This document shows positions 1-64,000 of a stretch of 64,000 nt of DNA, in pieces. This DNA is from a virus. The DNA lies in the IMG/VR virus record IMGVR_UViG_3300027969_004220, positions 1-64,000 of that record; one strand, written 5' to 3'. The translations under genes were made by a program, and so were the position numbers. The number at the start of each line of letters is the position of its first letter. Position 1 is the stretch's first letter. The notes under the pieces were generated by a model. The model worked only from the letters and a program-made list of their open reading frames with translations. It ran no database searches and had not been told where the DNA came from.

Positions 1-156
1 CACATTACCTACTTGTGGTATTTCTAATTTAATAGAGTTATAAAGAGCATCTAAGTCTTTATCACTCATATTCTTACCCTTTCTGTAACTTTTTTCTTCA
101 AATAAAAGTTCAAAATCTGGGTTTCCTACTTCTGGGTTTAAAATTTCGTTTGTCAT
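1..156 (-). CDS. Partial CDS, unknown protein (N-terminal 52 residues)
   Basis: The reading frame starts at an ATG on the minus strand (156-154) and stays open to the left edge, so only the first 52 residues are present. They are polar and acidic (MTNEILNPEVGNPDFELLFE at the start), with no recognisable motif. It follows the UVR-domain gene in the same direction after a 51-base gap, so it probably belongs to the same leftward structural transcript. Function not recognised. Confidence 0.6.
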   Translation of the reverse strand, partial: MTNEILNPEVGNPDFELLFEEKSYRKGKNMSDKDLDALYNSIKLEIPQVGNV

Positions 157-207
157 AATTTTTTTTTAGTGTTTAAGTTTTAGTGTGAATTATTAAAAAG
201 TTTTAAA

Positions 208-573
208 TTATTTAATTCTTTTTATAGATTTCTTTAACATATAGTCTCTAAGCTTTGCTGCTTCTTCAAACTTTTCATTTTTAATAAGCTCATCCATTTT
301 ATCATTTACTTCTTTAGTAACTTCTTCTAAAGTTTTATTACCTATTTTTACCGGATCTAAAATAGAATTGTAAAAATCATCCATTTCAGAAATACTAGTT
401 AGATAAACATCCTGATTTTTAGGATTATTTAGTTTAGCACTTTTTGCTATTTTATTTAAGAATGGTTTATTTAGAGCAGAGTTTTCGATCAGATATTTTG
501 CTAGATGATAAGGTCTATTCTTAAACATCTTTAAAAAGTTTGCTAAAATTTCATTTAATTCCTCGTTATTCAT
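208..573 (-). CDS. Small protein with C-terminal UVR-like motif
   Basis: A 121-residue, lysine-rich, helical protein. The last 35 residues (NDKMDELIKNEKFEEAAKLR and following) match the UVR motif, a short helical hairpin found in UvrB, UvrC and several stress proteins that mediates protein-protein contact. There is no nuclease or helicase domain, so a DNA-repair role is not implied; small phage UVR proteins may act as adaptors. It lies 32 bases downstream of the 232-residue structural gene on the same strand and is probably co-transcribed. The family call rests on motif similarity only. Confidence 0.6.
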   Translation of the reverse strand: MNNEELNEILANFLKMFKNRPYHLAKYLIENSALNKPFLNKIAKSAKLNNPKNQDVYLTSISEMDDFYNSILDPVKIGNKTLEEVTKEVNDKMDELIKNEKFEEAAKLRDYMLKKSIKRIK

Positions 574-605
574 ACTACATATTATAAATAATTAAATGAT
601 AAGGT

Positions 606-1304
606 TTATATTTTTTCAAATAAAATATCGAAGTAATAGTCAAATTTATAAGAAGAACTTGGTTTTTCTTGATTAAACATTATTTTAATTGAGGACTGAT
701 CAAACTCTGTTTCAGTTTGAATCTTAATTACTTTATAAGTAGGATCTATTATATTAGTTGACCAACTATTGTTATACCTAAGTAAGTTTTGATTTCTTAA
801 ATCTTGGTATCTTACATAAAGTTCAACACCTTTATACTTATATCTATCTAAAACATTTGAACGTATATAACTTGTTGCTGCAACATTTACATCATTAAAC
901 ATTGTCATATCATTTCTAATACCCTCAAAAGTTCTATATTTTTTAAGTGTCGCAAATAAGTAATTAGTAAGTATTGTTTTTAGATCAATAGTTAGTATCC
1001 ATCTAGTATTATTATCTAATTGATATTTTGGTTGTGTAGTATCAATAACTAAAGTATGATTTTTAAATTTATCACCTGTGTTACTACCAGGTGAATAAAT
1101 ATATGAATCTAATGATGTTTCAGTTGAAATATCTAATTGTTCTCCACTTGTTCTTTGATAGTAGATAATATCTTGATTATCTATACTTATGGTATCTTCT
1201 ACCTCAAGCATTTTCGCACCAAAGAATGTACTTTCTTCAACCATGTTTAGTGTTCCATAAACTGCTCTATTTTGATATTCTGGTGATATATAACTTCTTC
1301 TCAT
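606..1304 (-). CDS. Probable virion structural protein
   Basis: A 232-residue protein starting MRRSYISPEYQN. It is rich in Tyr, Asn, Thr and Ser with alternating polar and aromatic residues, typical of beta-rich phage tail or baseplate proteins; no signal peptide, transmembrane segment or catalytic motif is visible. The start codon is one base past the stop of the upstream 1424-residue gene, which implies translational coupling. The structural role is inferred from composition and neighbours. Confidence 0.55.
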   Translation of the reverse strand: MRRSYISPEYQNRAVYGTLNMVEESTFFGAKMLEVEDTISIDNQDIIYYQRTSGEQLDISTETSLDSYIYSPGSNTGDKFKNHTLVIDTTQPKYQLDNNTRWILTIDLKTILTNYLFATLKKYRTFEGIRNDMTMFNDVNVAATSYIRSNVLDRYKYKGVELYVRYQDLRNQNLLRYNNSWSTNIIDPTYKVIKIQTETEFDQSSIKIMFNQEKPSSSYKFDYYFDILFEKI

Positions 1305-1305
1305 T

Positions 1306-4300
1306 TTAATTATCTTGTGTTTTTCCTATATAAGATGGTATTACAATTGGGGTTACTATATCAAATGTATTTATTACATTTTCATCACTAGTATATTTTT
1401 GTAAATAATCTTTATTTTTACTAACCGAAACCGTTTCTAAATAATACTTCAAATCCCAAGTTGATGAGAATATAAAAAAGTCATAGATAGAATATCCAAA
1501 TTCGTCTAACATAGGATATATTGATTTTTCGTCATTTACATTACCCAATCTTAGTATGTTTCCTTTTCTATTTACTTTTCTAATTTTTCTTTCTTTCATT
1601 AGACCAAAATCATTTAATAAAGTATCAAATTTATAATTACCACCAGATGGTATTCCATTAGAATCTCTTTCAAATAGTTGTAAATCATAGAATACTGGAC
1701 TATAATATCCACTATATCTATGAATTTCATTTTTTATAATATTTGCATTACCATGATAGTTTTCAAACACTTTAGCAGGATATTGATTTTCGATAATATT
1801 TGCGGCAACTGGAATATTATTATAATAATTTAGTTGTGTTATATCTACTATTCTTCCTGAGTCCAATTTTCTAATTGGATTTAGTGTATTTGGAAGTTCA
1901 ACTGCTCTTTTAAATAATGAATTTACTTTAATATCTAATTTATCAGGTTCTTCACATCTTAATAAATATGGTAGGTCTTTAATATTACCACCATCAACAT
2001 CTGAATAACTATAATTTTTTATATTATTATTCTCATCAATAACAACATATGATATGTAGTTACTAAATCCATATTTATTACTAATATCATTGATTGCATT
2101 TATAAAATTGGCAGCAGCTAGCTTTTGATTTATATCATTATATAAACTATCTCTATTTGAGTTAGATATATTTGGTGTTGTACCATCACTTATATTTATA
2201 TTTACTAATATATTTTTCCACTTTTTATTTATATAAATAATAATACCATTATTAAGATTAGTAGTAGTTTTTTTCCCACCACCTACTAAGATATTATATT
2301 TATTATTAAATTTTACTATTGAATTTGTTCCAGTTATTGAGTTAAATGACTTTGCGTCATTTCTAAACCAGTAACCTTTTGACTTAACTGGTTCAGTACC
2401 AACTGAGGGAAGATTAGAATCAGGTATATCATCTGAATTTGATGTATAAAGCTTATATACACTTTCATTATAAACAACATTATCATTCCAATAATACTGT
2501 TTTGTTGGACTCCATGATTCTATTATTTTCCATTTTGGATTTAAAGTAGTAGAATATGTTACCATCCAAGTATTCATTGTTGGGTTTAAATAATTATTAT
2601 CAATCAGTGATACATAGTAATTATTTTTATAAATAACTATTGACGCAGTACTATAACCCATTGTAATAGACTTACTAGGATTCCAAAAGTCAATTGTACT
2701 AGATTGTGATGCACAAAAGTAATATTCACCAGAATTATATACAATTGATGGTTTATTAGGTTCTTGAGGTTTATAACCAAGTGGCAAAATCTCTCCATCT
2801 GACACAGTTGGTCCTACTAATGATGTGTAATTATTATAGTTAGGTGACCAAAAAACAGAAAACTCATTACTGGTATAAGTAGTCCATCTTTGTGTATATG
2901 GTGCGGATGGTATTGTAACACCATATGTTGCAAATATTGGATTATTAGTAGTACTTGAAGAATATCTATAATATAGAATATCATCATTTATAACCTTTGT
3001 AGCATCTGCCCAAGCAGTACCAGAAACTCGATATGTTTTATCCATTTTCCACTCATCTATAACAGACCATACAAGATTATTAGTTGAATCTACAAGTCCT
3101 GTTATCTTACTACTATCTATAGTATCAAATATTGGAGAACTATTATTCTCAGATAGTAAAACTGAGAATTTATAATCATCAAATATGTTAGATGCCTTTA
3201 TATTGATTTTATCAATTTGATTATTTGTATTGATTGTAATACTACTAACCTCATAAATATCAAATTTTATACCTCTAAATAAAGTATGATTTGGTACAGA
3301 CTCATCACCTACATTAAAATAAGAATACTTATTAGAATTTTCCTTAATCTTACCATTAAAAAATTTATTAGATTTACTAAATAAATATGTAAAATAATCA
3401 TATGGATATGGTGATGTTGATTGTGTAGTTGATGTAATACTATCAAAATATGAATAAGTAAAGTTTAAATACTTATTTAACTCAAACTTAAATGTAGTAT
3501 CTATATTGTTATTATTATCTACATTTTCTATATGTAAGCTATGATAAACATATGATGATGTTGCCGAGTTTATTGTGTAGAAGTAATCTAAATTTCTTTC
3601 AGATCTTGTAGGAAATGGTTCATAAACATTAGTAGTTCTATTAAAATCCTCAAAGATTAAAGAGTTATTTAATGTGTATGGTAGATCACTCGCAGATAGT
3701 GATTTATGAAATCCCCATTTACAATAAACCGGATTTTTTCTCCATATCTCAGATAAATCATTACCATCAATTTTGAATGTTTCATAGTTAGCAGTATATT
3801 CAGAAGATGTTGGTATATTAATAATTCTATTTTGATAACTAAAGTCATCTAAATTTACAGGATCTGTCAAACTTCTTATATCTTCTAAATACATTTTTGT
3901 CTCATCTGTAGTAGTAATATTTGTAGATTCTTCATATTCATATTTAGAATAACCAGTATCAACAATTCTTGTATCAAAATCTTTTATATCACAAAAATTA
4001 AGCTTATAAATTGAAAACTTTTTAGGTGCATTATTAAAATCAACTACAGTACTAACTTTTTTTGATTCTCCACGAACTTTATATATGAAATCATTTTGGT
4101 TAAAAATAAAAGAGTAGTCTGTACTAAGCATTATAGAATTATCTATACTAACTAAGTTGTGGTATAAACCATCAATTTCAATTATCCAAACATCTGCACT
4201 ATCAAAACCCGCTATCTGAAAATCTTTTACTGCACTACCATCACTAGTAATTAGTTTATTAGTAGGATCTATTTCAGCATAGTTCTGATTAAAACTTGAC

Positions 4301-5580
4301 GCAGTTAAACCGGTCAAATTTAAGTTAGTTATTATTTTATATTTAGTAACAATAACATCACCAAAATCCTCTACAGCTGATTTAGAATTTGTAGTAACTG
4401 ATTTTTTAATAACACTTGCATTTTTATTAAATTTTGATGAGCTAAATCCTAAGTCTTTAGACATTCTACTTTCCGTATTAGTAAATGTATTAGGAATTTT
4501 AACCAATTGATCTGAAACAGTTTCAGTAAATTGTTCTACTTTATAGTAGTTTCCATCATACTCTACATAAAATGGTCTTTTATTCGACCACTCTTGAAGA
4601 AACGGATTTTCATTACTTGGTGAGTAAATTATATTTGATACCGAACTTGTAGAACCGCCAATCGTCACACCATTATTCTGAATAATAATATCACTTCTTA
4701 AAGGTATTGATAAATATGGTGAAACAGTTTTAACTAATTCCAAATCGTTTAAATAAAATCCATAATATCTATTTATAGACCATTTTCTTTTAATATCCGG
4801 AGTTGATGGAGTATCATCAAATAAAAATGAAAAATTTATTATATTGGGGAAAACAACCTTATTATTTTTATAAGAGTCAAATACAAACTTTTCAAGTTCA
4901 AATATTTCTTTTTCCTCATCTAATATATCATCAATAAATAAAGATTTATATGTGTATCCACCATTCTGATAATCTATACCATTCCATCTACAAAATTCCA
5001 AATTTCTAAAGTCTATATCTAATGGTGAATCCGGAAAGTATTTATTATCTGTAAAATTCTTTCCTAACCACTCACCTAATACACTTTGTTTACTTAAATC
5101 AAATACTTTAACTGTCTTTAGTTTCTTAATTATTTCAATATTAAAATTATTTCTATCTGTAGTTCCAATGCCAGAACCATCAACTCTAAAAATAATAAAG
5201 TTTTTCGGTAAACCATTTTTAGTAATGTATAAAGGAGCAAAATATTCATACTCTTCACTATAGTTTTTATTATTAACTATATTACGTGCACCATAACTAT
5301 ATAATTCATCATATTGATTTCTGAAATCATTTGACATTGTATCAACATCATTCTCATATTTAATTGAGAATGCAGTATCTGCTGGTAAATTTTTGTAGAA
5401 GTATGGAATCAACTCATCATAGTAATTATCTTTAGTGAAACTAACTTTCTTAAATTTGTCAAAAGATAAATTAGGGTCAGACTCAATACTATCTAAACTA
5501 AATTTATAGTTAGTATCAATCGTAACCTTAATATTTGTTGTCAATCCAACATTTGTTCTTAATAAACCAAAACTTTTCAA
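1306..5580 (-). CDS. Large tail/baseplate structural protein with CBM-like W-Y repeats
   Basis: A 1424-residue Asn/Ser/Tyr-rich protein in a minus-strand cluster of structural genes. Between about residues 880 and 1045 it has several units of the form W-x(5-8)-Y-x(2-4)-V-x-Y-x(2-4)-Y-K/V (for example WSPTKQYYWNDNVVYNESVY), which resemble carbohydrate-binding type 5/12 modules found in chitinases and phage tail proteins. The rest has no recognisable domain but looks beta-rich. I infer a host-surface-binding baseplate or fibre component; a baseplate wedge subunit is also possible. It ends one base before the next gene and starts 9 bases after the 1068-residue gene. Confidence 0.6.
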   Translation of the reverse strand: MKSFGLLRTNVGLTTNIKVTIDTNYKFSLDSIESDPNLSFDKFKKVSFTKDNYYDELIPYFYKNLPADTAFSIKYENDVDTMSNDFRNQYDELYSYGARNIVNNKNYSEEYEYFAPLYITKNGLPKNFIIFRVDGSGIGTTDRNNFNIEIIKKLKTVKVFDLSKQSVLGEWLGKNFTDNKYFPDSPLDIDFRNLEFCRWNGIDYQNGGYTYKSLFIDDILDEEKEIFELEKFVFDSYKNNKVVFPNIINFSFLFDDTPSTPDIKRKWSINRYYGFYLNDLELVKTVSPYLSIPLRSDIIIQNNGVTIGGSTSSVSNIIYSPSNENPFLQEWSNKRPFYVEYDGNYYKVEQFTETVSDQLVKIPNTFTNTESRMSKDLGFSSSKFNKNASVIKKSVTTNSKSAVEDFGDVIVTKYKIITNLNLTGLTASSFNQNYAEIDPTNKLITSDGSAVKDFQIAGFDSADVWIIEIDGLYHNLVSIDNSIMLSTDYSFIFNQNDFIYKVRGESKKVSTVVDFNNAPKKFSIYKLNFCDIKDFDTRIVDTGYSKYEYEESTNITTTDETKMYLEDIRSLTDPVNLDDFSYQNRIINIPTSSEYTANYETFKIDGNDLSEIWRKNPVYCKWGFHKSLSASDLPYTLNNSLIFEDFNRTTNVYEPFPTRSERNLDYFYTINSATSSYVYHSLHIENVDNNNNIDTTFKFELNKYLNFTYSYFDSITSTTQSTSPYPYDYFTYLFSKSNKFFNGKIKENSNKYSYFNVGDESVPNHTLFRGIKFDIYEVSSITINTNNQIDKINIKASNIFDDYKFSVLLSENNSSPIFDTIDSSKITGLVDSTNNLVWSVIDEWKMDKTYRVSGTAWADATKVINDDILYYRYSSSTTNNPIFATYGVTIPSAPYTQRWTTYTSNEFSVFWSPNYNNYTSLVGPTVSDGEILPLGYKPQEPNKPSIVYNSGEYYFCASQSSTIDFWNPSKSITMGYSTASIVIYKNNYYVSLIDNNYLNPTMNTWMVTYSTTLNPKWKIIESWSPTKQYYWNDNVVYNESVYKLYTSNSDDIPDSNLPSVGTEPVKSKGYWFRNDAKSFNSITGTNSIVKFNNKYNILVGGGKKTTTNLNNGIIIYINKKWKNILVNINISDGTTPNISNSNRDSLYNDINQKLAAANFINAINDISNKYGFSNYISYVVIDENNNIKNYSYSDVDGGNIKDLPYLLRCEEPDKLDIKVNSLFKRAVELPNTLNPIRKLDSGRIVDITQLNYYNNIPVAANIIENQYPAKVFENYHGNANIIKNEIHRYSGYYSPVFYDLQLFERDSNGIPSGGNYKFDTLLNDFGLMKERKIRKVNRKGNILRLGNVNDEKSIYPMLDEFGYSIYDFFIFSSTWDLKYYLETVSVSKNKDYLQKYTSDENVINTFDIVTPIVIPSYIGKTQDN

Positions 5581-5589
5581 TTTAAACTA

Positions 5590-8500
5590 TTATTTTTTAC
5601 TTGATGTTGACCAATCATCTATATATGCTGGACTACCACCAGTTGAGTTGAACTTTCTTACAATAACTTTATTTCTATTTAGATTAAATTTTAAAGTAAA
5701 TATAAACGGTCTATTCTCTGCCTCATTTTCTAAGAAAAATTTAATTTTCTTAACATGTTTTACAGTTCTTGTTGAATTATTAAGATCAATATATTGATAA
5801 TTTAATCCAGTTTGACTATTATCTAATGAATTAAGTTTGAAATAAATATTTAATGGAACTATAATAGAGCTTTTATCACCAACATTTACAGTCTTAACCT
5901 TATCACTATTGTTTTCTTGTATGTTTTCTAAACTTTTAACCACTGGATGTATAGTTGTTAAGAACTTAGTTGTCGATGCAATTGAAACAGTCACATCATT
6001 CCATTTTGATGGATCTAATAAAGATTTATTATTACCAATAAATTTTAATATACCTGACTCATTATAACCAACATTATAATCACTGGTAGCAAGTACATTT
6101 GTTATAGAGTTTGAATTTACCGTAGTAGCATCAAATGTATTACCTATGTTTTCGGATAATTTTGCCACAGTATTCTGTGTAATAGAGTCATAGTTCATTT
6201 GCCAAATAAATTGGTTATCTAAGTGAGTTCTTGTTTGACTAGTTTCAATAACATCATTTGTCAATAACTCATCTTGACTATTTACCCAAAAACTTTGAGG
6301 TGCTTGTGTATTATATACTGCACTACTTTGTAAATATGTTCTATTAGATAGCAAACCTAATAGTGATTCTTTTGCATTATTTTTAATTTTCATAACAAAA
6401 TCTTTAATAACATAAATATTGTTTTCATAAACTCTACCAGTTGGTGCACCCTGTCCATTGAATAAAGTTAAATAATCTTCACACTCAACATTAAATGTTG
6501 TTTCAGAACCATTATTTACTATAAACTCTTGATTATTTCTAAGAATGATAATCTGAAGTTCACCTTTAGCTCTTGTAATTTTCTCTTCTAATGAAGCAAT
6601 TCTATCAGATAACTTTTGTATATACGAATATAAGTCCAAAGAAACTCCATTCTCATCCTGGAAGCCAGATAGAATCTTTTTTGCTTCGTGATGGAATGTA
6701 ACGTTATTTACAGTTACCGTGTCTGCTAAGTGATTATCTAATCCTTTTGCAGATAGCTCTGAATTCATACTTATTTTTAAGTCTTCTTTAGTCGCTGCAG
6801 TTAAGATAAAATCGTTTTCATTAGCAATTGTGTTTAGATCATCCGGAAAATCAATTGTAATAATTTCAGACCAATCAGATTCAACTGATGATTCTGGCCA
6901 ACCAACTTCTGAGATGGATTTTATTCTAATATCAACTCTTTCATTAGATTGAATTGGAATATCTATTTGATTAATATTTGGTGTATCTGCATTAGTAACA
7001 TCTTCAATTGCCCAAGTATATTCACCAGTTGATGTATTATACTCTCTTTTTCTTGCATCAGTTTTGAATTCTGTCCAGTTAGAAAAAGAAGCTTTACTTT
7101 GAGAATCTGTAATTGTAAAGGTATCTACCGGTGCTTCTCTACCGTCTTTACTGGTATATCTATACTGAACTCTAAATTGTACAATCTCTTGTGGCTTAGT
7201 ACCAGTAGTAACTACGGCATTTGGAATCGGCCAGAATCCTCTTACACTAAATTTAGGAGTAACTTTATTTTTTGGATCTTTAGATAAGTCAATTACTTCT
7301 TGAGTAACAGATGCAAGTAATTTACTTTTACTATCTTTTTTATTTGTTAGTTCTTCAACTTCTAAATCTGCTTGTTTTTTTGCAGAGTCTGATTTAAACT
7401 TAGTAAATTTTGCAGTTTTATTTCTTGATAGAATAGCTTCTTGTAATTGCTGTATCTCTGATTTTAAAGATAACTGATAATTATGTTTCTGTTTAACTAA
7501 GTTAGAATCTGGAGTATCTGTAAGGTGTTTATTGATTTGAACTACCTTAAAGTTATCTAATGCCAATGTTGGTGAACCAGGTGTCCCTGCTAAAGAGTTT
7601 GGTGTTTTCTTTGCAACCAAATCTTGTAAAACAACACCATAATCATAAACATAATCAATATAGAATTGTTCCATTGATAATCCATTTGCACTAGAGTCAG
7701 AAGTAAGTCTCAAGTCATTTGTATAATAACCCGTACCTAAACTCCATTTTTTTGCAACTAAATTATTATCGGCATTTACTGGTTTAACAAAAAGAACATT
7801 TCTTTCATTATATCCAACACTTACTCTAACCTTCTTAGTGTAAATAACAGATGAATAAACTTTTAAAGTTCCAATTCCAACCGGAATTGGTTCAATACCT
7901 TCAAGTCTCTCTACTCTAATTCTTGGATTAGATTCTGCCGTTGAAACTTCTAATATTTTATATCTTGTTGATGTTTTTTCTGAATTTATAATAACTTCAT
8001 CTCCAATAGATAATTTCCTAGTTGAATTTGCATCAACTACTAAATAGTCTAATGTATCTAAAACATACCAAAGTTTTCTATTTAATCTATCTTCTTGTAT
8101 TCTTAAAACACTAAATTGACCATCATATAATAAATTGTTAGGTTCCAAATCGAACATTTGTTCATCATACTTAGGATTAGTCGGATTTAATAACCCAGTA
8201 GTTGTAGTATACCAGTTTTCAAATTCTGATATAATAATATTAGGGTTTCCTCTAAATAATTGATTATAACTATTTAACGCTGACTGACCTAGTGTAGTAA
8301 AAGAACCATCTGCATTTTTTGCAAATTCAACAATATATCTTCTTATCAAACATTTTCTAACATTATCTTCAATTTTACCTGATAAATCAAGTTCTACTGA
8401 GACCATAGGGTCCATAAGGGAATCAAAAAACCAATTAGGTGCAGATTTAAAGGTACTTAAAGCACCTAAGCTTCCAATTGGAGTAGGATCTCTATTCAAA

Positions 8501-8796
8501 TCAACTGTAATAATCTTTTTGTATTTATTTTGTGATGATGTTTGAATTAAAGCACCTGCTGCATCAATACTATAAAGTGAATTAATATTATTATTTAATC
8601 TATCAATATCTGCTTTTAATGATGTAAAAGAAGGTAATGTAAAATTTCTCAATACACCATTCTCATCATATACTTGAAGAGTAACAGAAGAGTCTGTTGT
8701 TGTTGTTAGAGAATTGATTTTAGATAAAATCTCAACAATATTTTTATTATACGTTATTATTTGATCCGCTACTTTTGGAAATGAACTTTGAACCAT
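5590..8796 (-). CDS. Large tail/baseplate structural protein with fibronectin III-like region
   Basis: A 1068-residue protein that opens a leftward structural operon. About residues 430-500 form a charged, coiled-coil-like stretch (repeated E/K with leucines). It is followed by a segment of about 130 residues with Trp, Tyr and repeated 'VQYRY', 'WSEI' and 'RIKSISEVGW' strands that resembles a fibronectin type III domain. The C-terminal quarter is beta-rich. Such FN3-bearing proteins are common in tails and baseplates of large phages. A TTTAATATATA motif lies 20-34 bases upstream of the start. The assignment to baseplate versus fibre is open. Confidence 0.6.
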   Translation of the reverse strand: MVQSSFPKVADQIITYNKNIVEILSKINSLTTTTDSSVTLQVYDENGVLRNFTLPSFTSLKADIDRLNNNINSLYSIDAAGALIQTSSQNKYKKIITVDLNRDPTPIGSLGALSTFKSAPNWFFDSLMDPMVSVELDLSGKIEDNVRKCLIRRYIVEFAKNADGSFTTLGQSALNSYNQLFRGNPNIIISEFENWYTTTTGLLNPTNPKYDEQMFDLEPNNLLYDGQFSVLRIQEDRLNRKLWYVLDTLDYLVVDANSTRKLSIGDEVIINSEKTSTRYKILEVSTAESNPRIRVERLEGIEPIPVGIGTLKVYSSVIYTKKVRVSVGYNERNVLFVKPVNADNNLVAKKWSLGTGYYTNDLRLTSDSSANGLSMEQFYIDYVYDYGVVLQDLVAKKTPNSLAGTPGSPTLALDNFKVVQINKHLTDTPDSNLVKQKHNYQLSLKSEIQQLQEAILSRNKTAKFTKFKSDSAKKQADLEVEELTNKKDSKSKLLASVTQEVIDLSKDPKNKVTPKFSVRGFWPIPNAVVTTGTKPQEIVQFRVQYRYTSKDGREAPVDTFTITDSQSKASFSNWTEFKTDARKREYNTSTGEYTWAIEDVTNADTPNINQIDIPIQSNERVDIRIKSISEVGWPESSVESDWSEIITIDFPDDLNTIANENDFILTAATKEDLKISMNSELSAKGLDNHLADTVTVNNVTFHHEAKKILSGFQDENGVSLDLYSYIQKLSDRIASLEEKITRAKGELQIIILRNNQEFIVNNGSETTFNVECEDYLTLFNGQGAPTGRVYENNIYVIKDFVMKIKNNAKESLLGLLSNRTYLQSSAVYNTQAPQSFWVNSQDELLTNDVIETSQTRTHLDNQFIWQMNYDSITQNTVAKLSENIGNTFDATTVNSNSITNVLATSDYNVGYNESGILKFIGNNKSLLDPSKWNDVTVSIASTTKFLTTIHPVVKSLENIQENNSDKVKTVNVGDKSSIIVPLNIYFKLNSLDNSQTGLNYQYIDLNNSTRTVKHVKKIKFFLENEAENRPFIFTLKFNLNRNKVIVRKFNSTGGSPAYIDDWSTSSKK

Positions 8797-8817
8797 TTTA
8801 TGATTTTTGATTTTTTA

Positions 8818-8829
8818 GTATATATTAAA
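8818..8829 (-). promoter_or_regulatory. Phage-type promoter motif before the leftward structural operon
   Basis: Read on the minus strand the sequence is TTTAATATATAC, about 22 bases before the ATG at 8796. It belongs to the recurring TTTTAATATATA motif. Confidence 0.45.
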
Positions 8830-8857
8830 TTTTGTTTATTCTTTAAGTTTTATTTTG

Positions 8858-8865
8858 TATATTTG
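8858..8865 (+). promoter_or_regulatory. Host-type promoter -7 box (TATATTTG)
   Basis: TATATTTG matches the Bacteroidota sigma-ABfr -7 consensus TAnnTTTG. It lies 5 bases before the ATG at 8870, so the transcript would be nearly leaderless. Confidence 0.6.
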
Positions 8866-8869
8866 TTAC

Positions 8870-9106
8870 ATGAAGATATATGATGTAACATTTAATGATG
8901 GTGGTTGGCACAGCGGTCCACTACCAAGTTTTCAGATAGTAGCAGAAAACAAAGAACAAGCAATTGAAAAAGTTTTGGAGAAACATCCAAGATATAAAAC
9001 AGGTTATGACAAATGGGTAACTGAATTCAAAATAGAAGGATATGTTATCGAAGTTTATGATGAAAAATCATATAACAGAGATAAAAATTTGGAAAAACTA
9101 ATATAA
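8870..9106 (+). CDS. Hypothetical protein, 78 residues
   Basis: I take the ATG at 8870 (MKIYDVTFNDGG) rather than the TTG at 8855, because that TTG lies inside the TATATTTG promoter box. The product is a small soluble alpha/beta protein with an IVAENKEQAIEKVLEKHP helix typical of small phage accessory proteins. No known family recognised. It is the first gene of the rightward block and is followed by its own promoter for the ligase. Confidence 0.65.
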   Translation: MKIYDVTFNDGGWHSGPLPSFQIVAENKEQAIEKVLEKHPRYKTGYDKWVTEFKIEGYVIEVYDEKSYNRDKNLEKLI

Positions 9107-9111
9107 CTTCG

Positions 9112-9119
9112 TATATTTG
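9112..9119 (+). promoter_or_regulatory. Host-type promoter -7 box for ligA
   Basis: TATATTTG lies 16 bases before the ligase start codon, in the short gap after the preceding gene. Confidence 0.6.
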
Positions 9120-9135
9120 TAGAAATATAATAATT

Positions 9136-10971
9136 ATGATAGATAAAATAGTAGCAAAATTAGAAGAAGCAAATGTGGCTTATAGAACTGGTAATGAAAT
9201 TATGTCTGATAAAGAGTATGATTCATTACTTGAATTGTTATATTCATATGACCCAGAAAATGAAATATTTTCTAAAGTAGGTATTGAAATTCTTGACGAA
9301 ACAAGAAAATCAAAGCTACCTATTGATATGGCTTCTATGAATAAAATTAAAACCATTGAAGATATACGTACATGGTTAAGATTAAAAGGTATCAATCCGA
9401 ATACTGAAATCGTATGTACTCCAAAATATGACGGACTTTCTTTATGTCATGACGAAATCAATACAAACACCTGGACTAGAGGTGATGGCGAATTCGGCCA
9501 GAAGTCAGATGAACACTACAAACTAATACAAAATCACCTATCTTTAAAAAGTGATGTATTCACATATACTTATGGTGAGGTTATAATGCCTAAAAAAGTT
9601 TTCTTAGATAAATACTCCGCAGAGTTTGCCAATCCAAGAAACTTAGTTGCAGGTTTACTTAACTCAAAAGAAGTAACAGAGCCACTAAAAGACTTACAAT
9701 TTATTAAATATGGTGCAATACCAAATGAAGGATTTAACTTTAAAACCAAGTCAGACATATTAGATATGTTAAACTCTGGTCAAGAAGTTAAAGTAAACTA
9801 TCATTTATTCATTGCAAAAGATATTACCGAAGACCTTTTAGTAGAATTATTTAAAAGATGGTCTACTGATTATGAAATCGATGGTATAATTCTTGAAGTA
9901 AATGATCTTAATCTACAAGAAAGTTTAGGTCGTGAGACTTCTTCTAATAATCCTTGTTACGCAAGAGCATTTAAACACGATAGTTTTGAACAAAAATCAG
10001 AAGCGACAGTATTAGGTATTTCATGGAATATCTCTAAACACGGTCTCTTAAAACCTGTATTACATATTACTCCAATTAAATTAGATGGTGTTACTGTTTC
10101 TAACGTAACTGGTAACAATGCTAAATTCGTAAAAGATATGGGTTTAGGAATTGGTGCGAAAGTTGTAGTTAAAAGAAGTGGTATGGTTATTCCTCTAATC
10201 GTAGAAGTATTAGAAACTGTTGATTTTGTTATGCCAGTTGTTGAAGGTACTGAAATCGACTGGAATGAAAATGGTATTGAATTGATTACTTTAAGTGAAA
10301 CCGACGATCAAAAGTTAAAACAGAATGTTGCTTTCTTTGAAATATTAGAAGCAGACAATGTGTCAGAAGGTATTATCACTCAACTATGGGATGCTGGTTA
10401 TCAAACTATCGAGGACATTTTAAATGTTACTCCTACTCAATTAGAAAATATTGACAGATTTGGTAAAAGAAAAGCTCAGATTGTTTATAACTCAATTAAA
10501 AAGTCAGTTACTGATGTACAATTATCTAAACTTCAACATGCCACTGGTTTGTTTAGAGGATTAGGTAGCAAGAAGTTAGCTTTATTAGAACACTTCACAA
10601 CTAAACCTACAGTCAATCAAGTTATGGAGATTGAAGGATTTGCCGAAATTTCTGCAAAAGTTTTTGTGGATAACTATGATAATTTCTTTACTTTTGTAGG
10701 AAATCTTCCTATAACGATTGCTAAAAAGGTAGAATCAGTAAAAGTTGGTACAGACTTAGATGGTAAATCATTTGTATTCACAGGAGTTCGTAGAAAAGAT
10801 TTAGAAGAAGTAATTGAGTCACGTGGTGGTAAAGTTTCTGGTTCTGTATCTAAAACTACAACATATTTAGTAATGAAATCAAAAGGTTCGGGTTCAAGTA
10901 AAGAAACTAAAGCAGTTTCACTTGGAGTAGTAATTTTGACAGTAGAAGAATTAGAAAACTTATTATCATAA
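9136..10971 (+). CDS. ligA: NAD+-dependent DNA ligase, zinc finger missing
   Basis: Seals nicks in DNA using NAD+, releasing NMN. The 611-residue protein keeps most of the LigA layout. The N-terminal NMN-binding Ia region has SDKEYDSL (24-31). The adenylation domain has catalytic KYDG (Lys97) and TRGDG (114-118). An OB fold follows (about 285-360), then helix-hairpin-helix repeats (about 405-510) and a C-terminal BRCT domain (about 535-611, SFVFTGVRRKDLEEVIESRG). Bacterial LigA is usually near 670 residues and has a four-cysteine zinc finger between the OB fold and the HhH repeats. Here that linker (about 365-400) contains no cysteine. The phage also encodes NAD+ salvage enzymes, which could feed this enzyme. 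The stop codon overlaps the next start. Confidence 0.95.
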   Translation: MIDKIVAKLEEANVAYRTGNEIMSDKEYDSLLELLYSYDPENEIFSKVGIEILDETRKSKLPIDMASMNKIKTIEDIRTWLRLKGINPNTEIVCTPKYDGLSLCHDEINTNTWTRGDGEFGQKSDEHYKLIQNHLSLKSDVFTYTYGEVIMPKKVFLDKYSAEFANPRNLVAGLLNSKEVTEPLKDLQFIKYGAIPNEGFNFKTKSDILDMLNSGQEVKVNYHLFIAKDITEDLLVELFKRWSTDYEIDGIILEVNDLNLQESLGRETSSNNPCYARAFKHDSFEQKSEATVLGISWNISKHGLLKPVLHITPIKLDGVTVSNVTGNNAKFVKDMGLGIGAKVVVKRSGMVIPLIVEVLETVDFVMPVVEGTEIDWNENGIELITLSETDDQKLKQNVAFFEILEADNVSEGIITQLWDAGYQTIEDILNVTPTQLENIDRFGKRKAQIVYNSIKKSVTDVQLSKLQHATGLFRGLGSKKLALLEHFTTKPTVNQVMEIEGFAEISAKVFVDNYDNFFTFVGNLPITIAKKVESVKVGTDLDGKSFVFTGVRRKDLEEVIESRGGKVSGSVSKTTTYLVMKSKGSGSSKETKAVSLGVVILTVEELENLLS

Positions 10972-11279
10972 TGAAAGGAGATATAACAGAAGTAATTATC
11001 GAAAGATTAGAGAAACTTCAAAAAGATATATTAGATTTACAAGATTTTGCAATTAGATCAAAGAACTTTAGTTCTAATATAGAAGCGGGTGTTTTCAAAA
11101 ATGTGGAAGAGGGTATCATTAAGAATCTTCATAAGGCAAATAGAGGACAATTATTCACTATTCTAAACAATTATAAATTTCGTTATTACTACGAGTTTAA
11201 CAAAGATAAAAGTTTGATTATAAAAGAGTTAAGAGATAATAGATTAAAAGATATATTAAATGGCGAAGAAGAGAAATAA
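10971..11279 (+). CDS. Hypothetical helical protein, 102 residues
   Basis: The start overlaps the ligA stop (ATGA-type coupling) and the 3' end overlaps the next start by 20 bases, so it lies in a tightly packed operon. The sequence is charged and mostly helical (IERLEKLQKDILDLQDFAIR), consistent with a short coiled coil. No catalytic motif or known family recognised. Confidence 0.65.
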   Translation: MKGDITEVIIERLEKLQKDILDLQDFAIRSKNFSSNIEAGVFKNVEEGIIKNLHKANRGQLFTILNNYKFRYYYEFNKDKSLIIKELRDNRLKDILNGEEEK

Positions 11280-11853
11280 AATATTTGTATTAGGTGATTC
11301 TGTTTATAGATCAGAAAAAACCTTTTTGAATAACATAAAAAGAATAATTTCAAGACAAGATTTTGAAAACAGTTATGCAGCAAGAATGACTTATCAAATT
11401 TTTGAAGTTAGTGAGTCTGGCACACTTGTTGATTATAAAACAAGAGTAGATCAAGTTAAAGTTAGTAATGAAAGAGATCTTCAATTGAAGTCCTTATTGG
11501 ACCAATTAGATCCAATGGATAATGCGGTATTGACAATCATCAATATGTATCCTACATTAGAAACTGATAATAAAAGAAGAGGAAATATTTTACATGGATT
11601 AAACAATATAAAATTTGAGATTGATAATTTCAAAAAATATATTATTGATAACAAAGCTTATTTTTTAAATCTATCTACTGATTTAGAGTGGTTGAAAGCA
11701 ATTTTAACTATTCACAATTTTAGAGACTGTAGTTCTCATAGATACTATGATTACTCTCAAAGAAAATATGTAACTACACAATCTAGTGATGAATTACTTG
11801 CGACATTTAGACAAGCAAAACTAGAATTAAGAAAAAAACGTAAAACAAAATAA
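11260..11853 (+). CDS. Hypothetical protein, 197 residues
   Basis: Begins MAKKRNKIFVLGD, overlapping the previous gene by 20 bases, and ends in a basic tail (RKKRKTK). It is a soluble alpha/beta protein with a central helical part; the basic tail could bind nucleic acid, but no known domain is recognised. It is one base away from the next gene in the operon. Confidence 0.65.
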   Translation: MAKKRNKIFVLGDSVYRSEKTFLNNIKRIISRQDFENSYAARMTYQIFEVSESGTLVDYKTRVDQVKVSNERDLQLKSLLDQLDPMDNAVLTIINMYPTLETDNKRRGNILHGLNNIKFEIDNFKKYIIDNKAYFLNLSTDLEWLKAILTIHNFRDCSSHRYYDYSQRKYVTTQSSDELLATFRQAKLELRKKRKTK

Positions 11854-11854
11854 T

Positions 11855-12232
11855 ATGATTTGGTTAGGGATATTTATAGGACTCATACTAGGTATGGGTT
11901 CTACTTGTCTTTACTTCCTATCGAATTCAAAAGATACGAAAGTTAAAGAGAAGTTTTTAAGAAGAGGTATTTGGACAAATACTTATACTACTGTTGCCGG
12001 TAAGTCATTTCATGTTCAATTTGAATTAGGTGAATTAGAAAAAACCTCGGTAAGATCTAAAGTAGAGATTATTTCTATGACCGCAGATCAATCAGAGTTT
12101 AATACTGATTTAACTAAAAAACGTATCGGTGATATGGTCAATAATACTTGGATCAATTCAGAAGGGATTGAATGGATTGAAGACGACTTAGCAAAGAAAA
12201 GAAACGATAAAATTGAAGAAATACTTAAATAA
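11855..12232 (+). CDS. Membrane-anchored hypothetical protein, 125 residues
   Basis: Residues 2-21 (WLGIFIGLILGMGSTCLYFL) form one N-terminal transmembrane helix or uncleaved signal anchor. It is followed by a soluble domain rich in short strands (SFHVQFELGELEKTSVRSKV) and a helical C-terminus. The protein is probably anchored in the host inner membrane during infection. Family not recognised. Three bases separate it from the next gene. Confidence 0.65.
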   Translation: MIWLGIFIGLILGMGSTCLYFLSNSKDTKVKEKFLRRGIWTNTYTTVAGKSFHVQFELGELEKTSVRSKVEIISMTADQSEFNTDLTKKRIGDMVNNTWINSEGIEWIEDDLAKKRNDKIEEILK

Positions 12233-12234
12233 AT

Positions 12235-12726
12235 ATGACATTAAAAGAGATTAGAGATTTTATGCTTAGTCGTTTAGTTACACCTGTGTATGACGGTAGC
12301 GATTATTATGACGACGACGGTCATTGTGGAGACACATTATATGACGAAATTGTAGAATTTTGGAAAGATTTCAATACAGATGAAGATTTTTATTATCTAG
12401 TATTTGGAACTTTTGAGAATGAGTTAGACTTACACGGTGGTAGATCTTATCTACTTCCAGAAGAAGAATTAGCACCTATGTGTTTTGAATATCTTGTAAG
12501 TAAAGGATTTACGGAAGAAAGATTTAGTAAACTAATATTTAATTCTAATGAATTGAATGAACTTATTGAAGAATTATTTGAAAGTAAATCGTATATTAGA
12601 GACGTTAAAATAAATGAAGTTCTTAAAGAAGTGACTACTCCTATAAACATTTGGTCGAGTTATAACTTTGAAACTACAGAAAAACATACGTTCATAGATT
12701 GGATAAGAAAATTAAATAAAGTGTAA
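12235..12726 (+). CDS. Hypothetical acidic protein, 163 residues
   Basis: A strongly acidic protein (the first 50 residues include a YDGSDYYDDDGHCGD stretch) with predicted helical content. It is the last gene of the ligA operon; a phage-type promoter motif follows. The acidity might suggest DNA mimicry or metal binding, but there is no motif to support either. Unrecognised. Confidence 0.6.
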   Translation: MTLKEIRDFMLSRLVTPVYDGSDYYDDDGHCGDTLYDEIVEFWKDFNTDEDFYYLVFGTFENELDLHGGRSYLLPEEELAPMCFEYLVSKGFTEERFSKLIFNSNELNELIEELFESKSYIRDVKINEVLKEVTTPINIWSSYNFETTEKHTFIDWIRKLNKV

Positions 12727-12738
12727 GGAAATAACAAC

Positions 12739-12752
12739 TTTTTAATATATAT
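12739..12752 (+). promoter_or_regulatory. Phage-type promoter motif before the sigma factor gene
   Basis: TTTTTAATATATAT, about 100 bases upstream of the sigma factor start. It belongs to the recurring TTTTAATATATA motif. No TAnnTTTG box is visible here. Confidence 0.45.
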
Positions 12753-12851
12753 ATATTATAATAATATTAAAGCAATTAGAATAATAACAAGCCAAAATCA
12801 CAATTAAAAAGCAATTGACTGCAAGTCAAAAAGAAAAATCAAAAGCAATCT

Positions 12852-13454
12852 ATGGAATTAAGCAAAACCCCATTCTCTGAACAAGAGAAAATTTTTAAAG
12901 AAAGAACTGGTAAAGACTTCGCAACACTTTATCAAAAGTATTATCCAAAACTAATCTACTTTACATCAAGAATTTGTAATGATGTACAAAAAGCAGAAGA
13001 CATTTCGACAGACTCATTTATGATAGCTCTGGAAAAAATAGAAATGTATCAAAAAGAAAAATCACAATTCTCAACGTGGTTATTCACAATTGCAAAAAAT
13101 TTATCACTTCAAGACAAGAAACTTGAAAACAGAAACATATCGTTAGACATTGAGTTTGATGATGAAGGTACTACATTAAAAGATTTCTTACAAGAAACTG
13201 AAAGTAATGAAGCTATTTATGATGTTTTCACACAAAAAGCAGATGTAATGAAGAAACATATCGACGAGTTAAAAGAGCCGTATAAAACAGTTATTATAAT
13301 GAGAGAGATAGAAAGAATGCAATATAAAGACATCGCAGATAAGCTAAATAAAAATTTATCCACGATTAAAAGTCAAATCAGAAATGGTCGTCAAATTTTA
13401 ATGGAACAATCTAAAAAAGAGTTTGATGAAATTGATGAAATGTTTTTGGATTAA
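12852..13454 (+). CDS. RNA polymerase sigma factor, ECF/sigma-70 type
   Basis: A 200-residue protein with the two domains of an extracytoplasmic-function sigma factor. Region 2 is at about residues 25-90 (LYQKYYPKLIYFTSRI, then SQFSTWLFTIAKN, which contacts the -10 region). Region 4 is at about 135-190 (LKEPYKTVIIMREIE, then the helix-turn-helix KDIADKLNKNLSTIKSQIRN). It would redirect host RNA polymerase to phage promoters; the TTTTAATATATA motif seen upstream of many genes here, including this one, is the obvious candidate target. No anti-sigma factor is seen beside it. Family call certain, promoter link inferred. Confidence 0.9.
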   Translation: MELSKTPFSEQEKIFKERTGKDFATLYQKYYPKLIYFTSRICNDVQKAEDISTDSFMIALEKIEMYQKEKSQFSTWLFTIAKNLSLQDKKLENRNISLDIEFDDEGTTLKDFLQETESNEAIYDVFTQKADVMKKHIDELKEPYKTVIIMREIERMQYKDIADKLNKNLSTIKSQIRNGRQILMEQSKKEFDEIDEMFLD

Positions 13455-13470
13455 ATAACTCAAATTAGAA

Positions 13471-13674
13471 ATGAAAGACATAAAAAAAATATTAGAATAT
13501 GCTAAATATACATTTGACGAGGCAGAAAAAGTAAAAGAATATGCTAAATATATTGATGAACAATCAGAAGAAGTTAAAGATGAAAGTCAGACTTCTTCTG
13601 ATAATCCTGCTAGAAGAACATTAAATGAACACATATCAGAAGTTTTAAAGTTAAACACTAAAAAAGAAAAATAA
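13471..13674 (+). CDS. Hypothetical small helical protein, 67 residues
   Basis: Starts 16 bases after the sigma factor stop and shares its final base with the next start. It is highly charged and helical, with an internal near-repeat (LEYAKYTFDEAEKVKEYAKY then IDEQSEEVKDE). No cysteines, so a zinc anti-sigma function is not supported. Its place next to the sigma factor could indicate a partner protein, but this is speculation. Confidence 0.6.
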   Translation: MKDIKKILEYAKYTFDEAEKVKEYAKYIDEQSEEVKDESQTSSDNPARRTLNEHISEVLKLNTKKEK

Positions 13675-14933
13675 TGAATATAGAACAGTTAGCAAAGAAT
13701 GCTATTGAGAAAATAAAATCAAATTGGGGTTTACCTAAAAAAGGGTTTATTGCAGGTGGTTCTATTTCAAATCTTATCTGGGAAGAAGTTTCGGGTAAAA
13801 AAGCAATTATAAATGATATTGATGTTTTTTTATTTAATGGTTTACTAGAAAGTTATAACGAAGATAAAAAAGAATACTTTTTTTCATTTAAAGAAGATGA
13901 ACAAAATATTTGGTATGATGATTATGCAGGACTAAGATTTATTGATAGAGCTAAAAACTATTACTCTATTTGTGAATCAACTACTGAGGGCATATTCAAC
14001 TACGTTAGTTACAAGTCAAATACTCATAATCCAGAGATTATTATCAAATCATTTGACATAAACTGTACTGCAGTTGGTTATTCAATTGAAGAAGATAAAT
14101 TTTATTGGACACCAGAATTTGAGAAGTTCTTAAAAACCGGAGCGTTAAAAATAAGTAATTTGAAAACACCTTGCCATACCGCAATTAGAATTGTAAAGAA
14201 AGCTGAAGAACTTGATGTTAAATTAGATCTATTTGAATTAGAGATTATTCAAGGAGTTTTGGCACGCCAACTTCAAGACGTTTACAAAGTTAGATTTCAA
14301 GATAGATATTTTAATTTATTCAATAATTATAAATTACTTAGTGATTATTTTACAATAGAACAAGATACTGACTGTATGACACACGTCAAAACAACATATG
14401 ACAAAGATGTAAATCTTTGGACTTTAAAAACAAAAAGTGAGAAAACTTGGTCAGGTACATTTGATAATAATTTATTAAGTATTCACAAAGGCGAAGACTT
14501 TCTATTTTATGTAAGAAATATCTACACTAAGCCAGAATTAGTGAACATATGGAATCAACTGAGACCATTATTCATAAATGAAGATTATGTTGATGGTGGA
14601 GTTGATGTAGAAGATATGAAATTATTATCAAGTACAATTCAACTTCTACCAAAAACAATACTTAATTTAAGAGGATATAAACTAACTGAGCAAGTTTCAA
14701 TAATAAAATTATTATTAGAAAGATATAAAGAAGATCCAACAATTGCCTTTTCAGTATTAGAAAAACATACGATTGAACCAAATCAAGAGATTGATGATAC
14801 AACCGCTTTACTTTATGAACTTTCTGTAAGAAAAGAAATTACTGATGAGATACATAATTCTAGAGTAGAAAGTATTTTATCTAAGATAGAGGTTAGTCAA
14901 AGTGATTGTGTATCTTGTGAATACTTTTCATAA
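13674..14933 (+). CDS. Nucleotidyltransferase-like protein, 419 residues
   Basis: Residues 24-52 (GFIAGGSISNLIWEEV, then NDIDVFLF) fit the GG[S/G]...DxD signature of the polymerase-beta nucleotidyltransferase fold, as used by CCA-adding enzymes and poly(A) polymerases. The remainder is helical and does not match a specific subfamily that I can name. Because most tRNA genes here do not encode CCA, a tRNA 3'-end role is an attractive guess, but a toxin-like or other nucleotidyltransferase is equally possible. It starts at the last base of the preceding gene. Confidence 0.55.
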   Translation: MNIEQLAKNAIEKIKSNWGLPKKGFIAGGSISNLIWEEVSGKKAIINDIDVFLFNGLLESYNEDKKEYFFSFKEDEQNIWYDDYAGLRFIDRAKNYYSICESTTEGIFNYVSYKSNTHNPEIIIKSFDINCTAVGYSIEEDKFYWTPEFEKFLKTGALKISNLKTPCHTAIRIVKKAEELDVKLDLFELEIIQGVLARQLQDVYKVRFQDRYFNLFNNYKLLSDYFTIEQDTDCMTHVKTTYDKDVNLWTLKTKSEKTWSGTFDNNLLSIHKGEDFLFYVRNIYTKPELVNIWNQLRPLFINEDYVDGGVDVEDMKLLSSTIQLLPKTILNLRGYKLTEQVSIIKLLLERYKEDPTIAFSVLEKHTIEPNQEIDDTTALLYELSVRKEITDEIHNSRVESILSKIEVSQSDCVSCEYFS

Positions 14934-14937
14934 TTAG

Positions 14938-14950
14938 AATTTAATATATA
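14938..14950 (+). promoter_or_regulatory. Phage-type promoter motif
   Basis: AATTTAATATATA about 20 bases before the ATG at 14971. Confidence 0.4.
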
Positions 14951-14970
14951 ATAAAAAATATAATAATATA

Positions 14971-15276
14971 ATGATAAAGAAATTTGGTGAGTTTAGTATA
15001 AATGAAGGTACAAATGACAGACTATCTAAAAGTGATGCAGTTATAGTAATATATGATTTAATGCCAGGTGATGATTTTTTTGAAGTAGACATAAAGAAAG
15101 ATTACGGTGATTATACTGGTGGAAACTTTCATGGTAAAAATATAGAATTTCAATACGAACTTGATAATTTGGAAATAGAAGACTTAGGTGATGAGTATGC
15201 CTATTATGGTTCAAAAAGTAGAGAAGAACTCAAAGAAGAATTAGAACGTAGAGGTTTTAAAACAGAATTAAAATAA
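14971..15276 (+). CDS. Hypothetical acidic protein with M-x-K-x-F-x-E-F N-terminus
   Basis: A 101-residue acidic protein starting MIKKFGEFSINEG. The start resembles those of several other proteins in this window (MKYLKLYEGF, MRHLKRFNES, MRKFTSLNED). It might be a shared targeting sequence comparable to the capsid-targeting sequence of T4 internal proteins (inference). The body has no recognised domain. It ends just before a bidirectional terminator. Confidence 0.6.
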   Translation: MIKKFGEFSINEGTNDRLSKSDAVIVIYDLMPGDDFFEVDIKKDYGDYTGGNFHGKNIEFQYELDNLEIEDLGDEYAYYGSKSREELKEELERRGFKTELK

Positions 15277-15311
15277 TAAAAAAATCACTCCTAAAGAGTG
15301 GTTTTTTTTAT
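15277..15311. terminator. Bidirectional intrinsic terminator
   Basis: AATCACTC, loop CTAAA, GAGTGGTT, flanked by A-run and T-run. It lies between convergent genes and can serve both strands. Confidence 0.75.
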
Positions 15312-16009
15312 TCAAACCTAAAGTATCTACCACCAGTAGATTTTCTTACACCATTACAAACTTTACTTATATTACTATTGTCTATTTTAATATCTCTACT
15401 ACAATCCATAATGGATCGCCATTTTCCTATCTCATTACCCAATTCATCAAGTTCAACTACTAACTTTCTAACAGCATTTGGATCATTTAATTTCTCAACA
15501 AATACCTTATCATATCTAAATATAAAACCACCTGCATGTTTTGATATACCATTACAAGATCTTGATATATTAGAATGTGATAATGATAGAAACTTTGCTG
15601 CATCTCTAACACTTTTATATTCTTTTATAAAATTACCATCTAAATCATATTGATAAACAATTCTACCCATTTTTTTAGATACTTTATCAATAATTTCTTG
15701 TCTTCTACCAACACTACCTTGACCAGTCTCATCAGAGTTAGTCAACTTATCATTTTTATATAATTTAATATATTCAGTCTCATATTTAACAAAGTCTGAT
15801 AAAGGACAGATTTTTAAGAATTTTATTAAAGGCTTTAAATTTTCTTTTAAAAGACTTTTAATCCACATTGATCTATAATTATATTCTCGTTTACTATCAG
15901 CCAAATGTTCTGATAATCTTTTTGTAGGATTTATTGTTTTTCCTATGTATCTAACCTCATTATCTCTCGGATCTAACAAGGCATATATGTATGCTATATC
16001 TGTTTTCAT
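15308..16009 (-). CDS. GIY-YIG homing endonuclease with NUMOD repeats
   Basis: A 233-residue protein. The N-terminal GIY-YIG nuclease domain has YIYALLDPRDNEVRYIGKT (8-26), with Arg and Glu expected further on. It is followed by two NUMOD1/IENR1-type DNA-binding helices (YQYDLDGNFIKEYKSVRDAA; a second copy near the C-terminus around VVELDELGNEIGKWRS). This layout is typical of free-standing mobile endonucleases that spread in phage genomes. It is oriented against its neighbours and has its own TTTTTATATATA motif upstream. Confidence 0.88.
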   Translation of the reverse strand: MKTDIAYIYALLDPRDNEVRYIGKTINPTKRLSEHLADSKREYNYRSMWIKSLLKENLKPLIKFLKICPLSDFVKYETEYIKLYKNDKLTNSDETGQGSVGRRQEIIDKVSKKMGRIVYQYDLDGNFIKEYKSVRDAAKFLSLSHSNISRSCNGISKHAGGFIFRYDKVFVEKLNDPNAVRKLVVELDELGNEIGKWRSIMDCSRDIKIDNSNISKVCNGVRKSTGGRYFRFE

Positions 16010-16012
16010 ATA

Positions 16013-16025
16013 GTATATATAAAAA
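16013..16025 (-). promoter_or_regulatory. Phage-type promoter motif of the GIY-YIG gene
   Basis: On the minus strand TTTTTATATATAC a few bases before the start codon at 16009. Confidence 0.4.
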
Positions 16026-16097
16026 TTGGTGCACTCCCTGTCACTTTATTAAACTTTTATATTTAATTTAATATAAATAAAAACTAAATATAAAACT

Positions 16098-16418
16098 ATG
16101 GGATTTATAACAGAATTAAACGAGACAAATTATAACGGATTTGTAGAAAGTGGAGTGGCTTTAGTAGACATATATGCGATTTGGTGTGGCCCCTGCAAGC
16201 AAATTGCACCAATTGTAGATCAATTTTCAATTGATTTTCAAGGAAGAGTAGCAGTTGGTAAGTTAGATGCAACACCTTATGGTGATAAAGTTACCGAGTT
16301 AGGTATCAGAAATATTCCTACAATCTTAATCTATAAAGATGGAGAAATTGTAGATAGAAGTGTTGGTATGACAACTAAAGAGAAATTGTCTGAACTTGTT
16401 GAGCAATACTTAAACTAA
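16098..16418 (+). CDS. Thioredoxin
   Basis: A 106-residue classic thioredoxin fold. The redox motif WCGPCK is at 29-34 and the cis-proline loop RNIPTILIYKDG is near residue 75; the length is standard. It can reduce disulfides of phage or host enzymes such as ribonucleotide reductase, or serve as a polymerase processivity factor as in T7; which one cannot be told from sequence. Its stop overlaps the start of the next gene. Confidence 0.95.
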   Translation: MGFITELNETNYNGFVESGVALVDIYAIWCGPCKQIAPIVDQFSIDFQGRVAVGKLDATPYGDKVTELGIRNIPTILIYKDGEIVDRSVGMTTKEKLSELVEQYLN

Positions 16419-16993
16419 TGGAAGAAATAGATTATTTATATGATCTAATTAGTAAAAAAGAGACAACCTTAATTGGTTATCGATTTTCAGATGAAAGAAT
16501 TAAAGATGAAATTATTTCTAATCTTGGGGGAACCAAGACAATAGATTTAAGTTCATCTTTTTCTATGAAGTCAATCCTTAGAGATATTAAAATTGATCAA
16601 GTTTTAAATGAAGAAGAGAAAATTGATTACCTGTTATTAGATATAAATGATATAAGAAATTCTTATATTGAACAAAGAAACTTTACTAATGAAGATATAA
16701 ACCGAGCAGGTATAATAAAAAATACTATTTACGATATAAGAGATTGTTTAAGAGATAGTAGAAATGGTAAAGATATAAATGATATTAAATTGATAATTAC
16801 TTGTCCATTACAATCTAATGGTTTAAATAAAGACAATAATATGATTGATGCTTTTATGGGTGGTTCGACACCTTTATATTTGGCAGATTTAGCAATGGTT
16901 ATAACTCAACAAAGTGGTGATAAAGTAATACAAGTCATTAAGAACAGGGAATCAGATTCCCACAAAATTATAAAATATGATAGCATTAAATAG
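16418..16993 (+). CDS. RecA-fold-like protein without a Walker A motif (tentative)
   Basis: A 191-residue protein overlapping thioredoxin by one base and smpB by 17 bases. The stretch DYLLLDIND, then KLIITCPLQ and PLYLADLAMVITQQSGDKVI with KNRE, resembles the C-terminal strands of RecA/DnaB-type ATPases (Walker B-like strand, 'aDla..' helix, KNR end). No GxxxxGK[ST] motif is present, so it would not bind ATP in the usual way. It could be a helicase-loader-like or inactive paralogue. Low certainty. Confidence 0.45.
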   Translation: MEEIDYLYDLISKKETTLIGYRFSDERIKDEIISNLGGTKTIDLSSSFSMKSILRDIKIDQVLNEEEKIDYLLLDINDIRNSYIEQRNFTNEDINRAGIIKNTIYDIRDCLRDSRNGKDINDIKLIITCPLQSNGLNKDNNMIDAFMGGSTPLYLADLAMVITQQSGDKVIQVIKNRESDSHKIIKYDSIK

Positions 16994-17408
16994 AAGAGCC
17001 CGTTATGAATATACGTTCATAGAAGAATTTGACTGTGGAATAATATTGGTTGGTAGTGAAGTAAAATCTGTTAGAATGGGTAATGTTACTTTAATCGATG
17101 CTTTTATTTTTATAAAAGACAATGAGGTTTGGATAAAGAATCTAAAAATTGCTCCTTATAAATCAGCACATACCTTAGATAAACACGAAGAAAATCGTGA
17201 TAAGAAACTTCTTTTAAATAAAAAAGAGATTACTCGAATCAAACGAAAATTGGAAGACAAAGGTATAACCGCGATTCCACTTGGTATGTTTGTTAAGAAT
17301 AATAGAATTAAAATCAAAATAGCAGTTGCCAAAGGTAAAAAAACTTGGGATAAACGTGAAACTATCAAAGAAAGAGACCTTACCAGAGAGATGCAAAGAA
17401 ATATATAA
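16977..17408 (+). CDS. smpB: SsrA-binding protein SmpB
   Basis: A 143-residue protein matching SmpB, which delivers tmRNA to stalled ribosomes for trans-translation. Visible hallmarks are the N-terminal RRARYEYTFIEEFDCGIILV, GSEVKSVR, and the C-terminal tail AKGKKTWDKRETIKERD with the conserved DKR. The length fits the family (about 150). It overlaps the previous gene by 17 bases. I found no tmRNA gene in the window, so it would act with host tmRNA. It fits the phage's strong investment in translation. Confidence 0.93.
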   Translation: MIALNRRARYEYTFIEEFDCGIILVGSEVKSVRMGNVTLIDAFIFIKDNEVWIKNLKIAPYKSAHTLDKHEENRDKKLLLNKKEITRIKRKLEDKGITAIPLGMFVKNNRIKIKIAVAKGKKTWDKRETIKERDLTREMQRNI

Positions 17409-17411
17409 TGT

Positions 17412-17765
17412 ATGAAATTGACCTTATTAGAATATCTCGATAAGCTACATCTATCAACTACAGAGGAACAAGTTATTGATACACTCAAAAAACTTATGAA
17501 GAACTTTAGTTCTAATAATTATAAAAGTGTTATCATGGCTAATCCGTATTTTAAATCATTAGCACTTGATTTAAAAGAAGAGGTTAGTAAGGAAATGAAT
17601 TTAATGAGAAATTTAATAACAGTTGAAATTGATAATCTTAATTCACAATTAAATAAAACTAAAAATACAGCAGACTTTTTAAAATTAAAGGATCTAAGAA
17701 GAGAGTGTGTTCATCTTTTAACAGAGTTAGAAGCTAGACAACATGATTTATATCTACTATCTTAA
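17412..17765 (+). CDS. Hypothetical helical protein, 117 residues
   Basis: Follows smpB after 3 bases and ends 9 bases into the convergent 557-residue gene. It is mostly helical, charged and leucine-rich (LRRECVHLLTELEARQHDLY at the end), likely a coiled coil or small adaptor. No known family recognised. Confidence 0.6.
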   Translation: MKLTLLEYLDKLHLSTTEEQVIDTLKKLMKNFSSNNYKSVIMANPYFKSLALDLKEEVSKEMNLMRNLITVEIDNLNSQLNKTKNTADFLKLKDLRRECVHLLTELEARQHDLYLLS

Positions 17766-19430
17766 AAGATCTTTAAATACTTTTTCAAGTTTATCTAATC
17801 TTTTAACATCACTATTATACTCTTCTTCACTATATCTTAATCTACTCATAATTAGTTTTAATGCTGAAGTATCACCATCTAAGTTTATAAGAATATTTTT
17901 AGTATTTCTAGAAAGTATAAAAATATCATCTTGTACTAATTCATATAATGATGCTAATCTAACTTGTATTGATTTAAGATCTTCAATTGTTTCTATATTT
18001 CTATCTTTAATTGAATTTGATAAAAGTTGACCTATATTAGTTATTCTATCAATTACATCAGACATCCTTTCTGCATTTTGATTATCAGTATCTTTAATAA
18101 CTTTAATACCATTAGAGTAAGCCGTAGTTTGTTTCAAACGTCTTTTCTTAATAGTTTTAAATAACTCATACGTTTTCTCAAAGTTATATGAATTATCATT
18201 TTCTGACATAAGTCTATATAAATAAGAAATAAAGTCCGTCAATCTATCAATATAAGCACTACTATTATAAAGTGCGATTATAAAGTAATCTCCGATAATT
18301 GATGATGAAACAACTGAGTTAAGATTTTTAAATTCTTGTTTATCTTTTTCAATTCCTAATTTTGTAAATAAAGTAGTTAAGTATCTTTCAACATTCTCTT
18401 TTCTAATATCATCTGGTTTTTTTAAAGCTAACGCATCCTTTTTGAAAGATTTTCTTCTTTTTATAATATCAGATGTAGTATCATCAACATTTTTAATAAT
18501 TATATCATCAAGAAAAAGAACTATTGCAAAATTTGCTTCTTTACTTACTTTATTAAAAATTGAAGTTTTTCTCTGATTCCATTCTTCTAAATTAGTTCCA
18601 TCCAATGGTAAATTGAAATCCCAAACAGATTCTTCTGTTTTATTCATCTTATCTAAATCTTGGTCTCTAAATCTTAAAGGTTTTTCATCAAGCATTACTT
18701 TATGTATCATACAATGATCATCTGATGGATCTTCTGGACTTCCTAATGACCAAGCATATTGATATGCCGCATTACCTTCATAAAGATTATATCTATCTGG
18801 TAATGTAATATTATTTCTAGTTGAACCAGGATCTGATCCTTCATGTTCATTTTGATAAAAGTAATATTGAAGTTCATCATCATTTGTTCTATTATCAGCA
18901 TATATTTCACCAAAAGTTAAATAAGAAGGATCTCCATTGAAATCATCACCACAAACCATTACTACTTTATCACCTGTTACTAAATCTCCTAATCTCGCTG
19001 TAGTAATAACACCACCTATATTATACTCCCTAGCTAAGTAAGCTAAGTGAGATTGGTCTAAACCTTCACCATTACTCATCATAACACCACTATAAGAATT
19101 ATACTTATTATAATCCATAGTTTTATTCCCAGTTCCAGTACTACATAGATAACCTTTTTCTAATGAGAACCAATACTTAATACAATAAACTTCTGATGTG
19201 TTCATTGCTTCTTCATCTTTACCAATAGCCAAGGCTTTATTTACTGGTAGATATTGTATTTCATTATCACTTAGTGTACTTAGAGGAAAGTCAAATTTAT
19301 CTGAAAGTTTTTTTAATACTTTTAAAAACTCTCTTGTTGGATTATCACTCTTTATCTTTTTATTTAGAAATGAAAGTATTGCACTAATTCTATCAGATTC
19401 AAACCCTTCGTATAATTTTAAGTATTTCAT
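17757..19430 (-). CDS. Hypothetical 557-residue protein with MKYLKLYEGFES N-terminus
   Basis: Opens with MKYLKLYEGFESDRIS, similar to the starts of the four tandem paralogues near 55 kb (MRHLKRFNES). The middle (about 80-260) is a folded domain with many Gly, Asp and aromatic residues (VYCIKYWFSLEKGYLCSTG, DKVVMVCGDDFNG). The C-terminal half is helical. I do not recognise the family. The N-terminal similarity suggests a virion-packaged protein, as for T4 internal head proteins carrying a capsid-targeting sequence; this is inference. A TTTTAATATATA motif precedes it. Confidence 0.6.
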   Translation of the reverse strand: MKYLKLYEGFESDRISAILSFLNKKIKSDNPTREFLKVLKKLSDKFDFPLSTLSDNEIQYLPVNKALAIGKDEEAMNTSEVYCIKYWFSLEKGYLCSTGTGNKTMDYNKYNSYSGVMMSNGEGLDQSHLAYLAREYNIGGVITTARLGDLVTGDKVVMVCGDDFNGDPSYLTFGEIYADNRTNDDELQYYFYQNEHEGSDPGSTRNNITLPDRYNLYEGNAAYQYAWSLGSPEDPSDDHCMIHKVMLDEKPLRFRDQDLDKMNKTEESVWDFNLPLDGTNLEEWNQRKTSIFNKVSKEANFAIVLFLDDIIIKNVDDTTSDIIKRRKSFKKDALALKKPDDIRKENVERYLTTLFTKLGIEKDKQEFKNLNSVVSSSIIGDYFIIALYNSSAYIDRLTDFISYLYRLMSENDNSYNFEKTYELFKTIKKRRLKQTTAYSNGIKVIKDTDNQNAERMSDVIDRITNIGQLLSNSIKDRNIETIEDLKSIQVRLASLYELVQDDIFILSRNTKNILINLDGDTSALKLIMSRLRYSEEEYNSDVKRLDKLEKVFKDLLR

Positions 19431-19434
19431 AAAC

Positions 19435-19446
19435 TATATATTAAAA
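19435..19446 (-). promoter_or_regulatory. Phage-type promoter motif before the 557-residue gene
   Basis: On the minus strand TTTTAATATATA ends 5 bases before the ATG at 19430. Confidence 0.45.
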
Positions 19447-19473
19447 TATATTTTTTAAATTGAAACTTTATTG

Positions 19474-19481
19474 TATATTTG
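19474..19481 (+). promoter_or_regulatory. Host-type promoter -7 box of the tyrS operon
   Basis: TATATTTG lies 12 bases before the ATG of a five-codon ORF (MSYYN) and about 200 bases before the first large gene. It leaves a long 5' leader RNA. Confidence 0.6.
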
Positions 19482-19492
19482 CACAATAAATA

Positions 19493-19510
19493 ATGAGCTA
19501 CTACAACTGA
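19493..19510 (+). CDS. Minimal Tyr leader peptide MSYYN
   Basis: ATG AGC TAC TAC AAC TGA encodes Met-Ser-Tyr-Tyr-Asn, right at the expected 5' end of the transcript that carries tyrosyl-tRNA synthetase. Two adjacent Tyr codons in a five-residue peptide suggest a ribosome-stalling sensor for charged tRNA-Tyr. The codons themselves (ACTAC, 19500-19504) can pair with GTAGT at 19559-19563, so a stalled ribosome would change RNA folding downstream. Too short to be proven by sequence alone. Confidence 0.6.
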   Translation: MSYYN

Positions 19511-19557
19511 CCTGTTAGAGAATAAGTTTTGGTCACATAGTTATAGTTAGTGTTTAT

Positions 19558-19662
19558 GGTAGTAATTAGCTGAGAAATACGTTTTCTTATACACTTTTAA
19601 TAAAAACAGTGAACTACCTCGATATTAAATATAAAATATGAAAACAAAAGTGTATTTTTTTT
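19558..19662 (+). terminator. Putative attenuator of the tyrS operon
   Basis: ATACACTTTT (19589-19598) is perfectly complementary to AAAAGTGTAT (19646-19655), which runs into eight T: an intrinsic terminator with a long loop. The loop contains ACTACC (19613-19618), which can instead pair with GGTAGT (19558-19563). GGTAGT in turn can pair with the Tyr codons of the MSYYN leader. The three mutually exclusive pairings are those of a classical attenuator. A second tiny ORF (MKTKVYFF, 19638-19664) overlaps the 3' arm. Confidence 0.55.
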
Positions 19663-19685
19663 AGAAATTATTAAAAATAAATATT

Positions 19686-20090
19686 ATGAATTTAAAAGAA
19701 CAAATTAGCAAAGACTACATGACTGCTTTCAAAGAAAGAAATGTCGTAGCAAAGAACTTACTTTCTGTAGTGAAAGGAGAAATCCAAACTATTGAAAAAA
19801 ATACAGGAGTAGATTGTCTTTCTGATGCAGAGGTAATTAAAATTCTTAATAAAACTGCAAAATCTCTTAAAGAAGTTATCGCAACTTCTGGTGATGCTGA
19901 ATCTGTAACTCAATTAGAAATGGTTGAAGCTTTACTTCCAGCTGCTATGACAAGAGAAGATGTTGTTGTAAAAGTTAGTGCACTTGTTGCATCAGGTATT
20001 ACCAATGTTGGTGGAATTATGAAAGAGTTTGCTACTTTACAAGTAGATAGAAAAGTTGTATCAGAAGTTATTAAAGAAGTATTAGCATAA
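19686..20090 (+). CDS. GatB/YqeY domain protein
   Basis: A 134-residue protein matching the stand-alone YqeY family, related to the tail domain of the GatB amidotransferase subunit (LKEQISKDYMTAFKERNVVA at the start, VTQLEMVEALLPAAMT in the middle, GGIMKEFATLQVDRKVVSEV at the end). The family has tRNA-binding character but no settled function. It is coupled to tyrS (the stop overlaps the start), and both follow the putative Tyr attenuator, so a translation-related role is likely. Confidence 0.85.
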   Translation: MNLKEQISKDYMTAFKERNVVAKNLLSVVKGEIQTIEKNTGVDCLSDAEVIKILNKTAKSLKEVIATSGDAESVTQLEMVEALLPAAMTREDVVVKVSALVASGITNVGGIMKEFATLQVDRKVVSEVIKEVLA

Positions 20091-21346
20091 TGAAAAATAT
20101 AGTAGAAGAATTAAAATGGCGTGGATTGGTACACGATATAATACCTGGAACGGAGGCTCAACTTTTAAAAGAAGCCACCACCTCTTATATTGGTTTTGAT
20201 CCAACGTCAGATTCTCTACATATCGGTAGTTTAGTTCCAATCATTCTTTTAAAACATATGAAGAACTTTGGTCACAATCCTATCGCACTTGTTGGTGGGG
20301 CCACTGGTATGATCGGTGACCCCTCTGGTAAGTCAAATGAGAGAAATCTGTTAGACGAAGAAACACTTAGTAAAAATGTTGAAGGTATTAAAAATACACT
20401 AACAAGATTTTTAGGTGACACTCCTGTAGTAAATAACTACGATTGGATGTCAAAGTTTAGTTTTATAGATTTTGTACGAGACATTGGTAAAAGAATTACT
20501 GTAAATTACATGTTATCTAAACAATCTGTAAAAAACCGTATTGAAGGTGAAGGAATGTCTTTCACCGAATTTACATACCAGTTGATTCAAGGATACGATT
20601 TCTACCATCTAAACAAAGAACATAACTGTTTATTACAAATGGGTGGTTCAGATCAATGGGGTAACATTACAACAGGAACTGAACTAATTCATAAAATGAA
20701 TCCTGGTAGGGAATCATTTGCAATGACATGTCCTTTACTAACTAAATCGGATGGTTCTAAGTTCGGAAAATCTGAAGGAGGTACAAATATATGGTTAGAT
20801 AAAGATAAGACCTCTGTGTACAAGTTTTACCAATTTTGGATAAATACTGATGATAATGATGCAGAGAAATACATTAAAATCTTTACATTTTTAGATAAAG
20901 AAACTATTGATAATTTAATAGAAGAACATAATAAATCAAAGAACTTATTTTTGTTACAAAAAAAATTAGCAAGAGAAATAACTATTATGGTTCACGGTCA
21001 GCAAGAGTTTGAAAAAGCAATAGAAGCTTCTAACATTTTATTTAATGGTGGAGATTTAAACTTACTTGATGAAGAATTATTTCTAGATATATTTGGTGGA
21101 ATACCACAAGCGAAAGTTCCTATGGAAGATATTCTTGCTGGTATTACAATGACAGACATTCTATTTAAAACAGGTTTCTTAAAATCAAATAATGAAGCTA
21201 GGAGAGCTTTAAAAGAAAACTCTGTTGCAGTAAATAAAATAAAGAGAGAGGAAGACTACATAGTAACAGATGTTGATTTGATAAATGATAAGTTTATCAT
21301 ACTACAAAGAGGCAAGAAAAGTTACTTCTTAGTTGAAGCATCATAG
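20090..21346 (+). CDS. tyrS: Tyrosyl-tRNA synthetase
   Basis: Charges tRNA-Tyr with tyrosine using ATP. The 418-residue length matches bacterial TyrRS. Class I signatures are present: GFDPTSDSLHIGSL with HIGS at 44-47, and the KMSKS counterpart KFGKS at 224-228. Tyrosine-binding motifs such as YQLIQGYDF and QMGGSDQWGN are intact, and a C-terminal S4-like RNA-binding domain follows (about 350-418, SNNEARRALKENSVAVN). The phage also has two tRNA-Tyr genes (array 3). The 3' end overlaps a convergent gene by 25 bases. Confidence 0.96.
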   Translation: MKNIVEELKWRGLVHDIIPGTEAQLLKEATTSYIGFDPTSDSLHIGSLVPIILLKHMKNFGHNPIALVGGATGMIGDPSGKSNERNLLDEETLSKNVEGIKNTLTRFLGDTPVVNNYDWMSKFSFIDFVRDIGKRITVNYMLSKQSVKNRIEGEGMSFTEFTYQLIQGYDFYHLNKEHNCLLQMGGSDQWGNITTGTELIHKMNPGRESFAMTCPLLTKSDGSKFGKSEGGTNIWLDKDKTSVYKFYQFWINTDDNDAEKYIKIFTFLDKETIDNLIEEHNKSKNLFLLQKKLAREITIMVHGQQEFEKAIEASNILFNGGDLNLLDEELFLDIFGGIPQAKVPMEDILAGITMTDILFKTGFLKSNNEARRALKENSVAVNKIKREEDYIVTDVDLINDKFIILQRGKKSYFLVEAS

Positions 21347-21525
21347 TTTTCACTTACATAACTTTGAAAACTTTTAACTTTGGTTGGTAACCCACTGGCT
21401 TTAACACCTTGGGTCCAATCTTTGTTGAACACCCATTTCATATGTTTAGGTGCACTTTTTTTATTTTTATATTTATGACGCATAGCCCAAATATACTTTA
21501 ATTGCTGTTTGGATTTTGCTGGCAT
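21322..21525 (-). CDS. Small basic conserved phage protein, 67 residues
   Basis: A lysine-rich protein starting MPAKSKQQLKYIWAMRHKY. The start resembles small phage proteins of the MPA-K/T-SKAQQ type (DUF3008-like), whose function is unknown. It overlaps the end of tyrS by 25 bases on the opposite strand. A TTTTTATATATA motif lies upstream. Confidence 0.6.
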   Translation of the reverse strand: MPAKSKQQLKYIWAMRHKYKNKKSAPKHMKWVFNKDWTQGVKASGLPTKVKSFQSYVSENYDASTKK

Positions 21526-21571
21526 TTTAACATATTTTTTCTTTTATATATAAAAAACACAAAATACAATT

Positions 21572-21841
21572 ATGGAAATGACCAAAATTAGTAAAGAGGA
21601 AAAAATAGTTCTCGATATACATCGTCAATTATTTAAAGAATCTATGCCAAGTGCAAATTATGATGAACTTATTAAAAAAGAAAAAAAAACTAACTTCAAA
21701 AGTTACATTTTATCGGGTTTATCATACCACATTATTTTAGAAGAAGCATTAAAAAATAAAAAACTAACTCCGCTAAAAAAAGCAGTTATTCGTAATATGG
21801 TTAACTCAAGTGAAACTTTACCCGACATTAAAAGACTTTAA
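21572..21841 (+). CDS. Hypothetical protein, 89 residues
   Basis: A small basic, helical protein starting MEMTKISKEEKIVLDIHRQL, with a central helix of hydrophobic character (YILSGLSYHIILEEAL). Two bases separate it from the next gene. No family recognised. Confidence 0.6.
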   Translation: MEMTKISKEEKIVLDIHRQLFKESMPSANYDELIKKEKKTNFKSYILSGLSYHIILEEALKNKKLTPLKKAVIRNMVNSSETLPDIKRL

Positions 21842-21843
21842 AT

Positions 21844-22095
21844 ATGGTTTTAAAAATATTCTGTATAACAGAACCAGACATTTCCTATACAAGAAACAAA
21901 GAATTGGTTGTGAACGAAACTTATTATGGTGTATATACCGAAGCCACACTTGGTGATTATGGTATCTGTCCTATATATGATGTATTTGACGAAAGACAAA
22001 ATCGTCTTGGTCAATACTATGCTAGAGATTTTATAACTTTAGAAGAGTATAGAGATAGAAAACTTGAAGAAATTTTAGGTTTGAGTTTGGTATAA
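21844..22095 (+). CDS. Hypothetical protein, 83 residues
   Basis: Begins MVLKIFCITEPDISY. Short beta strands (GVYTEATLGDYGICPIYDVF) suggest a small SH3-like or beta-barrel fold, a type seen in other small phage proteins, but no family can be named. Co-directional with the 89-residue gene, separated by two bases. Confidence 0.6.
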   Translation: MVLKIFCITEPDISYTRNKELVVNETYYGVYTEATLGDYGICPIYDVFDERQNRLGQYYARDFITLEEYRDRKLEEILGLSLV

Positions 22096-22108
22096 TCAAA
22101 TTAAGTTG

Positions 22109-22116
22109 TATATTTG
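22109..22116 (+). promoter_or_regulatory. Host-type promoter -7 box
   Basis: TATATTTG, 24 bases before the ATG of a 39-codon lipoprotein-like ORF. Confidence 0.55.
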
Positions 22117-22139
22117 CAGTGTTAAAAAAATAACAAAAT

Positions 22140-22259
22140 ATGAAAATTAAAAATTACGGATTGGTAGTATTATTTCTAATCATTATTGGTGTAACAGAAA
22201 GTTGTGCTTCAAGATGTGGACAACAAAGAAGATACTGGAGTAAACATAGATGTGTGTAA
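22140..22259 (+). CDS. Small lipoprotein-like peptide, 39 residues
   Basis: MKIKNYGLVVLFLIIIGVTE followed by SCAS resembles a lipoprotein signal with a lipobox-like cysteine (about residue 22). A short basic tail with three further cysteines follows. The ORF has its own TATATTTG promoter. It could be a membrane-targeted phage peptide, for example superinfection exclusion or lysis related; there is no direct evidence. Confidence 0.5.
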   Translation: MKIKNYGLVVLFLIIIGVTESCASRCGQQRRYWSKHRCV

Positions 22260-22290
22260 TTATCAGAAAAATTAAAATAAAAACATAAAA

Positions 22291-22323
22291 ATTAGGTAGA
22301 TAAGTAAACTTTTATTACTTTTG
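22291..22323 (+). promoter_or_regulatory. Host-type promoter of tRNA module 1
   Basis: TTAGGTAGA (-33 region) and TTACTTTTG (-7 region, 22315-22323). About 50 bases around it are nearly identical to the promoter of module 4 at 57537-57600. Confidence 0.6.
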
Positions 22324-22363
22324 TACTATAAAAATAACAAAAACACAAAAAGAGAGAATAAAC

Positions 22364-22375
22364 TTTTAATATATA
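22364..22375 (+). promoter_or_regulatory. Phage-type promoter motif of tRNA module 1
   Basis: TTTTAATATATA 6 bases before the leader 1 ATG, downstream of the host-type promoter, so the module may have two starts. Confidence 0.45.
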
Positions 22376-22381
22376 ATAACA

Positions 22382-22494
22382 ATGAGAACAAATTCAATAC
22401 ATACAAGCTTTAGTAAGTCGTTCAAGTGGTTTAGCCACAAGTTCGGATGTATGAGTATGTCGTTCTCAAAAGAAGATGTTATTTTAGGATAATG
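22382..22494 (+). CDS. Leader peptide 1 (Phe/Lys/Trp/His/Ser)
   Basis: A 36-codon ORF between promoter and terminator, ahead of tRNA array 1. Residues 9-21 read SFSKSFKWFSHKF: nine of the 13 are Phe, Lys, Trp or His, exactly the amino acids of the tRNAs that follow (Lys, Trp, His, Lys, Phe, His, Phe); the other four are Ser, served by array 2 further on. AGTTCGG (22440-22446), inside the last sensor codons, is the perfect complement of CCGAACT in the terminator 5' arm (22526-22532). This is the arrangement of an attenuation leader: a ribosome stalled on sensor codons would let the antiterminator form. Confidence 0.85.
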
Positions 22495-22521
22495 TCATAA
22501 AAGAGAATAAAACATAAACGT

Positions 22522-22556
22522 AAACCCGAACTAAAAAATTAGTTCGGGTTTTTTAT
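22522..22556 (+). terminator. Attenuator terminator of tRNA module 1
   Basis: AAACCCGAACT (22522-22532) and AGTTCGGGTTT (22541-22551) form a perfect 11-bp stem with an 8-base loop and a T-run. The 5' arm can alternatively pair with AGTTCGG in leader ORF 1. Confidence 0.88.
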
Positions 22557-22563
22557 TTTATAA

Positions 22564-22649
22564 TCCCTCTTAGCTCAGTTGGTTTGCATTATGCTTAGAG
22601 CAATCGTCTTTTAAACGATGGGTCACAGGTTCGAATCCTGTAGGGGGAA
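22564..22649 (+). tRNA. tRNA-Lys(UUU), with D-loop insertion
   Basis: Acceptor TCCCTCT/AGGGGGA, anticodon loop CTTTTAA, T-loop TTCGAAT. The D-loop holds about 14 extra bases that form a mini-hairpin (GCAT-T-ATGC). Confidence 0.88.
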
Positions 22650-22658
22650 CTAAAAAAT

Positions 22659-22729
22659 ACGGGTTACTGACAAGGTGTCGGGCAGGTCTCCAAAACCTCG
22701 CTGGGTAGGTTCGATCCCTACAACTCGTG
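22659..22729 (+). tRNA. tRNA-Trp(CCA)
   Basis: Acceptor ACGGGTT/AACTCGT, anticodon loop CTCCAAA, discriminator G73 as expected for Trp. Confidence 0.88.
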
Positions 22730-22739
22730 CTAGAATATG

Positions 22740-22811
22740 GTGATTGTCTTCTAAAGGTTAGGATACCTCCCTGTGAAGGAGGTGGTGCGGTCTCGGGATC
22801 CGTCTTTCACC
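22740..22811 (+). tRNA. tRNA-His(GUG)
   Basis: Anticodon stem CCTCC/GGAGG with loop CTGTGAA; the base before G1 is G (22739) and the discriminator is C73, the tRNA-His identity pair. The acceptor stem has two mismatches. Confidence 0.82.
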
Positions 22812-22818
22812 CAAATAT

Positions 22819-22890
22819 TCCCTCGTAGCAAACTGGTGTAGGCAATAAGCTTTTAACTTATGGGGCTGGGTTCGACTCCCGGCGGGGGAA
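22819..22890 (+). tRNA. tRNA-Lys(UUU), second copy
   Basis: Acceptor TCCCTCG/CGGGGGA, anticodon stem ATAAG/CTTAT with loop CTTTTAA, T-loop TTCGACT, A73. Confidence 0.88.
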
Positions 22891-22896
22891 CAAAAA

Positions 22897-22968
22897 GGAG
22901 AGGTAGCTCAGAGGTAGAGCACTGTGTTGAAGCCGCAGGTGTCGTGGGTTCGATCCCCACTCTCTCCA
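22897..22968 (+). tRNA. tRNA-Phe(GAA)
   Basis: Acceptor GGAGAGG/TCTCTCC, anticodon stem CTGTG/CGCAG with loop TTGAAGC, T-loop TTCGATC, A73. Confidence 0.88.
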
Positions 22969-22970
22969 CT

Positions 22971-23043
22971 GTGTAGGTCATCCAAAGGTTTAGGATACGT
23001 TCCTGTGAAGAACGAAATGCGGTTTCGAGATCCGTCTTACACC
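22971..23043 (+). tRNA. tRNA-His(GUG), second copy
   Basis: Acceptor GTGTAG/TTACAC, anticodon stem GTTC/GAAC with loop CTGTGAA, C73. Confidence 0.85.
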
Positions 23044-23066
23044 CAAATTAAAAGGTAGAAGGGTTA

Positions 23067-23078
23067 TTTTAATATATA
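23067..23078 (+). promoter_or_regulatory. Phage-type promoter motif of the HNH gene in array 1
   Basis: TTTTAATATATA 22 bases before the ATG at 23101. Confidence 0.45.
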
Positions 23079-23100
23079 CTATAAAAAATAAAAACATAGT

Positions 23101-23949
23101 ATGGGTTCAAATAACTGGTCGAGAAATGAGGAAGAATTATTAAAGGAAAATTATGGAAAATTAGGTGCAGAAAAGTGTAGTATTTTATTAGGTAGAACTA
23201 AAAGAGCATGTCAGATACGTGCAAAAAAATTGTTACTAAAATATGTAGATGATAGATATAATAAAATCAATTTATTAGAAATTGTAAAAGATTCTAAAAC
23301 AAAATCTGAATGTTTACGTAGATTAAATTTATCAACCAATGCAGGAAATTTTGATACACTTAACAGATATATTAAAAAATATGAAATAGATATATCACAT
23401 TTTGAATGTGTCACAGATGGATTAAAAATTTATGTTTCGAGTATAACAATCCCAATAAAAGATATATTGATAGAAAACTCTACATATAGTAGTACAAATC
23501 ATTTAAAAAAAAGATTATATAAAGAAGATTTAAAACAAAGAAGATGTGAATTATGTAACCAGGGAGAAGATTGGATGGGTAAAAAAATGAGTCTAATTTT
23601 AGATCATATAAATGGAGTAAATAATGATAATAGATTAGAAAATTTAAGAATTGTTTGTCCTAATTGTAATGCAACATTAGATACACATTGTAGAGGAACT
23701 AGAATAACAAAAGAAATAGAGAATAAAGATCATTGTAAATGTGGTGGTAGTAAATGGAAAACAAGTAAATCTTGTGTAGATTGTAGTAAAAAATTACAAA
23801 GAAAAGTTGAAAGACCTTCATTAGAACAAATTTTAGAAGATATAAAAGAAACAAACTATGTCTTAACCGGTAAAAAATATGGTGTTAGTGATAACACTAT
23901 AAGAAAGTGGATAAGACAATATAATGCGGATTTAGCTGAGACGGTTTAG
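23101..23949 (+). CDS. HNH homing endonuclease inside tRNA array 1
   Basis: A 282-residue protein. Residues 5-45 (NWSRNEEELLKENYGKLGAE) resemble a SANT/Myb-like DNA-binding region. The HNH nuclease core spans about 150-205 (CELCNQGEDWMG, LILDHINGVNNDNRLENLRI, VCPNCNATLD) with zinc-binding cysteines and the catalytic His. A C-terminal helix-turn-helix (VLTGKKYGVSDNTIRKWIRQ) completes it. Its last 24 bases overlap the 5' end of a tRNA-Phe, as expected for an endonuclease that homes into tRNA loci. It has its own phage-type motif. Confidence 0.9.
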   Translation: MGSNNWSRNEEELLKENYGKLGAEKCSILLGRTKRACQIRAKKLLLKYVDDRYNKINLLEIVKDSKTKSECLRRLNLSTNAGNFDTLNRYIKKYEIDISHFECVTDGLKIYVSSITIPIKDILIENSTYSSTNHLKKRLYKEDLKQRRCELCNQGEDWMGKKMSLILDHINGVNNDNRLENLRIVCPNCNATLDTHCRGTRITKEIENKDHCKCGGSKWKTSKSCVDCSKKLQRKVERPSLEQILEDIKETNYVLTGKKYGVSDNTIRKWIRQYNADLAETV

Positions 23950-23997
23950 CGTATGGTTGAAAGCCATAAGAGGTCGATTCGATTTCGACAATCCGCA
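23926..23997 (+). tRNA. tRNA-Phe(GAA), overlapping the HNH gene
   Basis: Acceptor GCGGATT/AATCCGC, anticodon stem ATGG/CCAT with loop TTGAAAG, A73. The first 24 bases are also the 3' end of the HNH reading frame. Confidence 0.85.
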
Positions 23998-24000
23998 CAA

Positions 24001-24133
24001 ATAGAAAGTAGCTCAATTGGTAGAGCACGTAATCATACTTAGTCAGTCTTTCTCTAAGAAATTAGTAGCAATGAAATAAGTTACTTCGCTCTGTTAAAGC
24101 CGTGGTTGTGGGTTCGAGTCCCACCTTTCTATC
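24001..24133 (+). tRNA. tRNA-Asn(GUU)-like gene with about 56-base insertion
   Basis: The ends pair (ATAGAAA/TTTCTAT), the D-arm GCTCAATTGGTAGAGC is intact, the T-arm GTGGGTTCGAGTCCCAC is intact, and a loop CTGTTAA with GCT/AGC resembles an Asn anticodon arm. Between D-arm and anticodon arm sit about 56 extra bases closed by GTAA/TTAC with an inner CTTAG/CTAAG. Discriminator C is unusual for Asn. It may be a disrupted gene or carry a removable insert. Confidence 0.55.
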
Positions 24134-24158
24134 AAATAAATAAAAACAAAGAATAAAA

Positions 24159-24170
24159 TTTTAATATATA
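24159..24170 (+). promoter_or_regulatory. Phage-type promoter motif of tRNA module 2
   Basis: TTTTAATATATA 6 bases before the leader 2 ATG. No TAnnTTTG box is seen, so module 2 may depend on this motif or on read-through from module 1. Confidence 0.45.
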
Positions 24171-24176
24171 AATAAT

Positions 24177-24254
24177 ATGAAAACAATTATCACAACATCG
24201 TCAAGTTCGTCTAGTCGCTCAAGTAATTTGAGGGAGGTTCTGTTGTGCTCATAA
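24177..24254 (+). CDS. Leader peptide 2 (Ser/Arg)
   Basis: A 25-codon ORF. Residues 6-17 read TTSSSSSSRSSN: a block of eight Ser and one Arg. The tRNAs behind the terminator are one Arg and four Ser. The Arg codon CGC is read by the following tRNA-Arg(ACG). GAGGTTCTGTTG (24234-24245), just after the sensor codons, can pair with CACAGACTTC in the terminator 5' arm (24281-24290), with two bulged T. Confidence 0.87.
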   Translation: MKTIITTSSSSSSRSSNLREVLLCS

Positions 24255-24275
24255 TTGATATAAAAAATTAGTATG

Positions 24276-24308
24276 AAACCCACAGACTTCAAAGTTTGTG
24301 GGTTTTTT
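24276..24308 (+). terminator. Attenuator terminator of tRNA module 2
   Basis: AAACCCACAGACT and AGTTTGTGGGTTT form a 13-bp stem (one G-U pair) with loop TCAA and a T-run, between leader 2 and tRNA-Arg. Confidence 0.88.
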
Positions 24309-24318
24309 GTTTTTAATT

Positions 24319-24390
24319 GGTTCCATCGTTTAACGGATAGGATAGGTCGCTACGAACGATCAGGTGGGGGTTCGATTCCCTCTGGAATCA
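24319..24390 (+). tRNA. tRNA-Arg(ACG)
   Basis: Acceptor GGTTCCA/TGGAATC, anticodon stem GGTCG/CGATC with loop CTACGAA, T-loop TTCGATT, A73. It would read CGN codons through inosine. Confidence 0.87.
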
Positions 24391-24399
24391 CAAATATAT

Positions 24400-24482
24400 G
24401 GAGGGTACCGCTAAGGTGGCAAACTGGATTTGAACTCCAGGGGTACGGGCAACTGTACGGGTTTCGATTACTCTATCCTCCT
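24400..24482 (+). tRNA. tRNA-Ser(UGA)
   Basis: Acceptor GGAGGGT/ATCCTCC, anticodon stem CTGGA/TCCAG with loop TTTGAAC, long class II variable arm (GTACGGGCAACTGTAC). Confidence 0.87.
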
Positions 24483-24488
24483 CAAAAT

Positions 24489-24572
24489 AGAGAAGATCTG
24501 GCTGGATGAAGGGCAAATCTTGAAAATTTGTAAAGGGTTACACCTTTGTGGGTTCGAGTCCCACCTTCTCTA
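24489..24572 (+). tRNA. tRNA-Ser(UGA), second copy
   Basis: Acceptor AGAGAAG/CTTCTCT, anticodon stem CAAAT/ATTTG with loop CTTGAAA, long variable arm. Confidence 0.87.
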
Positions 24573-24578
24573 CAATAT

Positions 24579-24664
24579 AGTGAGTAAGCCTTGATGGTGA
24601 TAGGGTCTGCCTGGAAAGCAGTACGTACGTTTAGATGTATAGGGTTCGATTCCCTTGCTCACTA
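24579..24664 (+). tRNA. tRNA-Ser(GGA)
   Basis: Acceptor AGTGAGT/GCTCACT, anticodon stem TCTGC/GCAGT with loop CTGGAAA, long variable arm, A73. Confidence 0.87.
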
Positions 24665-24673
24665 CAAAAATAT

Positions 24674-24759
24674 GGAGGATGAATTCACTGGGTAGTGGAC
24701 GCAGTTTGCTAAACTGTTGGTGCGTTAAATCGCATTGGGATCGAGACCTACTTCCTCCG
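24674..24759 (+). tRNA. tRNA-Ser(GCU)
   Basis: Acceptor GGAGGAT/TTCCTCC, anticodon stem GCAGT/ACTGT with loop TTGCTAA, long variable arm, G73 as usual for Ser. Confidence 0.87.
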
Positions 24760-24819
24760 CAAAAAATGGAGTTTTGATTTTTGAGGTAAAGGAAAAGACT
24801 AATTATTTATATATAGATT

Positions 24820-25596
24820 ATGAAAAACATATATAAATGTAAAGAATGTGAATTTGAGACAGATAATAATGCAGTTATTGCCAATCATTATAAGTACAAA
24901 CATAATGATAATAGTGAAATAATATGCATATGTGGAAAAATACTAAAAACAAAAGGTGGATACACATATCATTTAAAGAGTTGTAAAGGTATTAAACAAC
25001 CAAAAGAGAAAGAATGTATAAAGTGTGGATTTATCATAAAAGCCAATTTTGAAAGACACACAAACTATTGTGATGGATCTGGACCTAGACGAAGTAAACC
25101 TAAAGTTAGTCATGGATGGAGTAAAGGATTGACAAAAGATACTGATGAGAGAATTAAAAGATTAAGTAATTCTTTAAAATTAAAAACACCAATTAAACAT
25201 ACAGATGAAACTAAATTACTTTTAAGTAATTTAATTAAGAAGAGGTATGAGGATGGTTGGGAGTCGACTGCAGGCAGATGTAAAAAAATAGAATATAATA
25301 GTAAAGTTGCAGGCATTATTAAAGTTGATGGGAGTTGGGAACTTAAAGTTTCTATTTATCTAGATAGCATAGGGGTTAGATGGATTAGAAATAAAAAAAG
25401 ATTTACATATAATAACACATTAAAAAATTGTATATCAACATACTGTCCTGACTTTTATATCTATGATTGGAATTGTTATATAGAAGTAAAGGGATATAAA
25501 ACTGAACTTGATGATATAAAATGGGAACAATTTAAAGAAAGTTTACAAATATGGGATAAAAATAAATTATTATCACTTGGGATAAGTATATATTAA
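24820..25596 (+). CDS. Vsr/EDxHD-like homing endonuclease inside tRNA array 2
   Basis: A 258-residue protein. The N-terminal half has C2H2-like and Cys-rich zinc motifs (YKCKECEFETDN, CGFIIKANFERHTNYCDGSG). A NUMOD3-like segment (KLKTPIKHTDETKLLLSN) follows. The C-terminus has a PD-(D/E)xK-type core, CPDFYIYDWNCYIEVKGYK, with Asp, Glu and Lys placed as in Vsr and in homing enzymes of the I-Bth0305I type. Located directly behind the tRNA-Ser genes and followed by a tRNA fragment. The subfamily is inferred from this motif. Confidence 0.78.
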   Translation: MKNIYKCKECEFETDNNAVIANHYKYKHNDNSEIICICGKILKTKGGYTYHLKSCKGIKQPKEKECIKCGFIIKANFERHTNYCDGSGPRRSKPKVSHGWSKGLTKDTDERIKRLSNSLKLKTPIKHTDETKLLLSNLIKKRYEDGWESTAGRCKKIEYNSKVAGIIKVDGSWELKVSIYLDSIGVRWIRNKKRFTYNNTLKNCISTYCPDFYIYDWNCYIEVKGYKTELDDIKWEQFKESLQIWDKNKLLSLGISIY

Positions 25597-25612
25597 AATT
25601 AAACCTTATATA

Positions 25613-25662
25613 AGCGAGACGCCCGGGAAACTGACTAGGGTTCGATTCCCTTGCTCTCTTCA
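25613..25662 (+). pseudogene. 3' fragment of a tRNA gene
   Basis: A T-arm (TAGGG TTCGATT CCCTT) followed by GCTCTCT-T-CA looks like the 3' end of a tRNA, but no matching 5' acceptor (AGAGAGC) or anticodon arm lies near. Probably left over from endonuclease insertion behind the tRNA-Ser genes. Confidence 0.55.
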
Positions 25663-25678
25663 ACTAAGTTAAAGTGTG

Positions 25679-27511
25679 TTAGTTTGCACCAAATCTTCCA
25701 TTTACTCTAACTGAAACTCCTTTTGCACTAAGCCCTAAAACTGCAGCATCACTAACAGAAGTACGAGGTCCATTATTTCCATTTAGATATAAATTTTTAT
25801 TAGAACCTGACCAGGTTGCAGTACTTAATGATATAAGTAACTGATCTACATCACTTGATGTAAGTCCATATCCAGGACTAGGTAGATGGTTAAAACGATC
25901 TAATGCATTCCAAGATTTAGTAGGTCCACCACTTGCAGTAAATGAACTGGTCATACAATTACTATTAAGATATTGTGTTATATTTGAAGGTAAATTATAT
26001 AAGTTTCCATATGTTGAATTTGTTAAACCACTCAATTGGAAAATACGTATGGCTGGTTTTAGTGTAGCCAAATCTCCAGTTATTGAACTACTACCAACAC
26101 AGATAAAGTAAGTCATATTACTTGAGAAACTGGCTATATTACCATAAGTTGTATTATTGCCATAATTATAATATTGAGTCATTAAAGGTGGTAATAATCC
26201 AATATCACCAGTAGTAGAGTTAGAGCCACCACACTCAAAACTAGTAATAGTACGTGACAAATTGGCAATATTTCCGTAAGTTGTATTATAACCAAAATTT
26301 TGATAGACTCTAAGTGTACTTGGTAATGAACCAATATTACCAGTTGTTGAATTACTACCATAATTATAATAATAACTCAGTGATGGTGGTAAATATTGAA
26401 TATCACCACTTGTTGTATTATAACCTTCATTCTGATAATAGGTAAGTGTTGAAGACATTGAACCAATATTACCATAAGTTGAATTACTACCTCCATTATT
26501 ATAATAACTCATTGATGCAGGTAATAATCCAATATCACCAGTTGTTGTATTCCTACCATCATTAAGATATAGAGTAAGATTACTTGAGAAACTACCAATA
26601 TTACCACTTGTTGTATTTAATCCATCATTATAATATTCTTTGAGTGTACTTTTTAATAAACCAATATTACCACTTGTTGTATTATTACCATAGTTTCTGT
26701 AATAACTCATTGATGCAGGTAGATTAGCTATATTACCAGTAGTTGTGTTTAAACCAGCCAAAAAAAATGTATCTAATGTACTTGGTAATAAACCAATATC
26801 ACCTGATATTACATTAGATCCAAAATTACGTTCTACTGCAAAGTAGCTAAGTGTTGATTGTGAAAATGAGTTTATACTTCCTGTTATAGGATGGGGAACA
26901 GATGTAAAAGCATAACCAATATTAAAATAATCTAAATTAGGATTATTGTTAGCTATGTTATTAATAGATCCTGTAATAGAATTTTTTACAGTATCTATCC
27001 ATATACGATTAAGGTTTTTTAAGTTAGTAATATCAATTCTATAATTAGATAAAGGATTTCCTGAATATAAATAAAGTTCTTTAAGTTGTAGTAAATCATC
27101 AGTTATATTACTAAAAGTACCTGTTATTGTAGTAGATGGAGTTGTTCCTGTTCCACCATAATCAGAAAACCATAAATATTTAAGATTAGTAATTTGTTTA
27201 AATGTATCATAATTTACAATTTGATTAAGCTGTTCTCTTATATTTCCATTACTAATAATATTACCATAAGTAGAAACATGAAATTTTGCACTTCCTCTCA
27301 TCATTGATACACTAACCGTACCACTAAAAGGAGTAGAAAATGTTTTTGTGAATAAACTAGTAACTGGAACTTTGTTACCATCACCCCAGTCAACTAAGTA
27401 TCTAACAGGAGAAGCTGGACTACCTACCGTGTTCTCTATTCTAATATTAGATTGTGTTGTACTCACTAAATTGAATGTTATTTCATTTCTTGCACCGCCT
27501 CTTTTAAACAT
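25679..27511 (-). CDS. Tail fibre tip/adhesin with about 23-residue repeats
   Basis: A 610-residue protein whose middle (about 190-520) consists of about 14 tandem units of roughly 23 residues, of the form N-x-T-T-S/T-G-N/D-I-G-x-L/F-x-S-T/S-L-x-x-Y-x-N-x-G (for example YYNDGLNTTSGNIGSFSS). They resemble leucine-rich or solenoid repeats of surface proteins. The N-terminal about 110 residues form a separate domain (GARNEITFNLVSTTQSN). The C-terminus ends in a compact domain (LSAKGVSVRVNGRFGAN). It shares one base with the next fibre gene and is the last of four leftward fibre genes. I infer a receptor-binding tip. Confidence 0.7.
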   Translation of the reverse strand: MFKRGGARNEITFNLVSTTQSNIRIENTVGSPASPVRYLVDWGDGNKVPVTSLFTKTFSTPFSGTVSVSMMRGSAKFHVSTYGNIISNGNIREQLNQIVNYDTFKQITNLKYLWFSDYGGTGTTPSTTITGTFSNITDDLLQLKELYLYSGNPLSNYRIDITNLKNLNRIWIDTVKNSITGSINNIANNNPNLDYFNIGYAFTSVPHPITGSINSFSQSTLSYFAVERNFGSNVISGDIGLLPSTLDTFFLAGLNTTTGNIANLPASMSYYRNYGNNTTSGNIGLLKSTLKEYYNDGLNTTSGNIGSFSSNLTLYLNDGRNTTTGDIGLLPASMSYYNNGGSNSTYGNIGSMSSTLTYYQNEGYNTTSGDIQYLPPSLSYYYNYGSNSTTGNIGSLPSTLRVYQNFGYNTTYGNIANLSRTITSFECGGSNSTTGDIGLLPPLMTQYYNYGNNTTYGNIASFSSNMTYFICVGSSSITGDLATLKPAIRIFQLSGLTNSTYGNLYNLPSNITQYLNSNCMTSSFTASGGPTKSWNALDRFNHLPSPGYGLTSSDVDQLLISLSTATWSGSNKNLYLNGNNGPRTSVSDAAVLGLSAKGVSVRVNGRFGAN

Positions 27512-30447
27512 TAGAAAGTAATATAATAATTTGATGATGTACCTAACCTATCAATAACACCACTCTCATATTGAGCAAATGTTAAAAGTGTATTAGGTAA
27601 AATAGATACTGCTGGTGATGAGTATGTAAATGCTATAGTTGCACTAGTATTACTTGAAATAACTATAAATCTAAAACTAAAGTTAGGTGGTAGTCCAGTA
27701 TCAGGTATTGTTATTATAGATGGACCACTACGATTACACATAATAGTTGTGTTATTCCAACTTGGTAAAGCAGTTGCTGTTGCTGTAGTTATTGTTACTT
27801 GTGTGTTTCCTTGCCAAGTCCCTACACCATTTGCATCAGATGTTAAGACATAACCAGAATAGTTTTGTGTACCATCTTCTAATCTAAATGCACCTGATTG
27901 AGTTGCATAAATATGTAGTTTTGTTGAAGGATTTGTTCCTATACCAACATTACCTTTAAGATATGTTTTTTGTATATTATCATTACCTAAAGTAACTGTA
28001 TTAGAACCATTACCTAAGGCAGTTGCGCCAATAACAATTTCATTACTTACATCAAAATTCACTGAGTTTGCATTATAACCAATATATACAGAGTCACTAG
28101 AATTCTCCGTATATCCATAATTACTACCTGCATATGAACCAATGGCAACATTTCGAGAACCTGTTTTAAGATGTACTAATGATTGATAACCAAGTGCAAC
28201 ATTATGTTCACCTGCTCTTCCTATACTTAGTATATTTATTCTAAATCCAGATCCACCACCAGGTATTTGATAAGGTTGAACTCCTGTTTCTATACCAAAT
28301 ACAACTGTTTCATCCGGTACTACAGTTCCTTTCCAAGTTAAAGTAGCTGAACTTACCGTTCCACCTGAACCAACAACAATTGTTACTTGTGGATAGTCTG
28401 CAACACTATTACCAGGGTAGTAAGATGAACCACCAACACCAAATAAAACAATATTTGGATATGTTCCTGGTGTATAACCATTACCTGGAGAGAATGTTCC
28501 TGCTATTTCGGTTACTATAGTAGTATTATTTTTTAATGACTCAACACCTAATGCAGTATTCCAATTACCGGTATTATTTTTGTATAATGCATTATATCCA
28601 ATTGCCACACTATTAGTTGCAGTTGTATTATTATATAATGACTTTTCACCAATAGCAATATTTTGATAACCAGTTGTATTATAATATAATGATTGATAAC
28701 CAATTGCATTATTTCTGATACCTGTTGTATTTGATAGTAATGATTGATAACCAATTGCACTATTATTATAACCATTTGTATTTGAATATAATGATTGATA
28801 TCCAATTCCTATGTTATAAGAATTTTTTGTATTGTATAATGAACCAATACCAATACCAATATTATAACTAGAAGTGATTCCTAAATATAAAGAAGTATAA
28901 CCTATTCCTATATTAGAGGAACCTGTTGTATTGGAGTAAAGTGAATCTTTACCAATCCCAACATTATAAGATCCAAATGTGTTTAGATATAATGAAGATT
29001 CTCCAAATGCATTGTTACTAGTACCATCAATATTATTATACAATGATTTGGCACCAACTGCGGTATTATAATAAGATAAATTATTATTTAATGAATTATA
29101 ACCTATACCAGTATTACTAAAACCTGTTAAATTATTGTATAATGTACCATAACCAATCGCGGTATTATTATAACCAGTTGTATTCTTGTATAATGATTTT
29201 TGACCTACTGAAGTATTGTTATAACCAGTTGTATTTAAACTCGATGAACTTGCACCCATAGCAGTATTGTTATAACCAGTTGTATTTGATAATAATGAAT
29301 TATAACCTATAGCCGTATTATTTTTACCAAAGTTTGATAATAAAGAATTATAACCAAATGATGTATTAAATAAACCTATAAGATCTATTGTTACGTAAAA
29401 ACCTGAACCACCACCAAAATCTGCAGTTAGTCTTGTTAAATTACTAGTAAATCCAGTTCCATTATTTACAATTTCAACATAAGAAATATAATAATAATCA
29501 CCATCACTCTCATACACTACCTCTATATTTACAGTTGGATAGGTTGTTGCTGCAGGTCCTGAATATAATGTCAGTTGAACATCTTCATAAAAATTTTCCT
29601 CATAATTATAATCACCTTGAAAAATACTCTGTATACTTATACCTGCATCATATAAACTATTTTTTTGTGATCCATAACCAAATAAAGTATTAGTTATACC
29701 TTTTGATCTATTATATGAATTCCCAACTTCATCAATAACTAATGAAGGTAAACCATCAGATGAAGAAACTATAAATCTATCATATGAATCAACATCTCCA
29801 GTACCAACACTTAAAACTCCTGTCCTTACACTTGAATAGGTTCCTATAGAAACATCACCTGATGTAGTTGCAGAACTTGTTGTAGAAATAAATCTAAACT
29901 CTTTTTCAGATTCATCCCATATAAATGCTTGAGTATCTGAGCTTCCTCTATTTATAAACAAACCAGCATCGAACATTGGTGTTCCAGATTGACTTCCTGC
30001 CAATAAAATAATAGGATCTTTAACTAATAGATTTTCTGTATTTATAGTTGATGTTGTACCAATAACCATTAAATTACTACTAATTACAACAGTATCACCA
30101 TTATCAGTAATACTACTATTACCTAATTTAGAAGGTGATATCCATTTTGGTATTGTATTTGTAACTCCATTACCACCTATACCTATAGAAGTCCAATGGT
30201 TAACATTAGTTGGATCTATACCTGAATAATAATAAATAGTACCAGTACTGGTTTCTAATAATAAACTATAACCACTTTTATATTTTTCTGGAATTATAGA
30301 TCCACCATCACCGGATGTATATTCCGAAATTAGTGAGTCACCACTAAAAGTAGCTATACTTCTTAATCCACCTCTAATATCACTAACATCAGCAATTGGA
30401 TAGTTTGGATTATTGTGTCTTAATATGTCACCAAATTGAATACTCAT
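27511..30447 (-). CDS. Tail fibre protein with YadA-head-like repeats (paralogue A)
   Basis: 978 residues. The first 35 residues (MSIQFGDILRHNNPNYPIAD) are almost identical to the 1456-residue neighbour, so the two are duplicates with diverged distal parts. About residues 370-640 form a long run of 14-15-residue units of the type GYNNTAIGYNSLxxNTT, like Hep_Hag/YadA-head repeats of trimeric adhesins. Two inserted domains of about 75-100 residues interrupt the run (one with SPGNGYTPGTYPNIVLFGVG). The C-terminal region carries GNVGIGTNPSTKLHI, common in phage fibre ends. No chaperone (intramolecular cleavage) domain recognised. Confidence 0.75.
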   Translation of the reverse strand: MSIQFGDILRHNNPNYPIADVSDIRGGLRSIATFSGDSLISEYTSGDGGSIIPEKYKSGYSLLLETSTGTIYYYSGIDPTNVNHWTSIGIGGNGVTNTIPKWISPSKLGNSSITDNGDTVVISSNLMVIGTTSTINTENLLVKDPIILLAGSQSGTPMFDAGLFINRGSSDTQAFIWDESEKEFRFISTTSSATTSGDVSIGTYSSVRTGVLSVGTGDVDSYDRFIVSSSDGLPSLVIDEVGNSYNRSKGITNTLFGYGSQKNSLYDAGISIQSIFQGDYNYEENFYEDVQLTLYSGPAATTYPTVNIEVVYESDGDYYYISYVEIVNNGTGFTSNLTRLTADFGGGSGFYVTIDLIGLFNTSFGYNSLLSNFGKNNTAIGYNSLLSNTTGYNNTAMGASSSSLNTTGYNNTSVGQKSLYKNTTGYNNTAIGYGTLYNNLTGFSNTGIGYNSLNNNLSYYNTAVGAKSLYNNIDGTSNNAFGESSLYLNTFGSYNVGIGKDSLYSNTTGSSNIGIGYTSLYLGITSSYNIGIGIGSLYNTKNSYNIGIGYQSLYSNTNGYNNSAIGYQSLLSNTTGIRNNAIGYQSLYYNTTGYQNIAIGEKSLYNNTTATNSVAIGYNALYKNNTGNWNTALGVESLKNNTTIVTEIAGTFSPGNGYTPGTYPNIVLFGVGGSSYYPGNSVADYPQVTIVVGSGGTVSSATLTWKGTVVPDETVVFGIETGVQPYQIPGGGSGFRINILSIGRAGEHNVALGYQSLVHLKTGSRNVAIGSYAGSNYGYTENSSDSVYIGYNANSVNFDVSNEIVIGATALGNGSNTVTLGNDNIQKTYLKGNVGIGTNPSTKLHIYATQSGAFRLEDGTQNYSGYVLTSDANGVGTWQGNTQVTITTATATALPSWNNTTIMCNRSGPSIITIPDTGLPPNFSFRFIVISSNTSATIAFTYSSPAVSILPNTLLTFAQYESGVIDRLGTSSNYYITF

Positions 30448-30483
30448 TTCTTCTTAATTATTTTTTCTTTCTTATATATTATA

Positions 30484-33400
30484 TTATACAACCACCATCA
30501 AAGCATTTCCAGGAGTTTGATATATATCACCTGGAACTAAACCAGCACTTATTGCTAGACCATTACTTCCATATTGTGGTACATTTCCTAAATTTATAAT
30601 TCCTCTTAATTTTGTTTTTGTTATTGTATCAGCACCTAATGTTACTGAGTTTGAGCCTGAACCAGTTGCACCATAACCAATAACAATTTCATTAGAAACA
30701 TTTAAGCTTGTTGAGTTTGCGTTATAACCAATATATATGGATGCAGTTGCGTTTACTAAATTAGAATTACTTCCTGCGTATGATCCAAGAGCTAAATTAT
30801 ATGAACCTGTTCTAACATTGTATAGTGAGTGTACACCAAGAGCAGTATTATAAGTACCAGCTGGTGTTACAGAAGCTATATTTATTCTAAAACCTGAACC
30901 ACCAACACCTGGTAAAATAGGTAAGCCATAAGGACTATAACCATTCTCCCACACACCAAGTACAATTGAAGTATCATGTACAACTGAACCACCATTAGTA
31001 AGAGTAACTGAACTTACTGTACCTCCAGGACCAACAATTATATCCGCTAGTGGAAAATCTGCTAATAGAGTACCTGGATAATAAACAGGTCCTGATTTAT
31101 AATTTAATGGAATACCTGAATATGTACCTGGTGTATAGTTAGAACCTGGTGAAAATGTTGCAGCCAATGTAGCTATTATACTTGTATTCCAATTTAATGC
31201 ACCTTTTCCAATTGCAACATTAAAATCACCTTTATTATTTTTATATAATGTATATTCACCAAGAGCAGTATTATAATTACCAGAATTTCCAAAGTTTAAT
31301 GACTGATAACCTATTCCAATATTATAAGAACCTGTTTTATTCCACAATAGTGAATTAGGACCAAGACCAATATTATATTGACCAGTTGAAGTATAAAATA
31401 GTGCACTATTACCAATTGCAATATTATTACTAGATAATCCAAATATACCACCACCCGTATCTAAATTATTTAATGTATTCATACCAAGTGCAATATTTGA
31501 CGAACCATCTACTGCTCTATTCATTGCACTATTACCAATTGCAATATTATAGTAACCTCCTGTATTATAGTATAATACTTCATAACCAATTGCAGTATTA
31601 CTACTTGTATTAGTATTACTATATAATGCACCTTTTCCAACTATAGTATTATAACTACCAATTGAATTATAAAATAATGCACTATCTCCAACTACAGTAT
31701 TATATTCACCAGTTGTATTTCTTAATAGTGAATTATAACCCACTGCAGTATTTGCCTTACCTGTTGTATTTAAAGATAATGAGTTTGCTCCAACTGCAGT
31801 ACATGGAAAGGACTGGTAACTTGTAACTTTGTATGGACCATCAACTTGAGCAACATAGCTACTCAATGCATTAAATCCAACTGCAGTATTACCACTATTT
31901 GATTTATTAGAATATAATGCACCATAACCAATTGCAGTATTAAAATTAGGAACTACTATATTAGAGATTTCTACTGAGAATCCAGTACCTGAACCTCCTA
32001 TACTTGATGCAGGTGCAGTCATTATTGTACTAAGATCTTTAAAACCTGCACCAAAATTTGTTCCTAATGTAACTGATGTAACTGAACCACCAGAAACAAC
32101 AATTTGAACTCCCGTAGGATATGATATTGCAGTAGAACCACTTAAATATGTTAAACTAACATTTGGATAGATTCCATCTACATATCCACTACCTCCTGTT
32201 ACTTTACCCAATCCATTAACAATTTGACTACCAACAAAACCTGATCCTAAAGTAGATGTAGTATTGTACATTGACTGATATCCAACTGCAGAATTATAAC
32301 CACCAGTTGTATTTGAGTATAATGAATTAGAACCAATTGTAGTATTATAAGTACCAGTTGTATTATAATACATTGATTGGTAACCAATTGAATTATTACT
32401 ACCACCACTTGTATTACTAAATAATGATTGATATCCAAGTGCGGTATTACCAGAGCCAGTTGTTATATAACTTAATTTTACTGAGAAAGTTACTCCAGTT
32501 CCTAAATTGGCACCCATAATAGTTGTAACATCTTTAAAACCACTACCAGAGCTAACTAGTGTAACAGTACTTACAGAACTAGTTGAACCAACATAAACAG
32601 TTACTATTGGATAAATATTTGCGGTACTACCAGATATATATGATAATTGAACATTTGAAAATGTACTACTTGCTGTATATCCAGAACCACCATCAGTTAT
32701 TATTAGGGCTGAAGTAACTGCAGTATTATTATATAATGATGAAACCCCAAATGCAGAGTTACCATCACCAGTTGTATTATTATATAATGACTGATATCCA
32801 ACTGCAGAATTATAACCACCAGTTGTATTTGAGTATAATGAATTAGAACCAATTGCAGTATTATTTGTACCGGTTGATACTAATAAAGCATTTAATCCAT
32901 ATAAAGTATTTGAACCTCTTGCATCATTATAAACACTTCCATTTGGTGCAACTACTAATGAAGTAACTAAACTTGATCCAGTTGTTGCTCTTGTTGAAAA
33001 TTTAATTCCACCAGTAGAAACTGAATTATTACCAGTTATTGCATATCCAGTTATTAGTGCATATCTATGTCCAACATTATAAGGTTGTGATGCACCTGGT
33101 TGTCCATTTTGTGAGAATGATATTTCAGATATAGAATCAAATGTTCCAGTATCACCATTATACAAATCTAACATAACATTACTACCAATTGTAGTTGATG
33201 ATGTACTTGATTGTATAAATAATTTAACACCAATGATTGATTGTGTTGAACCAATATTTACATAGCCTCCTAATGTATTAAACATGACTTCACCATCAGT
33301 AACCTCAATAGATCTAAATTTATTTAGATCATTTGTCAATGTTGGTTTAATATAAATACCTCTATCTATACCTGATGCAGTACCTGTTTTATTTATAGTA

Positions 33401-34854
33401 GGACTTAATTCAATCATTCTTAATTGATTATTAGAAGAACTAGCACCAATTGTATATTCTTGTAACATAATTTTTTGAGTTACATTAGAATAACCTAATG
33501 GAAGAGTAGAATATATTGGATCAAACTTAAATGCAGTACCAGTACTATATGCTTTGAATATTATACTATTATTACCATCATACATACCAGTAGCACCATC
33601 ATAAAATACATATCGACCACCAGATTGTGATGTAATATAACTACCATTTGTGTGTACTGCAAAACCAAAACTACCTACATTTATGTCAAGTCTTGCATTA
33701 AAAGCAGAAGAAAATGTTGGTCCTATTGATACTTTACCAGAATCCTCAACTAAGAATATACTTGCACTATTACTCCAAGTTGCACCAGTTCCAACAACTT
33801 TCATAATACTTGCTGTAGTACCTTTAACAAATAATGTACTTTGTTGAGTGTTAACAAATGGACTGAATCCTGCAAAAGTATAGTTTGAACCAATCCATAA
33901 GTTTCCTATAGTACCCATTGGGTTTTGAAACTCTATTGCATTTCCCCATAAGTTTGTTATTTGATAACCATTAAATTTCCATCCATATCTAAACAATGTA
34001 TCTGTACCTATAACAATTTCAGCACCACCAGGTGAGTATATAGCAGTTTTACTACCAAAAGTAATAGAACCAGTAGGTATCGGAAAGTAAGAAGCAGAAA
34101 ATGTTGCACCTATTACTCTTGTATCACCACTAAATATACTATCACCTTGTTCATTTACAACTAGTGATAATGTACCACCAGTTGACGAAACTGAAAATCT
34201 ACTACTTGATGTAACCCCAGTACCAACTGATAAAGCACCAGTTCTTACGTTTGAATATGTTCCTATAGAAACATTACCTAAAGTAGTCGAACTACTAGTA
34301 GTTGAGAAAAACGAAAACTCACTTGAAGATTCATCCCATATAAAAGCTTGTGTAGCACCAGTACCTCTATTTATAAATAAACCAGAATCCATTGTCGGTG
34401 TTCCTAATTGATCACCGGCCAATAACATTATTGGGTCTTTAACAATTAAGTTTTCTGAATTTACTGTTGATGTTGTTCCAATAATCAATAGATTACCATT
34501 GATAGTAATAGTATCACCATCATCAGTTATTATACTATCACCTAATATAGACTGACCAAGCCATTTAGTAACACTATTGGTTGTACCAGATCCAGAAAAT
34601 CCACTACTTATAGGTGTCCAACTAGTAGTAACTGTAGAATCGTTTCCAGATAAATAATAAAGCTTGTTAGTATTTGTAACTAATAAAGTACTATAATTCT
34701 GTTTTAACTTTTCTGGTATACCATCAAATGCATTATATAAATCGATATTACTAAAATTAGCAATAATTCTTAATCCGCCTTTAACATCTGTAACATCAGC
34801 AATTGGATAGTTTGGGTTATTGTGTCCTAGTATGTCACCAAATTGAATACTCAT
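30484..34854 (-). CDS. Tail fibre protein with YadA-head-like repeats (paralogue B)
   Basis: 1456 residues, starting MSIQFGDILGHNNPNYPIAD as in paralogue A. The N-terminal about 230 residues form the shared region (for example VIGTTSTVNSENLIVKDPIM). A region of its own follows up to about residue 640. Then come long tandem 14-15-residue repeats (NTAIGSNSLYSNTTGGYNSA and variants) broken by three inserted domains with the pattern GSGY-T/V-x-G-x-Y-P. A trimeric, host-binding fibre is the likely form. It is separated from paralogue A by 36 bases that contain a TATATAAG motif on the minus strand. Confidence 0.75.
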   Translation of the reverse strand: MSIQFGDILGHNNPNYPIADVTDVKGGLRIIANFSNIDLYNAFDGIPEKLKQNYSTLLVTNTNKLYYLSGNDSTVTTSWTPISSGFSGSGTTNSVTKWLGQSILGDSIITDDGDTITINGNLLIIGTTSTVNSENLIVKDPIMLLAGDQLGTPTMDSGLFINRGTGATQAFIWDESSSEFSFFSTTSSSTTLGNVSIGTYSNVRTGALSVGTGVTSSSRFSVSSTGGTLSLVVNEQGDSIFSGDTRVIGATFSASYFPIPTGSITFGSKTAIYSPGGAEIVIGTDTLFRYGWKFNGYQITNLWGNAIEFQNPMGTIGNLWIGSNYTFAGFSPFVNTQQSTLFVKGTTASIMKVVGTGATWSNSASIFLVEDSGKVSIGPTFSSAFNARLDINVGSFGFAVHTNGSYITSQSGGRYVFYDGATGMYDGNNSIIFKAYSTGTAFKFDPIYSTLPLGYSNVTQKIMLQEYTIGASSSNNQLRMIELSPTINKTGTASGIDRGIYIKPTLTNDLNKFRSIEVTDGEVMFNTLGGYVNIGSTQSIIGVKLFIQSSTSSTTIGSNVMLDLYNGDTGTFDSISEISFSQNGQPGASQPYNVGHRYALITGYAITGNNSVSTGGIKFSTRATTGSSLVTSLVVAPNGSVYNDARGSNTLYGLNALLVSTGTNNTAIGSNSLYSNTTGGYNSAVGYQSLYNNTTGDGNSAFGVSSLYNNTAVTSALIITDGGSGYTASSTFSNVQLSYISGSTANIYPIVTVYVGSTSSVSTVTLVSSGSGFKDVTTIMGANLGTGVTFSVKLSYITTGSGNTALGYQSLFSNTSGGSNNSIGYQSMYYNTTGTYNTTIGSNSLYSNTTGGYNSAVGYQSMYNTTSTLGSGFVGSQIVNGLGKVTGGSGYVDGIYPNVSLTYLSGSTAISYPTGVQIVVSGGSVTSVTLGTNFGAGFKDLSTIMTAPASSIGGSGTGFSVEISNIVVPNFNTAIGYGALYSNKSNSGNTAVGFNALSSYVAQVDGPYKVTSYQSFPCTAVGANSLSLNTTGKANTAVGYNSLLRNTTGEYNTVVGDSALFYNSIGSYNTIVGKGALYSNTNTSSNTAIGYEVLYYNTGGYYNIAIGNSAMNRAVDGSSNIALGMNTLNNLDTGGGIFGLSSNNIAIGNSALFYTSTGQYNIGLGPNSLLWNKTGSYNIGIGYQSLNFGNSGNYNTALGEYTLYKNNKGDFNVAIGKGALNWNTSIIATLAATFSPGSNYTPGTYSGIPLNYKSGPVYYPGTLLADFPLADIIVGPGGTVSSVTLTNGGSVVHDTSIVLGVWENGYSPYGLPILPGVGGSGFRINIASVTPAGTYNTALGVHSLYNVRTGSYNLALGSYAGSNSNLVNATASIYIGYNANSTSLNVSNEIVIGYGATGSGSNSVTLGADTITKTKLRGIINLGNVPQYGSNGLAISAGLVPGDIYQTPGNALMVVV

Positions 34855-34877
34855 TTATTTTTATTTATTTTTGAATT

Positions 34878-37622
34878 TTATAATGTTGTTATTGTTACTG
34901 TTGTTCCATTACCATAACTATTATCAGCAACTGCAATATATACAGTATATGATACTAATGCACCACTTATTGTCGTAATTGATAGTGCAGAAGTTCTTTT
35001 TATAAATGCGGTTAGTGTACTTGATACGGTTGGTGGTGGAATCGATTCTGGATAAGGAGTTACTGTTAAAGATGAAAGATCTCCTAATGAAGAAGGATAA
35101 GCAAATACCAATCTTGAACCAGCACCCCCATCATTGGAAGCAAATTTTTGTGCCTTAGTACCAAATTTATAATTTCCAAGTCCTTCCACAATACTTTGAA
35201 GAGTAACTGAATCATATGTATCAACATCTGTTTGAGTAAGACTTATCGAAGCTGATCCAATATTTGCATATCCATAGTAAAATACATTACTAAATGCTAA
35301 TGATGCACTAACTGGTGTACTATCACTTCCAGTTGCCGCAATTACTTGCGAACCAGATACAATTAAACCAGTTTTTGGTTTTGATATTGTTGTAGTATAA
35401 GTAGTACCACTAGATAATCCAGTAGTAGATAAAGTTGCACTAACTTTTGGATATGAACCTGAACTAAATGTATATGATCCAGTTACTGTAGATGGGGTTG
35501 AAAATCCAGTAGTTGCTGCAGGAATACTACTTGTTCCAGTATATTTAACTATACATCCATTAGGCACTGTTACTGAATTCGATGTACTAAATGTACCTAC
35601 TGAAAACGTAGCCATACTTGTTCCAGTACCTTTTATTACAGTCGGTCCAAATAGTGTAGTACCATCAGACTCATATATCTCCCATCTAGAAACAATTGTT
35701 GGAGTAACTAATGCAGTTGCAGCTAAGTCTATTTCAACTTGTTGATTATTTAACTTACCAACTAATCTAGCGGGGTTTTGTTGAGGTAAATCACCTTGAA
35801 AAACCAAATTATATTCAGATAAAAGTAATATTAAGGTTCTATCATATAAATAATTATCAAATACTAAGTTGTATTGTATTGAACTTGTATTAGTATTCAA
35901 ATTATATTGACCCGATAAATTATTCATTGTTATATTAGTTTGTGAAATTCCTCTAAAGTTGATATTTTCATTATAAGAATTCACTATATTTTGACTACCA
36001 ATTCCCTTACCATTAGCAGTATTGTATACATTACCCCATTGAAATGCTTTTATTGGATTATATAATCCAATATCATCTATCCAATAACTAATATTTTGTG
36101 TATTAGTACTTACTATATTTGTACCTCTCTCACTTCTATAAATTATTTTATTAGTAAATCTATCATACTTAATTTCATCATAACTAATATTATAGTTTGG
36201 AGTCGTATAAGAAAGAAGTGTCCATTCTGATAAGGCTAATGAAAAATTATCAAGTGATGCTAATGTATTAACTCCAGAGATATTACTCCAAGCTCTACCA
36301 CCCCAATAAACAACAGAACCGGTTGCGTAGGATGATGAAGGACCCGCCCATATTTTATATCCGGCAACTGTTTGATCATATTTAGGATTATAGAATTTAC
36401 CTTCTCCAACATCATTTAATATTCCTTGTGAATTTGTTGTTAGGTATATTTCTGTACCACCATATAAATCAATATCAGCATCTGTTATTCTATAAGTACT
36501 AGATGATGACAATGTTGACAATCCAGCAAATGCTGTAGCAGTTATAGTAATAACCGGTGTTCCAACTCCAGAAGACCAGCTAAGATTACCAACACCATCT
36601 GTTTTTATAACTTGCCCAGAAGTTCCATCTGATAAAGGTAGTTTATATTGATTATTAATGTCTACTTTACCACCTAAATAAACCGTATCTGCACTATCAA
36701 CTATTAAATCTTGACCACCAATAACAACTGTATTAGATAAACCAGGATCAACTGCTGCTCTAGAAGATGATATAAAAGTAATGTTAGTATTTTCAGTTCG
36801 TGTAGTAAATCCATTATCAATATCAGTAATAAAAATTCCACTATAATCACTCACCAGAGTATTCTTTGAATTTAATAAACCAATAATATTTCCAATTGAT
36901 GTTAAGTAAGTTTCATTATTACCGTTAAATTTTAACTGACCATCTCCACTTATTCCTTTTACATAACCACCATCTTTTATTATTAAATTAGGTGCATAAA
37001 CAGAGTTTGATTGTGTTCCAACAATCTGAGAACCACCAATAATAACACTATTATTAACGGTATTTGAAAATCTTGAACCATCTGATGATATAAATGCAGG
37101 AACTCTATTACCACTTGTTCTCACAGTGGTTGCTGTTGTAAACTCTAAAACATTTGTTACTCCTAATTTTAAATAAGAGTTGTTATTTTGTAATAAAAAT
37201 TGATTTGCACCATAACTTAAACTAATATAAGATGTATTCATTATTACAGATGAACTTAAACCAGTTAGTTGAATAGTATTATCATCCATAGTTAAAGTAG
37301 AACCTGTTATTGAAGATGATAATTGTACATAATTACCATAACTACCATTATTATCTAATCTTAAACTGGCTGATCCACCATTAGATCTTAGACGAGTATT
37401 TAGATCTAAGTATATAGAATTCGTACCGGTTGTTTTACCAATAGATAATGTTTGTGCAAGTGAACCTATTCCACCACCTGATCCAATTGGTGTAATAACA
37501 CCTAAATGATCTTTTTGTGTTAAAACTCCTAATGTATCATATCCAACTACGAATCCACCAATTGAAGAAGGTGTTGCCACAGTTATCATATTTACTCTAC
37601 TCTCAAAAAGAACTAATGCCAT
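34878..37622 (-). CDS. Tail fibre/adhesin protein
   Basis: 914 residues, Ser/Thr/Asn/Gly-rich and beta-rich. KLPLSDGTSGQVIKTDGVGN, found near residue 330, is a typical phage fibre motif that precedes the receptor-binding parts. The N-terminus (MALVLFESRVNMITVATPSS) probably attaches to the tail. The C-terminal third contains Ig-like strands (VTVPNGCIVKYTGTSS). It is the first gene of the leftward fibre operon; 23 bases separate it from paralogue B. Confidence 0.68.
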   Translation of the reverse strand: MALVLFESRVNMITVATPSSIGGFVVGYDTLGVLTQKDHLGVITPIGSGGGIGSLAQTLSIGKTTGTNSIYLDLNTRLRSNGGSASLRLDNNGSYGNYVQLSSSITGSTLTMDDNTIQLTGLSSSVIMNTSYISLSYGANQFLLQNNNSYLKLGVTNVLEFTTATTVRTSGNRVPAFISSDGSRFSNTVNNSVIIGGSQIVGTQSNSVYAPNLIIKDGGYVKGISGDGQLKFNGNNETYLTSIGNIIGLLNSKNTLVSDYSGIFITDIDNGFTTRTENTNITFISSSRAAVDPGLSNTVVIGGQDLIVDSADTVYLGGKVDINNQYKLPLSDGTSGQVIKTDGVGNLSWSSGVGTPVITITATAFAGLSTLSSSSTYRITDADIDLYGGTEIYLTTNSQGILNDVGEGKFYNPKYDQTVAGYKIWAGPSSSYATGSVVYWGGRAWSNISGVNTLASLDNFSLALSEWTLLSYTTPNYNISYDEIKYDRFTNKIIYRSERGTNIVSTNTQNISYWIDDIGLYNPIKAFQWGNVYNTANGKGIGSQNIVNSYNENINFRGISQTNITMNNLSGQYNLNTNTSSIQYNLVFDNYLYDRTLILLLSEYNLVFQGDLPQQNPARLVGKLNNQQVEIDLAATALVTPTIVSRWEIYESDGTTLFGPTVIKGTGTSMATFSVGTFSTSNSVTVPNGCIVKYTGTSSIPAATTGFSTPSTVTGSYTFSSGSYPKVSATLSTTGLSSGTTYTTTISKPKTGLIVSGSQVIAATGSDSTPVSASLAFSNVFYYGYANIGSASISLTQTDVDTYDSVTLQSIVEGLGNYKFGTKAQKFASNDGGAGSRLVFAYPSSLGDLSSLTVTPYPESIPPPTVSSTLTAFIKRTSALSITTISGALVSYTVYIAVADNSYGNGTTVTITTL

Positions 37623-37662
37623 AATTTTATATAAAATATTTTGTACCTTATATATTATTTTT

Positions 37663-37670
37663 TATATTTG
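37663..37670 (+). promoter_or_regulatory. Host-type promoter -7 box
   Basis: TATATTTG 20 bases before the ATG at 37690, in the gap between divergent genes. Confidence 0.55.
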
Positions 37671-37689
37671 TAAATTAAAGGAAAGCAAC

Positions 37690-38193
37690 ATGATTATTAC
37701 TAAAGGTGAAATAAGTGAGAAGAAAAATAAATCTAAGATATTTAGATTTGAAAATGAAGAGTATGAAAAGGAACATTATAGTAAATTTGACTTACATCAA
37801 ACTAAAATAAAAACAGGTAAATTCTTTTTGTATGAGTCTGTTACTGGAAGAGGTCAATCAGTTTTGACTTATCCTAAGTTGGGAGTTTTCATAGATACTT
37901 ATCTGGTAGATCAAGCTTTAGAAGTTGAATGGATTGATACTCGAAGAACTTGGGAGTATAAAGTTGAATATGAATATGATTATAATGGTAAAATATACAC
38001 TAATCTTGTCGCTGAAGATAAATCTGAATTAAAAAGTTTAATTCTATGGGATGATGTAATGTATGTTTATGGAATTTGGGATATAAAACCGGATTGGAAA
38101 CAATTAAGACAAGCATATGAAAGAACTTTATGGTTCAAAAAAACAAAATCTGAACTGAGAAATTCTCAAATAAATAGAATACTAAATGGATAA
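37690..38193 (+). CDS. Hypothetical protein, 167 residues
   Basis: A charged alpha/beta protein with many Tyr, Trp and Lys residues (TGKFFLYESVTGRGQSVLTY). No known family recognised. It overlaps the next gene by 8 bases, so the two are probably translated together from the TATATTTG promoter. Confidence 0.62.
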   Translation: MIITKGEISEKKNKSKIFRFENEEYEKEHYSKFDLHQTKIKTGKFFLYESVTGRGQSVLTYPKLGVFIDTYLVDQALEVEWIDTRRTWEYKVEYEYDYNGKIYTNLVAEDKSELKSLILWDDVMYVYGIWDIKPDWKQLRQAYERTLWFKKTKSELRNSQINRILNG

Positions 38194-38452
38194 ACAACAA
38201 ATAATCGACCTAGTAATTACAATGAAAAGTGATGCAGTTAAACTTCAAATATTTGACGCAGCGAGTGCTCTAAGAAGTATTGAGAATACTTTTAAAGGTC
38301 AGTTTGTATTTCCAGAAGAACAAAAAGAAGTCACTGTTGAAAATTTTATATCATTACTAAATCATTATATCCAAAGAACCCAGGATGAAGAAACCAAATC
38401 TTATCTAAAATCTATTTTAAGAGATTTCAAGATAAATTTAGTATCTAGGTAA
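38186..38452 (+). CDS. Hypothetical helical protein, 88 residues
   Basis: Begins MDKQQIIDLVITMKSDAVKL and continues as a helical bundle. The segment DAASALRSIENTF has the A-x-x-L-R-x-x-E look of UVR motifs, but one copy is too weak for a call. The end overlaps the convergent 122-residue gene by 15 bases. Confidence 0.6.
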   Translation: MDKQQIIDLVITMKSDAVKLQIFDAASALRSIENTFKGQFVFPEEQKEVTVENFISLLNHYIQRTQDEETKSYLKSILRDFKINLVSR

Positions 38453-38806
38453 TTGCATATCAGTTGTAATCTCAATCTTAAATCCAAATCCAGAATCATC
38501 ATCTGATGTATATCTAACTTCTGAGTCATATCCTCTATCACCGCTAAATGTCATTGGTTTTGGACCAGTCATTTGTTGTTGTCTTCTCATTTGATTATTT
38601 CTTTCTTCTGATTCTTGTTGAGCAATCATTTCTTCAAATGTTAAACCCGGTGGAGTCGGAGGAGTTGGATCATCTTGACGAGTTGTAAATTGTTCTGGTT
38701 GATGTCCATATTTACGAAGTAGTTGTTCTGCTTCCCAACTTGGAATATTTGCTGGTCTAGTTTCCTCTGATTGAGGTTCGATCATTGTTACTTGAGTTCT
38801 TTCCAT
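38438..38806 (-). CDS. Hypothetical disordered Pro/Gln-rich protein, 122 residues
   Basis: Contains DDPTPPTPPGLTFEEMIAQQ and a Gln/Arg-rich stretch (NNQMRRQQQM) and appears largely disordered, with a short beta-like end (FGFKIEITTDMQL). Such linker-like proteins are common near structural genes of large phages. No function can be assigned. Convergent with the 88-residue gene. Confidence 0.58.
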   Translation of the reverse strand: MERTQVTMIEPQSEETRPANIPSWEAEQLLRKYGHQPEQFTTRQDDPTPPTPPGLTFEEMIAQQESEERNNQMRRQQQMTGPKPMTFSGDRGYDSEVRYTSDDDSGFGFKIEITTDMQLPRY

Positions 38807-38903
38807 AACTTTTTATTTATTTTATAAGGTATATATAAAAAATTGTCACTATATTTGTACTCAGAAAGAAAAAAAGTTCAAAAATATGAAAAGGAAGAAA
38901 AAC

Positions 38904-38916
38904 TTTTTAATATATA
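38904..38916 (+). promoter_or_regulatory. Phage-type promoter motif before the Met tRNAs
   Basis: TTTTTAATATATA about 20 bases upstream of the elongator tRNA-Met. Confidence 0.45.
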
Positions 38917-38934
38917 GAACTATAAAACATATAT

Positions 38935-39005
38935 CGCGTTAAAGTGTAAAGGTTGCATGAGACTCTCATAAGGTCTACGGGGTGGTTCGAATCCACGATA
39001 CGCTA
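38935..39005 (+). tRNA. tRNA-Met(CAU), elongator-like
   Basis: Anticodon stem AGACT/GGTCT with loop CTCATAA and T-arm GTGG TTCGAAT CCAC. The acceptor stem pairs imperfectly. A modified CAU tRNA reading AUA (Ile2) cannot be excluded. It is not preceded by a leader ORF. Confidence 0.75.
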
Positions 39006-39051
39006 CAAAAGAGATAGATAACGATTTAGATACAAGTCTCAAAGAATATAT

Positions 39052-39124
39052 CGCGGGATAGAGCAGTAGGCAGCTCGTGTGGCTCATAACCATAAGGTCG
39101 GAGGTTCGAGTCCTTCTCCCGCTA
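39052..39124 (+). tRNA. Initiator tRNA-fMet(CAU)
   Basis: Acceptor CGCGGGA/TCCCGCT leaves position 1 unpaired with 72 (C-U), like the C1-A72 mismatch of initiator tRNAs. The D-arm GAGCAGTAGGCAGCTC and the anticodon loop CTCATAA also match fMet. Confidence 0.82.
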
Positions 39125-39152
39125 CTAAAAGAATAAAAAAAGTTAAAAAAGA

Positions 39153-39183
39153 TTTGGTGAATTAAAAACTTATCGTATCTTTG
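39153..39183 (+). promoter_or_regulatory. Host-type promoter of tRNA module 3
   Basis: TTTGG (39153-39157) and TATCTTTG (39176-39183) are separated by 18 bases, a good fit to the Bacteroidota -33/-7 pattern. Confidence 0.7.
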
Positions 39184-39221
39184 TAGAAGAATTAAAAACA
39201 ACAATTTAAAAAATAGAAAAA

Positions 39222-39323
39222 ATGACAACAATTACTAACATAACAATAGCTATCGAAGCCATAGGCGGGTATGAAGCGGGGTATACAATACCATCGGTCA
39301 GAAGCGTTATGTGTATAAAGTAA
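39222..39323 (+). CDS. Leader peptide 3 (Ile/Ala/Glu/Gly/Tyr)
   Basis: A 33-codon ORF. Residues 9-21 read IAIEAIGGYEAGY, and all 13 are Ile, Ala, Glu, Gly or Tyr: the amino acids of the recognisable tRNAs behind it (Tyr, Glu, Tyr, Glu, Glu, Ile, Gly, Gly, Ala). Most Ile codons are ATA, the codon read by the tRNA-Ile(UAU) of this array. GTCAGA (39297-39302) is complementary to TCTGAC (39359-39364) in the terminator. Thr codons near the start have no visible tRNA-Thr here. Confidence 0.87.
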   Translation: MTTITNITIAIEAIGGYEAGYTIPSVRSVMCIK

Positions 39324-39350
39324 TGAGTTGAAAAAACATTATTATACAAC

Positions 39351-39388
39351 AAACCCAATCTGACGTAAAAATCAGATTGGGTTTTTTT
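39351..39388 (+). terminator. Attenuator terminator of tRNA module 3
   Basis: AAACCCAATCTGA (39351-39363) and TCAGATTGGGTTT (39372-39384) form a perfect 13-bp stem, with an 8-base loop and a T-run. Confidence 0.9.
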
Positions 39389-39402
39389 ATTGAATTATAT
39401 CT

Positions 39403-39485
39403 GGGTAGATATGCAAGTGGTTAAAGCTGGCAGACTGTAAATCTGTTCTCATTCGAGTTCGGGGGTTCGAATCCCTCTCTACCCA
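39403..39485 (+). tRNA. tRNA-Tyr(GUA)
   Basis: Acceptor GGGTAGA/TCTACCC, anticodon stem CAGA/TCTG with loop CTGTAAA, long variable arm as in bacterial tRNA-Tyr. It is followed by CCA, the clearest encoded CCA of the set. Confidence 0.88.
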
Positions 39486-39494
39486 CCAAAATAT

Positions 39495-39567
39495 GGTGTA
39501 TTCGTCTAGCGGTAAGGATTACGCTTTTTCAAAGCGGAGGACGTCGGTTCGAATCCGACATACACTA
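39495..39567 (+). tRNA. tRNA-Glu(UUC)
   Basis: Acceptor GGTGTAT/ATACACT, anticodon arm CGCT-TTTTCAA-AGCG, T-loop TTCGAAT, A73. Confidence 0.85.
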
Positions 39568-39581
39568 CAAAAAACATAATC

Positions 39582-39649
39582 GGGATGGATTATGGTGATA
39601 GCCGGGTCTGTAAAACCCTAGCAGGAGAGTTCGAGTCTCTCGCATCCCA
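39582..39649 (+). tRNA. tRNA-Tyr(GUA), second copy
   Basis: Acceptor GGGATG/CATCCC, anticodon arm GGGT-CTGTAAA-ACCC, T-loop TTCGAGT. Only 68 bases, without the long variable arm usual for bacterial tRNA-Tyr. Confidence 0.8.
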
Positions 39650-39655
39650 CTGCAA

Positions 39656-39727
39656 GCTGCTATCGTCTAACGGTAGGACAACATCTTCTCAAGGTGTGAG
39701 ATACGGGTTCGACCCCCGTTAGCAGTA
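39656..39727 (+). tRNA. tRNA-Glu(CUC)
   Basis: Acceptor GCTGCTA/TAGCAGT, anticodon stem ACATC/GGTGT with loop TTCTCAA, A73. Confidence 0.82.
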
Positions 39728-39735
39728 CAAAAATT

Positions 39736-39844
39736 GGGTTAACTTCCGGTGTAGGAACCGGCGTCCTCAGGTAAGGGAGGAAGCTAACAAAGCTAAGGAA
39801 AATGGTGGTAAACAAACCACAAGGTGCGAGACCCCTTTAGCCCA
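39736..39844 (+). ncRNA. tRNA-like RNA without a standard anticodon loop
   Basis: Ends pair as a 7-bp acceptor (GGGTTAA/TTAGCCC) followed by A-CA like the neighbouring tRNAs. A D-arm-like CCGG/CCGG hairpin with GG in the loop is present. Further hairpins are TCCTC/GAGGA (8-base loop, no T33), AGCT/AGCT and GTGGT/ACCAC, then a poor T-arm (loop TGCGAGA). At 109 bases it is too long for a normal tRNA: a degenerate tRNA or another structured RNA. Confidence 0.45.
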
Positions 39845-39846
39845 CA

Positions 39847-39960
39847 AAGTAGATATTTGAGTGTAAGCAAGTACAATATCAGTCGTTAGGTTCTTACAGA
39901 CAGTGAACGATGGTCCGAATGTCATTATTCGGTGATGGATACCAGGCAACTCCATCATAT
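39847..39960 (+). other. Structured spacer in tRNA array 3
   Basis: About 115 bases without a plausible gene. Inverted repeats GTAAG/CTTAC, TCGTT/AACGA, CGAAT/ATTCG and GATGGA/TCCATC suggest a folded RNA; no tRNA T-loop is present. A 63-codon minus-strand ORF across it looks accidental. Confidence 0.4.
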
Positions 39961-39962
39961 AT

Positions 39963-40034
39963 GATCCGGTCTTCTAATGGTCAGGAAGCAAGGTTTTCAT
40001 CCTTGTAATCAGGGTTCGATTCCCTGTCGGATTA
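39963..40034 (+). tRNA. tRNA-Glu(UUC), second copy
   Basis: Acceptor GATCCGG/TCGGATT, anticodon stem CAAGG/CCTTG with loop TTTTCAT, T-loop TTCGATT, A73. Confidence 0.85.
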
Positions 40035-40043
40035 CAAAAAAAC

Positions 40044-40118
40044 TGGTAAGTAGCTTAGACGGTAGAAGCATCTGTCTTATACACAGAAGATAGTCGGGTT
40101 CGATACCCACCTTACCAA
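40044..40118 (+). tRNA. tRNA-Ile(UAU)
   Basis: Acceptor TGGTAAG/CTTACCA, anticodon stem TCTGT/ACAGA with loop CTTATAC, A73. It reads ATA directly, unlike the usual bacterial CAU tRNA that needs lysidine. Leader 3 is rich in ATA codons. Confidence 0.87.
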
Positions 40119-40125
40119 CAAAATC

Positions 40126-40199
40126 GCGGGAGTCGTATAATGGCTCGATTATGCTGGCTTTCCACGTCAGAGACGAGGGTTCGATTCCCTTCTCCCGCA
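40126..40199 (+). tRNA. tRNA-Gly(UCC)
   Basis: Acceptor GCGGGAG/CTCCCGC, anticodon stem CTGGC/GTCAG with loop TTTCCAC. The discriminator is A rather than the U usual for Gly. Confidence 0.83.
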
Positions 40200-40223
40200 C
40201 CGCAGACTTTTTTGACTTTTTTA

Positions 40224-40235
40224 TTTTAATATATA
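40224..40235 (+). promoter_or_regulatory. Phage-type promoter motif of the GIY-YIG gene in array 3
   Basis: TTTTAATATATA 18 bases before the ATG at 40254. Flanking GACTTTTTTA and TAAAAAAGTC can form a hairpin. Confidence 0.45.
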
Positions 40236-40253
40236 TAATAAAAAAGTCTGAAA

Positions 40254-40880
40254 ATGTCAAAAAATAAAATAAAGTATCACTTTTTGTATAAAACTACAAA
40301 TTTGATAAATAGTAAGTATTATTATGGAATGCATAGTACCTATAAACTAGATGATGGTTATTTAGGATCTGGTAAAATGTTAAGATACTCAATACGTAAA
40401 TATGGTAAAGAAAATTTTAACATCGAAATTATAGAATTTTTTCCTTCAAGAGAAGATTTAGTAAACGCTGAAATGAATTTGATTACAGAAGAAATGGTAG
40501 TTGATAACAAACTATGTATGAACCTTAAAAAAGGTGGTTTAGGTGGATTTACAAAAGAACAATCTCATAAAGGTGCATTAAGGATGTTAGATATAATATG
40601 GAGTGATAGTGATTTTATAACAAGACACAACGAAAGAAAAAGTAAGCTAATCAAAGAACTATATCTAAGTGGTAAAATAAAAAGATGTGACTGGACTGGT
40701 AGAAAACATAGTAAAGATACTATAGAGAAAATGACTTTATCTAAAAAAGGACAAGGATTAGGAGAATCTAATTCACAATTCGGAACTTGCTGGATAACAA
40801 AAGATGGAGAGAATAAAAAAATAACAAAAGAAAAATTAGAAGACTATTTGATGGATGGTTGGATAAATGGAAGAAAATAA
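40254..40880 (+). CDS. GIY-YIG homing endonuclease inside tRNA array 3
   Basis: A 208-residue protein. The GIY-YIG core has YHFLYKTTNLINSKYYYGMH (8-27), DDGYLGSGKML and a helix with Glu (AEMNLITEEMV). A NUMOD3 motif (WTGRKHSKDTIEKMTLSKKG) gives sequence-specific DNA binding, as in phage seg-type and intron endonucleases. It sits between tRNA-Gly(UCC) and tRNA-Gly(GCC), starting 54 bases after the first and ending 1 base before the second. Confidence 0.9.
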   Translation: MSKNKIKYHFLYKTTNLINSKYYYGMHSTYKLDDGYLGSGKMLRYSIRKYGKENFNIEIIEFFPSREDLVNAEMNLITEEMVVDNKLCMNLKKGGLGGFTKEQSHKGALRMLDIIWSDSDFITRHNERKSKLIKELYLSGKIKRCDWTGRKHSKDTIEKMTLSKKGQGLGESNSQFGTCWITKDGENKKITKEKLEDYLMDGWINGRK

Positions 40881-40881
40881 T

Positions 40882-40953
40882 GCGAATGTAGCTCAGTGGT
40901 AGAGCTTCTGCTTGCCAAGTAGAAGGCCGCCGGTTCGACCCCGGTCATTCGCT
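40882..40953 (+). tRNA. tRNA-Gly(GCC)
   Basis: Acceptor GCGAATG/CATTCGC, anticodon stem TCTGC/GTAGA with loop TTGCCAA, T73 as usual for Gly. Confidence 0.88.
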
Positions 40954-40959
40954 CAGTAT

Positions 40960-41025
40960 AAGTGGTTTAAGTTATAGAAATCTCTATATCTAAGACGTTA
41001 GATGAAAAATTTTTATACACCACTT
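40960..41025 (+). ncRNA. Cloverleaf-like small RNA (uncertain)
   Basis: AAGTGGT/ACCACTT close a 66-base segment with three inner hairpins (TATAG/CTATA, ATCTAA/TTAGAT, AAAAA/TTTTT). There is no T-loop or anticodon loop, so it is not a normal tRNA. Confidence 0.3.
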
Positions 41026-41041
41026 TAATTATAAAGATAGT

Positions 41042-41150
41042 AGTAATATAAAGCGTTACTTCGTATTCAAACGACTATTATAGGTTCGAATCCTATTGTC
41101 TGCTCAAATAATTAAAAATGCAGATATAGTGTAATGGTAACACAGTAAAA
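41042..41150 (+). tRNA. tRNA-Gly pieces in reversed order (possible permuted tRNA)
   Basis: A 3' half (TTACT, then T-arm ATAGG TTCGAAT CCTAT, then TGTCTGC-T-CA, to 41106) precedes a 5' half (GCAGATA TAGTGTAATGGTAACAC AGTAA from 41120). GCAGATA pairs with TGTCTGC over 7 bp, T73 fits Gly, the D-arm is Gly-like, and AGTAA pairs with TTACT as an anticodon stem. Either a circularly permuted gene or two decayed halves. No intact anticodon can be read. Confidence 0.4.
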
Positions 41151-41182
41151 ACACGTTTAATAAACTTTCTCTATCTTACTTT

Positions 41183-41254
41183 GGGGCTATCGTATAATGG
41201 CTATTACACAGGATTTGCAATTCTGATATGAGATTTCGACTATCTCTAGCTCCA
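41183..41254 (+). tRNA. tRNA-Ala(UGC)
   Basis: Acceptor GGGGCTA/TAGCTCC contains the G3-U70 pair, the identity element for alanine. Anticodon stem CAGGA/TTCTG with loop TTTGCAA, A73. Confidence 0.9.
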
Positions 41255-41271
41255 CAAAATAAAAATTAAAT

Positions 41272-41816
41272 ATGAAAACTAAAGAACAGTCGCTGGACGC
41301 ACTTTAGTCACAGAAGAATATAAATCTTACTGTGACGGTAATAAAACAGAAAGAATTAAAAGATCATTAGTAAAAAATGGTTCTCGTAATGATAGAAAAT
41401 TACAAAAATATTCTGATAAATTTAACAAAATGTTTGAGTTTTACTTCAAAATTTACAGAAGTGGTTTAGTTAAATTTTGTGGTGATATTGTTAAGGTAGA
41501 CTTTGATGTAAATGGCTCAGAAGGAAAATTTGCATTTAGGGAATATGATAATGGTCGTTTTAAACTAATAACACCTATATCAAGACACCCTAATATACTT
41601 CAATCCGTAATCATTGGTAAAAAAGGTTGGGGATTATGGGTAAATCAATGGACTGATGGAATTGTTGATTGGTCATTCACAAAAGAAGAAATACTAAAAG
41701 AATTTGAATTAAGAGATATAGAAATACCAGAATCACTAATGATTGAATGGGATAAATTGATACTAAAAAGAAAGATTATACGTAACGAAAATTATATGAA
41801 GTCTATTAAAATCTGA
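41272..41816 (+). CDS. Hypothetical protein, possibly frameshifted or with unusual start
   Basis: The only in-frame ATG is at 41430 and gives 128 residues (MFEFYFKIYRSGLVKFCGDI). The same frame stays open upstream to about 41281, with protein-like content (TLVTEEYKSYCDGNKTERIK), but has no ATG. An ATG in another frame at 41272 (MKTKEQSLDAL) stops after 11 codons. A one-base indel near 41285 would join them. Alternatively translation starts at 41430. It ends at a terminator. Product unrecognised. Confidence 0.5.
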
Positions 41817-41837
41817 GATTATTCTCAGATTTTTTTA
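41807..41837. terminator. Bidirectional intrinsic terminator
   Basis: AAAATCTGAGA, loop TTA, TTCTCAGATTTT with T-run, between convergent genes. Confidence 0.75.
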
Positions 41838-42797
41838 TATACCTTTACTTAAATTTGTTAAGTGTTCAGTAATATCGGCAATTGTTAAAATGGCTGATTT
41901 TTCTGCATCTTCACTACTAATTTCCTTATTATTCTTATCAATTCCAGTAACCAATGAATCTATATCAAAATGTAAGTCTGATATTTTTAGGTAAATTTCA
42001 TCAATTGAGGTTTTTATTTCTCTTGCACAAATATTTATTAAACCCTCTAGATCAGAAATAGGTAAGGTAACTTTTTTAGTATTATTATTACTAATTTTAT
42101 TGGTATTTAATTCAACATAACTTTTCACACCACTAACTACAATATTTCTATTTACATTTGTTTTATCACCACCACGTTTACTAACTGCAAAATCATCACT
42201 TATTATCTGACTATAATCTAAAATATGTACATCTATATTGCTATCAGATTGATTTTTAAGACATATTACATAGTAGTCACATGGTTTTAATGTATTAACT
42301 TTAATAACATTACCTGCTTTATATAATTTTATTTGATATGTTACAATATCTTCACCGGTATCTTCCTCAGATGGAACTGTTTTAAATTCAGCAACAGATA
42401 ATTCACTATATGATTTTGATGCAGTAATATCTGCAATTGCACGACCAGCAGTTAATTTACCATGAATTAGTGAAGCAAGAAATCCTTCTAATAAAAATCC
42501 AGCACTTGACTCATTGAAATTGGTTCTTAGTTCATTTAGATATTGTAATATTGTAATTAATGAAATTTTGTCTTTAATAGTTATATTATTATCATTTACT
42601 AGTTCATTTATCTGTGATAATAATTTTACTTTTTTCTGTAAATCATATTTATCTTTTTTTCTACTATTTGGATTTTTAGTTAATATCTTATCTAATATCG
42701 TAACGTATCTAGCCATTCTAATATACATATCATCATCCACTTTAATATTTACCCAACCTCTCGGATAAGTAAAGTTTTCAAATTTCATTATTTCCAT
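41835..42797 (-). CDS. Hypothetical 320-residue protein, PD-(D/E)xK-like core possible
   Basis: N-terminus MEIMKFENFTYPRG resembles the shared M-x-K-F-x-E/N-F start seen elsewhere here. The middle part has SSAGFLLEGFLASLIHGKLT, then DITAS and VTYQIKLYKAG, a Glu...Asp...Gln-x-Lys spacing like restriction-endonuclease-type folds. The C-terminus is helical. Family not identified, so nuclease activity is only a possibility. A TTTAATATATAC motif lies just upstream on the minus strand. Confidence 0.55.
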   Translation of the reverse strand: MEIMKFENFTYPRGWVNIKVDDDMYIRMARYVTILDKILTKNPNSRKKDKYDLQKKVKLLSQINELVNDNNITIKDKISLITILQYLNELRTNFNESSAGFLLEGFLASLIHGKLTAGRAIADITASKSYSELSVAEFKTVPSEEDTGEDIVTYQIKLYKAGNVIKVNTLKPCDYYVICLKNQSDSNIDVHILDYSQIISDDFAVSKRGGDKTNVNRNIVVSGVKSYVELNTNKISNNNTKKVTLPISDLEGLINICAREIKTSIDEIYLKISDLHFDIDSLVTGIDKNNKEISSEDAEKSAILTIADITEHLTNLSKGI

Positions 42798-42800
42798 ATT

Positions 42801-42812
42801 GTATATATTAAA
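42801..42812 (-). promoter_or_regulatory. Phage-type promoter motif
   Basis: Minus strand TTTAATATATAC, 4 bases before the ATG at 42797. Confidence 0.42.
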
Positions 42813-42820
42813 TCTTTTAC

Positions 42821-42829
42821 TTACTTTTG
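42821..42829 (+). promoter_or_regulatory. Host-type promoter -7 box
   Basis: TTACTTTTG 16 bases before the ATG at 42845, the same -7 sequence as modules 1 and 4. Confidence 0.5.
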
Positions 42830-42844
42830 TAAAAATTAAAGATT

Positions 42845-43114
42845 ATGGAGTTAAAAGATTTTCTAATAAAAACAGGTTTAAAATCTTCTGAGGTTTCATT
42901 TTTCTATAAGAATAGAACTGATGAAAGACCGGTTGAAGTAAAAATAATTCAATCTAATAAAAAAGGAATGTGGGAAATAATTAGAAAAAGTCAAATTCAA
43001 GATAGAACTGAATATTCTGGTTTTTTCACAACTTTTTCTACTCTCTGGATTAAAACTCCATCAAGATTTTTAAAGGTAGGTAAATTATTACAAGAGTTGG
43101 ATGCAGTTGAATAA
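42845..43114 (+). CDS. Hypothetical protein, 89 residues
   Basis: A small basic alpha/beta protein starting MELKDFLIKTGLKSSEVSFF. It overlaps the next gene by 14 bases, so the two are likely co-translated. No family recognised. Confidence 0.6.
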   Translation: MELKDFLIKTGLKSSEVSFFYKNRTDERPVEVKIIQSNKKGMWEIIRKSQIQDRTEYSGFFTTFSTLWIKTPSRFLKVGKLLQELDAVE

Positions 43115-43583
43115 AGATACACCAAGAAGAATTAAACAACGTAAAGATTGTCGTACTGTACAAGAGATTAGAGATTTCTTGTTACAGTATTTTGACTTAC
43201 ACGATAGATACGAAAACAGACAGTTTGGTCACCAAAGTAATTTCACTTTAACTTATAAAGATAAACCGAGAGGTAATAATCATACCGATATTAGTATAAA
43301 ACTTGTGTGGTATAATGATGAAGATTTAGTTACTGAGGTTAAACTAGAATGGTATAAAGGTTGGAGAGACAACGATCGAGAATATAAAAATTACGAATGG
43401 ACATTTAAGAATGAAGATTATAATGATGAATGTTGGTTTCTATGGAATGATCAAGGTCGAAGAGATATAGTTGAAAACTGTGACATATTGACAGAGATTA
43501 CAAATTTTATCATTAAATATGAAAAAAGATTACCACGTGCTCTCTCAAGAGATAATAAATTAAAACAATTGCTCGGGTTATAG
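43101..43583 (+). CDS. Hypothetical protein, 160 residues
   Basis: Highly charged, rich in Trp, Tyr, Asp and Arg (VKLEWYKGWRDNDREYKNYE), with a basic C-terminus. The start overlaps the previous gene by 14 bases. No known domain seen. Confidence 0.6.
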   Translation: MQLNKDTPRRIKQRKDCRTVQEIRDFLLQYFDLHDRYENRQFGHQSNFTLTYKDKPRGNNHTDISIKLVWYNDEDLVTEVKLEWYKGWRDNDREYKNYEWTFKNEDYNDECWFLWNDQGRRDIVENCDILTEITNFIIKYEKRLPRALSRDNKLKQLLGL

Positions 43584-43651
43584 TATAAGTTTATATTATA
43601 TATCATGATGTTACATGTTTTTGAAAATACTAATAAAAAATTAAATATAAA

Positions 43652-44257
43652 ATGAAGAAAATTGAATACGATCCATTTGTAACCAGACAATTCTCACAGA
43701 ATTTTTCTGGAACTAAAGTATCACTAGAAATTAAAGATGAACTTTTAGAAGTGATAAATGATGCTTATGAGCATTCTTCATCTGAAACCATGTTAAACTC
43801 TGACTGGGGTTTCTGTAAGTATCTTATCTTACCAAATGAATTTGGAGTTAAATGTGCAGTTAGAGAAATCACACTAGATATTTATCCTTATATTAGAACT
43901 GACTATGTTCAAAGAACACCTGAGGAATTACCAATCTTGTCCAGATTTGCTCAATTACCTCCTGGGTTTAAGTCACAAGAAGCCAATTATATTGTCTTAG
44001 TTCTTTACACAAGAAGACAATTAGAAAAAGAATTTAAACCTAAAGAAGAAGGACAAGAGTTTTACTTTGATGATTCTGTTAAATGGGGTATTGTTTCGAT
44101 AATGGGAACTATGGAACCGAAGCCAGATCCACTTGTGCCAATTACAATTATGAGAAATGCTTTAGGTGTTGAAGAAGGTGGTAATGGAGAAACACTAGAT
44201 AGAAAAGTTTATAACGAATCAGTGGAATTCTGGTCTAAATATATTTTAGTTAAGTAA
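43652..44257 (+). CDS. Hypothetical protein, 201 residues
   Basis: A soluble alpha/beta protein starting MKKIEYDPFVTRQFSQ. The segment EANYIVLVLYTRRQLEKEF and the Pro-rich loop GTMEPKPDPLVPITIMRNAL suggest a compact fold found among large phages, but I cannot name it. It shares its last base with the start of a small membrane protein. Confidence 0.62.
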   Translation: MKKIEYDPFVTRQFSQNFSGTKVSLEIKDELLEVINDAYEHSSSETMLNSDWGFCKYLILPNEFGVKCAVREITLDIYPYIRTDYVQRTPEELPILSRFAQLPPGFKSQEANYIVLVLYTRRQLEKEFKPKEEGQEFYFDDSVKWGIVSIMGTMEPKPDPLVPITIMRNALGVEEGGNGETLDRKVYNESVEFWSKYILVK

Positions 44258-44496
44258 TGAAAAAATTTATAATCACATTTATCGTATCATTTATCGTATT
44301 CTATTTAATAGAGTATTCACTACACTATTTCTTTGATATAGATCTCGATACACTTGAATTAGGATGGCTAGGATGGCTTGGTTTCATAATTGCTTATGGA
44401 TTTAAGTTTCACATCTTTTGTTGTCTTATACCTCTTATTTTTACTTCGTATAAGTGTAAACATAAAAAATGTGAACACGATCACTGTAAAAAATAA
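44257..44496 (+). CDS. Small membrane protein with His/Cys-rich tail, 79 residues
   Basis: Two hydrophobic segments (3-21, FIITFIVSFIVFYLIEYSL; about 36-63, LGWLGFIIAYGFKFHIFCCL) are followed by a short tail KCKHKKCEHDHCKK that could bind metal. Coupled to the preceding gene by a one-base overlap. Function unknown. Confidence 0.6.
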   Translation: MKKFIITFIVSFIVFYLIEYSLHYFFDIDLDTLELGWLGWLGFIIAYGFKFHIFCCLIPLIFTSYKCKHKKCEHDHCKK

Positions 44497-44531
44497 ATCA
44501 CCTTTTAATAGGTAAATACAAATATATGTTG

Positions 44532-44539
44532 TATATTTG
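44532..44539 (+). promoter_or_regulatory. Host-type promoter -7 box
   Basis: TATATTTG 21 bases before the ATG at 44561. Confidence 0.6.
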
Positions 44540-44560
44540 CAAAACAAAATAAATAAAAAT

Positions 44561-45322
44561 ATGGAACTTAAAGACATAAACGTAGATACAATTACATCAG
44601 ATGAACTTTCAAAGGTTGACTTTTCAGTGTTTGCTAGTTTACTAACAGACTTAAAAAATGAACATTTAACAACTGATGAAGAAAGAAAAACTTTCTTAAC
44701 TGTTTTAAAAAGAATGTATGGTGGAGACTCATTTCCACACGTTGACATCTATCTTAAAAATACTCAATCTGGAGAACTTATTGAGAAGAAATTCGTTGAT
44801 ATGGTAAACGGAGTTACTAGAGTAACTAGTGAGAACTATGACTTTTCATATGATGAAAATAATAAGAAAGGTGAAATTAAATCTATTAGAGTAATGTCTA
44901 GCAAAGATAAAGATAAGTATCCTGTACAAAGATCAATGTCTATCTTTGAAAAACAAACCTGTCTTTCTAATACAAGTTTTCAGCAAATTAAACCAAGTGA
45001 GTTTGACTCAATGGTTGGTGTGTTAGTTTACAAAGATGGTATAAGTATATACAATGTTCCAAATACAGTATTCCACCCAACAGTAATTAAGAAAACTGAT
45101 AAGACTAAGAAAGCTTTTATCAAAGAATTAAATGATGCTGGTAAAATTGTACTATCTGGACAACACAAGTCTAACTTAACAGAAGGACAAATTGGATTTA
45201 ACGAATTAAAAAAATATCTTAAATTCTCACTTTATGTAAAAGATGGTAACTACTACTACATTGAGAATGGTAAGAAAACTGACAAACTATACACTAACTT
45301 AGATTTTAGTGATTTACTATAA
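44561..45322 (+). CDS. Hypothetical protein, 253 residues
   Basis: I use the ATG at 44561 (MELKDINVDTITSDELSKVD) because the upstream TTG at 44537 lies within the promoter box. Acidic N-terminus, then a beta-rich domain with Lys-rich loops (VMSSKDKDKYPVQRSMSIFE). No known family. It ends at a strong bidirectional terminator. Confidence 0.65.
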   Translation: MELKDINVDTITSDELSKVDFSVFASLLTDLKNEHLTTDEERKTFLTVLKRMYGGDSFPHVDIYLKNTQSGELIEKKFVDMVNGVTRVTSENYDFSYDENNKKGEIKSIRVMSSKDKDKYPVQRSMSIFEKQTCLSNTSFQQIKPSEFDSMVGVLVYKDGISIYNVPNTVFHPTVIKKTDKTKKAFIKELNDAGKIVLSGQHKSNLTEGQIGFNELKKYLKFSLYVKDGNYYYIENGKKTDKLYTNLDFSDLL

Positions 45323-45354
45323 TAAAAAAGGAGACTAATGTCTCCTTTTTTTAT
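45323..45354. terminator. Bidirectional intrinsic terminator
   Basis: AAAAAAGGAGAC, loop TAAT, GTCTCCTTTTTT between convergent genes. Confidence 0.8.
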
Positions 45355-46778
45355 TTCTTATATTTAAACTCTTCCATAAATTCTACTGGAACTCCAAAGT
45401 AAAACTTACTATAAGTTTTCTTAATATTCTTATACCAATCAGACTTATAGATAAATATCATATACTCATAAATCATATCAATTGGCATTTCAGTATTTTC
45501 ATACCAATACTTTTTAAATTCATCAGTAAGATTATCTTCTATACCTGCAAGAGGAACTGTTCTTATACTCCCAGGACTTGAGTTTCTATTTGCATCATAA
45601 TCTGTGTATCCATAATAATCAGTTGATATTGATGTTGGATTACTTGTAAAGTAAAAAGACTCCCCAGGATTACTATTTATAAGATAAACAAATGAAACCT
45701 TTTTAATACTCTCGTGTCTAAAATAGAATCTCCATTCATTTCTATGTTTTATTCTTTTATAATTATCAATATTCTGAAATACTGATAAATCATAAGAATC
45801 TTTGATCTCATTTATATAACCTAAAATTATTACCAATTTGTTATCATCGATTTTACTCAAGTGATAAGAATTATTATAAGACAGTTTATCTTTTAAATTA
45901 GTAAGATTAGTTTCTTCAAAAAAGATACTACAGATTCTTTGCATAAAATGTTCTTTAGGTTCATCTTTACAAGAAAGTAAAAAGGATTCTGCAGGAACAC
46001 TACCTAAATATGTTTTCTTAAAAATCTTATTATAAGGTATGATATTTTGATTAGCACCTAAGAAATCTTCTAATAAAACTTCTTCATCATTATATAACAT
46101 AGTTTTACTATTAGTAATAGTAGTAGTAAAGTGAACCAGAATTAAATTCTGGCTAACATTCTCGAAATTACTTTTATCAATATCTTTTATAGAAACGATA
46201 TTCAAATGGTTATTTAAGAAAGTATAAAATGACTTAAATGCCTTTGTTGGATTTTGAAAGATTGTTTTCGGTAGAATATAAAAAACATCAGCTTCTTTAT
46301 TTACATTTTTAATTACATCCAGTGTTTTTACTATAAAGAATATACATTCTTCTTTAACACCATCAATATTATATAATCTTTTCAATCTATCAATCTCAGG
46401 TTTTCTATCTTTTAAAGATAATGCTGGGGTTCTATAAGGTGGGTTACCAACTAATAAAATTCTATCACAATCTTCGATGAAATCTTTATCTAAATCAAAG
46501 TCATAAATATTCTGATTTATCAACTGACAATTATCTATTGGTGCAAACTCAGAGAAAACTTCTTCATCTATCTCAACTGCAACAATCTTATTTTTATAAA
46601 TCTTTCTAAATGATTTTACAAAGTTACCAGAACCAAAAGATGGTTCTATAAAAACAGTTTTATCAGTAATCTCAACAGGTAGTTCTGAAATAATTTTATC
46701 AGTACCTTCTATCTTAGTATTATACTGACCAAGTATCTCTACCTTTGTATAATTATCTTTATTTGTTGCTTTTCTCAT
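45351..46778 (-). CDS. DNA adenine-N6 methyltransferase-like protein
   Basis: 475 residues. The SAM-binding motif is FIEPSFGSGNFVKSF (43-57), and the catalytic NPPY (112-115) is in the order typical of gamma/Eco57I-like N6-adenine methyltransferases. An acidic residue after the second strand (VAVEIDEEVF) would bind SAM ribose. The C-terminal half is probably target recognition. No restriction partner is adjacent, so protection of phage DNA from host restriction is the likely role (inferred). Confidence 0.82.
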   Translation of the reverse strand: MRKATNKDNYTKVEILGQYNTKIEGTDKIISELPVEITDKTVFIEPSFGSGNFVKSFRKIYKNKIVAVEIDEEVFSEFAPIDNCQLINQNIYDFDLDKDFIEDCDRILLVGNPPYRTPALSLKDRKPEIDRLKRLYNIDGVKEECIFFIVKTLDVIKNVNKEADVFYILPKTIFQNPTKAFKSFYTFLNNHLNIVSIKDIDKSNFENVSQNLILVHFTTTITNSKTMLYNDEEVLLEDFLGANQNIIPYNKIFKKTYLGSVPAESFLLSCKDEPKEHFMQRICSIFFEETNLTNLKDKLSYNNSYHLSKIDDNKLVIILGYINEIKDSYDLSVFQNIDNYKRIKHRNEWRFYFRHESIKKVSFVYLINSNPGESFYFTSNPTSISTDYYGYTDYDANRNSSPGSIRTVPLAGIEDNLTDEFKKYWYENTEMPIDMIYEYMIFIYKSDWYKNIKKTYSKFYFGVPVEFMEEFKYKK

Positions 46779-46855
46779 TGTAAAAATTCTTTATTATTAT
46801 ATGAGTTTATATGATTAAAGTTTCAACTTTTACTTGTATTACCAATACAATTCAC

Positions 46856-46863
46856 TATCTTTG
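46856..46863 (+). promoter_or_regulatory. Host-type promoter -7 box
   Basis: TATCTTTG 13 bases before the Nudix ATG at 46877. Confidence 0.6.
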
Positions 46864-46876
46864 TAATCTAAAATAT

Positions 46877-47263
46877 ATGAATATGAACGGAACTGTGCAA
46901 GTTGTGCTAGTGAATAAAGAAGGATTAGTATTAGGTGTATCAAGAAAGACAGACCACAATGATTTTGGTTTAGTTGGAGGATCATTAGAAGACTATGATG
47001 TAACACCAGAAGCTGGTGCTTTAAGAGAAACAAAAGAAGAAACTGGATTAGATATTACTAATCTAAAATTGATATATGTAAAAGTAACTAGAGACGGAAG
47101 AATAGGTTATACCTATTTGGCTGACTATTCTGGTGAAATAGAATATGACGAACCACACGTAGTTAAATGGACAACATTTAGCGAATTGATTAAAGGTTCA
47201 TTTGGTCATTGGAATTTACAAGTTTATCAATCAATGTTAAATTTAGGAATAGAAGTTAAGTAA
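46877..47263 (+). CDS. Nudix hydrolase
   Basis: I take the ATG at 46877, after the TATCTTTG box, giving about 128 residues. The Nudix box is GGSLEDYDVTPE followed by ALRETKEETGLD, with the RExxEExG core intact. Substrate unknown: nucleoside diphosphate-linked compounds such as modified dNTPs, ADP-ribose or NADH are typical. It shares its last base with the next gene. A second Nudix domain occurs fused in NadM. Confidence 0.85.
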   Translation: MNMNGTVQVVLVNKEGLVLGVSRKTDHNDFGLVGGSLEDYDVTPEAGALRETKEETGLDITNLKLIYVKVTRDGRIGYTYLADYSGEIEYDEPHVVKWTTFSELIKGSFGHWNLQVYQSMLNLGIEVK

Positions 47264-47706
47264 TGAGTAAAAAAGAAAAATTAGAAGAACTTTATAAAAA
47301 ACTAACAGACGGACAAAGATTTGGATTTAATTTTTTGTATGGTTCACCACATACTATAAGTGATGATAAAATAGATAAAGCCATTTCAATCTGTGAAAAG
47401 TATAGCAGTATAAAACCTAATGTTATTACTACACTACCTGGTATAAATTTTACAAGTTCAACCGCATCTGTTACACCAACAGTAACATATTGTTTGTGTG
47501 GGAATATTCCATCAAAAGGCGATATATTTTATTATCAATCAAAGTATAGTAAAGTTCCACTTGAAGGTATCGTTGATATTATTTATCATGACTCAATTCG
47601 TTCCAAAAATGGAACTGCTTATAAATTTGATGAAATCATTGTTAAACCAAAGTTTGTAATAAGAGACGAAATACTAAATGAAATACTAAATGGGAAAGAT
47701 AACTAA
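47263..47706 (+). CDS. Hypothetical protein, 147 residues
   Basis: Coupled to the Nudix gene by a one-base overlap and overlapping the next gene by 17 bases. An N-terminal helical part (SKKEKLEELYKKLTDGQRFG) is followed by a beta-rich domain (TVTYCLCGNIPSKGDIFYYQ). No family recognised. Confidence 0.6.
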   Translation: MSKKEKLEELYKKLTDGQRFGFNFLYGSPHTISDDKIDKAISICEKYSSIKPNVITTLPGINFTSSTASVTPTVTYCLCGNIPSKGDIFYYQSKYSKVPLEGIVDIIYHDSIRSKNGTAYKFDEIIVKPKFVIRDEILNEILNGKDN

Positions 47707-47893
47707 AGAACAAGTACAAAAACTTCAAGAACAACAAGACAATCCAAGGTATCATCCTTATACGTGTTGTTCTTATGATGGATGCGAACGAGATAAACAA
47801 CCAAATTGGGGAGCTTTAATTCCAACAGAAGATTGTTGGATCTGTCCGTGTGGAAAATATAAACAAGAATATCGTGAAGAAGCCTCAAATTAA
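47690..47893 (+). CDS. Small Cys-rich (zinc-ribbon-like) protein, 67 residues
   Basis: Cysteines in YTCCSYDGCERD and DCWICPCGKYKQEY are spaced as in a small zinc ribbon. Last gene of the Nudix operon, followed by an intrinsic terminator. Confidence 0.6.
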   Translation: MGKITKEQVQKLQEQQDNPRYHPYTCCSYDGCERDKQPNWGALIPTEDCWICPCGKYKQEYREEASN

Positions 47894-47911
47894 ATTTTGA
47901 GGTTTTTCTTT
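47883..47911 (+). terminator. Intrinsic terminator
   Basis: CCTCAAA, loop TTAAA, TTTTGAGG followed by TTTTTC, overlapping the end of the zinc-ribbon gene. Confidence 0.7.
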
Positions 47912-47930
47912 TTTATTCAAATAATTTACT

Positions 47931-47938
47931 TATATTTG
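47931..47938 (+). promoter_or_regulatory. Host-type promoter -7 box
   Basis: TATATTTG 23 bases before the ATG at 47962. Confidence 0.6.
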
Positions 47939-47961
47939 TAATCTAATACAAAATATAAAAT

Positions 47962-49188
47962 ATGCAATCTGAAATTAAATATTCCAGTAAGTTCACAAAC
48001 TTATTAAGACTTATCGACCACCGTGTCGCAAAAATACTTTTAGACATTGAAAATAAAAGTCTTATAGTTACACAAAACTATATTGATCTTACCGACAAAA
48101 AAGATACTGTATCTTTTACACCTGATAGAAAAGTTGCTGAAATAAAAGCCAGTATACCTCAGTTGTGGAAAACTACCGAAGATACAAGACATCTTACACA
48201 CGGTTCTGCAAATGATAAAATTTACGAAGATTTAGGATATGAAAAACCTAATAGAGATCCTTGGTCACCAGAGTATGGTACTTTAGGAACTATCTTAGGT
48301 GAAGCTAAGTCACGCACTACTGATAAAGTTTTTGTTATTTTTCAACAATATGAAGGTGACTATAAAGTTGTTGTAAACAAAGCTACTTTGATACAATCAA
48401 GTAATTTTAATAAAATCTGGTCTTCTAATAGAAACTCTATTAGAATCGGTAGATTGACTAGATCAATTCTATCTTCTGTTGGTGCAACATTTACAGAGAA
48501 AGACATTGAAGAATTTACTAATAAGTTTAAGGCGGCTTATGACTTTAATAAAGATGCTACCAATAAATTTGATATAGTATCCGGTGAAGATATTGCAAAA
48601 TGGTATCACTATGAGAAATACACTAAAGGTGGTGGTACACTTAATAACTCTTGTATGGCTAATGTAAAATCAGATTTCTTTGATATTTATGTTCAAAATC
48701 CACAAGTTAAATTAGTTATTCTTTATGATGATGCTGGTAAACTCGAAAATGGCAAATATACTTCTGATAAAATCAAAGGTAGAGCTATTCTTTGGGAAGG
48801 TGCTAAATGTGTTGGTGTAGAAGGCAATATAAACTTTATGGATAGAATTTACACAAGTAATGATTCTGATACAGATTTGTTTATAACATTTGCACAATCA
48901 AAAAACTTTTGGTATAAAAAATCACAAAGTATGGATTTTGAGTGTACTATCTGTAATGGAGTTATCGAACAAAAAGCTAACATCACAGTTGATTTGGATG
49001 AAACTAACTTTTCTTTTTATCCTTATACTGATACAATGTCTTTTGCTAACTTAGATGATAATACATTGATGAACTTCAATGATAAATATGATAGAAGACT
49101 TAGAGGTACAAACGGTGGATATGAAGGTTCAGACGATCACTATTATGATCCACAAGAATACGATGAAGATTATTATGAAGAAGATTAA
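47962..49188 (+). CDS. Hypothetical 408-residue protein
   Basis: A monocistronic unit with its own promoter and terminator. The central domain has GEDIAKWYHYEKYTKGGGTL and NSCMANVKSDFFDIYVQNP, then a strand-rich region (VKLVILYDDAGKL, GRAILWEGAKCVG). The C-terminus is very acidic (YDPQEYDEDYYEED). I recognise the general pattern from other large phages but not a function. Confidence 0.65.
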   Translation: MQSEIKYSSKFTNLLRLIDHRVAKILLDIENKSLIVTQNYIDLTDKKDTVSFTPDRKVAEIKASIPQLWKTTEDTRHLTHGSANDKIYEDLGYEKPNRDPWSPEYGTLGTILGEAKSRTTDKVFVIFQQYEGDYKVVVNKATLIQSSNFNKIWSSNRNSIRIGRLTRSILSSVGATFTEKDIEEFTNKFKAAYDFNKDATNKFDIVSGEDIAKWYHYEKYTKGGGTLNNSCMANVKSDFFDIYVQNPQVKLVILYDDAGKLENGKYTSDKIKGRAILWEGAKCVGVEGNINFMDRIYTSNDSDTDLFITFAQSKNFWYKKSQSMDFECTICNGVIEQKANITVDLDETNFSFYPYTDTMSFANLDDNTLMNFNDKYDRRLRGTNGGYEGSDDHYYDPQEYDEDYYEED

Positions 49189-49219
49189 ATAAAAATCCTC
49201 CAATGTGAGGATTTTTTTG
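49189..49219 (+). terminator. Intrinsic terminator overlapping a promoter
   Basis: AAAAATCCTC, loop CAATGT, GAGGATTTTTTT; the T-run continues into the TATCTTTG box of the next gene. Confidence 0.75.
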
Positions 49220-49227
49220 TATCTTTG
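49220..49227 (+). promoter_or_regulatory. Host-type promoter -7 box, leaderless gene
   Basis: TATCTTTG ends 4 bases before the ATG at 49232, so the transcript would begin at or very near the start codon. Confidence 0.6.
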
Positions 49228-49231
49228 TACT

Positions 49232-49585
49232 ATGAAAATCAAACTACAAGATGTTAAAGAAGAAATCGAAGATATAATCGATGGTGTTCTTGTAGAACTA
49301 ATTGATGATGATTTTGAAGTTAGAAAAGTTTTTGTAGATTCTGATACTTATAATTTTGGTGCTAGACATATTATAGATGTTTATATAACCAAAGATAAAA
49401 AAGGATTTAAAATAAGTAAAATACAACCAAAGGTTTTAACAGTTGTTGATTTTATGAAACGAAGATATAACGCAATTATATCTTATCAAACAATGGAAAG
49501 TAATAGTAAAAGAGAATTTCATAAAACCTTTCCTCTTTTTAAATATAATCTTATAAAGAAATTTAAAATAACTATAACTATTTAA
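49232..49585 (+). CDS. Hypothetical protein, 117 residues
   Basis: Start set at 49232 (MKIKLQDVKEEIEDIIDGVL), not the TTG at 49205, which lies before the promoter box. Acidic N-terminal half, basic C-terminal half (LFKYNLIKKFKITIT). No family recognised. Confidence 0.6.
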   Translation: MKIKLQDVKEEIEDIIDGVLVELIDDDFEVRKVFVDSDTYNFGARHIIDVYITKDKKGFKISKIQPKVLTVVDFMKRRYNAIISYQTMESNSKREFHKTFPLFKYNLIKKFKITITI

Positions 49586-49641
49586 TAAAAAAATCATATA
49601 ATTTATGATAGTATTTATACTAAAAAGAAACAACGATTCAA

Positions 49642-49839
49642 TTGGACTATTCAAGTATCGAAACCCTAAAACAAGGTATCATTGATACTTTAAGGAATTG
49701 GGAATGGAATGTAACTGATATATTAATCGAAAATGATCAAATTAATATATCTTTTAATGCAGAAACTGATGGTGTTATAAAGTTTTATGAGGAAGACACC
49801 ACCGGAAGTTGGCACTTTGACGAAGTAACTGTTATTTAA
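49642..49839 (+). CDS. Hypothetical protein, 65 residues, non-ATG start
   Basis: The reading frame (SSIETLKQGIIDTLRNWEWN) has no ATG; TTG at 49642 is the likeliest start. A small acidic protein with a helix and strands. Followed 18 bases later by the nadM gene. Unrecognised. Confidence 0.5.
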   Translation: MDYSSIETLKQGIIDTLRNWEWNVTDILIENDQINISFNAETDGVIKFYEEDTTGSWHFDEVTVI

Positions 49840-49857
49840 AAAATTAAAACATATATT

Positions 49858-50853
49858 ATGATAATCAAATCAGAAATAAACCCGAAAGACTTTGAAGTTG
49901 GTACAATTATTGGCCGTTTTCAAGTAAACAAACTACACGATGGTCATAGATCACTAATCAACTACGTATTAGATAACCATAAAAAAGTAATCATACTTTT
50001 AGGTGTATCAAGAGTTCAAAACACTCGTAAAAATCCACTAGACTTTGCTTCTCGTAAAGCAATGATTCAAAAAGAATTTCCTTCTGTTATGATCTTACCT
50101 ATTCAAGATCAAAGATATAACGAAAAATGGTCTCACGATGTTGATTCTATTATCCCTATTCCATTCGGTGAGAAAAAAACTGTAATCTACGGAAGTAGAG
50201 ACTCTTTTATTCCTTACTACTCTGGTAAATTCCCAGTAATCGAATTAGAAGAAAGTGTTACTTACAACGGTACAAATATCCGTGAAGAAGTTGCCAAAGA
50301 AACTTTAGACTCTGACGACTTTAGAGCAGGTGTTATCTACTCTTCTTTTAACCACAGACCTACAACTTTCCCGACTGTTGATATTGTTGCACACGATAAT
50401 GAAGGTAATATACTTTTAGGTAGAAAACCTAATGAGAAATTATTTAGATTTGTTGGTGGTTTTGTTGATACTTCAGATAGTTCATTTGAAGCAGCAGCTT
50501 TAAGAGAACTTAATGAAGAAACTGGTGGTAACTTAGTGGTAAATAAAAACTTAACATACATTACTTCTCAAAAAGTAAATGACTGGAGATACAAAGGTGA
50601 AGAATCTGGTATAATGACTACATTATATTTGGCAACAAGACACTTTGGATTTGCGAAAGCTTCTGACGACATAGCTGAAGTAAAATGGGTACCTGCTCAA
50701 AAATTTAGTAATTATGATGGTATTAGAACTGGAATTGTTCCAGAACACAGAGAGTTGATGAAAACTTTCATTGATAAAGTTTACGATCAAAATCTTATGC
50801 CAATTGGTGAAAGATTAGAAGAAAGAACTAATGTAACCTATACAGCAGAGTAA
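49858..50853 (+). CDS. nadM: Bifunctional NMN adenylyltransferase / Nudix hydrolase
   Basis: 331 residues. The N-terminal NMN adenylyltransferase domain has GTIIGRFQVNKLHDGHRSLI with HxGH at 27-30 and a GVS...NPLDFASRKAMI nucleotide-binding part. The C-terminal Nudix domain (about 185-310) has GGFVDTSDSSFEAAALRELN followed by EETGG. It joins NMN and ATP to NAD+ and could also hydrolyse ADP-ribose or related compounds. Together with nadV downstream it rebuilds NAD+ from nicotinamide plus PRPP, as in the two-step phage NAD+ reconstitution pathway (NARP2). A host-depletion counter-measure is likely. Confidence 0.93.
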   Translation: MIIKSEINPKDFEVGTIIGRFQVNKLHDGHRSLINYVLDNHKKVIILLGVSRVQNTRKNPLDFASRKAMIQKEFPSVMILPIQDQRYNEKWSHDVDSIIPIPFGEKKTVIYGSRDSFIPYYSGKFPVIELEESVTYNGTNIREEVAKETLDSDDFRAGVIYSSFNHRPTTFPTVDIVAHDNEGNILLGRKPNEKLFRFVGGFVDTSDSSFEAAALRELNEETGGNLVVNKNLTYITSQKVNDWRYKGEESGIMTTLYLATRHFGFAKASDDIAEVKWVPAQKFSNYDGIRTGIVPEHRELMKTFIDKVYDQNLMPIGERLEERTNVTYTAE

Positions 50854-51188
50854 TGAATAATCCAGTTATAAAGGTAGGAAATGGTTTAATGATGTTACAA
50901 TCTTATCCATTTAATTGGATAAGAGAGTCAGTTTATACTGGCAGTTTTGGACCACCATTTTACTATTACATATTTTTAGGTGATATGTCTGGTGGTCCTA
51001 CGTGTGTCTATAAAGAGGAAGAAAATGAACTAGCTATTTCTGACTTAAAGTTTAAAGTTGAAAGTATAGAAGAAGCAGGTAAAATAGTTCTTAAACTTAC
51101 ACAAGGTATGGGAAAGAATTTGGAAGGAACTGTACATGAATCTGCTGCAGACATTAGAGATAAAAAGATAGAAAAAATATTAAATTAA
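50853..51188 (+). CDS. Hypothetical protein, 111 residues
   Basis: Sits between the two NAD+ salvage genes: its start overlaps the nadM stop and the next gene begins 6 bases after it. It starts MNNPVIKVGNGLMMLQSYPF and has a Gly/Pro/Tyr-rich middle (GSFGPPFYYYIFLGDMSGGP) and a helical end. No known family; the position suggests a possible NAD-related role, unproven. Confidence 0.6.
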   Translation: MNNPVIKVGNGLMMLQSYPFNWIRESVYTGSFGPPFYYYIFLGDMSGGPTCVYKEEENELAISDLKFKVESIEEAGKIVLKLTQGMGKNLEGTVHESAADIRDKKIEKILN

Positions 51189-51193
51189 ATATT

Positions 51194-52786
51194 ATGAGTT
51201 TACAAAGACAAATTACTCGAAAATTAGAAAGAGCCATTGCTGATAAAGATTGGACTTCTTTACAAGGTATTCAAAAATACCTAACAAAAATTATTACAAA
51301 ACCAGACAATTTAATTCTTTGCTCTGATGCTTACAAATACTCACACCATAAATTCTATGGTGATGAAATGACCAAAATGGTTTCTTATATGGAATCTCGA
51401 GGTGGTAAATTCTCAGAAACTTTGTTCTATGGTTTACAAATCATTATCAAACAATACTTAGAAGGTATCGCTATTACCAAAGAAGAAGTTGATGAAGCAG
51501 ATGATTACTTAGCATCTAAACTAGGAGTATTCGGTAGAGACGATGTATTCGACCGTTCTAAATTTGATTACATTGTTGATAAATATGATGGTAAATTACC
51601 TATCAGTATTAAAGCAGTTCCAGAGGGAACTGTTGTAAATACAAAGAATGTACTTTTCATCATTGAAAGTTTAGACGAGAAATGTGCTTGGATAACAAAC
51701 TTCTTAGAAAGTATCTTACTTCAAGTTTGGTATCCAATTACTGTTGCCACTCTTTCAAGAGAAGTTAGAAAAATTGTAACCAATTCATTTTTAGATTCTA
51801 CTTCTTATGATGATAAAACAATCAATTTCTTAGTTGATTTTGTTTTAAATGACTTTGGTTTCAGAGGTGTATCTTCTGTACAATCAGCGAAAATTGGTGG
51901 GTCTGCACATCTTGTCAACTTCTTAGGTTCTGACACTGTAATCGCTTCTAAATTGATTAGAGACGTATATAATACTGAACGAATCTACGGATTATCAATT
52001 CCTGCAACCGAACACTCTATTATGACACTTAAAGGCGAAGAAGGAGAGTTAGAACTAATGATGCGAGTTTTAAAAACATTCCCAACTGGATTAGTTGCTT
52101 GTGTATCAGATTCATACAATATCTTTAGAGCTTGTTCTGAATATTGGGGAACTGAGTTAAGAGATTTAGTTCTTTCAAGACCAACAACACCTGGTAATCA
52201 ATTAGTTATTAGACCTGACTCTGGTCACGTTTTAAGAACTTTAAAAGAAATCTTTGATATTCTATTTGATAAGTTTGGTTATACTGTAAATGAAAAAGGT
52301 TATAAAGTTCTTCCACCACAAATTAGAGTAATTCAAGGTGATGGTGTGAATTTAGAATCAATTGGTGAAATCTATATGATGTTAAAATCAGAAGGTATCT
52401 CTCCAGAGAACTTAGCATTGGGTATGGGTGGTAAATTATTACAAGCTGATATAAATCGTGATACAAATAACTTCGCAACCAAAGCATGTTTCGCAATTGT
52501 TGATGGTCAAGAAAGAAATGTAGTTAAATCTCCTACAGAAATGGATGCAGATGGTAACATTACAAAATCTTTCAAAAAATCTAAACAAGGTCGTTTGAAA
52601 CTTGTTAAAAATGATGATGGTACTTACAGAACTGTTACATCAATGGATGCAGACTTTGATACTGTTAAAGATGAGTTAGTTGAAGTATTTAGAATGGGTA
52701 ACATCACAAAAGAGTGGAACTTTGATGAAATTAGACAAAGAGCTGCTGTTTTAGTAGAACAAGAATTAGAAGAATTGATAGCATAA
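51194..52786 (+). CDS. nadV: Nicotinamide phosphoribosyltransferase
   Basis: 530 residues. Converts nicotinamide and PRPP to NMN. Family marks are NLILCSDAYKYSHHKFYGDE, YMESRGGKFSETLFYGLQII, VWYPITVATLSREV, DFGFRGVSS, GSDTVIAS, SIPATEHSIM and RPDSGH for phosphoribosyl binding, and GMGGKLLQ. The length is slightly above the usual 480-490, with a short helical N-terminal extension. It forms one operon with nadM; together they regenerate NAD+, which also fuels the phage NAD-dependent ligase. Confidence 0.95.
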   Translation: MSLQRQITRKLERAIADKDWTSLQGIQKYLTKIITKPDNLILCSDAYKYSHHKFYGDEMTKMVSYMESRGGKFSETLFYGLQIIIKQYLEGIAITKEEVDEADDYLASKLGVFGRDDVFDRSKFDYIVDKYDGKLPISIKAVPEGTVVNTKNVLFIIESLDEKCAWITNFLESILLQVWYPITVATLSREVRKIVTNSFLDSTSYDDKTINFLVDFVLNDFGFRGVSSVQSAKIGGSAHLVNFLGSDTVIASKLIRDVYNTERIYGLSIPATEHSIMTLKGEEGELELMMRVLKTFPTGLVACVSDSYNIFRACSEYWGTELRDLVLSRPTTPGNQLVIRPDSGHVLRTLKEIFDILFDKFGYTVNEKGYKVLPPQIRVIQGDGVNLESIGEIYMMLKSEGISPENLALGMGGKLLQADINRDTNNFATKACFAIVDGQERNVVKSPTEMDADGNITKSFKKSKQGRLKLVKNDDGTYRTVTSMDADFDTVKDELVEVFRMGNITKEWNFDEIRQRAAVLVEQELEELIA

Positions 52787-53112
52787 TGATTAGAGTTAGT
52801 CTATCAGAACATAGTATTCAACAAGGGTACAAAAGATTACAGATCAATTCTGATGAATTATCTATAATATGTCACAATGCTATTTCAGATGGCATACCTA
52901 AAGAAAAAGTTCGTACATTACTAAGGAATAAAATTAAAAGAGTTACAAATAATACTCTAATAAATGGATGTCAGAACCCATTTATTAGAGTTTATGATAA
53001 AAAAATATTTATATTTAACCATTCTTCTAGTACTAAATATAAAGATTATAAACTAATAACATTCTTTAAAATTGATATGTCGGATAATTTATATTATTCA
53101 ATGATAAAATAA
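52786..53112 (+). CDS. Hypothetical protein, 108 residues
   Basis: Overlaps the nadV stop by one base. It starts MIRVSLSEHSIQQGYKRLQI; a SEHsxQRxxxR-type start followed by strands is reminiscent of small phage and toxin-like proteins but does not allow a call. Basic, alpha/beta. Eleven bases separate it from the methyltransferase-like gene. Confidence 0.58.
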   Translation: MIRVSLSEHSIQQGYKRLQINSDELSIICHNAISDGIPKEKVRTLLRNKIKRVTNNTLINGCQNPFIRVYDKKIFIFNHSSSTKYKDYKLITFFKIDMSDNLYYSMIK

Positions 53113-53123
53113 ATAAAAATAAT

Positions 53124-53753
53124 ATGGAAGAAAGAAAAACACTTGGATTGTCACCACTTATAATAGTTGAACCAGATCCTACTCTTATAGAATACTACAG
53201 AATTGCAAAACATTTTGAAGTAAGTGATATGCTTGTAAGTAAAACAGAAGATGGTGAGTGGTTATACATTCAAAGTAATTTAGATCAAAATATATTCTTG
53301 TTGAAGAAGTTGGATGATATGGGATTACTTACAGATTCTGGAAAGATATGTGATTGTGGTATTGGATTAGGAACTGCGATTTTTGATATTTATCTTCAAT
53401 CAAAAAAAATTGAAAAGAATTATTCTTTTGTAGGGATAGAGAAACAATCTAAATATGTAAATTATCTTAATGAAAATCTTTTAGATTATTGGAATAATGA
53501 TTTACAAATAGTAGAAGGTGATTTAATGGATCAAAAATATGATGATTATAATATCATATATTGTTACACACCTTTTAGAGATATAGAAAAACTTAAAACT
53601 TTCTATTTAAAAGTAATAGAAGAAATGCAACCAGGTTCTATTCTTATTGAGAATAAAAATTATGGATTGGGAGAAAGAGATATTCTTACTTCTTTATCAG
53701 ATAAATTATCTGAAATAGAGTTAGATGGAATAACAGTATTTAAGAAATTATGA
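53124..53753 (+). CDS. SAM-dependent methyltransferase-like protein
   Basis: 209 residues. The glycine-rich motif CDCGIGLGTAIFDIYL (about 71-86), followed by YSFVGIEKQSKYVNYLNENL with an acidic residue at the end of strand 2 and by EGDLMD and IIYCYTPF, fits a class I Rossmann methyltransferase. There is no NPPY/PPY motif, so DNA is less likely; protein, RNA or small-molecule targets are possible. It overlaps the next gene by 4 bases. Confidence 0.72.
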   Translation: MEERKTLGLSPLIIVEPDPTLIEYYRIAKHFEVSDMLVSKTEDGEWLYIQSNLDQNIFLLKKLDDMGLLTDSGKICDCGIGLGTAIFDIYLQSKKIEKNYSFVGIEKQSKYVNYLNENLLDYWNNDLQIVEGDLMDQKYDDYNIIYCYTPFRDIEKLKTFYLKVIEEMQPGSILIENKNYGLGERDILTSLSDKLSEIELDGITVFKKL

Positions 53754-54082
53754 GTAAATGTAAAGTAGTACATTTTAGAAAAGCACCTTATGATATAATG
53801 ATAGATAGGACAACCAAATGGGGTTGTCCTTTCTCTCATATAAGAGATAGAAAAACAAAAGCTAAGTTCCTTGTAAACTCAAGGAAAGAAGCTATTGAAG
53901 CTTATAAAGAATGGATTACAAATGGAGAAGGTAAACATTTATTGAATGATCTACACGAGTTAAAAGGTAAAACATTAGGCTGTTGGTGTAAAGATGTTGA
54001 TGGTAAAGGAAAATCTTGTCACGGTGACGTACTAGTTGAATTAGTAAATGATATGTTTAGAACAGATGGGTTTACTATTTAG
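53750..54082 (+). CDS. DUF4326 domain protein
   Basis: 110 residues. The pattern HFRKAPYDIMIDRTTKWGCP, F-L-V-N-S-R-E-A, LKGKTLGCWCKD and CHGDVLVELVN is that of DUF4326 proteins, common in phages, with conserved Cys and His that may bind metal. Function unknown. The start overlaps the methyltransferase-like gene; the 3' end overlaps a convergent gene by 8 bases. Confidence 0.85.
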   Translation: MSKCKVVHFRKAPYDIMIDRTTKWGCPFSHIRDRKTKAKFLVNSRKEAIEAYKEWITNGEGKHLLNDLHELKGKTLGCWCKDVDGKGKSCHGDVLVELVNDMFRTDGFTI

Positions 54083-54551
54083 GTAAACCAACAACAAAAC
54101 TAATTGATCTCAATTTTTTACCTTCAAGAAGAGCACCATCAAGTAATTCTTTAGTTTTAAATCTACTATTAGTTCCAGTGGCAAATTCTAAACCGAAACA
54201 GTATTTAATAGTAGATCTAGGATCTATCTTCAAAAGGTTATAATTATCTATTAGATATTTTACAAATGGTATAAATCTATCTGATACTTCCTCCCATAAA
54301 AATATTCCAAAGATAGGATTTATATCAGTTTTATAAAAACTTACTCTAAAATAATTTGTTTGATAACCTAATTCCGGATAATCTTTATTACCAACAGATG
54401 GCCATGAATCACTGGCATTATGTTCTCGTATCTCTATTTCAAAACCTTCATCTAAAAGGTAAGCTAAATACATTTCACAGAAGTCTTGTAATTCCTCTTT
54501 TTGTAGTTTAAGTTCTTCTCGACTTTCGTTAAATCTTTTTAAATGTTTCAT
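54075..54551 (-). CDS. Tandem paralogue 4 (MKHLKRFNES family)
   Basis: 158 residues, one of four adjacent leftward genes of the same family. Common features are the N-terminus M(K/R)HLKRFNES, an acidic linker, LQDFCEMYLAYLLDEGFEIE, a central 'F/P-P-F-V/L-K-Y/F-L-x-D-N-Y' helix, and a beta-rich end. The function is unknown. Gene multiplication with a conserved N-terminal tag suggests small proteins packaged in the virion (inferred by analogy with T4 internal proteins). Confidence 0.62.
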   Translation of the reverse strand: MKHLKRFNESREELKLQKEELQDFCEMYLAYLLDEGFEIEIREHNASDSWPSVGNKDYPELGYQTNYFRVSFYKTDINPIFGIFLWEEVSDRFIPFVKYLIDNYNLLKIDPRSTIKYCFGLEFATGTNSRFKTKELLDGALLEGKKLRSISFVVGLPK

Positions 54552-54554
54552 AAT

Positions 54555-54992
54555 TTATTTAATAGTAACCATAAAGTATACCTCTCTTAATTGTTTTGTA
54601 TCCAAAGCATTATGTCTTTCTTCAAGAAGTCCTTTAGTTTGATACATTATACTATGCCATCTATAATCTACAAATTTTATATCTGTCTTTCTGTGGTAAG
54701 GTACAGTTGAACTTGGATCTACTTTTTCTAAGTTATAATTATCTTTTAGAAATTTAAGAAATGGTAAAAAGTGATTTATTATATCTTGCCATAAAAAAAT
54801 AGATTTATCTTGTTTTACTAAAGAAACTTGAAAAGGTGTTACACCCGCCGCTAGTTCAGCTCCTCCATAAATCTTCAACTCAAATCCTTCATCTAAAAGA
54901 TAAGCTAAATATGTTTCACAGAAATCACGTAACTCTTCTCTCTGTAAAGTAAGTTCTTCTTGACTTTCATTAAATCTTTTTAAATATCTCAT
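54555..54992 (-). CDS. Tandem paralogue 3 (MRYLKRFNES family)
   Basis: 145 residues, closely related to the neighbour on its left (both have the SQEEL/SREEL-type linker and a CETYLAYLLDEGFELKI-like core). The start overlaps the stop of paralogue 2 by 4 bases, so the four genes form one transcript. Function unknown. Confidence 0.62.
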   Translation of the reverse strand: MRYLKRFNESQEELTLQREELRDFCETYLAYLLDEGFELKIYGGAELAAGVTPFQVSLVKQDKSIFLWQDIINHFLPFLKFLKDNYNLEKVDPSSTVPYHRKTDIKFVDYRWHSIMYQTKGLLEERHNALDTKQLREVYFMVTIK

Positions 54993-55483
54993 AAACTATC
55001 ATCGTTTATTTTAAATGTTATTCTAGAAAGATCCCAATATATATTAACATTATCTAAAGTACTAATATACTCAGATTTTAAATCCATACCATTTGATGAA
55101 GTGAAATTTATATAATTAGTAGCTAATTTATAACTCTTTTGTATTCTTAATATAAATGGTATATAATGATCTTTTATATCATCCCACTTAAAATAAGAAG
55201 TATGAACACCGTTTTGATTTGTAGTTAAACTTTTTCTAAGAATAATATAGTAACCTCCACTACGTGGTTGTATATCAATAAAAAATCCTTCATCTATTAG
55301 ATAAGCTAGATTCATTTCACAATAATCTTTTAACATTGCGGTATCATACTCAGCTTTTACCATTTTATATTGTTTATCATCAACAGGTATCATATCTAAA
55401 TTCTCTTCTGTCCAAGCCAATACTTCTGGGTCAAAATCTAAGGATTCATTAAACTTTTTTAAATGTCTCATACCATTACTCAT
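54989..55483 (-). CDS. Tandem paralogue 2 (MRHLKKFNES family)
   Basis: 164 residues from the outermost ATG. Starting instead at the internal Met four codons later gives MRHLKKFNES, aligned with the other family members, which I think is the true start (55474). It carries about 40 extra residues between the N-terminal tag and the shared core (DYCEMNLAYLIDEGFFIDIQ). Function unknown. Confidence 0.6.
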   Translation of the reverse strand: MSNGMRHLKKFNESLDFDPEVLAWTEENLDMIPVDDKQYKMVKAEYDTAMLKDYCEMNLAYLIDEGFFIDIQPRSGGYYIILRKSLTTNQNGVHTSYFKWDDIKDHYIPFILRIQKSYKLATNYINFTSSNGMDLKSEYISTLDNVNIYWDLSRITFKINDDSL

Positions 55484-55937
55484 CTTTTATATAAACATTT
55501 ATTTGCCATATATTATAAAGTTCAAGATTATCTAAGTCTTTAATATTCACAATTTTATAATACGGTAAATAACCCTTCTCTTTCTTGTGAGGTACTTGAT
55601 AAATAATCTCTACAGATTGATAATCAAAAAAATTATTAGTTTCTTTAGAATAACCTATTATTTTAGATTTATTATTTAAGTGTGTTAAAAATGGTATATA
55701 ATGATCCTCTATATCCTTCCAATCAAAACCTGGTGAACCCCAGGCCCCCTTGTGTATAGAGTCAGTCACTAGGCTTATTTTATAAACCCAGTAATCTTCA
55801 CCATCTTTTATTCCACACACACTATCTACTTTAAGACTGAATTGTGGATCATCAAGCAGATAAGCTAAATTTACTTCACAAAACTCTTTTAACTGGTCTT
55901 CACCTAAACTTTCATTAAATCTTTTTAAATGTCTCAT
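55476..55937 (-). CDS. Tandem paralogue 1 (MRHLKRFNES family)
   Basis: 153 residues; first gene of the four-gene leftward operon. Core KEFCEVNLAYLLDDPQFSLK, then W-K-D-I-E-D-H-Y-I-P-F. A TTTTTATATATAG motif lies about 10 bases upstream. It overlaps paralogue 2 by 8 bases. Function unknown. Confidence 0.62.
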   Translation of the reverse strand: MRHLKRFNESLGEDQLKEFCEVNLAYLLDDPQFSLKVDSVCGIKDGEDYWVYKISLVTDSIHKGAWGSPGFDWKDIEDHYIPFLTHLNNKSKIIGYSKETNNFFDYQSVEIIYQVPHKKEKGYLPYYKIVNIKDLDNLELYNIWQINVYIKDE

Positions 55938-55939
55938 AA

Positions 55940-55953
55940 TCTATATATAAAAA
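55940..55953 (-). promoter_or_regulatory. Phage-type promoter motif of the paralogue operon
   Basis: Minus strand TTTTTATATATAG just upstream of the ATG at 55937. Confidence 0.42.
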
Positions 55954-55993
55954 CATTTGACTAATAAAATCATATAATAAGAAAAAACTTTTT

Positions 55994-56647
55994 ATGGAAT
56001 TATTCATGTTTGATATAGAAACGGCCGGACAATATAAAGACTTTACAGAATTTGAAAAAAATGATGAACGTGGTTCAAACCTTTTTAAAGGCAAATACCA
56101 AAAAATGGGTTGGGAAGAAAAATACGGAAACATATACGAAGCTTATTTAGATAATGCAGGTATTGTACCAACTTATGGTAGAATAGTTTGTATCTCATTT
56201 GGTTACTTAGATAACGGTCAAGAAAGAATCTCAAGTTTCTACGGAGACGATGAAAAAGAAATTGTAGAGAAATTTAATAACCTACTTAAAAAGATTGAGA
56301 AGAAAGATTTTAATTTATCTGGATTTAGAATAGCTTATTTTGATATTCCTTGGGTAGCTCATAAGTTAGCTAAGTATGGTATTAAACCAGCTGATATAAT
56401 TACCACTTATAATAAGAAACCTTGGGAAATGAGAATCACTGATATGTCTGATGATTGGAAGTCAAAATTTGCTTGGGCATTCTCATTTGATGAGATGTGT
56501 TATGAGTTGGGAATTGAATCTCCAAAGGATAATATGAATGGTGGAGACGTACATGATGCTTACTGGGAAGGTAGAGTTGAAGAGGTAAAAATCTACTGTG
56601 AGAAAGACGTAAAAGCCTCAATTAAAGTATCTCAGGTTATTTATTAA
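55994..56647 (+). CDS. DnaQ/RNase H-fold 3'-5' exonuclease
   Basis: 217 residues with the DEDD exonuclease pattern: FDIETAG at 6-12 (Asp7, Glu9), then GFRIAYFDIPWVAHKLAKYG with the second Asp, and YCEKDVKASIKVSQV near the end with the last Asp. This is closest to the predicted PolB-like 3'-5' exonuclease family, which may degrade or proofread DNA, or trim RNA (a tRNA 3'-end role is conceivable). Divergent from the paralogue operon. Confidence 0.82.
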   Translation: MELFMFDIETAGQYKDFTEFEKNDERGSNLFKGKYQKMGWEEKYGNIYEAYLDNAGIVPTYGRIVCISFGYLDNGQERISSFYGDDEKEIVEKFNNLLKKIEKKDFNLSGFRIAYFDIPWVAHKLAKYGIKPADIITTYNKKPWEMRITDMSDDWKSKFAWAFSFDEMCYELGIESPKDNMNGGDVHDAYWEGRVEEVKIYCEKDVKASIKVSQVIY

Positions 56648-56682
56648 AAAACTTCAAAAATAAGGTTTTTTGATATATTTTT

Positions 56683-57030
56683 ATGATATATAGTTTTATG
56701 GAAAACCTCACTATCACGTACATAAAGACACATGGACAAACTTTGGAAATGTGGTCCGCAATAGATACAAAAAACAACCTTTCGGTAGGTCATATTTGTA
56801 TGAATGTAGAGAAAGACAACAGGATAAAATTCCTAGATGCTTGGGTTCATGATGATTATCGCAGAAGAGGAATTTATAGACTTCTATGGGAAACCAGATG
56901 GAAATATGTAAATGAAGAATATAAAGGTTATACTATATATGCTTGGTGTAAAGAAACATCATTACCATTACTTTTAGAGAAGGAATTCACTCCAGGTGAA
57001 ATAGTTACCTATGTTGAGAAAAAAATTTAA
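56683..57030 (+). CDS. GNAT-family acetyltransferase-like protein
   Basis: 115 residues from the first ATG, or 110 from the ATG at 56698 (MENLTITYIK), which seems more likely because the first lies within an AT-rich promoter-like stretch. The acetyl-CoA motif is FLDAWVHDDYRRRGIYRLLW, with the Q/RxxGxG/I-type loop. Substrate unknown. Confidence 0.75.
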   Translation: MIYSFMENLTITYIKTHGQTLEMWSAIDTKNNLSVGHICMNVEKDNRIKFLDAWVHDDYRRRGIYRLLWETRWKYVNEEYKGYTIYAWCKETSLPLLLEKEFTPGEIVTYVEKKI

Positions 57031-57059
57031 ACTTTTTATAAAATAAAAATATAAGTTGC

Positions 57060-57245
57060 ATGATGAGACCCTTAAAATCAGTAGCTAAGTACTACTCAAA
57101 AGGATTTTTTTTAGCATACGGTTTATTAGCAGTAATAAATCTACCAGAGTTTAACTTCTCTACATTAGCGGAACAGTCACTTATTTTTGGTATAGGTATG
57201 GCACTTCTAATTCATGCATTTGAAGACTTCTATAAAACAAAATAA
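57060..57245 (+). CDS. Small membrane protein, 61 residues
   Basis: Two hydrophobic segments (about 16-30, FFLAYGLLAVINLP; about 40-53, SLIFGIGMALLIHAF) separated by a short loop indicate an inner-membrane hairpin. It starts MMRPLKSVAKYYSK. Three bases separate it from the next gene. Function unknown. Confidence 0.6.
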   Translation: MMRPLKSVAKYYSKGFFLAYGLLAVINLPEFNFSTLAEQSLIFGIGMALLIHAFEDFYKTK

Positions 57246-57248
57246 ATT

Positions 57249-57428
57249 ATGGCAAATAAAGACAGAAACTTTATAATTAGAATCTCTGAAAAACTATTAG
57301 AAGATTTTCAAGAGTTCTGTGATGATAATTCAATGAATGCTTCTAAAAGAATTAGAAAGTATATTGAGAATGATGTAGAAGCTTGGAAGAAAAGAAAATT
57401 ACAACAACAACAAAATAATCAAAAATAA
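57249..57428 (+). CDS. Ribbon-helix-helix-like protein, 59 residues
   Basis: MANKDRNFIIRISEKLLEDF, then FCDDNSMNASKRIRKYIEND and a Gln-rich tail, matches the strand-helix-helix pattern of Arc/CopG-type DNA-binding proteins: RNFIIRIS as the ribbon strand, then two helices with SASKRIR-like contact. Probably a small transcription regulator. It lies directly upstream of tRNA modules 4 and 5 and could act on their promoters (speculative). Confidence 0.65.
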   Translation: MANKDRNFIIRISEKLLEDFQEFCDDNSMNASKRIRKYIENDVEAWKKRKLQQQQNNQK

Positions 57429-57452
57429 ATTAGGTACTACAAAATTTATTCG

Positions 57453-57460
57453 TATCTTTG
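57453..57460 (+). promoter_or_regulatory. Host-type promoter -7 box
   Basis: TATCTTTG 21 bases before a 14-codon ORF (57482-57526). Confidence 0.5.
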
Positions 57461-57481
57461 TCATCTAATAAAAATAAAGAT

Positions 57482-57526
57482 ATGTTTATACTAGTCGGGT
57501 ACCTTATTTGGGGCAATAAAGAATAA
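57482..57526 (+). CDS. 14-codon ORF (MFILVGYLIWGNKE), possible leader remnant
   Basis: A tiny ORF directly behind a TATCTTTG box. It has the size of a leader peptide and a TTATT/AATAA hairpin at its end, but no strong terminator follows before the promoter of module 4. Translation is unproven. Confidence 0.3.
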   Translation: MFILVGYLIWGNKE

Positions 57527-57537
57527 AAACAAAAAAA

Positions 57538-57569
57538 TTAGGTAGATAAGTAAACTTTTATTACTTTTG
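57538..57569 (+). promoter_or_regulatory. Host-type promoter of tRNA module 4
   Basis: TTAGGTAGA and TTACTTTTG (57561-57569), nearly identical to module 1 over more than 50 bases. Confidence 0.6.
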
Positions 57570-57609
57570 TACTATAAAAATAACAAATAAACAAAAAGAG
57601 AGAATAAAC

Positions 57610-57621
57610 TTTTAATATATA
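57610..57621 (+). promoter_or_regulatory. Phage-type promoter motif of tRNA module 4
   Basis: TTTTAATATATA 5 bases before the leader 4 ATG. Confidence 0.45.
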
Positions 57622-57626
57622 CAATA

Positions 57627-57731
57627 ATGAAAACAACTAATCTAAATATTAACTTAACGCTGAATGTCTTATGTCTAAGACAAAGACCGGGTTTTGCCTT
57701 ATTTAGAGCAACTGATTTTGATGGTGTGTAA
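57627..57731 (+). CDS. Leader peptide 4 (Leu/Arg)
   Basis: A 34-codon ORF. Residues 5-20 read NLNINLTLNVLCLRQR, with five Leu and two Arg. The tRNAs behind the terminator are five Leu and two Arg. Leu codons are CTA, TTA, CTG, TTA and CTA; Arg codons are AGA, read by the tRNA-Arg(UCU) genes. CGGGTTTTG (57688-57696), immediately after the last Arg sensor codon, is the perfect 9-base complement of CAAAACCCG (57759-57767) in the terminator. This is the clearest antiterminator of the five. Confidence 0.9.
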   Translation: MKTTNLNINLTLNVLCLRQRPGFALFRATDFDGV

Positions 57732-57759
57732 TCATTAAATTCAAACTAAATATACAAAC

Positions 57760-57792
57760 AAAACCCGAAATTTAAAAGTTTCGGGTTTTTTT
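57760..57792 (+). terminator. Attenuator terminator of tRNA module 4
   Basis: AAAACCCGAAA and TTTCGGGTTTT form a perfect 11-bp stem with an 8-base loop and a T-run. Confidence 0.9.
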
Positions 57793-57811
57793 GTGGAAAA
57801 AAATAAATAAT

Positions 57812-57885
57812 GGCCCCGTAGCTCAGCTGGATAGAGCAACTCACTTCTAATGAGTAGGTCACAGGTTCGAATCCTGTCGGGGTCA
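57812..57885 (+). tRNA. tRNA-Arg(UCU)
   Basis: Acceptor GGCCCCG/CGGGGTC, anticodon stem ACTCA/TGAGT with loop CTTCTAA, T-loop TTCGAAT, A73. Confidence 0.9.
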
Positions 57886-57900
57886 CAAAAATAATCACCT

Positions 57901-57970
57901 GTCGGGGTGGTGGAATGGTAGACACGCAGCACTTAAAATGCTGTGCTCCAGAAGAGTCCCTTTCCCGATA
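57901..57970 (+). tRNA. tRNA-Leu(UAA), T-arm deleted
   Basis: Acceptor GTCGGGG/TCCCGAT, D-arm GTGGAATGGTAGACAC and anticodon arm CAGCA-CTTAAAA-TGCTG are intact, but the TTCGA T-loop is missing and the gene is only 70 bases. Probably a deletion derivative. Confidence 0.6.
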
Positions 57971-57978
57971 CAAAAAAT

Positions 57979-58065
57979 GCGTCTGTGGTGAAATTGGTAG
58001 TACACGCTGGGTTTAAGCCCCAGTGGTCAGGAATGATCGTGAGGGTTCGACTCCCTCCAGACGTA
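57979..58065 (+). tRNA. tRNA-Leu(UAA)
   Basis: Acceptor GCGTCTG/CAGACGT, anticodon stem CTGGG/CCCAG with loop TTTAAGC, class II variable arm, T-loop TTCGACT, A73. Confidence 0.87.
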
Positions 58066-58074
58066 CAAAAATAT

Positions 58075-58155
58075 GCCTCAGTAGTCCCAGTTGTCTTCTA
58101 AACAACTACGGGTAATTGGAAACTGAAAATGTAGGTTCGAATCCTATCTGGGGTA
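58075..58155 (+). tRNA. tRNA-Arg(UCU)-like, no D-arm
   Basis: Acceptor GCCTCAG/CTGGGGT, anticodon arm GTTGT-CTTCTAA-ACAAC and T-arm GTAGG TTCGAAT CCTAT are present. Only 8 bases separate acceptor and anticodon stem, so no D-arm can form. An unusual 24-base stretch follows the anticodon stem; CCC/GGG flanks could lengthen it. Confidence 0.55.
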
Positions 58156-58166
58156 CTAATACACAA

Positions 58167-58249
58167 GCCGAGGTGGTGGAATGGTAGACACGCTGGTCTA
58201 AGAAGCCAGTGTCCGAAAGGACGTGCGGGTTCGAGTCCCGCTCTCGGTA
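58167..58249 (+). tRNA. tRNA-Leu(AAG)
   Basis: Acceptor GCCGAGG/TCTCGGT, anticodon stem CTGGT/GCCAG with loop CTAAGAA, class II variable arm, A73. An A34 Leu tRNA would read CTT/CTC. Confidence 0.85.
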
Positions 58250-58251
58250 CA

Positions 58252-58518
58252 ATGAAAGAAATAAATTATATACAGTACACATCATATACATTATTATCAA
58301 GTGGTGGTGTATTTAAGGTAAATTCAGCAATGCCTTTACCGAATTTAGATAAACACTTGAATGAGAGTATAAACTTAATTATGTTTGTAGTTCATAATAT
58401 AAAGTGTAATGATAAAGAAGTAATGTTTTATAATAGAGATCTATTTAGATTGACATATGGATCAAAAGAATGTTCTGAAATGATTATGAAAATGAAACAT
58501 TCACATATATTAGAATAA
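58252..58518 (+). CDS. Hypothetical protein inside tRNA array 4, 88 residues
   Basis: Starts 3 bases after tRNA-Leu(AAG) and ends 1 base before tRNA-Leu(CAA). It begins [20 protein letters not shown] and has no nuclease motif, unlike the ORFs in the other arrays. It has no phage-type motif of its own, so it would be made only when the array is transcribed. It could be a degenerate mobile ORF or a gene controlled by the attenuator. Confidence 0.55.
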
Positions 58519-58519
58519 T

Positions 58520-58601
58520 GTCGGAGTGATGAAATGGTAGACGTGCTTGGCTCAAGACCGAGTGTCCAAAAGACGTGTGGGTTCGAATCCCACCTTCGAT
58601 A
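58520..58601 (+). tRNA. tRNA-Leu(CAA)
   Basis: Acceptor GTCGGAG/CTTCGAT, anticodon stem CTTGG/CCGAG with loop CTCAAGA, class II variable arm, A73. Confidence 0.87.
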
Positions 58602-58609
58602 CAAAATAT

Positions 58610-58696
58610 ACCCCTATGAGCAAATAGGCAAAGCTTGCTGGCTTAGACCCAGTGGAAAACAATGATACATTCTCGGTTCGAGTCCGAGTAGGGGTA
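58610..58696 (+). tRNA. tRNA-Leu(UAG)
   Basis: Acceptor ACCCCTA/TAGGGGT, anticodon stem GCTGG/CCAGT with loop CTTAGAC, class II variable arm, A73. Confidence 0.87.
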
Positions 58697-58715
58697 CAAA
58701 GAAAAATTAAAAAAG

Positions 58716-58748
58716 ATTAGGTAGATTAAAAAACTAATAGTATATTTG
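58716..58748 (+). promoter_or_regulatory. Host-type promoter of tRNA module 5
   Basis: ATTAGGTAG (-33 region) and TATATTTG (58741-58748). Confidence 0.65.
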
Positions 58749-58785
58749 TACTATAAATAAAGATAAACAAAAAGGGACAATAAAA

Positions 58786-58797
58786 ATTTAATATATA
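58786..58797 (+). promoter_or_regulatory. Phage-type promoter motif of tRNA module 5
   Basis: ATTTAATATATA 5 bases before the leader 5 ATG. Confidence 0.45.
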
Positions 58798-58802
58798 ATA
58801 TA

Positions 58803-58892
58803 ATGAAAACAAATACTGTAAATATTAATGTGATTACGATTACGAATTGTGTGAATAGCACGACTTCGGGTAATGAGATATGTATGGTATAA
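58803..58892 (+). CDS. Leader peptide 5 (Asn/Thr/Val/Ile/Cys)
   Basis: A 29-codon ORF. Residues 3-18 read TNTVNINVITITNCVN: all 16 are Thr, Asn, Val, Ile or Cys. The tRNAs behind the terminator are Asn, Asn, Ile, Val, Val, Ile, Cys, Cys, Thr and Thr, the same five amino acids and no others. TTCGGGT (58865-58871), just after the sensor block, is the perfect complement of ACCCGAA (58924-58930) in the terminator. The peptide otherwise has no feature of a functional protein. Confidence 0.92.
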   Translation: MKTNTVNINVITITNCVNSTTSGNEICMV

Positions 58893-58920
58893 AGTTAAAG
58901 TATATTATAATAAATTCATA

Positions 58921-58951
58921 AAAACCCGAACTCAAAAAGTTTGGGTTTTTT
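58921..58951 (+). terminator. Attenuator terminator of tRNA module 5
   Basis: AAAACCCGAACT and AGTTTGGGTTTT form a 12-bp stem (one G-U pair), with a short A-rich loop and a T-run. Confidence 0.88.
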
Positions 58952-58970
58952 CATGTCAAAAAATAAATAT

Positions 58971-59041
58971 TCTTCTATAGTGAAATGGTATCACGTCTGA
59001 CTGTTAATCAGTTATTCCAGGTTCGAGCCCTGGTGGAAGAG
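58971..59041 (+). tRNA. tRNA-Asn(GUU)
   Basis: Acceptor TCTTCTA/TGGAAGA, anticodon arm with loop CTGTTAA, T-loop TTCGAGC, G73 as usual for Asn. Confidence 0.88.
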
Positions 59042-59047
59042 CAAAAT

Positions 59048-59135
59048 TACTGGGTTGCCATAGCCAGGTCGAATGGTTCGGACTGTTAATCCGATGAGCA
59101 TCGCTCCACCGTGGGTTCGAATCCCACCCCAGTAG
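59048..59135 (+). tRNA. tRNA-Asn(GUU), second copy with long variable arm
   Basis: Acceptor TACTGGG/CCCAGTA, anticodon stem TCGGA/TCCGA with loop CTGTTAA, G73. The variable region is about 16 bases, more like a class II tRNA. Confidence 0.82.
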
Positions 59136-59144
59136 CAAATATAT

Positions 59145-59225
59145 TGGCAAATACCAGCCCAACCTGATAAGTTGGAGAACTGTAGTGGTAAGTTGAAAAC
59201 GTGGGTTCGAATCCCACTTTGCCAA
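59145..59225 (+). tRNA. tRNA-Ile(GAU)-like, no D-arm
   Basis: Acceptor TGGCAAA/TTTGCCA, anticodon arm CCAAC-CTGATAA-GTTGG and T-arm GTGGG TTCGAAT CCCAC are perfect. Only 7 bases lie between acceptor and anticodon stem; a 25-base stretch follows it. ACCA before and TGGT after the anticodon arm could pair. Same architecture as the Arg-like gene at 58075. Confidence 0.58.
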
Positions 59226-59317
59226 CAAAAAAAATAAAATAATAATTATGAAAATGAAAGAGAATTTATTAAATAGTTCGGTTAGTAGTTAAAAAAAGTG
59301 ATAAAAGTGAGTTATAA

Positions 59318-59330
59318 TTTTTTATATATA
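59318..59330 (+). promoter_or_regulatory. Phage-type promoter motif of the HNH gene in array 5
   Basis: TTTTTTATATATA about 20 bases before the ATG at 59350. Confidence 0.4.
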
Positions 59331-59349
59331 CAATAAATAAAAAACTATA

Positions 59350-59886
59350 ATGGAAAAAGATAAAATGATAGAACTAATCGAGTTAGGTTACTCACAAAGG
59401 AATCTTGCGGAAGAACTAAAAACATCACAATCTAATGTTAAATATTGGTTAAAAAAATTTGAAATAAGTACAAAATATAAAAAAAATAATATAGATAAAC
59501 ATATAATTGATGGTGGTAAAAATTGTCCTAAATGTAATGAGTTAAAAGATGTGGATGACTTTTATAAAAGAAGTAGTATAAATAGAAACGGAACCGCGGG
59601 TTATTGTAAAAAATGTAGTAATATTTATCATGGTGCTAGATTAAAGAAAGTTAAATTAAAAATGATTTTATATAAAGGTGGTAAATGTTGTGATTGTGAA
59701 CTAAACCATGAAAATACACACTATTGTGTTTTTGATTTTCATCACTTAGATCCAAATACTAAAGACCCAAACTTTAATAAAATTAAATATCAAAAATGGG
59801 AAAAAATTAAAGAAGAAATTGATAAATGTGTATTATTGTGTGCGAATTGTCACCGTTTAAGACACTCTGTTATCAGTGGATGGTAA
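59350..59886 (+). CDS. HNH homing endonuclease inside tRNA array 5
   Basis: 178 residues. An N-terminal helix-turn-helix (LIELGYSQRNLAEELKTSQS) is followed by zinc-binding CPKC and CKKC pairs (NCPKCNELKDVDDFYKRSS). The HNH core is FDFHHLDPNTKDPNF with CVLLCANCHRLRHS at the end, containing the catalytic His residues and the last Cys pair. This layout is common among phage homing HNH proteins. It separates tRNA-Ile from tRNA-Val in array 5. Confidence 0.9.
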   Translation: MEKDKMIELIELGYSQRNLAEELKTSQSNVKYWLKKFEISTKYKKNNIDKHIIDGGKNCPKCNELKDVDDFYKRSSINRNGTAGYCKKCSNIYHGARLKKVKLKMILYKGGKCCDCELNHENTHYCVFDFHHLDPNTKDPNFNKIKYQKWEKIKEEIDKCVLLCANCHRLRHSVISGW

Positions 59887-59898
59887 ATAAATAAAAAT

Positions 59899-59981
59899 AG
59901 GTCTATGGTGTAATGGCAACATCCTTCTTTTACATGGAAGAGACGTGAAGTATAATCTCGGTTCGAGTCCGAGTAGACCTA
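59899..59981 (+). tRNA. tRNA-Val(UAC)
   Basis: Acceptor AGGTCTA/TAGACCT, anticodon stem CTTCT/GGAAG with loop TTTACAT, T-loop TTCGAGT, A73; extended variable region. Confidence 0.82.
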
Positions 59982-59987
59982 CATAAT

Positions 59988-60063
59988 GGTTCCTTAGCTC
60001 AGTTGGTTCAGTAGCGTCTGTTTTACACGCAGAAGGTCATAGGTTCGAATCCTATAGGAATCA
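59988..60063 (+). tRNA. tRNA-Val(UAC), second copy
   Basis: Acceptor GGTTCCT/AGGAATC, anticodon stem TCTGT/GCAGA with loop TTTACAC, T-loop TTCGAAT, A73. Confidence 0.88.
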
Positions 60064-60069
60064 CAATAT

Positions 60070-60143
60070 TGGTAGTTAGCTCAACTGGTTAGAGCACTTC
60101 GCTGATACCGAAGAGGTTATGGGTTCGACTCCCTTACTACCAA
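60070..60143 (+). tRNA. tRNA-Ile(GAU)
   Basis: Acceptor TGGTAGT/ACTACCA, anticodon stem CTTCG/CGAAG with loop CTGATAC, A73. Confidence 0.9.
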
Positions 60144-60151
60144 CAAAAAAT

Positions 60152-60239
60152 GGCATAGTGTCTGAGTGGTCGAAAGATGCGGTCTGCAAAACCGTAATGA
60201 TTAAGTTCATCATCGTAGGTTCAAATCCTACCTATGCTT
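60152..60239 (+). tRNA. tRNA-Cys(GCA) with long variable arm
   Basis: Acceptor GGCATAG/CTATGCT, anticodon stem GCGGT/ACCGT with loop CTGCAAA, U73 as required for Cys. The variable arm is class II-like (ATGATTAAGTTCATCAT). Confidence 0.82.
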
Positions 60240-60245
60240 CTAAAT

Positions 60246-60325
60246 GGTTGGTCACTGTAAATGGCTTCACAGTGGGACGGTACGTGGAATTTATTCCTAA
60301 GTGGGTTCGAGACCCACATCAACCT
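60246..60325 (+). ncRNA. tRNA-like gene without a readable anticodon arm
   Basis: Acceptor GGTTGGT/ATCAACC, D-arm-like ACTGT/ACAGT with GG in the loop, and T-arm GTGGG TTCGAGA CCCAC are present, with T73. The anticodon region (GACGGTACGTGGAATTTATT) has no 7-base loop with T33. Probably a decayed Cys or Gly tRNA. Confidence 0.5.
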
Positions 60326-60332
60326 CAATAAT

Positions 60333-60406
60333 GGCGCGGTGGCCGAGTGGCACGTAGGCGGTGGATTGCAAACTCACACACACTGGTTCGAATCCAGTCC
60401 GCGCCT
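60333..60406 (+). tRNA. tRNA-Cys(GCA), second copy
   Basis: Acceptor GGCGCGG/CCGCGCC, anticodon loop TTGCAAA with one mismatch in the stem, T-loop TTCGAAT, U73. Confidence 0.82.
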
Positions 60407-60473
60407 CGAGACGAGACTGTTACTAATTCATAGGGGCCCATACGATGTAAGTGTCTGCGTAGAATTAGAAAAT
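60407..60473 (+). other. Spacer between tRNA-Cys and tRNA-Thr
   Basis: Sixty-seven bases with an inverted repeat CTAATTC/GAATTAG but no T-loop or ORF. Could be a remnant or a processing structure. Confidence 0.35.
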
Positions 60474-60546
60474 GCCGATATAGCTCAATAGGTAGAGTGC
60501 CAACTTGGTAGGTTGGAGGTTAAGGGTTCGATTCCCTTTATCGGAT
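60474..60546 (+). tRNA. tRNA-Thr(GGU)
   Basis: Acceptor CCGATA/TATCGG (first pair uncertain), anticodon stem CCAAC/GTTGG with loop TTGGTAG, T-loop TTCGATT. Confidence 0.83.
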
Positions 60547-60554
60547 CAAATAAT

Positions 60555-60635
60555 GCTGGTGTTGCGTAGTGGCCGATCGCACCTACCTTGTAAGTAGGAA
60601 TTCCAACGTCGCAGGTTCGAATCCTGTCACTAGCT
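60555..60635 (+). tRNA. tRNA-Thr(UGU)
   Basis: Acceptor GCTGGTG/CACTAGC, anticodon stem CCTAC/GTAGG with loop CTTGTAA, T-loop TTCGAAT, longer variable region. Confidence 0.83.
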
Positions 60636-60642
60636 CGACAAA

Positions 60643-60676
60643 AAAGACTTCTTTTAATTAAGAAGTCTTTTTTATT
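60643..60676 (+). terminator. Intrinsic terminator at the end of tRNA array 5
   Basis: AAAAAAGACTTCTT and AAGAAGTCTTTTTT, loop TTAATT, with T-run. Confidence 0.85.
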
Positions 60677-60690
60677 TTAAACTAAATCCA

Positions 60691-60698
60691 TATCTTTG
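60691..60698 (+). promoter_or_regulatory. Host-type promoter -7 box
   Basis: TATCTTTG 24 bases before the ATG at 60723. Confidence 0.6.
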
Positions 60699-60722
60699 TA
60701 TAGAATAATAAATACTACTATT

Positions 60723-61175
60723 ATGAAAGATATAAAACCTCGTTGCTTCGTGGATATGGATGGCGTCCTATGTGATTTTTTCGGAGCATTCTCAGATGTT
60801 CGTAGAAAAGACCCAAACTTTAAATTTCCTCAATCCAGAATAGGGTTCTTCAAAAATCTTGAACCAATACCAGATGCAATTGAGTCTTTTAATAAATTAA
60901 AAGAACATTATGACGTTTGGATTTTAACACGTCCTTCATTTAAAAACATTAGTTGTTTTAACGAGAAAGCTGAATGGGTATTAGAACATTTAGGTTTTGA
61001 TATATTAGAAAAAACGATTATGTGTGGTGATAAATCTTTGGTGAAAGGTGATTACCTTATTGATGATAATGGTCAAAATGGCCAACCTGAATTTGAAGGA
61101 GAATGGATTGAATTTGCTTCAGAATCCTTTCCGGATTGGACTGCGGTTATTGATTATTTAATACCGACTATCTAA
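60723..61175 (+). CDS. 5'(3')-deoxyribonucleotidase-like HAD phosphatase
   Basis: I start at the ATG 60723 (150 residues); the TTG at 60696 lies in the promoter. The HAD motif I is FV(D)MDGVLCDFFG with nucleophile Asp11 and Asp13. Motif II is ILTRPSF, and the late acidic motif is KGDYLIDDNGQNG. The size and the small alpha-helical cap match the 5'(3')-deoxyribonucleotidase family that dephosphorylates (d)NMPs. It may tune nucleotide pools. The 3' end overlaps a convergent gene by 8 bases. Confidence 0.88.
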   Translation: MKDIKPRCFVDMDGVLCDFFGAFSDVRRKDPNFKFPQSRIGFFKNLEPIPDAIESFNKLKEHYDVWILTRPSFKNISCFNEKAEWVLEHLGFDILEKTIMCGDKSLVKGDYLIDDNGQNGQPEFEGEWIEFASESFPDWTAVIDYLIPTI

Positions 61176-61500
61176 GCCACCAATCACCACCTTTTACTTC
61201 TTCAAAGTCTTTAATATCATATTTATACTTATAAACCCAACACTCAATATCTTTTGATGTGTTTATTTTAACTCTTATATACTCATCACCTTCAAACTCA
61301 TCTAGCTCTGGGAATATTGATGGGTCTATAAGATATATATCTCCTAAAACTTCTCCAGGTCCACTTACAAAACCAGGGTAGAATTCATTTACTCTATAAA
61401 TTTTACCTTTAATTGTTGCTCTTCCAAAAAAAACGGGTTTCTTTAGTAAATTTTTGGCAGTATCTCTAAACTGACCATATACAAATAAATATTCTTTCAT
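61168..61500 (-). CDS. Gamma-glutamylcyclotransferase-like (AIG2/GGCT) protein
   Basis: 110 residues with YLFVYGQFRD at the start (the YG[S/T/Q]-type substrate loop of the family), GKIYRVNEFYPGFV, and ELDEFEGDEYIRV with the conserved acidic residue. The family cleaves gamma-glutamyl amino acids or cross-links; phage members have unknown roles. It lies 2 bases downstream of the HIT protein gene. Confidence 0.85.
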   Translation of the reverse strand: MKEYLFVYGQFRDTAKNLLKKPVFFGRATIKGKIYRVNEFYPGFVSGPGEVLGDIYLIDPSIFPELDEFEGDEYIRVKINTSKDIECWVYKYKYDIKDFEEVKGGDWWLR

Positions 61501-61502
61501 AA

Positions 61503-61901
61503 TTAGTAATAACCTTTCCCAATAACAGAGTGTCTAACTCCACCTCTTGGATTTTCTACGTCACCAGTATATCTTGGAATTAAATGACAATGAAATTGCA
61601 TTACAGTTTGTCCTGCTGTTTCACCACAATTCATACCTATATTGTAACCATCTGGTTCATATTGTGATTCAACTATCTCCTTTGCTTTATCTAGCATTTC
61701 AGATAGTTTATTCCTTTTAGATTGACTTAAATCAAAGTAAGTTTCTTCTGGTCCATTTGTTATAATAAGTATATGACCTGGACTTGTTGGAAATCCATCA
61801 AACATTATAAAGAAGTCACTATCTTGATATAAGATTTTATCATCTTCTATCATATGTCTTCCGAACTTAACATCTTCATTTAAACTTGTAAATTTTCTCA
61901 T
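61503..61901 (-). CDS. HIT-family nucleotide hydrolase/transferase
   Basis: 132 residues. The histidine-triad site is TVMQFHCHLIPRY: the usual H-x-H-x-H becomes Q-F-H-C-H, keeping the catalytic His and its partner. SPGHILIITNGP and GYNIGMNCGETAGQ are family landmarks. It acts on nucleotides joined to a phosphate-linked group (AMP-lysine, Ap4A and similar). The N-terminus MRKFTSLNEDVKFGRH resembles the shared phage N-terminal tag. A short gap separates it from the upstream structural gene. Confidence 0.86.
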   Translation of the reverse strand: MRKFTSLNEDVKFGRHMIEDDKILYQDSDFFIMFDGFPTSPGHILIITNGPEETYFDLSQSKRNKLSEMLDKAKEIVESQYEPDGYNIGMNCGETAGQTVMQFHCHLIPRYTGDVENPRGGVRHSVIGKGYY

Positions 61902-61913
61902 AATGTATATATT

Positions 61914-64000
61914 TTATTCAAATAGTTGGAAATTTGGTAAAACCAGACGAGTATTTGCGTTGTCTGCAAAAACTAAATACTTAGAATCGTCTCTAATAAT
62001 AGCTTGATTAAGTATCTTATCAAATGTAGATTCTGGTATAATATCAGTAAATAATCTAATATTAGTTGCTTTCATATCAGATCCTAATAATTGAGGATTC
62101 GTATTTTCAATTGTAAATTCAATTGGAGTCATATCTTGTTCATCAGAATAAACTTTTCTTAGGAAGTTATTTGTAAGTTTACCAGCCTCATCTTCAAAAT
62201 CAACATTACGCTTATAAACAAATTGAGAAATTTTTCTATTTCTTTGATCAACATTTAATGTATAGCAATACCAAACTTCTTCATCTAATATTAAATCAGA
62301 ATTAGTTGTATAAGTATCACCATTTAATGTAACTGTTATTACATCATTTACTAAGTTTACTTTCCAACCAATTAGATTCTCATCATCATAGAAGTTAAAG
62401 AAGTTATAAATCTCACCATCTATATAATTATTGATACTAAACCAAATAGTAAATCCAATATTATCAGAAACTTTTAGAATAGGATCAGAGTTAAAGTAAT
62501 TTACAGCTGGTATTCCTGCATCAACTGAGAATAAGTCATAATTTGATTTAGATATTATAGTAGATGAGTTTTCAATTAGTTCTTTATTTATACTAGCTAA
62601 GTATTCTAATCTAATTAAATCCTTAGTTAAAGTTCTTGTTTGAACCTTATTAGCTACTGCTCTCTTATCATCAGTATTCTCAACACCAAATAATGAATCA
62701 ATTGTAGTATTCTGTGTAAGCATATCCAATTTGTTTTGGATCTCTGTTGTACCAGCTTGTACATTTGCTTTTTGGTTGTATTTTTTCAGAATCAATTTAT
62801 AATAAACTGAAGAGTTATTAAATCCTCTAAATTGAGATACGTGATCTACTTGAAACATTCTACTTAATTGACAGAAAAACATAAAGTCTTCTTTACCTGG
62901 TCTTCTTTGAGCACCAAATACACTTTTAAATTGCTCTTTGGTAATATGTACTTCCATATTATCAAATAAACTTAAATCAAATTGATTCATCGTAATTTGT
63001 GAGTCTGGAAATTCATTATTATTTACCGATACTTTAACATCACCTTCACAAACAATATTATACAATTGATATTCGTGCATTGAGTAATCTTGTCCTTTTG
63101 CATCTGGATCAGTTACAAAGTAAACAACTTGATGTCCAAACATCATTTGAGCATCAGTACTTAATTTATTCAAAAGATTTAGTGCAGTACTTTGATTATA
63201 AGGATTGTAAAGAAGTGCTTGTTGGTCTTTAGTCATTGGTGAAAAAATATTAGCGGTATCACAACTTCCTTTACCATCTGAATTTAGATTAGTATTAGGT
63301 ATGAAATTTCCATTAGCATCATATGTACCAGTTAAATTAGACTGACAACATTCTCTTAAACCATATAAATTACTTTTCTGATAATCTAAAGTAACATTTT
63401 GAAAATTACCAATTAAATTTATATCTTGTATCTTTACAGGAACACCAGATTTATTTTCTATTGAGTATTCAACTTCAAAAAATCTTGTTGGAGTTAGTCT
63501 TTTTGTAGATACATTTTCTTTAGTTAAAAATTCCCAATCTGACCAAGTTCTTGAATTATCTTGTGAGTATCTCCATTTCAAATCTACACCTTGTATACCA
63601 GTAGATGATATTACTTCAACATCTTCTAACTTAAAAACTTTATAGATAAAAGGTGGTTTAATTACCTGAATACCACCAGAAACCAATTGAACTGCAGAAC
63701 CATCATCGGTCATAGGTCTTTCAGTTTCACATTCAATTGCATATTCTAATATTCTAATTGAACCAAGTGAATTAGTTCCCTTTCTAACCCACTTTATATC
63801 TAGGTATAAAGGGTCCAAAGGATCGATTGGTGGAAAGTTATCAATATATTTTTTTAAGTCAAACCAAGTAGTCCATTTTTGACCATCTCTTGATAAACGA
63901 TAATATTGTGCTAAATATCTTGTAGTAGATAAACCTAAAGTATCGTAAGTAAATTTGGTTATCTTACTAATATTTTGTAAATTTGTAAAACTGATTATGT
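61914..64000 (-). CDS. Virion structural protein, 5' end beyond the window
   Basis: The frame is open from the right edge to a stop at 61914 (at least 695 residues), so the TTG at 63818 need not be the start. Beta-rich, with RYSQDNSRTWSDWEFLTKEN (a strand-loop pattern seen in baseplate and fibre proteins) and a C-terminal concanavalin/LamG-like region (FTIWFSINNYIDGEIYNFFN through DEEVWYCYTLNVDQRNRKIS). I infer a baseplate or tail component belonging to the same leftward structural set seen at 1-8796. Confidence 0.65.
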   Translation of the reverse strand, partial: IISFTNLQNISKITKFTYDTLGLSTTRYLAQYYRLSRDGQKWTTWFDLKKYIDNFPPIDPLDPLYLDIKWVRKGTNSLGSIRILEYAIECETERPMTDDGSAVQLVSGGIQVIKPPFIYKVFKLEDVEVISSTGIQGVDLKWRYSQDNSRTWSDWEFLTKENVSTKRLTPTRFFEVEYSIENKSGVPVKIQDINLIGNFQNVTLDYQKSNLYGLRECCQSNLTGTYDANGNFIPNTNLNSDGKGSCDTANIFSPMTKDQQALLYNPYNQSTALNLLNKLSTDAQMMFGHQVVYFVTDPDAKGQDYSMHEYQLYNIVCEGDVKVSVNNNEFPDSQITMNQFDLSLFDNMEVHITKEQFKSVFGAQRRPGKEDFMFFCQLSRMFQVDHVSQFRGFNNSSVYYKLILKKYNQKANVQAGTTEIQNKLDMLTQNTTIDSLFGVENTDDKRAVANKVQTRTLTKDLIRLEYLASINKELIENSSTIISKSNYDLFSVDAGIPAVNYFNSDPILKVSDNIGFTIWFSINNYIDGEIYNFFNFYDDENLIGWKVNLVNDVITVTLNGDTYTTNSDLILDEEVWYCYTLNVDQRNRKISQFVYKRNVDFEDEAGKLTNNFLRKVYSDEQDMTPIEFTIENTNPQLLGSDMKATNIRLFTDIIPESTFDKILNQAIIRDDSKYLVFADNANTRLVLPNFQLFE

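Follow-up and report, generated by a model that had tools for sequence, protein, structure and literature searches.

The question raised by this locus is why a short open reading frame of a megaphage, placed ahead of a tRNA array, should be written so largely in the amino acids that those tRNAs carry. The DNA analyzed (the window, 64,000 nucleotides) is part of a 105.6-kb record, and the answer that we consider very probable is that its tRNA arrays are under ribosome-mediated transcription attenuation, with translated leaders that would sense a shortage of isoacceptors. This proposal draws on computation of the units themselves, of the match between leader codons and arrays, of its specificity for frame and isoacceptor, of complementarity and covariation at the terminators, and of recurrence in unrelated phages.

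The module 5 leader and its array

An initial annotation had claimed that 16 successive residues of the 29-codon leader are all Asn, Thr, Val, Ile or Cys, and that these five are the amino acids of the array behind it. Both observations were borne out, as the run occupies residues 3-18 and ARAGORN reads the array (58971-60636) as exactly Asn, Asn, Ile, Val, Val, Ile, Cys, Cys, Thr, Thr. The features of this unit, module 5, are the following:

58741-58748, + strand: TATATTTG, a putative promoter element that fits TAnnTTTG (sequence read directly, with general knowledge)
58803-58892, + strand: leader open reading frame, translated as MKTNTVNINVITITNCVNSTTSGNEICMV, whose orthologues share the core NINVITITNCVN
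58809-58856, + strand: control codons 3-18 (Thr/Asn/Val/Ile/Cys), which the anticodons encoded in the array can read
58862-58877, + strand: antiterminator 5' strand GACUUCGGGUAAUGAG within the leader frame, predicted to pair with 58915-58933 (fold of the stalled state)
58883-58909, + strand: hairpin enclosed by the antiterminator, with the leader stop codon in its 5' strand (fold)
58924-58946, + strand: intrinsic terminator stem ACCCGAACT/AGTTTGGGT, then TTTTTT (fold, -14.8 kcal/mol)
58971-59042, + strand: tRNA-Asn (GTT), ARAGORN
59048-59136, + strand: tRNA-Asn (GTT), ARAGORN
59133-59226, + strand: tRNA-Ile (GAT), ARAGORN (Rfam bounds 59145-59225)
59350-59886, + strand: Cys-rich 178-aa open reading frame inside the array
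59899-59982, + strand: tRNA-Val (TAC), ARAGORN
59988-60064, + strand: tRNA-Val (TAC), ARAGORN
60070-60144, + strand: tRNA-Ile (GAT), ARAGORN
60152-60240, + strand: tRNA-Cys (GCA), ARAGORN
60246-60325, + strand: tRNA-like element that has U73 and lacks a normal anticodon arm, with a homologue in L096
60333-60407, + strand: tRNA-Cys (GCA), ARAGORN
60474-60547, + strand: tRNA-Thr (GGT), ARAGORN
60555-60636, + strand: tRNA-Thr (TGT), ARAGORN

TAnnTTTG is the -7 element of Bacteroidota promoters and also occurs upstream of leaders 1, 3, 4 and 6; for module 5, we infer a transcript start ~50 nt upstream of the leader. The 178-aa frame looks like an insertion of the homing-endonuclease type, and a Pfam search with it gave no match. 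The element at 60246 had been read as having U73 and as a possible decayed Cys tRNA. The U73 is present, but decay from a Cys tRNA is unsupported, since the element fits the tRNA-Sec model weakly (21.6 bits against a cut-off of 47) and its homologue preserves acceptor and T stems through compensatory changes, with almost nothing between a D-like hairpin and the T arm. It looks like a conserved tRNA-like element that lacks a normal anticodon arm.

The Asn/Thr/Val/Ile/Cys 16-mer is unique among the 75,679 six-frame 16-mers of the record, where the second-longest such run in any frame is 11, and its naive probability is 2.7e-9 per site. The leader shares 22 of its 28 residues with the amino acids of its own array, and 21 of those 22 codons are readable by the array anticodons. 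The assertion that this is the strongest match of all was inflated, because most leaders begin with ~8 residues rich in Asn, Thr, Val and Ile irrespective of their array, so that this array also draws up to 16 residues from foreign leaders; its own leader nevertheless fits best, and with the first 8 residues omitted the fit is 16, versus at most 9 for other leaders.

A large class of leader-terminator-array units

Module 5 is not exceptional but one member of a large class of units. The megaphage record contains six units of leader frame, intrinsic terminator and tRNA array, and 71 such units, each with a short and putatively translated frame upstream of the tRNA genes, are present across 15 related genomes or contigs. 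An intrinsic terminator stands between leader and first gene, although its presence was a criterion of the scan, terminators having first been spotted by eye; in 24 modules measured, the leader stop lies 17-47 nt upstream of it. Besides modules 5 and 6, the record has these units:

22382-22551, + strand: module 1, leader (His/Phe/Lys/Trp/Ser) 22382-22492 and terminator 22522-22551, before a Lys/Trp/His/Phe array
24177-24306, + strand: module 2, leader (Ser/Arg) 24177-24254 and terminator 24275-24306, before an Arg/Ser array
39222-39384, + strand: module 3, leader (Ile/Ala/Glu/Gly/Tyr) 39222-39323 and terminator 39351-39384, before a Tyr/Glu/Ile(TAT)/Gly/Ala array
57627-57788, + strand: module 4, leader (Leu/Arg) 57627-57731 and terminator 57761-57788, before an Arg/Leu array

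Module 2 is placed in tandem behind module 1 because no TAnnTTTG promoter of its own was seen. In relatives, modules 4 and 5 correspond to a single array with a single merged leader, and modules 3 and 6 each correspond to two arrays with two split leaders. Leader residues outside the set of the array are generic Asn/Thr near the start, or are Ser in leader 1 and Gln in Pro/Asp leaders, for which the matching tRNAs lie in the next tandem unit; an upstream tandem unit might in this way gate the next one too. Two scan matches were judged false, a long frame before the Arg/Met tRNAs of LR756502 (L049) and a short frame in Atu_ph07 (L109), and both were retained in the statistics.

The suggestion first made for module 5, of a leader peptide that samples the tRNAs encoded in the array that follows, has strong support: leaders and arrays match across the 15 genomes or contigs, the signal is specific to the reading frame, there is an antiterminator to match, and unrelated phages show the same design. 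The true pairing of leaders with arrays is the unique best among all permutations in 14 of 15 genomes (1/720 in this record and 1/5040 in each of LR745206, G012 and G013), and ranks 2/40320 in the sole genome with a false module. Leaders are enriched in codons for the tRNAs they precede: all 20 amino acids are commoner in leaders whose array has a cognate tRNA, by 1.4 to 12.9 fold, pooled counts that overstate independence because leaders are homologous within a family. The match has z=12.2 in frame and 0.9 and -1.8 out of frame; leader orthologues diverge too fast or too little for conservation by codon position to tell translation.

The same comparisons bear on what is sensed. The choice between ATA and ATY for Ile (Fisher p=4e-6) and between AGR and CGN for Arg (p=3e-7) tracks the array anticodons, p-values that are optimistic because the leaders are homologous. 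The sensing idea of the initial annotation is thus upheld in its leader-array match and revised in its unit, as codon data favor tRNA isoacceptors and point to these, rather than amino acids, as what the leaders would sense. It is quite unlikely, in our estimate, that the leaders instead sense amino-acid starvation like classical attenuators, with tRNA depletion not being the relevant signal. Starvation would trigger them too, because what any attenuator reads is charged tRNA, and several amino acids are mixed in each leader; yet the match extends beyond amino acids to isoacceptors, and extra tRNA gives no relief from amino-acid starvation, so that a feedback loop acting on tRNA genes would be useful only for controlling the supply of tRNA.

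Beyond the clade, an unbiased scan recovered this arrangement in Bacillus phage G, CcrColossus, SCTP-2 (four units), Atu_ph07 and Lak (Lak-A1), and did not find it in T5, KVP40 or some other tRNA-rich phages. Only 5 of 2,000,000 permutations paired the outside-clade leaders and arrays equally well, and most of these units have a strong antiterminator. Asn, Thr, Ile and Val are common in AT-rich coding sequence and at leader N-termini, which is what an artefact of chance or base composition in AT-rich phage DNA would exploit. We regard that explanation as practically negligible: the permutation tests, in 15 genomes and in outside-clade phages, refute it, and the unique 16-mer, the frame and isoacceptor results and the presence of the design in phages that infect other hosts, among them CcrColossus with its GC-rich terminator and leader, also speak against it.

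Antiterminator folding and the proposed switch

The last ~10 leader codons are complementary to the 5' arm of the terminator that follows, and this antiterminator, which carries compensatory changes, and the terminator exclude each other. In permutations, leaders match their own terminator more closely than foreign ones (1/720, 3/5040, 8/5040 and 1/24). Consensus folding recovered the antiterminator helix in 6 of 7 families, that of family 1 being absent with a shorter alignment window and present with a longer one, and compensatory changes occur at 2-5 helix pairs in five of the six helix families, with none of 100 column shuffles equally good. For module 5, 2 of 300 shuffles paired equally well, and the pairing is retained in orthologues.

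These orthologues occur in four related contigs, and the peptide core NINVITITNCVN is invariant across all five, as might be expected if the short frames encoded functional micropeptides and the terminators, which can serve as mere unit separators, only insulated adjacent transcription units. We hold this to be very improbable: the peptide tracks array content rather than a conserved fold, poly-Gln and poly-Ser leaders are of low complexity, and each leader is suited to the terminator arm that follows it.

Folding the complete transcript at equilibrium proved uninformative, since the terminator prevails in almost all states, and switching must accordingly depend on kinetics; such dominance at equilibrium is usual for known attenuators. 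This test was replaced by folding of the unfinished transcript, with shuffled controls. The terminator arm is sequestered more than by shuffled leaders in 67 of 70 modules, and sequestration in the unfinished transcript is 0.73 with a stalled ribosome versus 0.10 with a ribosome at the stop codon, a calculation that omits RNA already passed by the ribosome. Several modules have their antiterminator core 5-10 codons upstream of the stop, where it could pair again once the ribosome has moved on. A protector (1:2) hairpin is not evident in most modules, and untranslated RNA still favors the antiterminator; competing upstream pairing is seen in a few modules only (5 and 6 here, and A1), and in family 2 the control codons are covered by a conserved hairpin.

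From these features we infer leader translation, the step from stalling to read-through, the sign of the response and its physiological signal. Transcription would begin at the promoter upstream of the leader, whose middle is composed of codons that the tRNAs encoded downstream can read. If the cognate tRNAs are plentiful and charged, the ribosome would traverse the whole leader and open or cover its last ~10 codons, so that the terminator hairpin could fold and transcription would stop before the tRNA genes; in module 5, a terminating ribosome would also open the nested hairpin, as its 5' strand spans the leader stop codon. If any isoacceptor is scarce, the ribosome would stall in the control codons, the last ~10 codons would be free to pair with the 5' arm of the terminator, and RNA polymerase could enter the array and supply the missing tRNAs. 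The net logic would be negative feedback, with tRNA supply on demand. Coupling of ribosome and polymerase is putative in these hosts, notably in Bacillus for phage G.

Because the terminator arm is already sequestered in most untranslated modules (mean 0.62), it is also conceivable that the device is a default-on sensor of overall translation, in which only the passage of a ribosome through the leader keeps the antiterminator from forming, codon identity is a refinement, and any slowing of translation (antibiotics, host shut-off) would switch the arrays on. Induction of an Anabaena plasmid tRNA operon by translation inhibitors is in keeping with this (PMC10272220). We consider it unlikely, though with some weight, as the precise split of 20 amino acids among the leaders and the isoacceptor match would then be superfluous.

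Significance and relation to known systems

On the attenuation model, the phage seems to make replacement tRNAs only upon a cellular shortage, likely as a way of replacing tRNAs lost in infection, such as those cut by the anticodon nucleases with which hosts defend themselves. With slightly less than even confidence, we suggest that giant phages of several bacterial phyla carry codon-reading alarms for tRNA loss, in which leaders would poll isoacceptors and release tRNAs only on their destruction, anticodon-nuclease defence would be both detected and countered by one RNA switch, and the arrays of one phage would cover all 20 amino acids. If arrays do switch codon by codon on shortage, phage tRNAs would serve as a repair kit that is induced on need, not as a standing supplement for rare codons, and a firing leader would report which tRNAs a defence system attacks. 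The device is testable now, since its outside-clade carriers include phages with named host strains (Bacillus phage G, Caulobacter phage CcrColossus, Salicola phage SCTP-2 and Agrobacterium phage Atu_ph07).

Two reports concern phage tRNAs that counteract tRNA-cleaving host defences, which suggests a reason for on-demand replacement; by their abstracts, they treat the tRNAs themselves, not array sensing or regulation (PMC10264068, PMC11555353). Attenuation and leaders go unmentioned in a survey of huge phages (Al-Shayeb 2020, PMC7162821), and no earlier description of tRNA-array attenuation was found in the open-access literature or in Rfam. The Anabaena trn operon (26 plasmid tRNA genes) is likewise a large, silent accessory array induced by translation stress, but it is repressed by a DNA-binding protein, TrcR, at its promoter, with no leader or attenuation reported (PMC10272220).

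T-box riboswitches also control transcription by tRNA charging and supply through a terminator and antiterminator, but they bind uncharged tRNA directly, whereas the phage sensor would be a translated frame. Neither a T-box nor a known leader family was matched in the window, where cmscan against Rfam gave tRNA matches only and the Trp, His, Leu, Thr and Phe leader families had no match at gathering thresholds.

The attenuators of amino-acid operons in enteric bacteria (trp, his, leu, thr, ilv, pheA) and of the tRNA synthetase operon pheST have the same short leader frame with regulatory codons, the same intrinsic terminator and mutually exclusive antiterminator, and the same expected rise in read-through on stalling. 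They regulate enzymes, whereas the phage-borne units would regulate tRNA genes, with several isoacceptors per leader, an antiterminator strand inside the leader frame after the control codons, and a 1:2 protector hairpin that is not obvious in most modules. If the proposal is correct, attenuation, a textbook device of amino-acid operons, extends to tRNA genes and to phages.

Six leader-terminator-tRNA units and their codon match

The record that holds the window (105,621 bases, IMG/VR) is related to the uncultured megaphage genomes LR745206 (634,780 bases), LR756502 (642,428 bases) and LR756501 (735,411 bases). In module 5, a leader ORF and an intrinsic terminator precede an array of Asn, Asn, Ile, Val, Val, Ile, Cys, Cys, Thr and Thr tRNAs, a layout repeated at four other places in the window and once beyond it.

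58803-58892, module 5 leader ORF, 29 codons, encoding MKTNTVNINVITITNCVNSTTSGNEICMV
58924-58946, module 5 intrinsic terminator, 3' of the leader ORF

Other units of the record (leader start; amino acids of leader; tRNAs of array); in each, the match is visible by eye
Module 1, 22382; His/Phe/Lys/Trp; Lys, Trp, His, Phe
Module 2, 24177; Ser/Arg; Arg, Ser
Module 3, 39222; Ile/Ala/Glu/Gly/Tyr; Tyr, Glu, Ile, Gly, Ala
Module 4, 57627; Leu/Arg; Arg, Leu
Module 6, record position 67529; Met/Pro/Gln/Asp; Pro, Asp, Gln, Met

Identities of tRNAs are ARAGORN calls, and some tRNAs were missed by this program; the six arrays together cover all 20 amino acids when a Trp tRNA from a low-stringency run and the module 6 Met tRNA, called by eye, are counted.

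The initial annotation was correct in counting sixteen consecutive module 5 leader residues drawn from Asn, Thr, Val, Ile and Cys, a run that is unique among 75,679 16-mers (six-frame translation of the record), the next longest from these five letters being 11. Part of its length reflects a shared style, because an N/T/I/V-rich stretch opens most leaders; with the first eight residues skipped, this leader is still the best for its array (16 versus at most 9).

Of the 720 possible pairings of leaders and arrays in the record, the real one alone reaches the top score, 78 matched residues (permutation mean 33.7). Among 71 units from 15 genomes or contigs, the real pairing is the unique best permutation in 14 of the 15; that of LR756502 ranks 2 of 40,320, a count that includes a false module. 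Because leaders within a family are homologous, these within-genome permutations bear the weight, rather than pooled counts. For 20 of 20 amino acids there is enrichment in leaders whose array has the cognate tRNA, weakest for Val (1.4-fold) and strongest for Gln (12.9-fold). The in-frame match is 779 residues versus 376 expected (z = 12.2; the other two reading frames give 0.9 and -1.8).

Repartitioned arrays and isoacceptor codons

Modules 4 and 5 correspond to one array (Asn, Arg, Leu, Val, Ile, Thr) with one leader, for example MTTMNLNMTMNLTLNVVNITLCNIRP, in LR745206, LR756502 and several IMG/VR contigs. In the same genomes module 3 is split into a Tyr/Glu array, with leader ASYESYYEE, and an Ile/Gly/Ala array, with leader ISIAVIGNGAGA, and module 6 into a Pro/Asp array and a Gln-only array of three tRNAs behind MTTTQQIQQQQINQTD. 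The partition differs again in the 735-kb LR756501, where five Leu tRNAs lie behind a Leu-rich leader and a leader with APAVAFRRGTGTGTG precedes an Arg, Thr, Val, Ala, Gly, Pro array. An Ile, Cys, Asp, Asn, Tyr, His array of this genome was missed by the scan, and an ORF containing KYNDYCIND is its likely leader.

Apparent mismatches often make sense in a tandem arrangement. For example, module 2 lies directly behind module 1 without a promoter of the same type, and the Ser in leader 1 belongs to the module 2 array; in LR756501, Ser tRNAs are within the same array and the leader also contains Ser.

Codon choice also follows the array anticodons. Leaders before tRNA-Ile(TAT) arrays contain 32 ATA and 14 ATY codons, and those before tRNA-Ile(GAT) arrays 6 and 29; leaders before arrays with CGN-reading Arg anticodons contain 24 CGN and 7 AGR codons, and those before AGR-reading arrays 24 AGR and 3 CGN (Fisher p = 4e-6 for Ile and 3e-7 for Arg, both optimistic because leaders are homologous). 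The CGN and ATY preferences are seen again in unrelated phages, and 21 of the 22 matching codons of module 5 are readable by an array anticodon. This codon choice therefore points to tRNA isoacceptors, and not only amino acids, as the quantity that may be sensed.

Two Met(CAT) tRNAs without a leader of their own lie just 5' of leader 3 (38933-39124). A Met tRNA occurs at the equivalent place in both LR745206 and LR756502, and the lack of regulation may be deliberate. LR756501 also contains two tRNA-like genes with a CTA anticodon (2086 and 2164 of L056, a sequence from this genome), called Pyl by ARAGORN, which are possible amber suppressors.

Antiterminator pairing and a proposed mechanism

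The last ~10 leader codons are complementary to the terminator 5' arm. In module 5, UUCGGGU (58865-58871) lies opposite ACCCGAA (58924-58930); pairing between 58873-58877 and 58915-58919 lengthens the helix, as does a nested hairpin across the stop codon. In module 4, CGGGUUUUG lies opposite CAAAACCCG. A leader's own terminator fits it better than do other terminators of the same phage (1/720, 3/5040, 8/5040 and 1/24). In six of seven leader families the helix was recovered by consensus folding, and in five of these it contains two to five compensatory pairs; 100 column shuffles gave no equally good result. In the seventh family the helix appears with a longer alignment.

When folded as the transcript just before synthesis of the terminator's 3' arm, real leaders sequester the 5' arm with a probability of 0.69 versus 0.43 for shuffled ones; for 67 of 70 leaders the value is above that of the leader's own shuffles. 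The predicted mean probability that the leader holds the arm is 0.73 with a ribosome stalled in the control codons (those read by tRNAs of the array) and 0.62 in naked RNA. It falls to 0.10 once a ribosome is at the stop codon, a state whose model omits the RNA behind the ribosome. When the transcript is complete, the terminator almost always forms the more stable fold; timing must therefore decide the switch.

The layout, codon match and antiterminator, each established by computation, may best be read as ribosome-mediated transcription attenuation of tRNA arrays. We infer that leaders are translated, and that fluent translation would end transcription ahead of the tRNA genes; a ribosome stalled at codons of a scarce tRNA would let transcription proceed into the array. 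This model assumes ribosome-polymerase coupling in these hosts. A plausible trigger is the destruction of tRNA by anticodon-nuclease defences, as two papers report that phage tRNAs help to evade such defences (PMC10264068, PMC11555353).

Other array elements, distribution and known relatives

Several other elements lie within or near the arrays.

23101-23949, 40254-40880 and 59350-59886, ORFs inserted in arrays
24002-24132, tRNA-like gene of 131 nt with a long insert (Rfam score 44.8), inside which low-stringency ARAGORN calls Asn (GTT)
60246-60325, tRNA-like element that has an acceptor stem, a T stem and a long D-like hairpin but lacks a normal anticodon arm
60408-60474 and record 68082-68132 (4082-4132 of L034, a sequence from this record), repeated spacer lying once among the module 5 tRNAs and once among those of module 6 (81% identity over 57 nt), carrying GTTACTAATTCATAGGG...GTCTGCGTAGAATTAGAA
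58785-58800, 22365-22380 and 40220-40240, occurrences of the TTTAATATATA motif

The inserted ORFs, which give weak HNH and GIY-YIG (SegE-like) matches under Pfam cut-offs or, in one case, no match, are likely homing endonucleases. The 60246-60325 element has a homologue on the minus strand of L096, a related phage sequence (about 800-874); both sit inside tRNA arrays, and their acceptor and T stems are kept through compensatory changes. The repeated spacer is possibly a degenerate tRNA or small structured RNA. The TTTAATATATA motif recurs shortly 5' of the start codons of all leaders and array ORFs, including the homing-endonuclease-like ones, and could be a phage promoter or translation signal.

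We also ran the same scan, which ignores what leaders are composed of, on tRNA-rich phages from other groups.

Units in phages outside the clade (leader; array)
Bacillus phage G; CSWFEFDTDFTDVFYCEYTFYSLYTFLD; Cys, Asp, Phe, Tyr, Glu, Thr, Leu, Ser, Trp
Caulobacter phage CcrColossus; YRNNVRQIRVRQFN; Tyr, Phe, Val, Ile, Gln, Asn, Arg
Salicola phage SCTP-2, four units; e.g. QYQLQQLPLVLYPY; Leu, Pro, Tyr, Gln
Agrobacterium phage Atu_ph07; MQPTTEIIAIERNVFVRAEAAMFWYPI; Ala, Arg, Phe, Ile, Pro, Tyr, Trp, Met, Glu, Val, Gln
Prevotella phage Lak-A1; two units

Only 5 of 2,000,000 permutations equalled this pairing (strict tRNA calls, one false unit included), and in 7 of 10 units no more than 6 of 200 shuffled leaders gave an antiterminator as good. 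The scan found no unit in Vibrio phage KVP40, T5, XacN1, RAS14, RaK2, Serratia phage BF, Myrna, crAss-like cr111_1 or Bacteroides phage DAC16. Among giant phages, the device is widespread, though not universal.

In open-access literature and Rfam, we found no earlier description of such a switch acting on phage tRNA genes with mixed-codon leaders that partition the genetic code. The type of switch is already known from amino-acid operons. In purpose, the device comes closest to the Anabaena trn operon (PMC10272220), which is controlled by a repressor.
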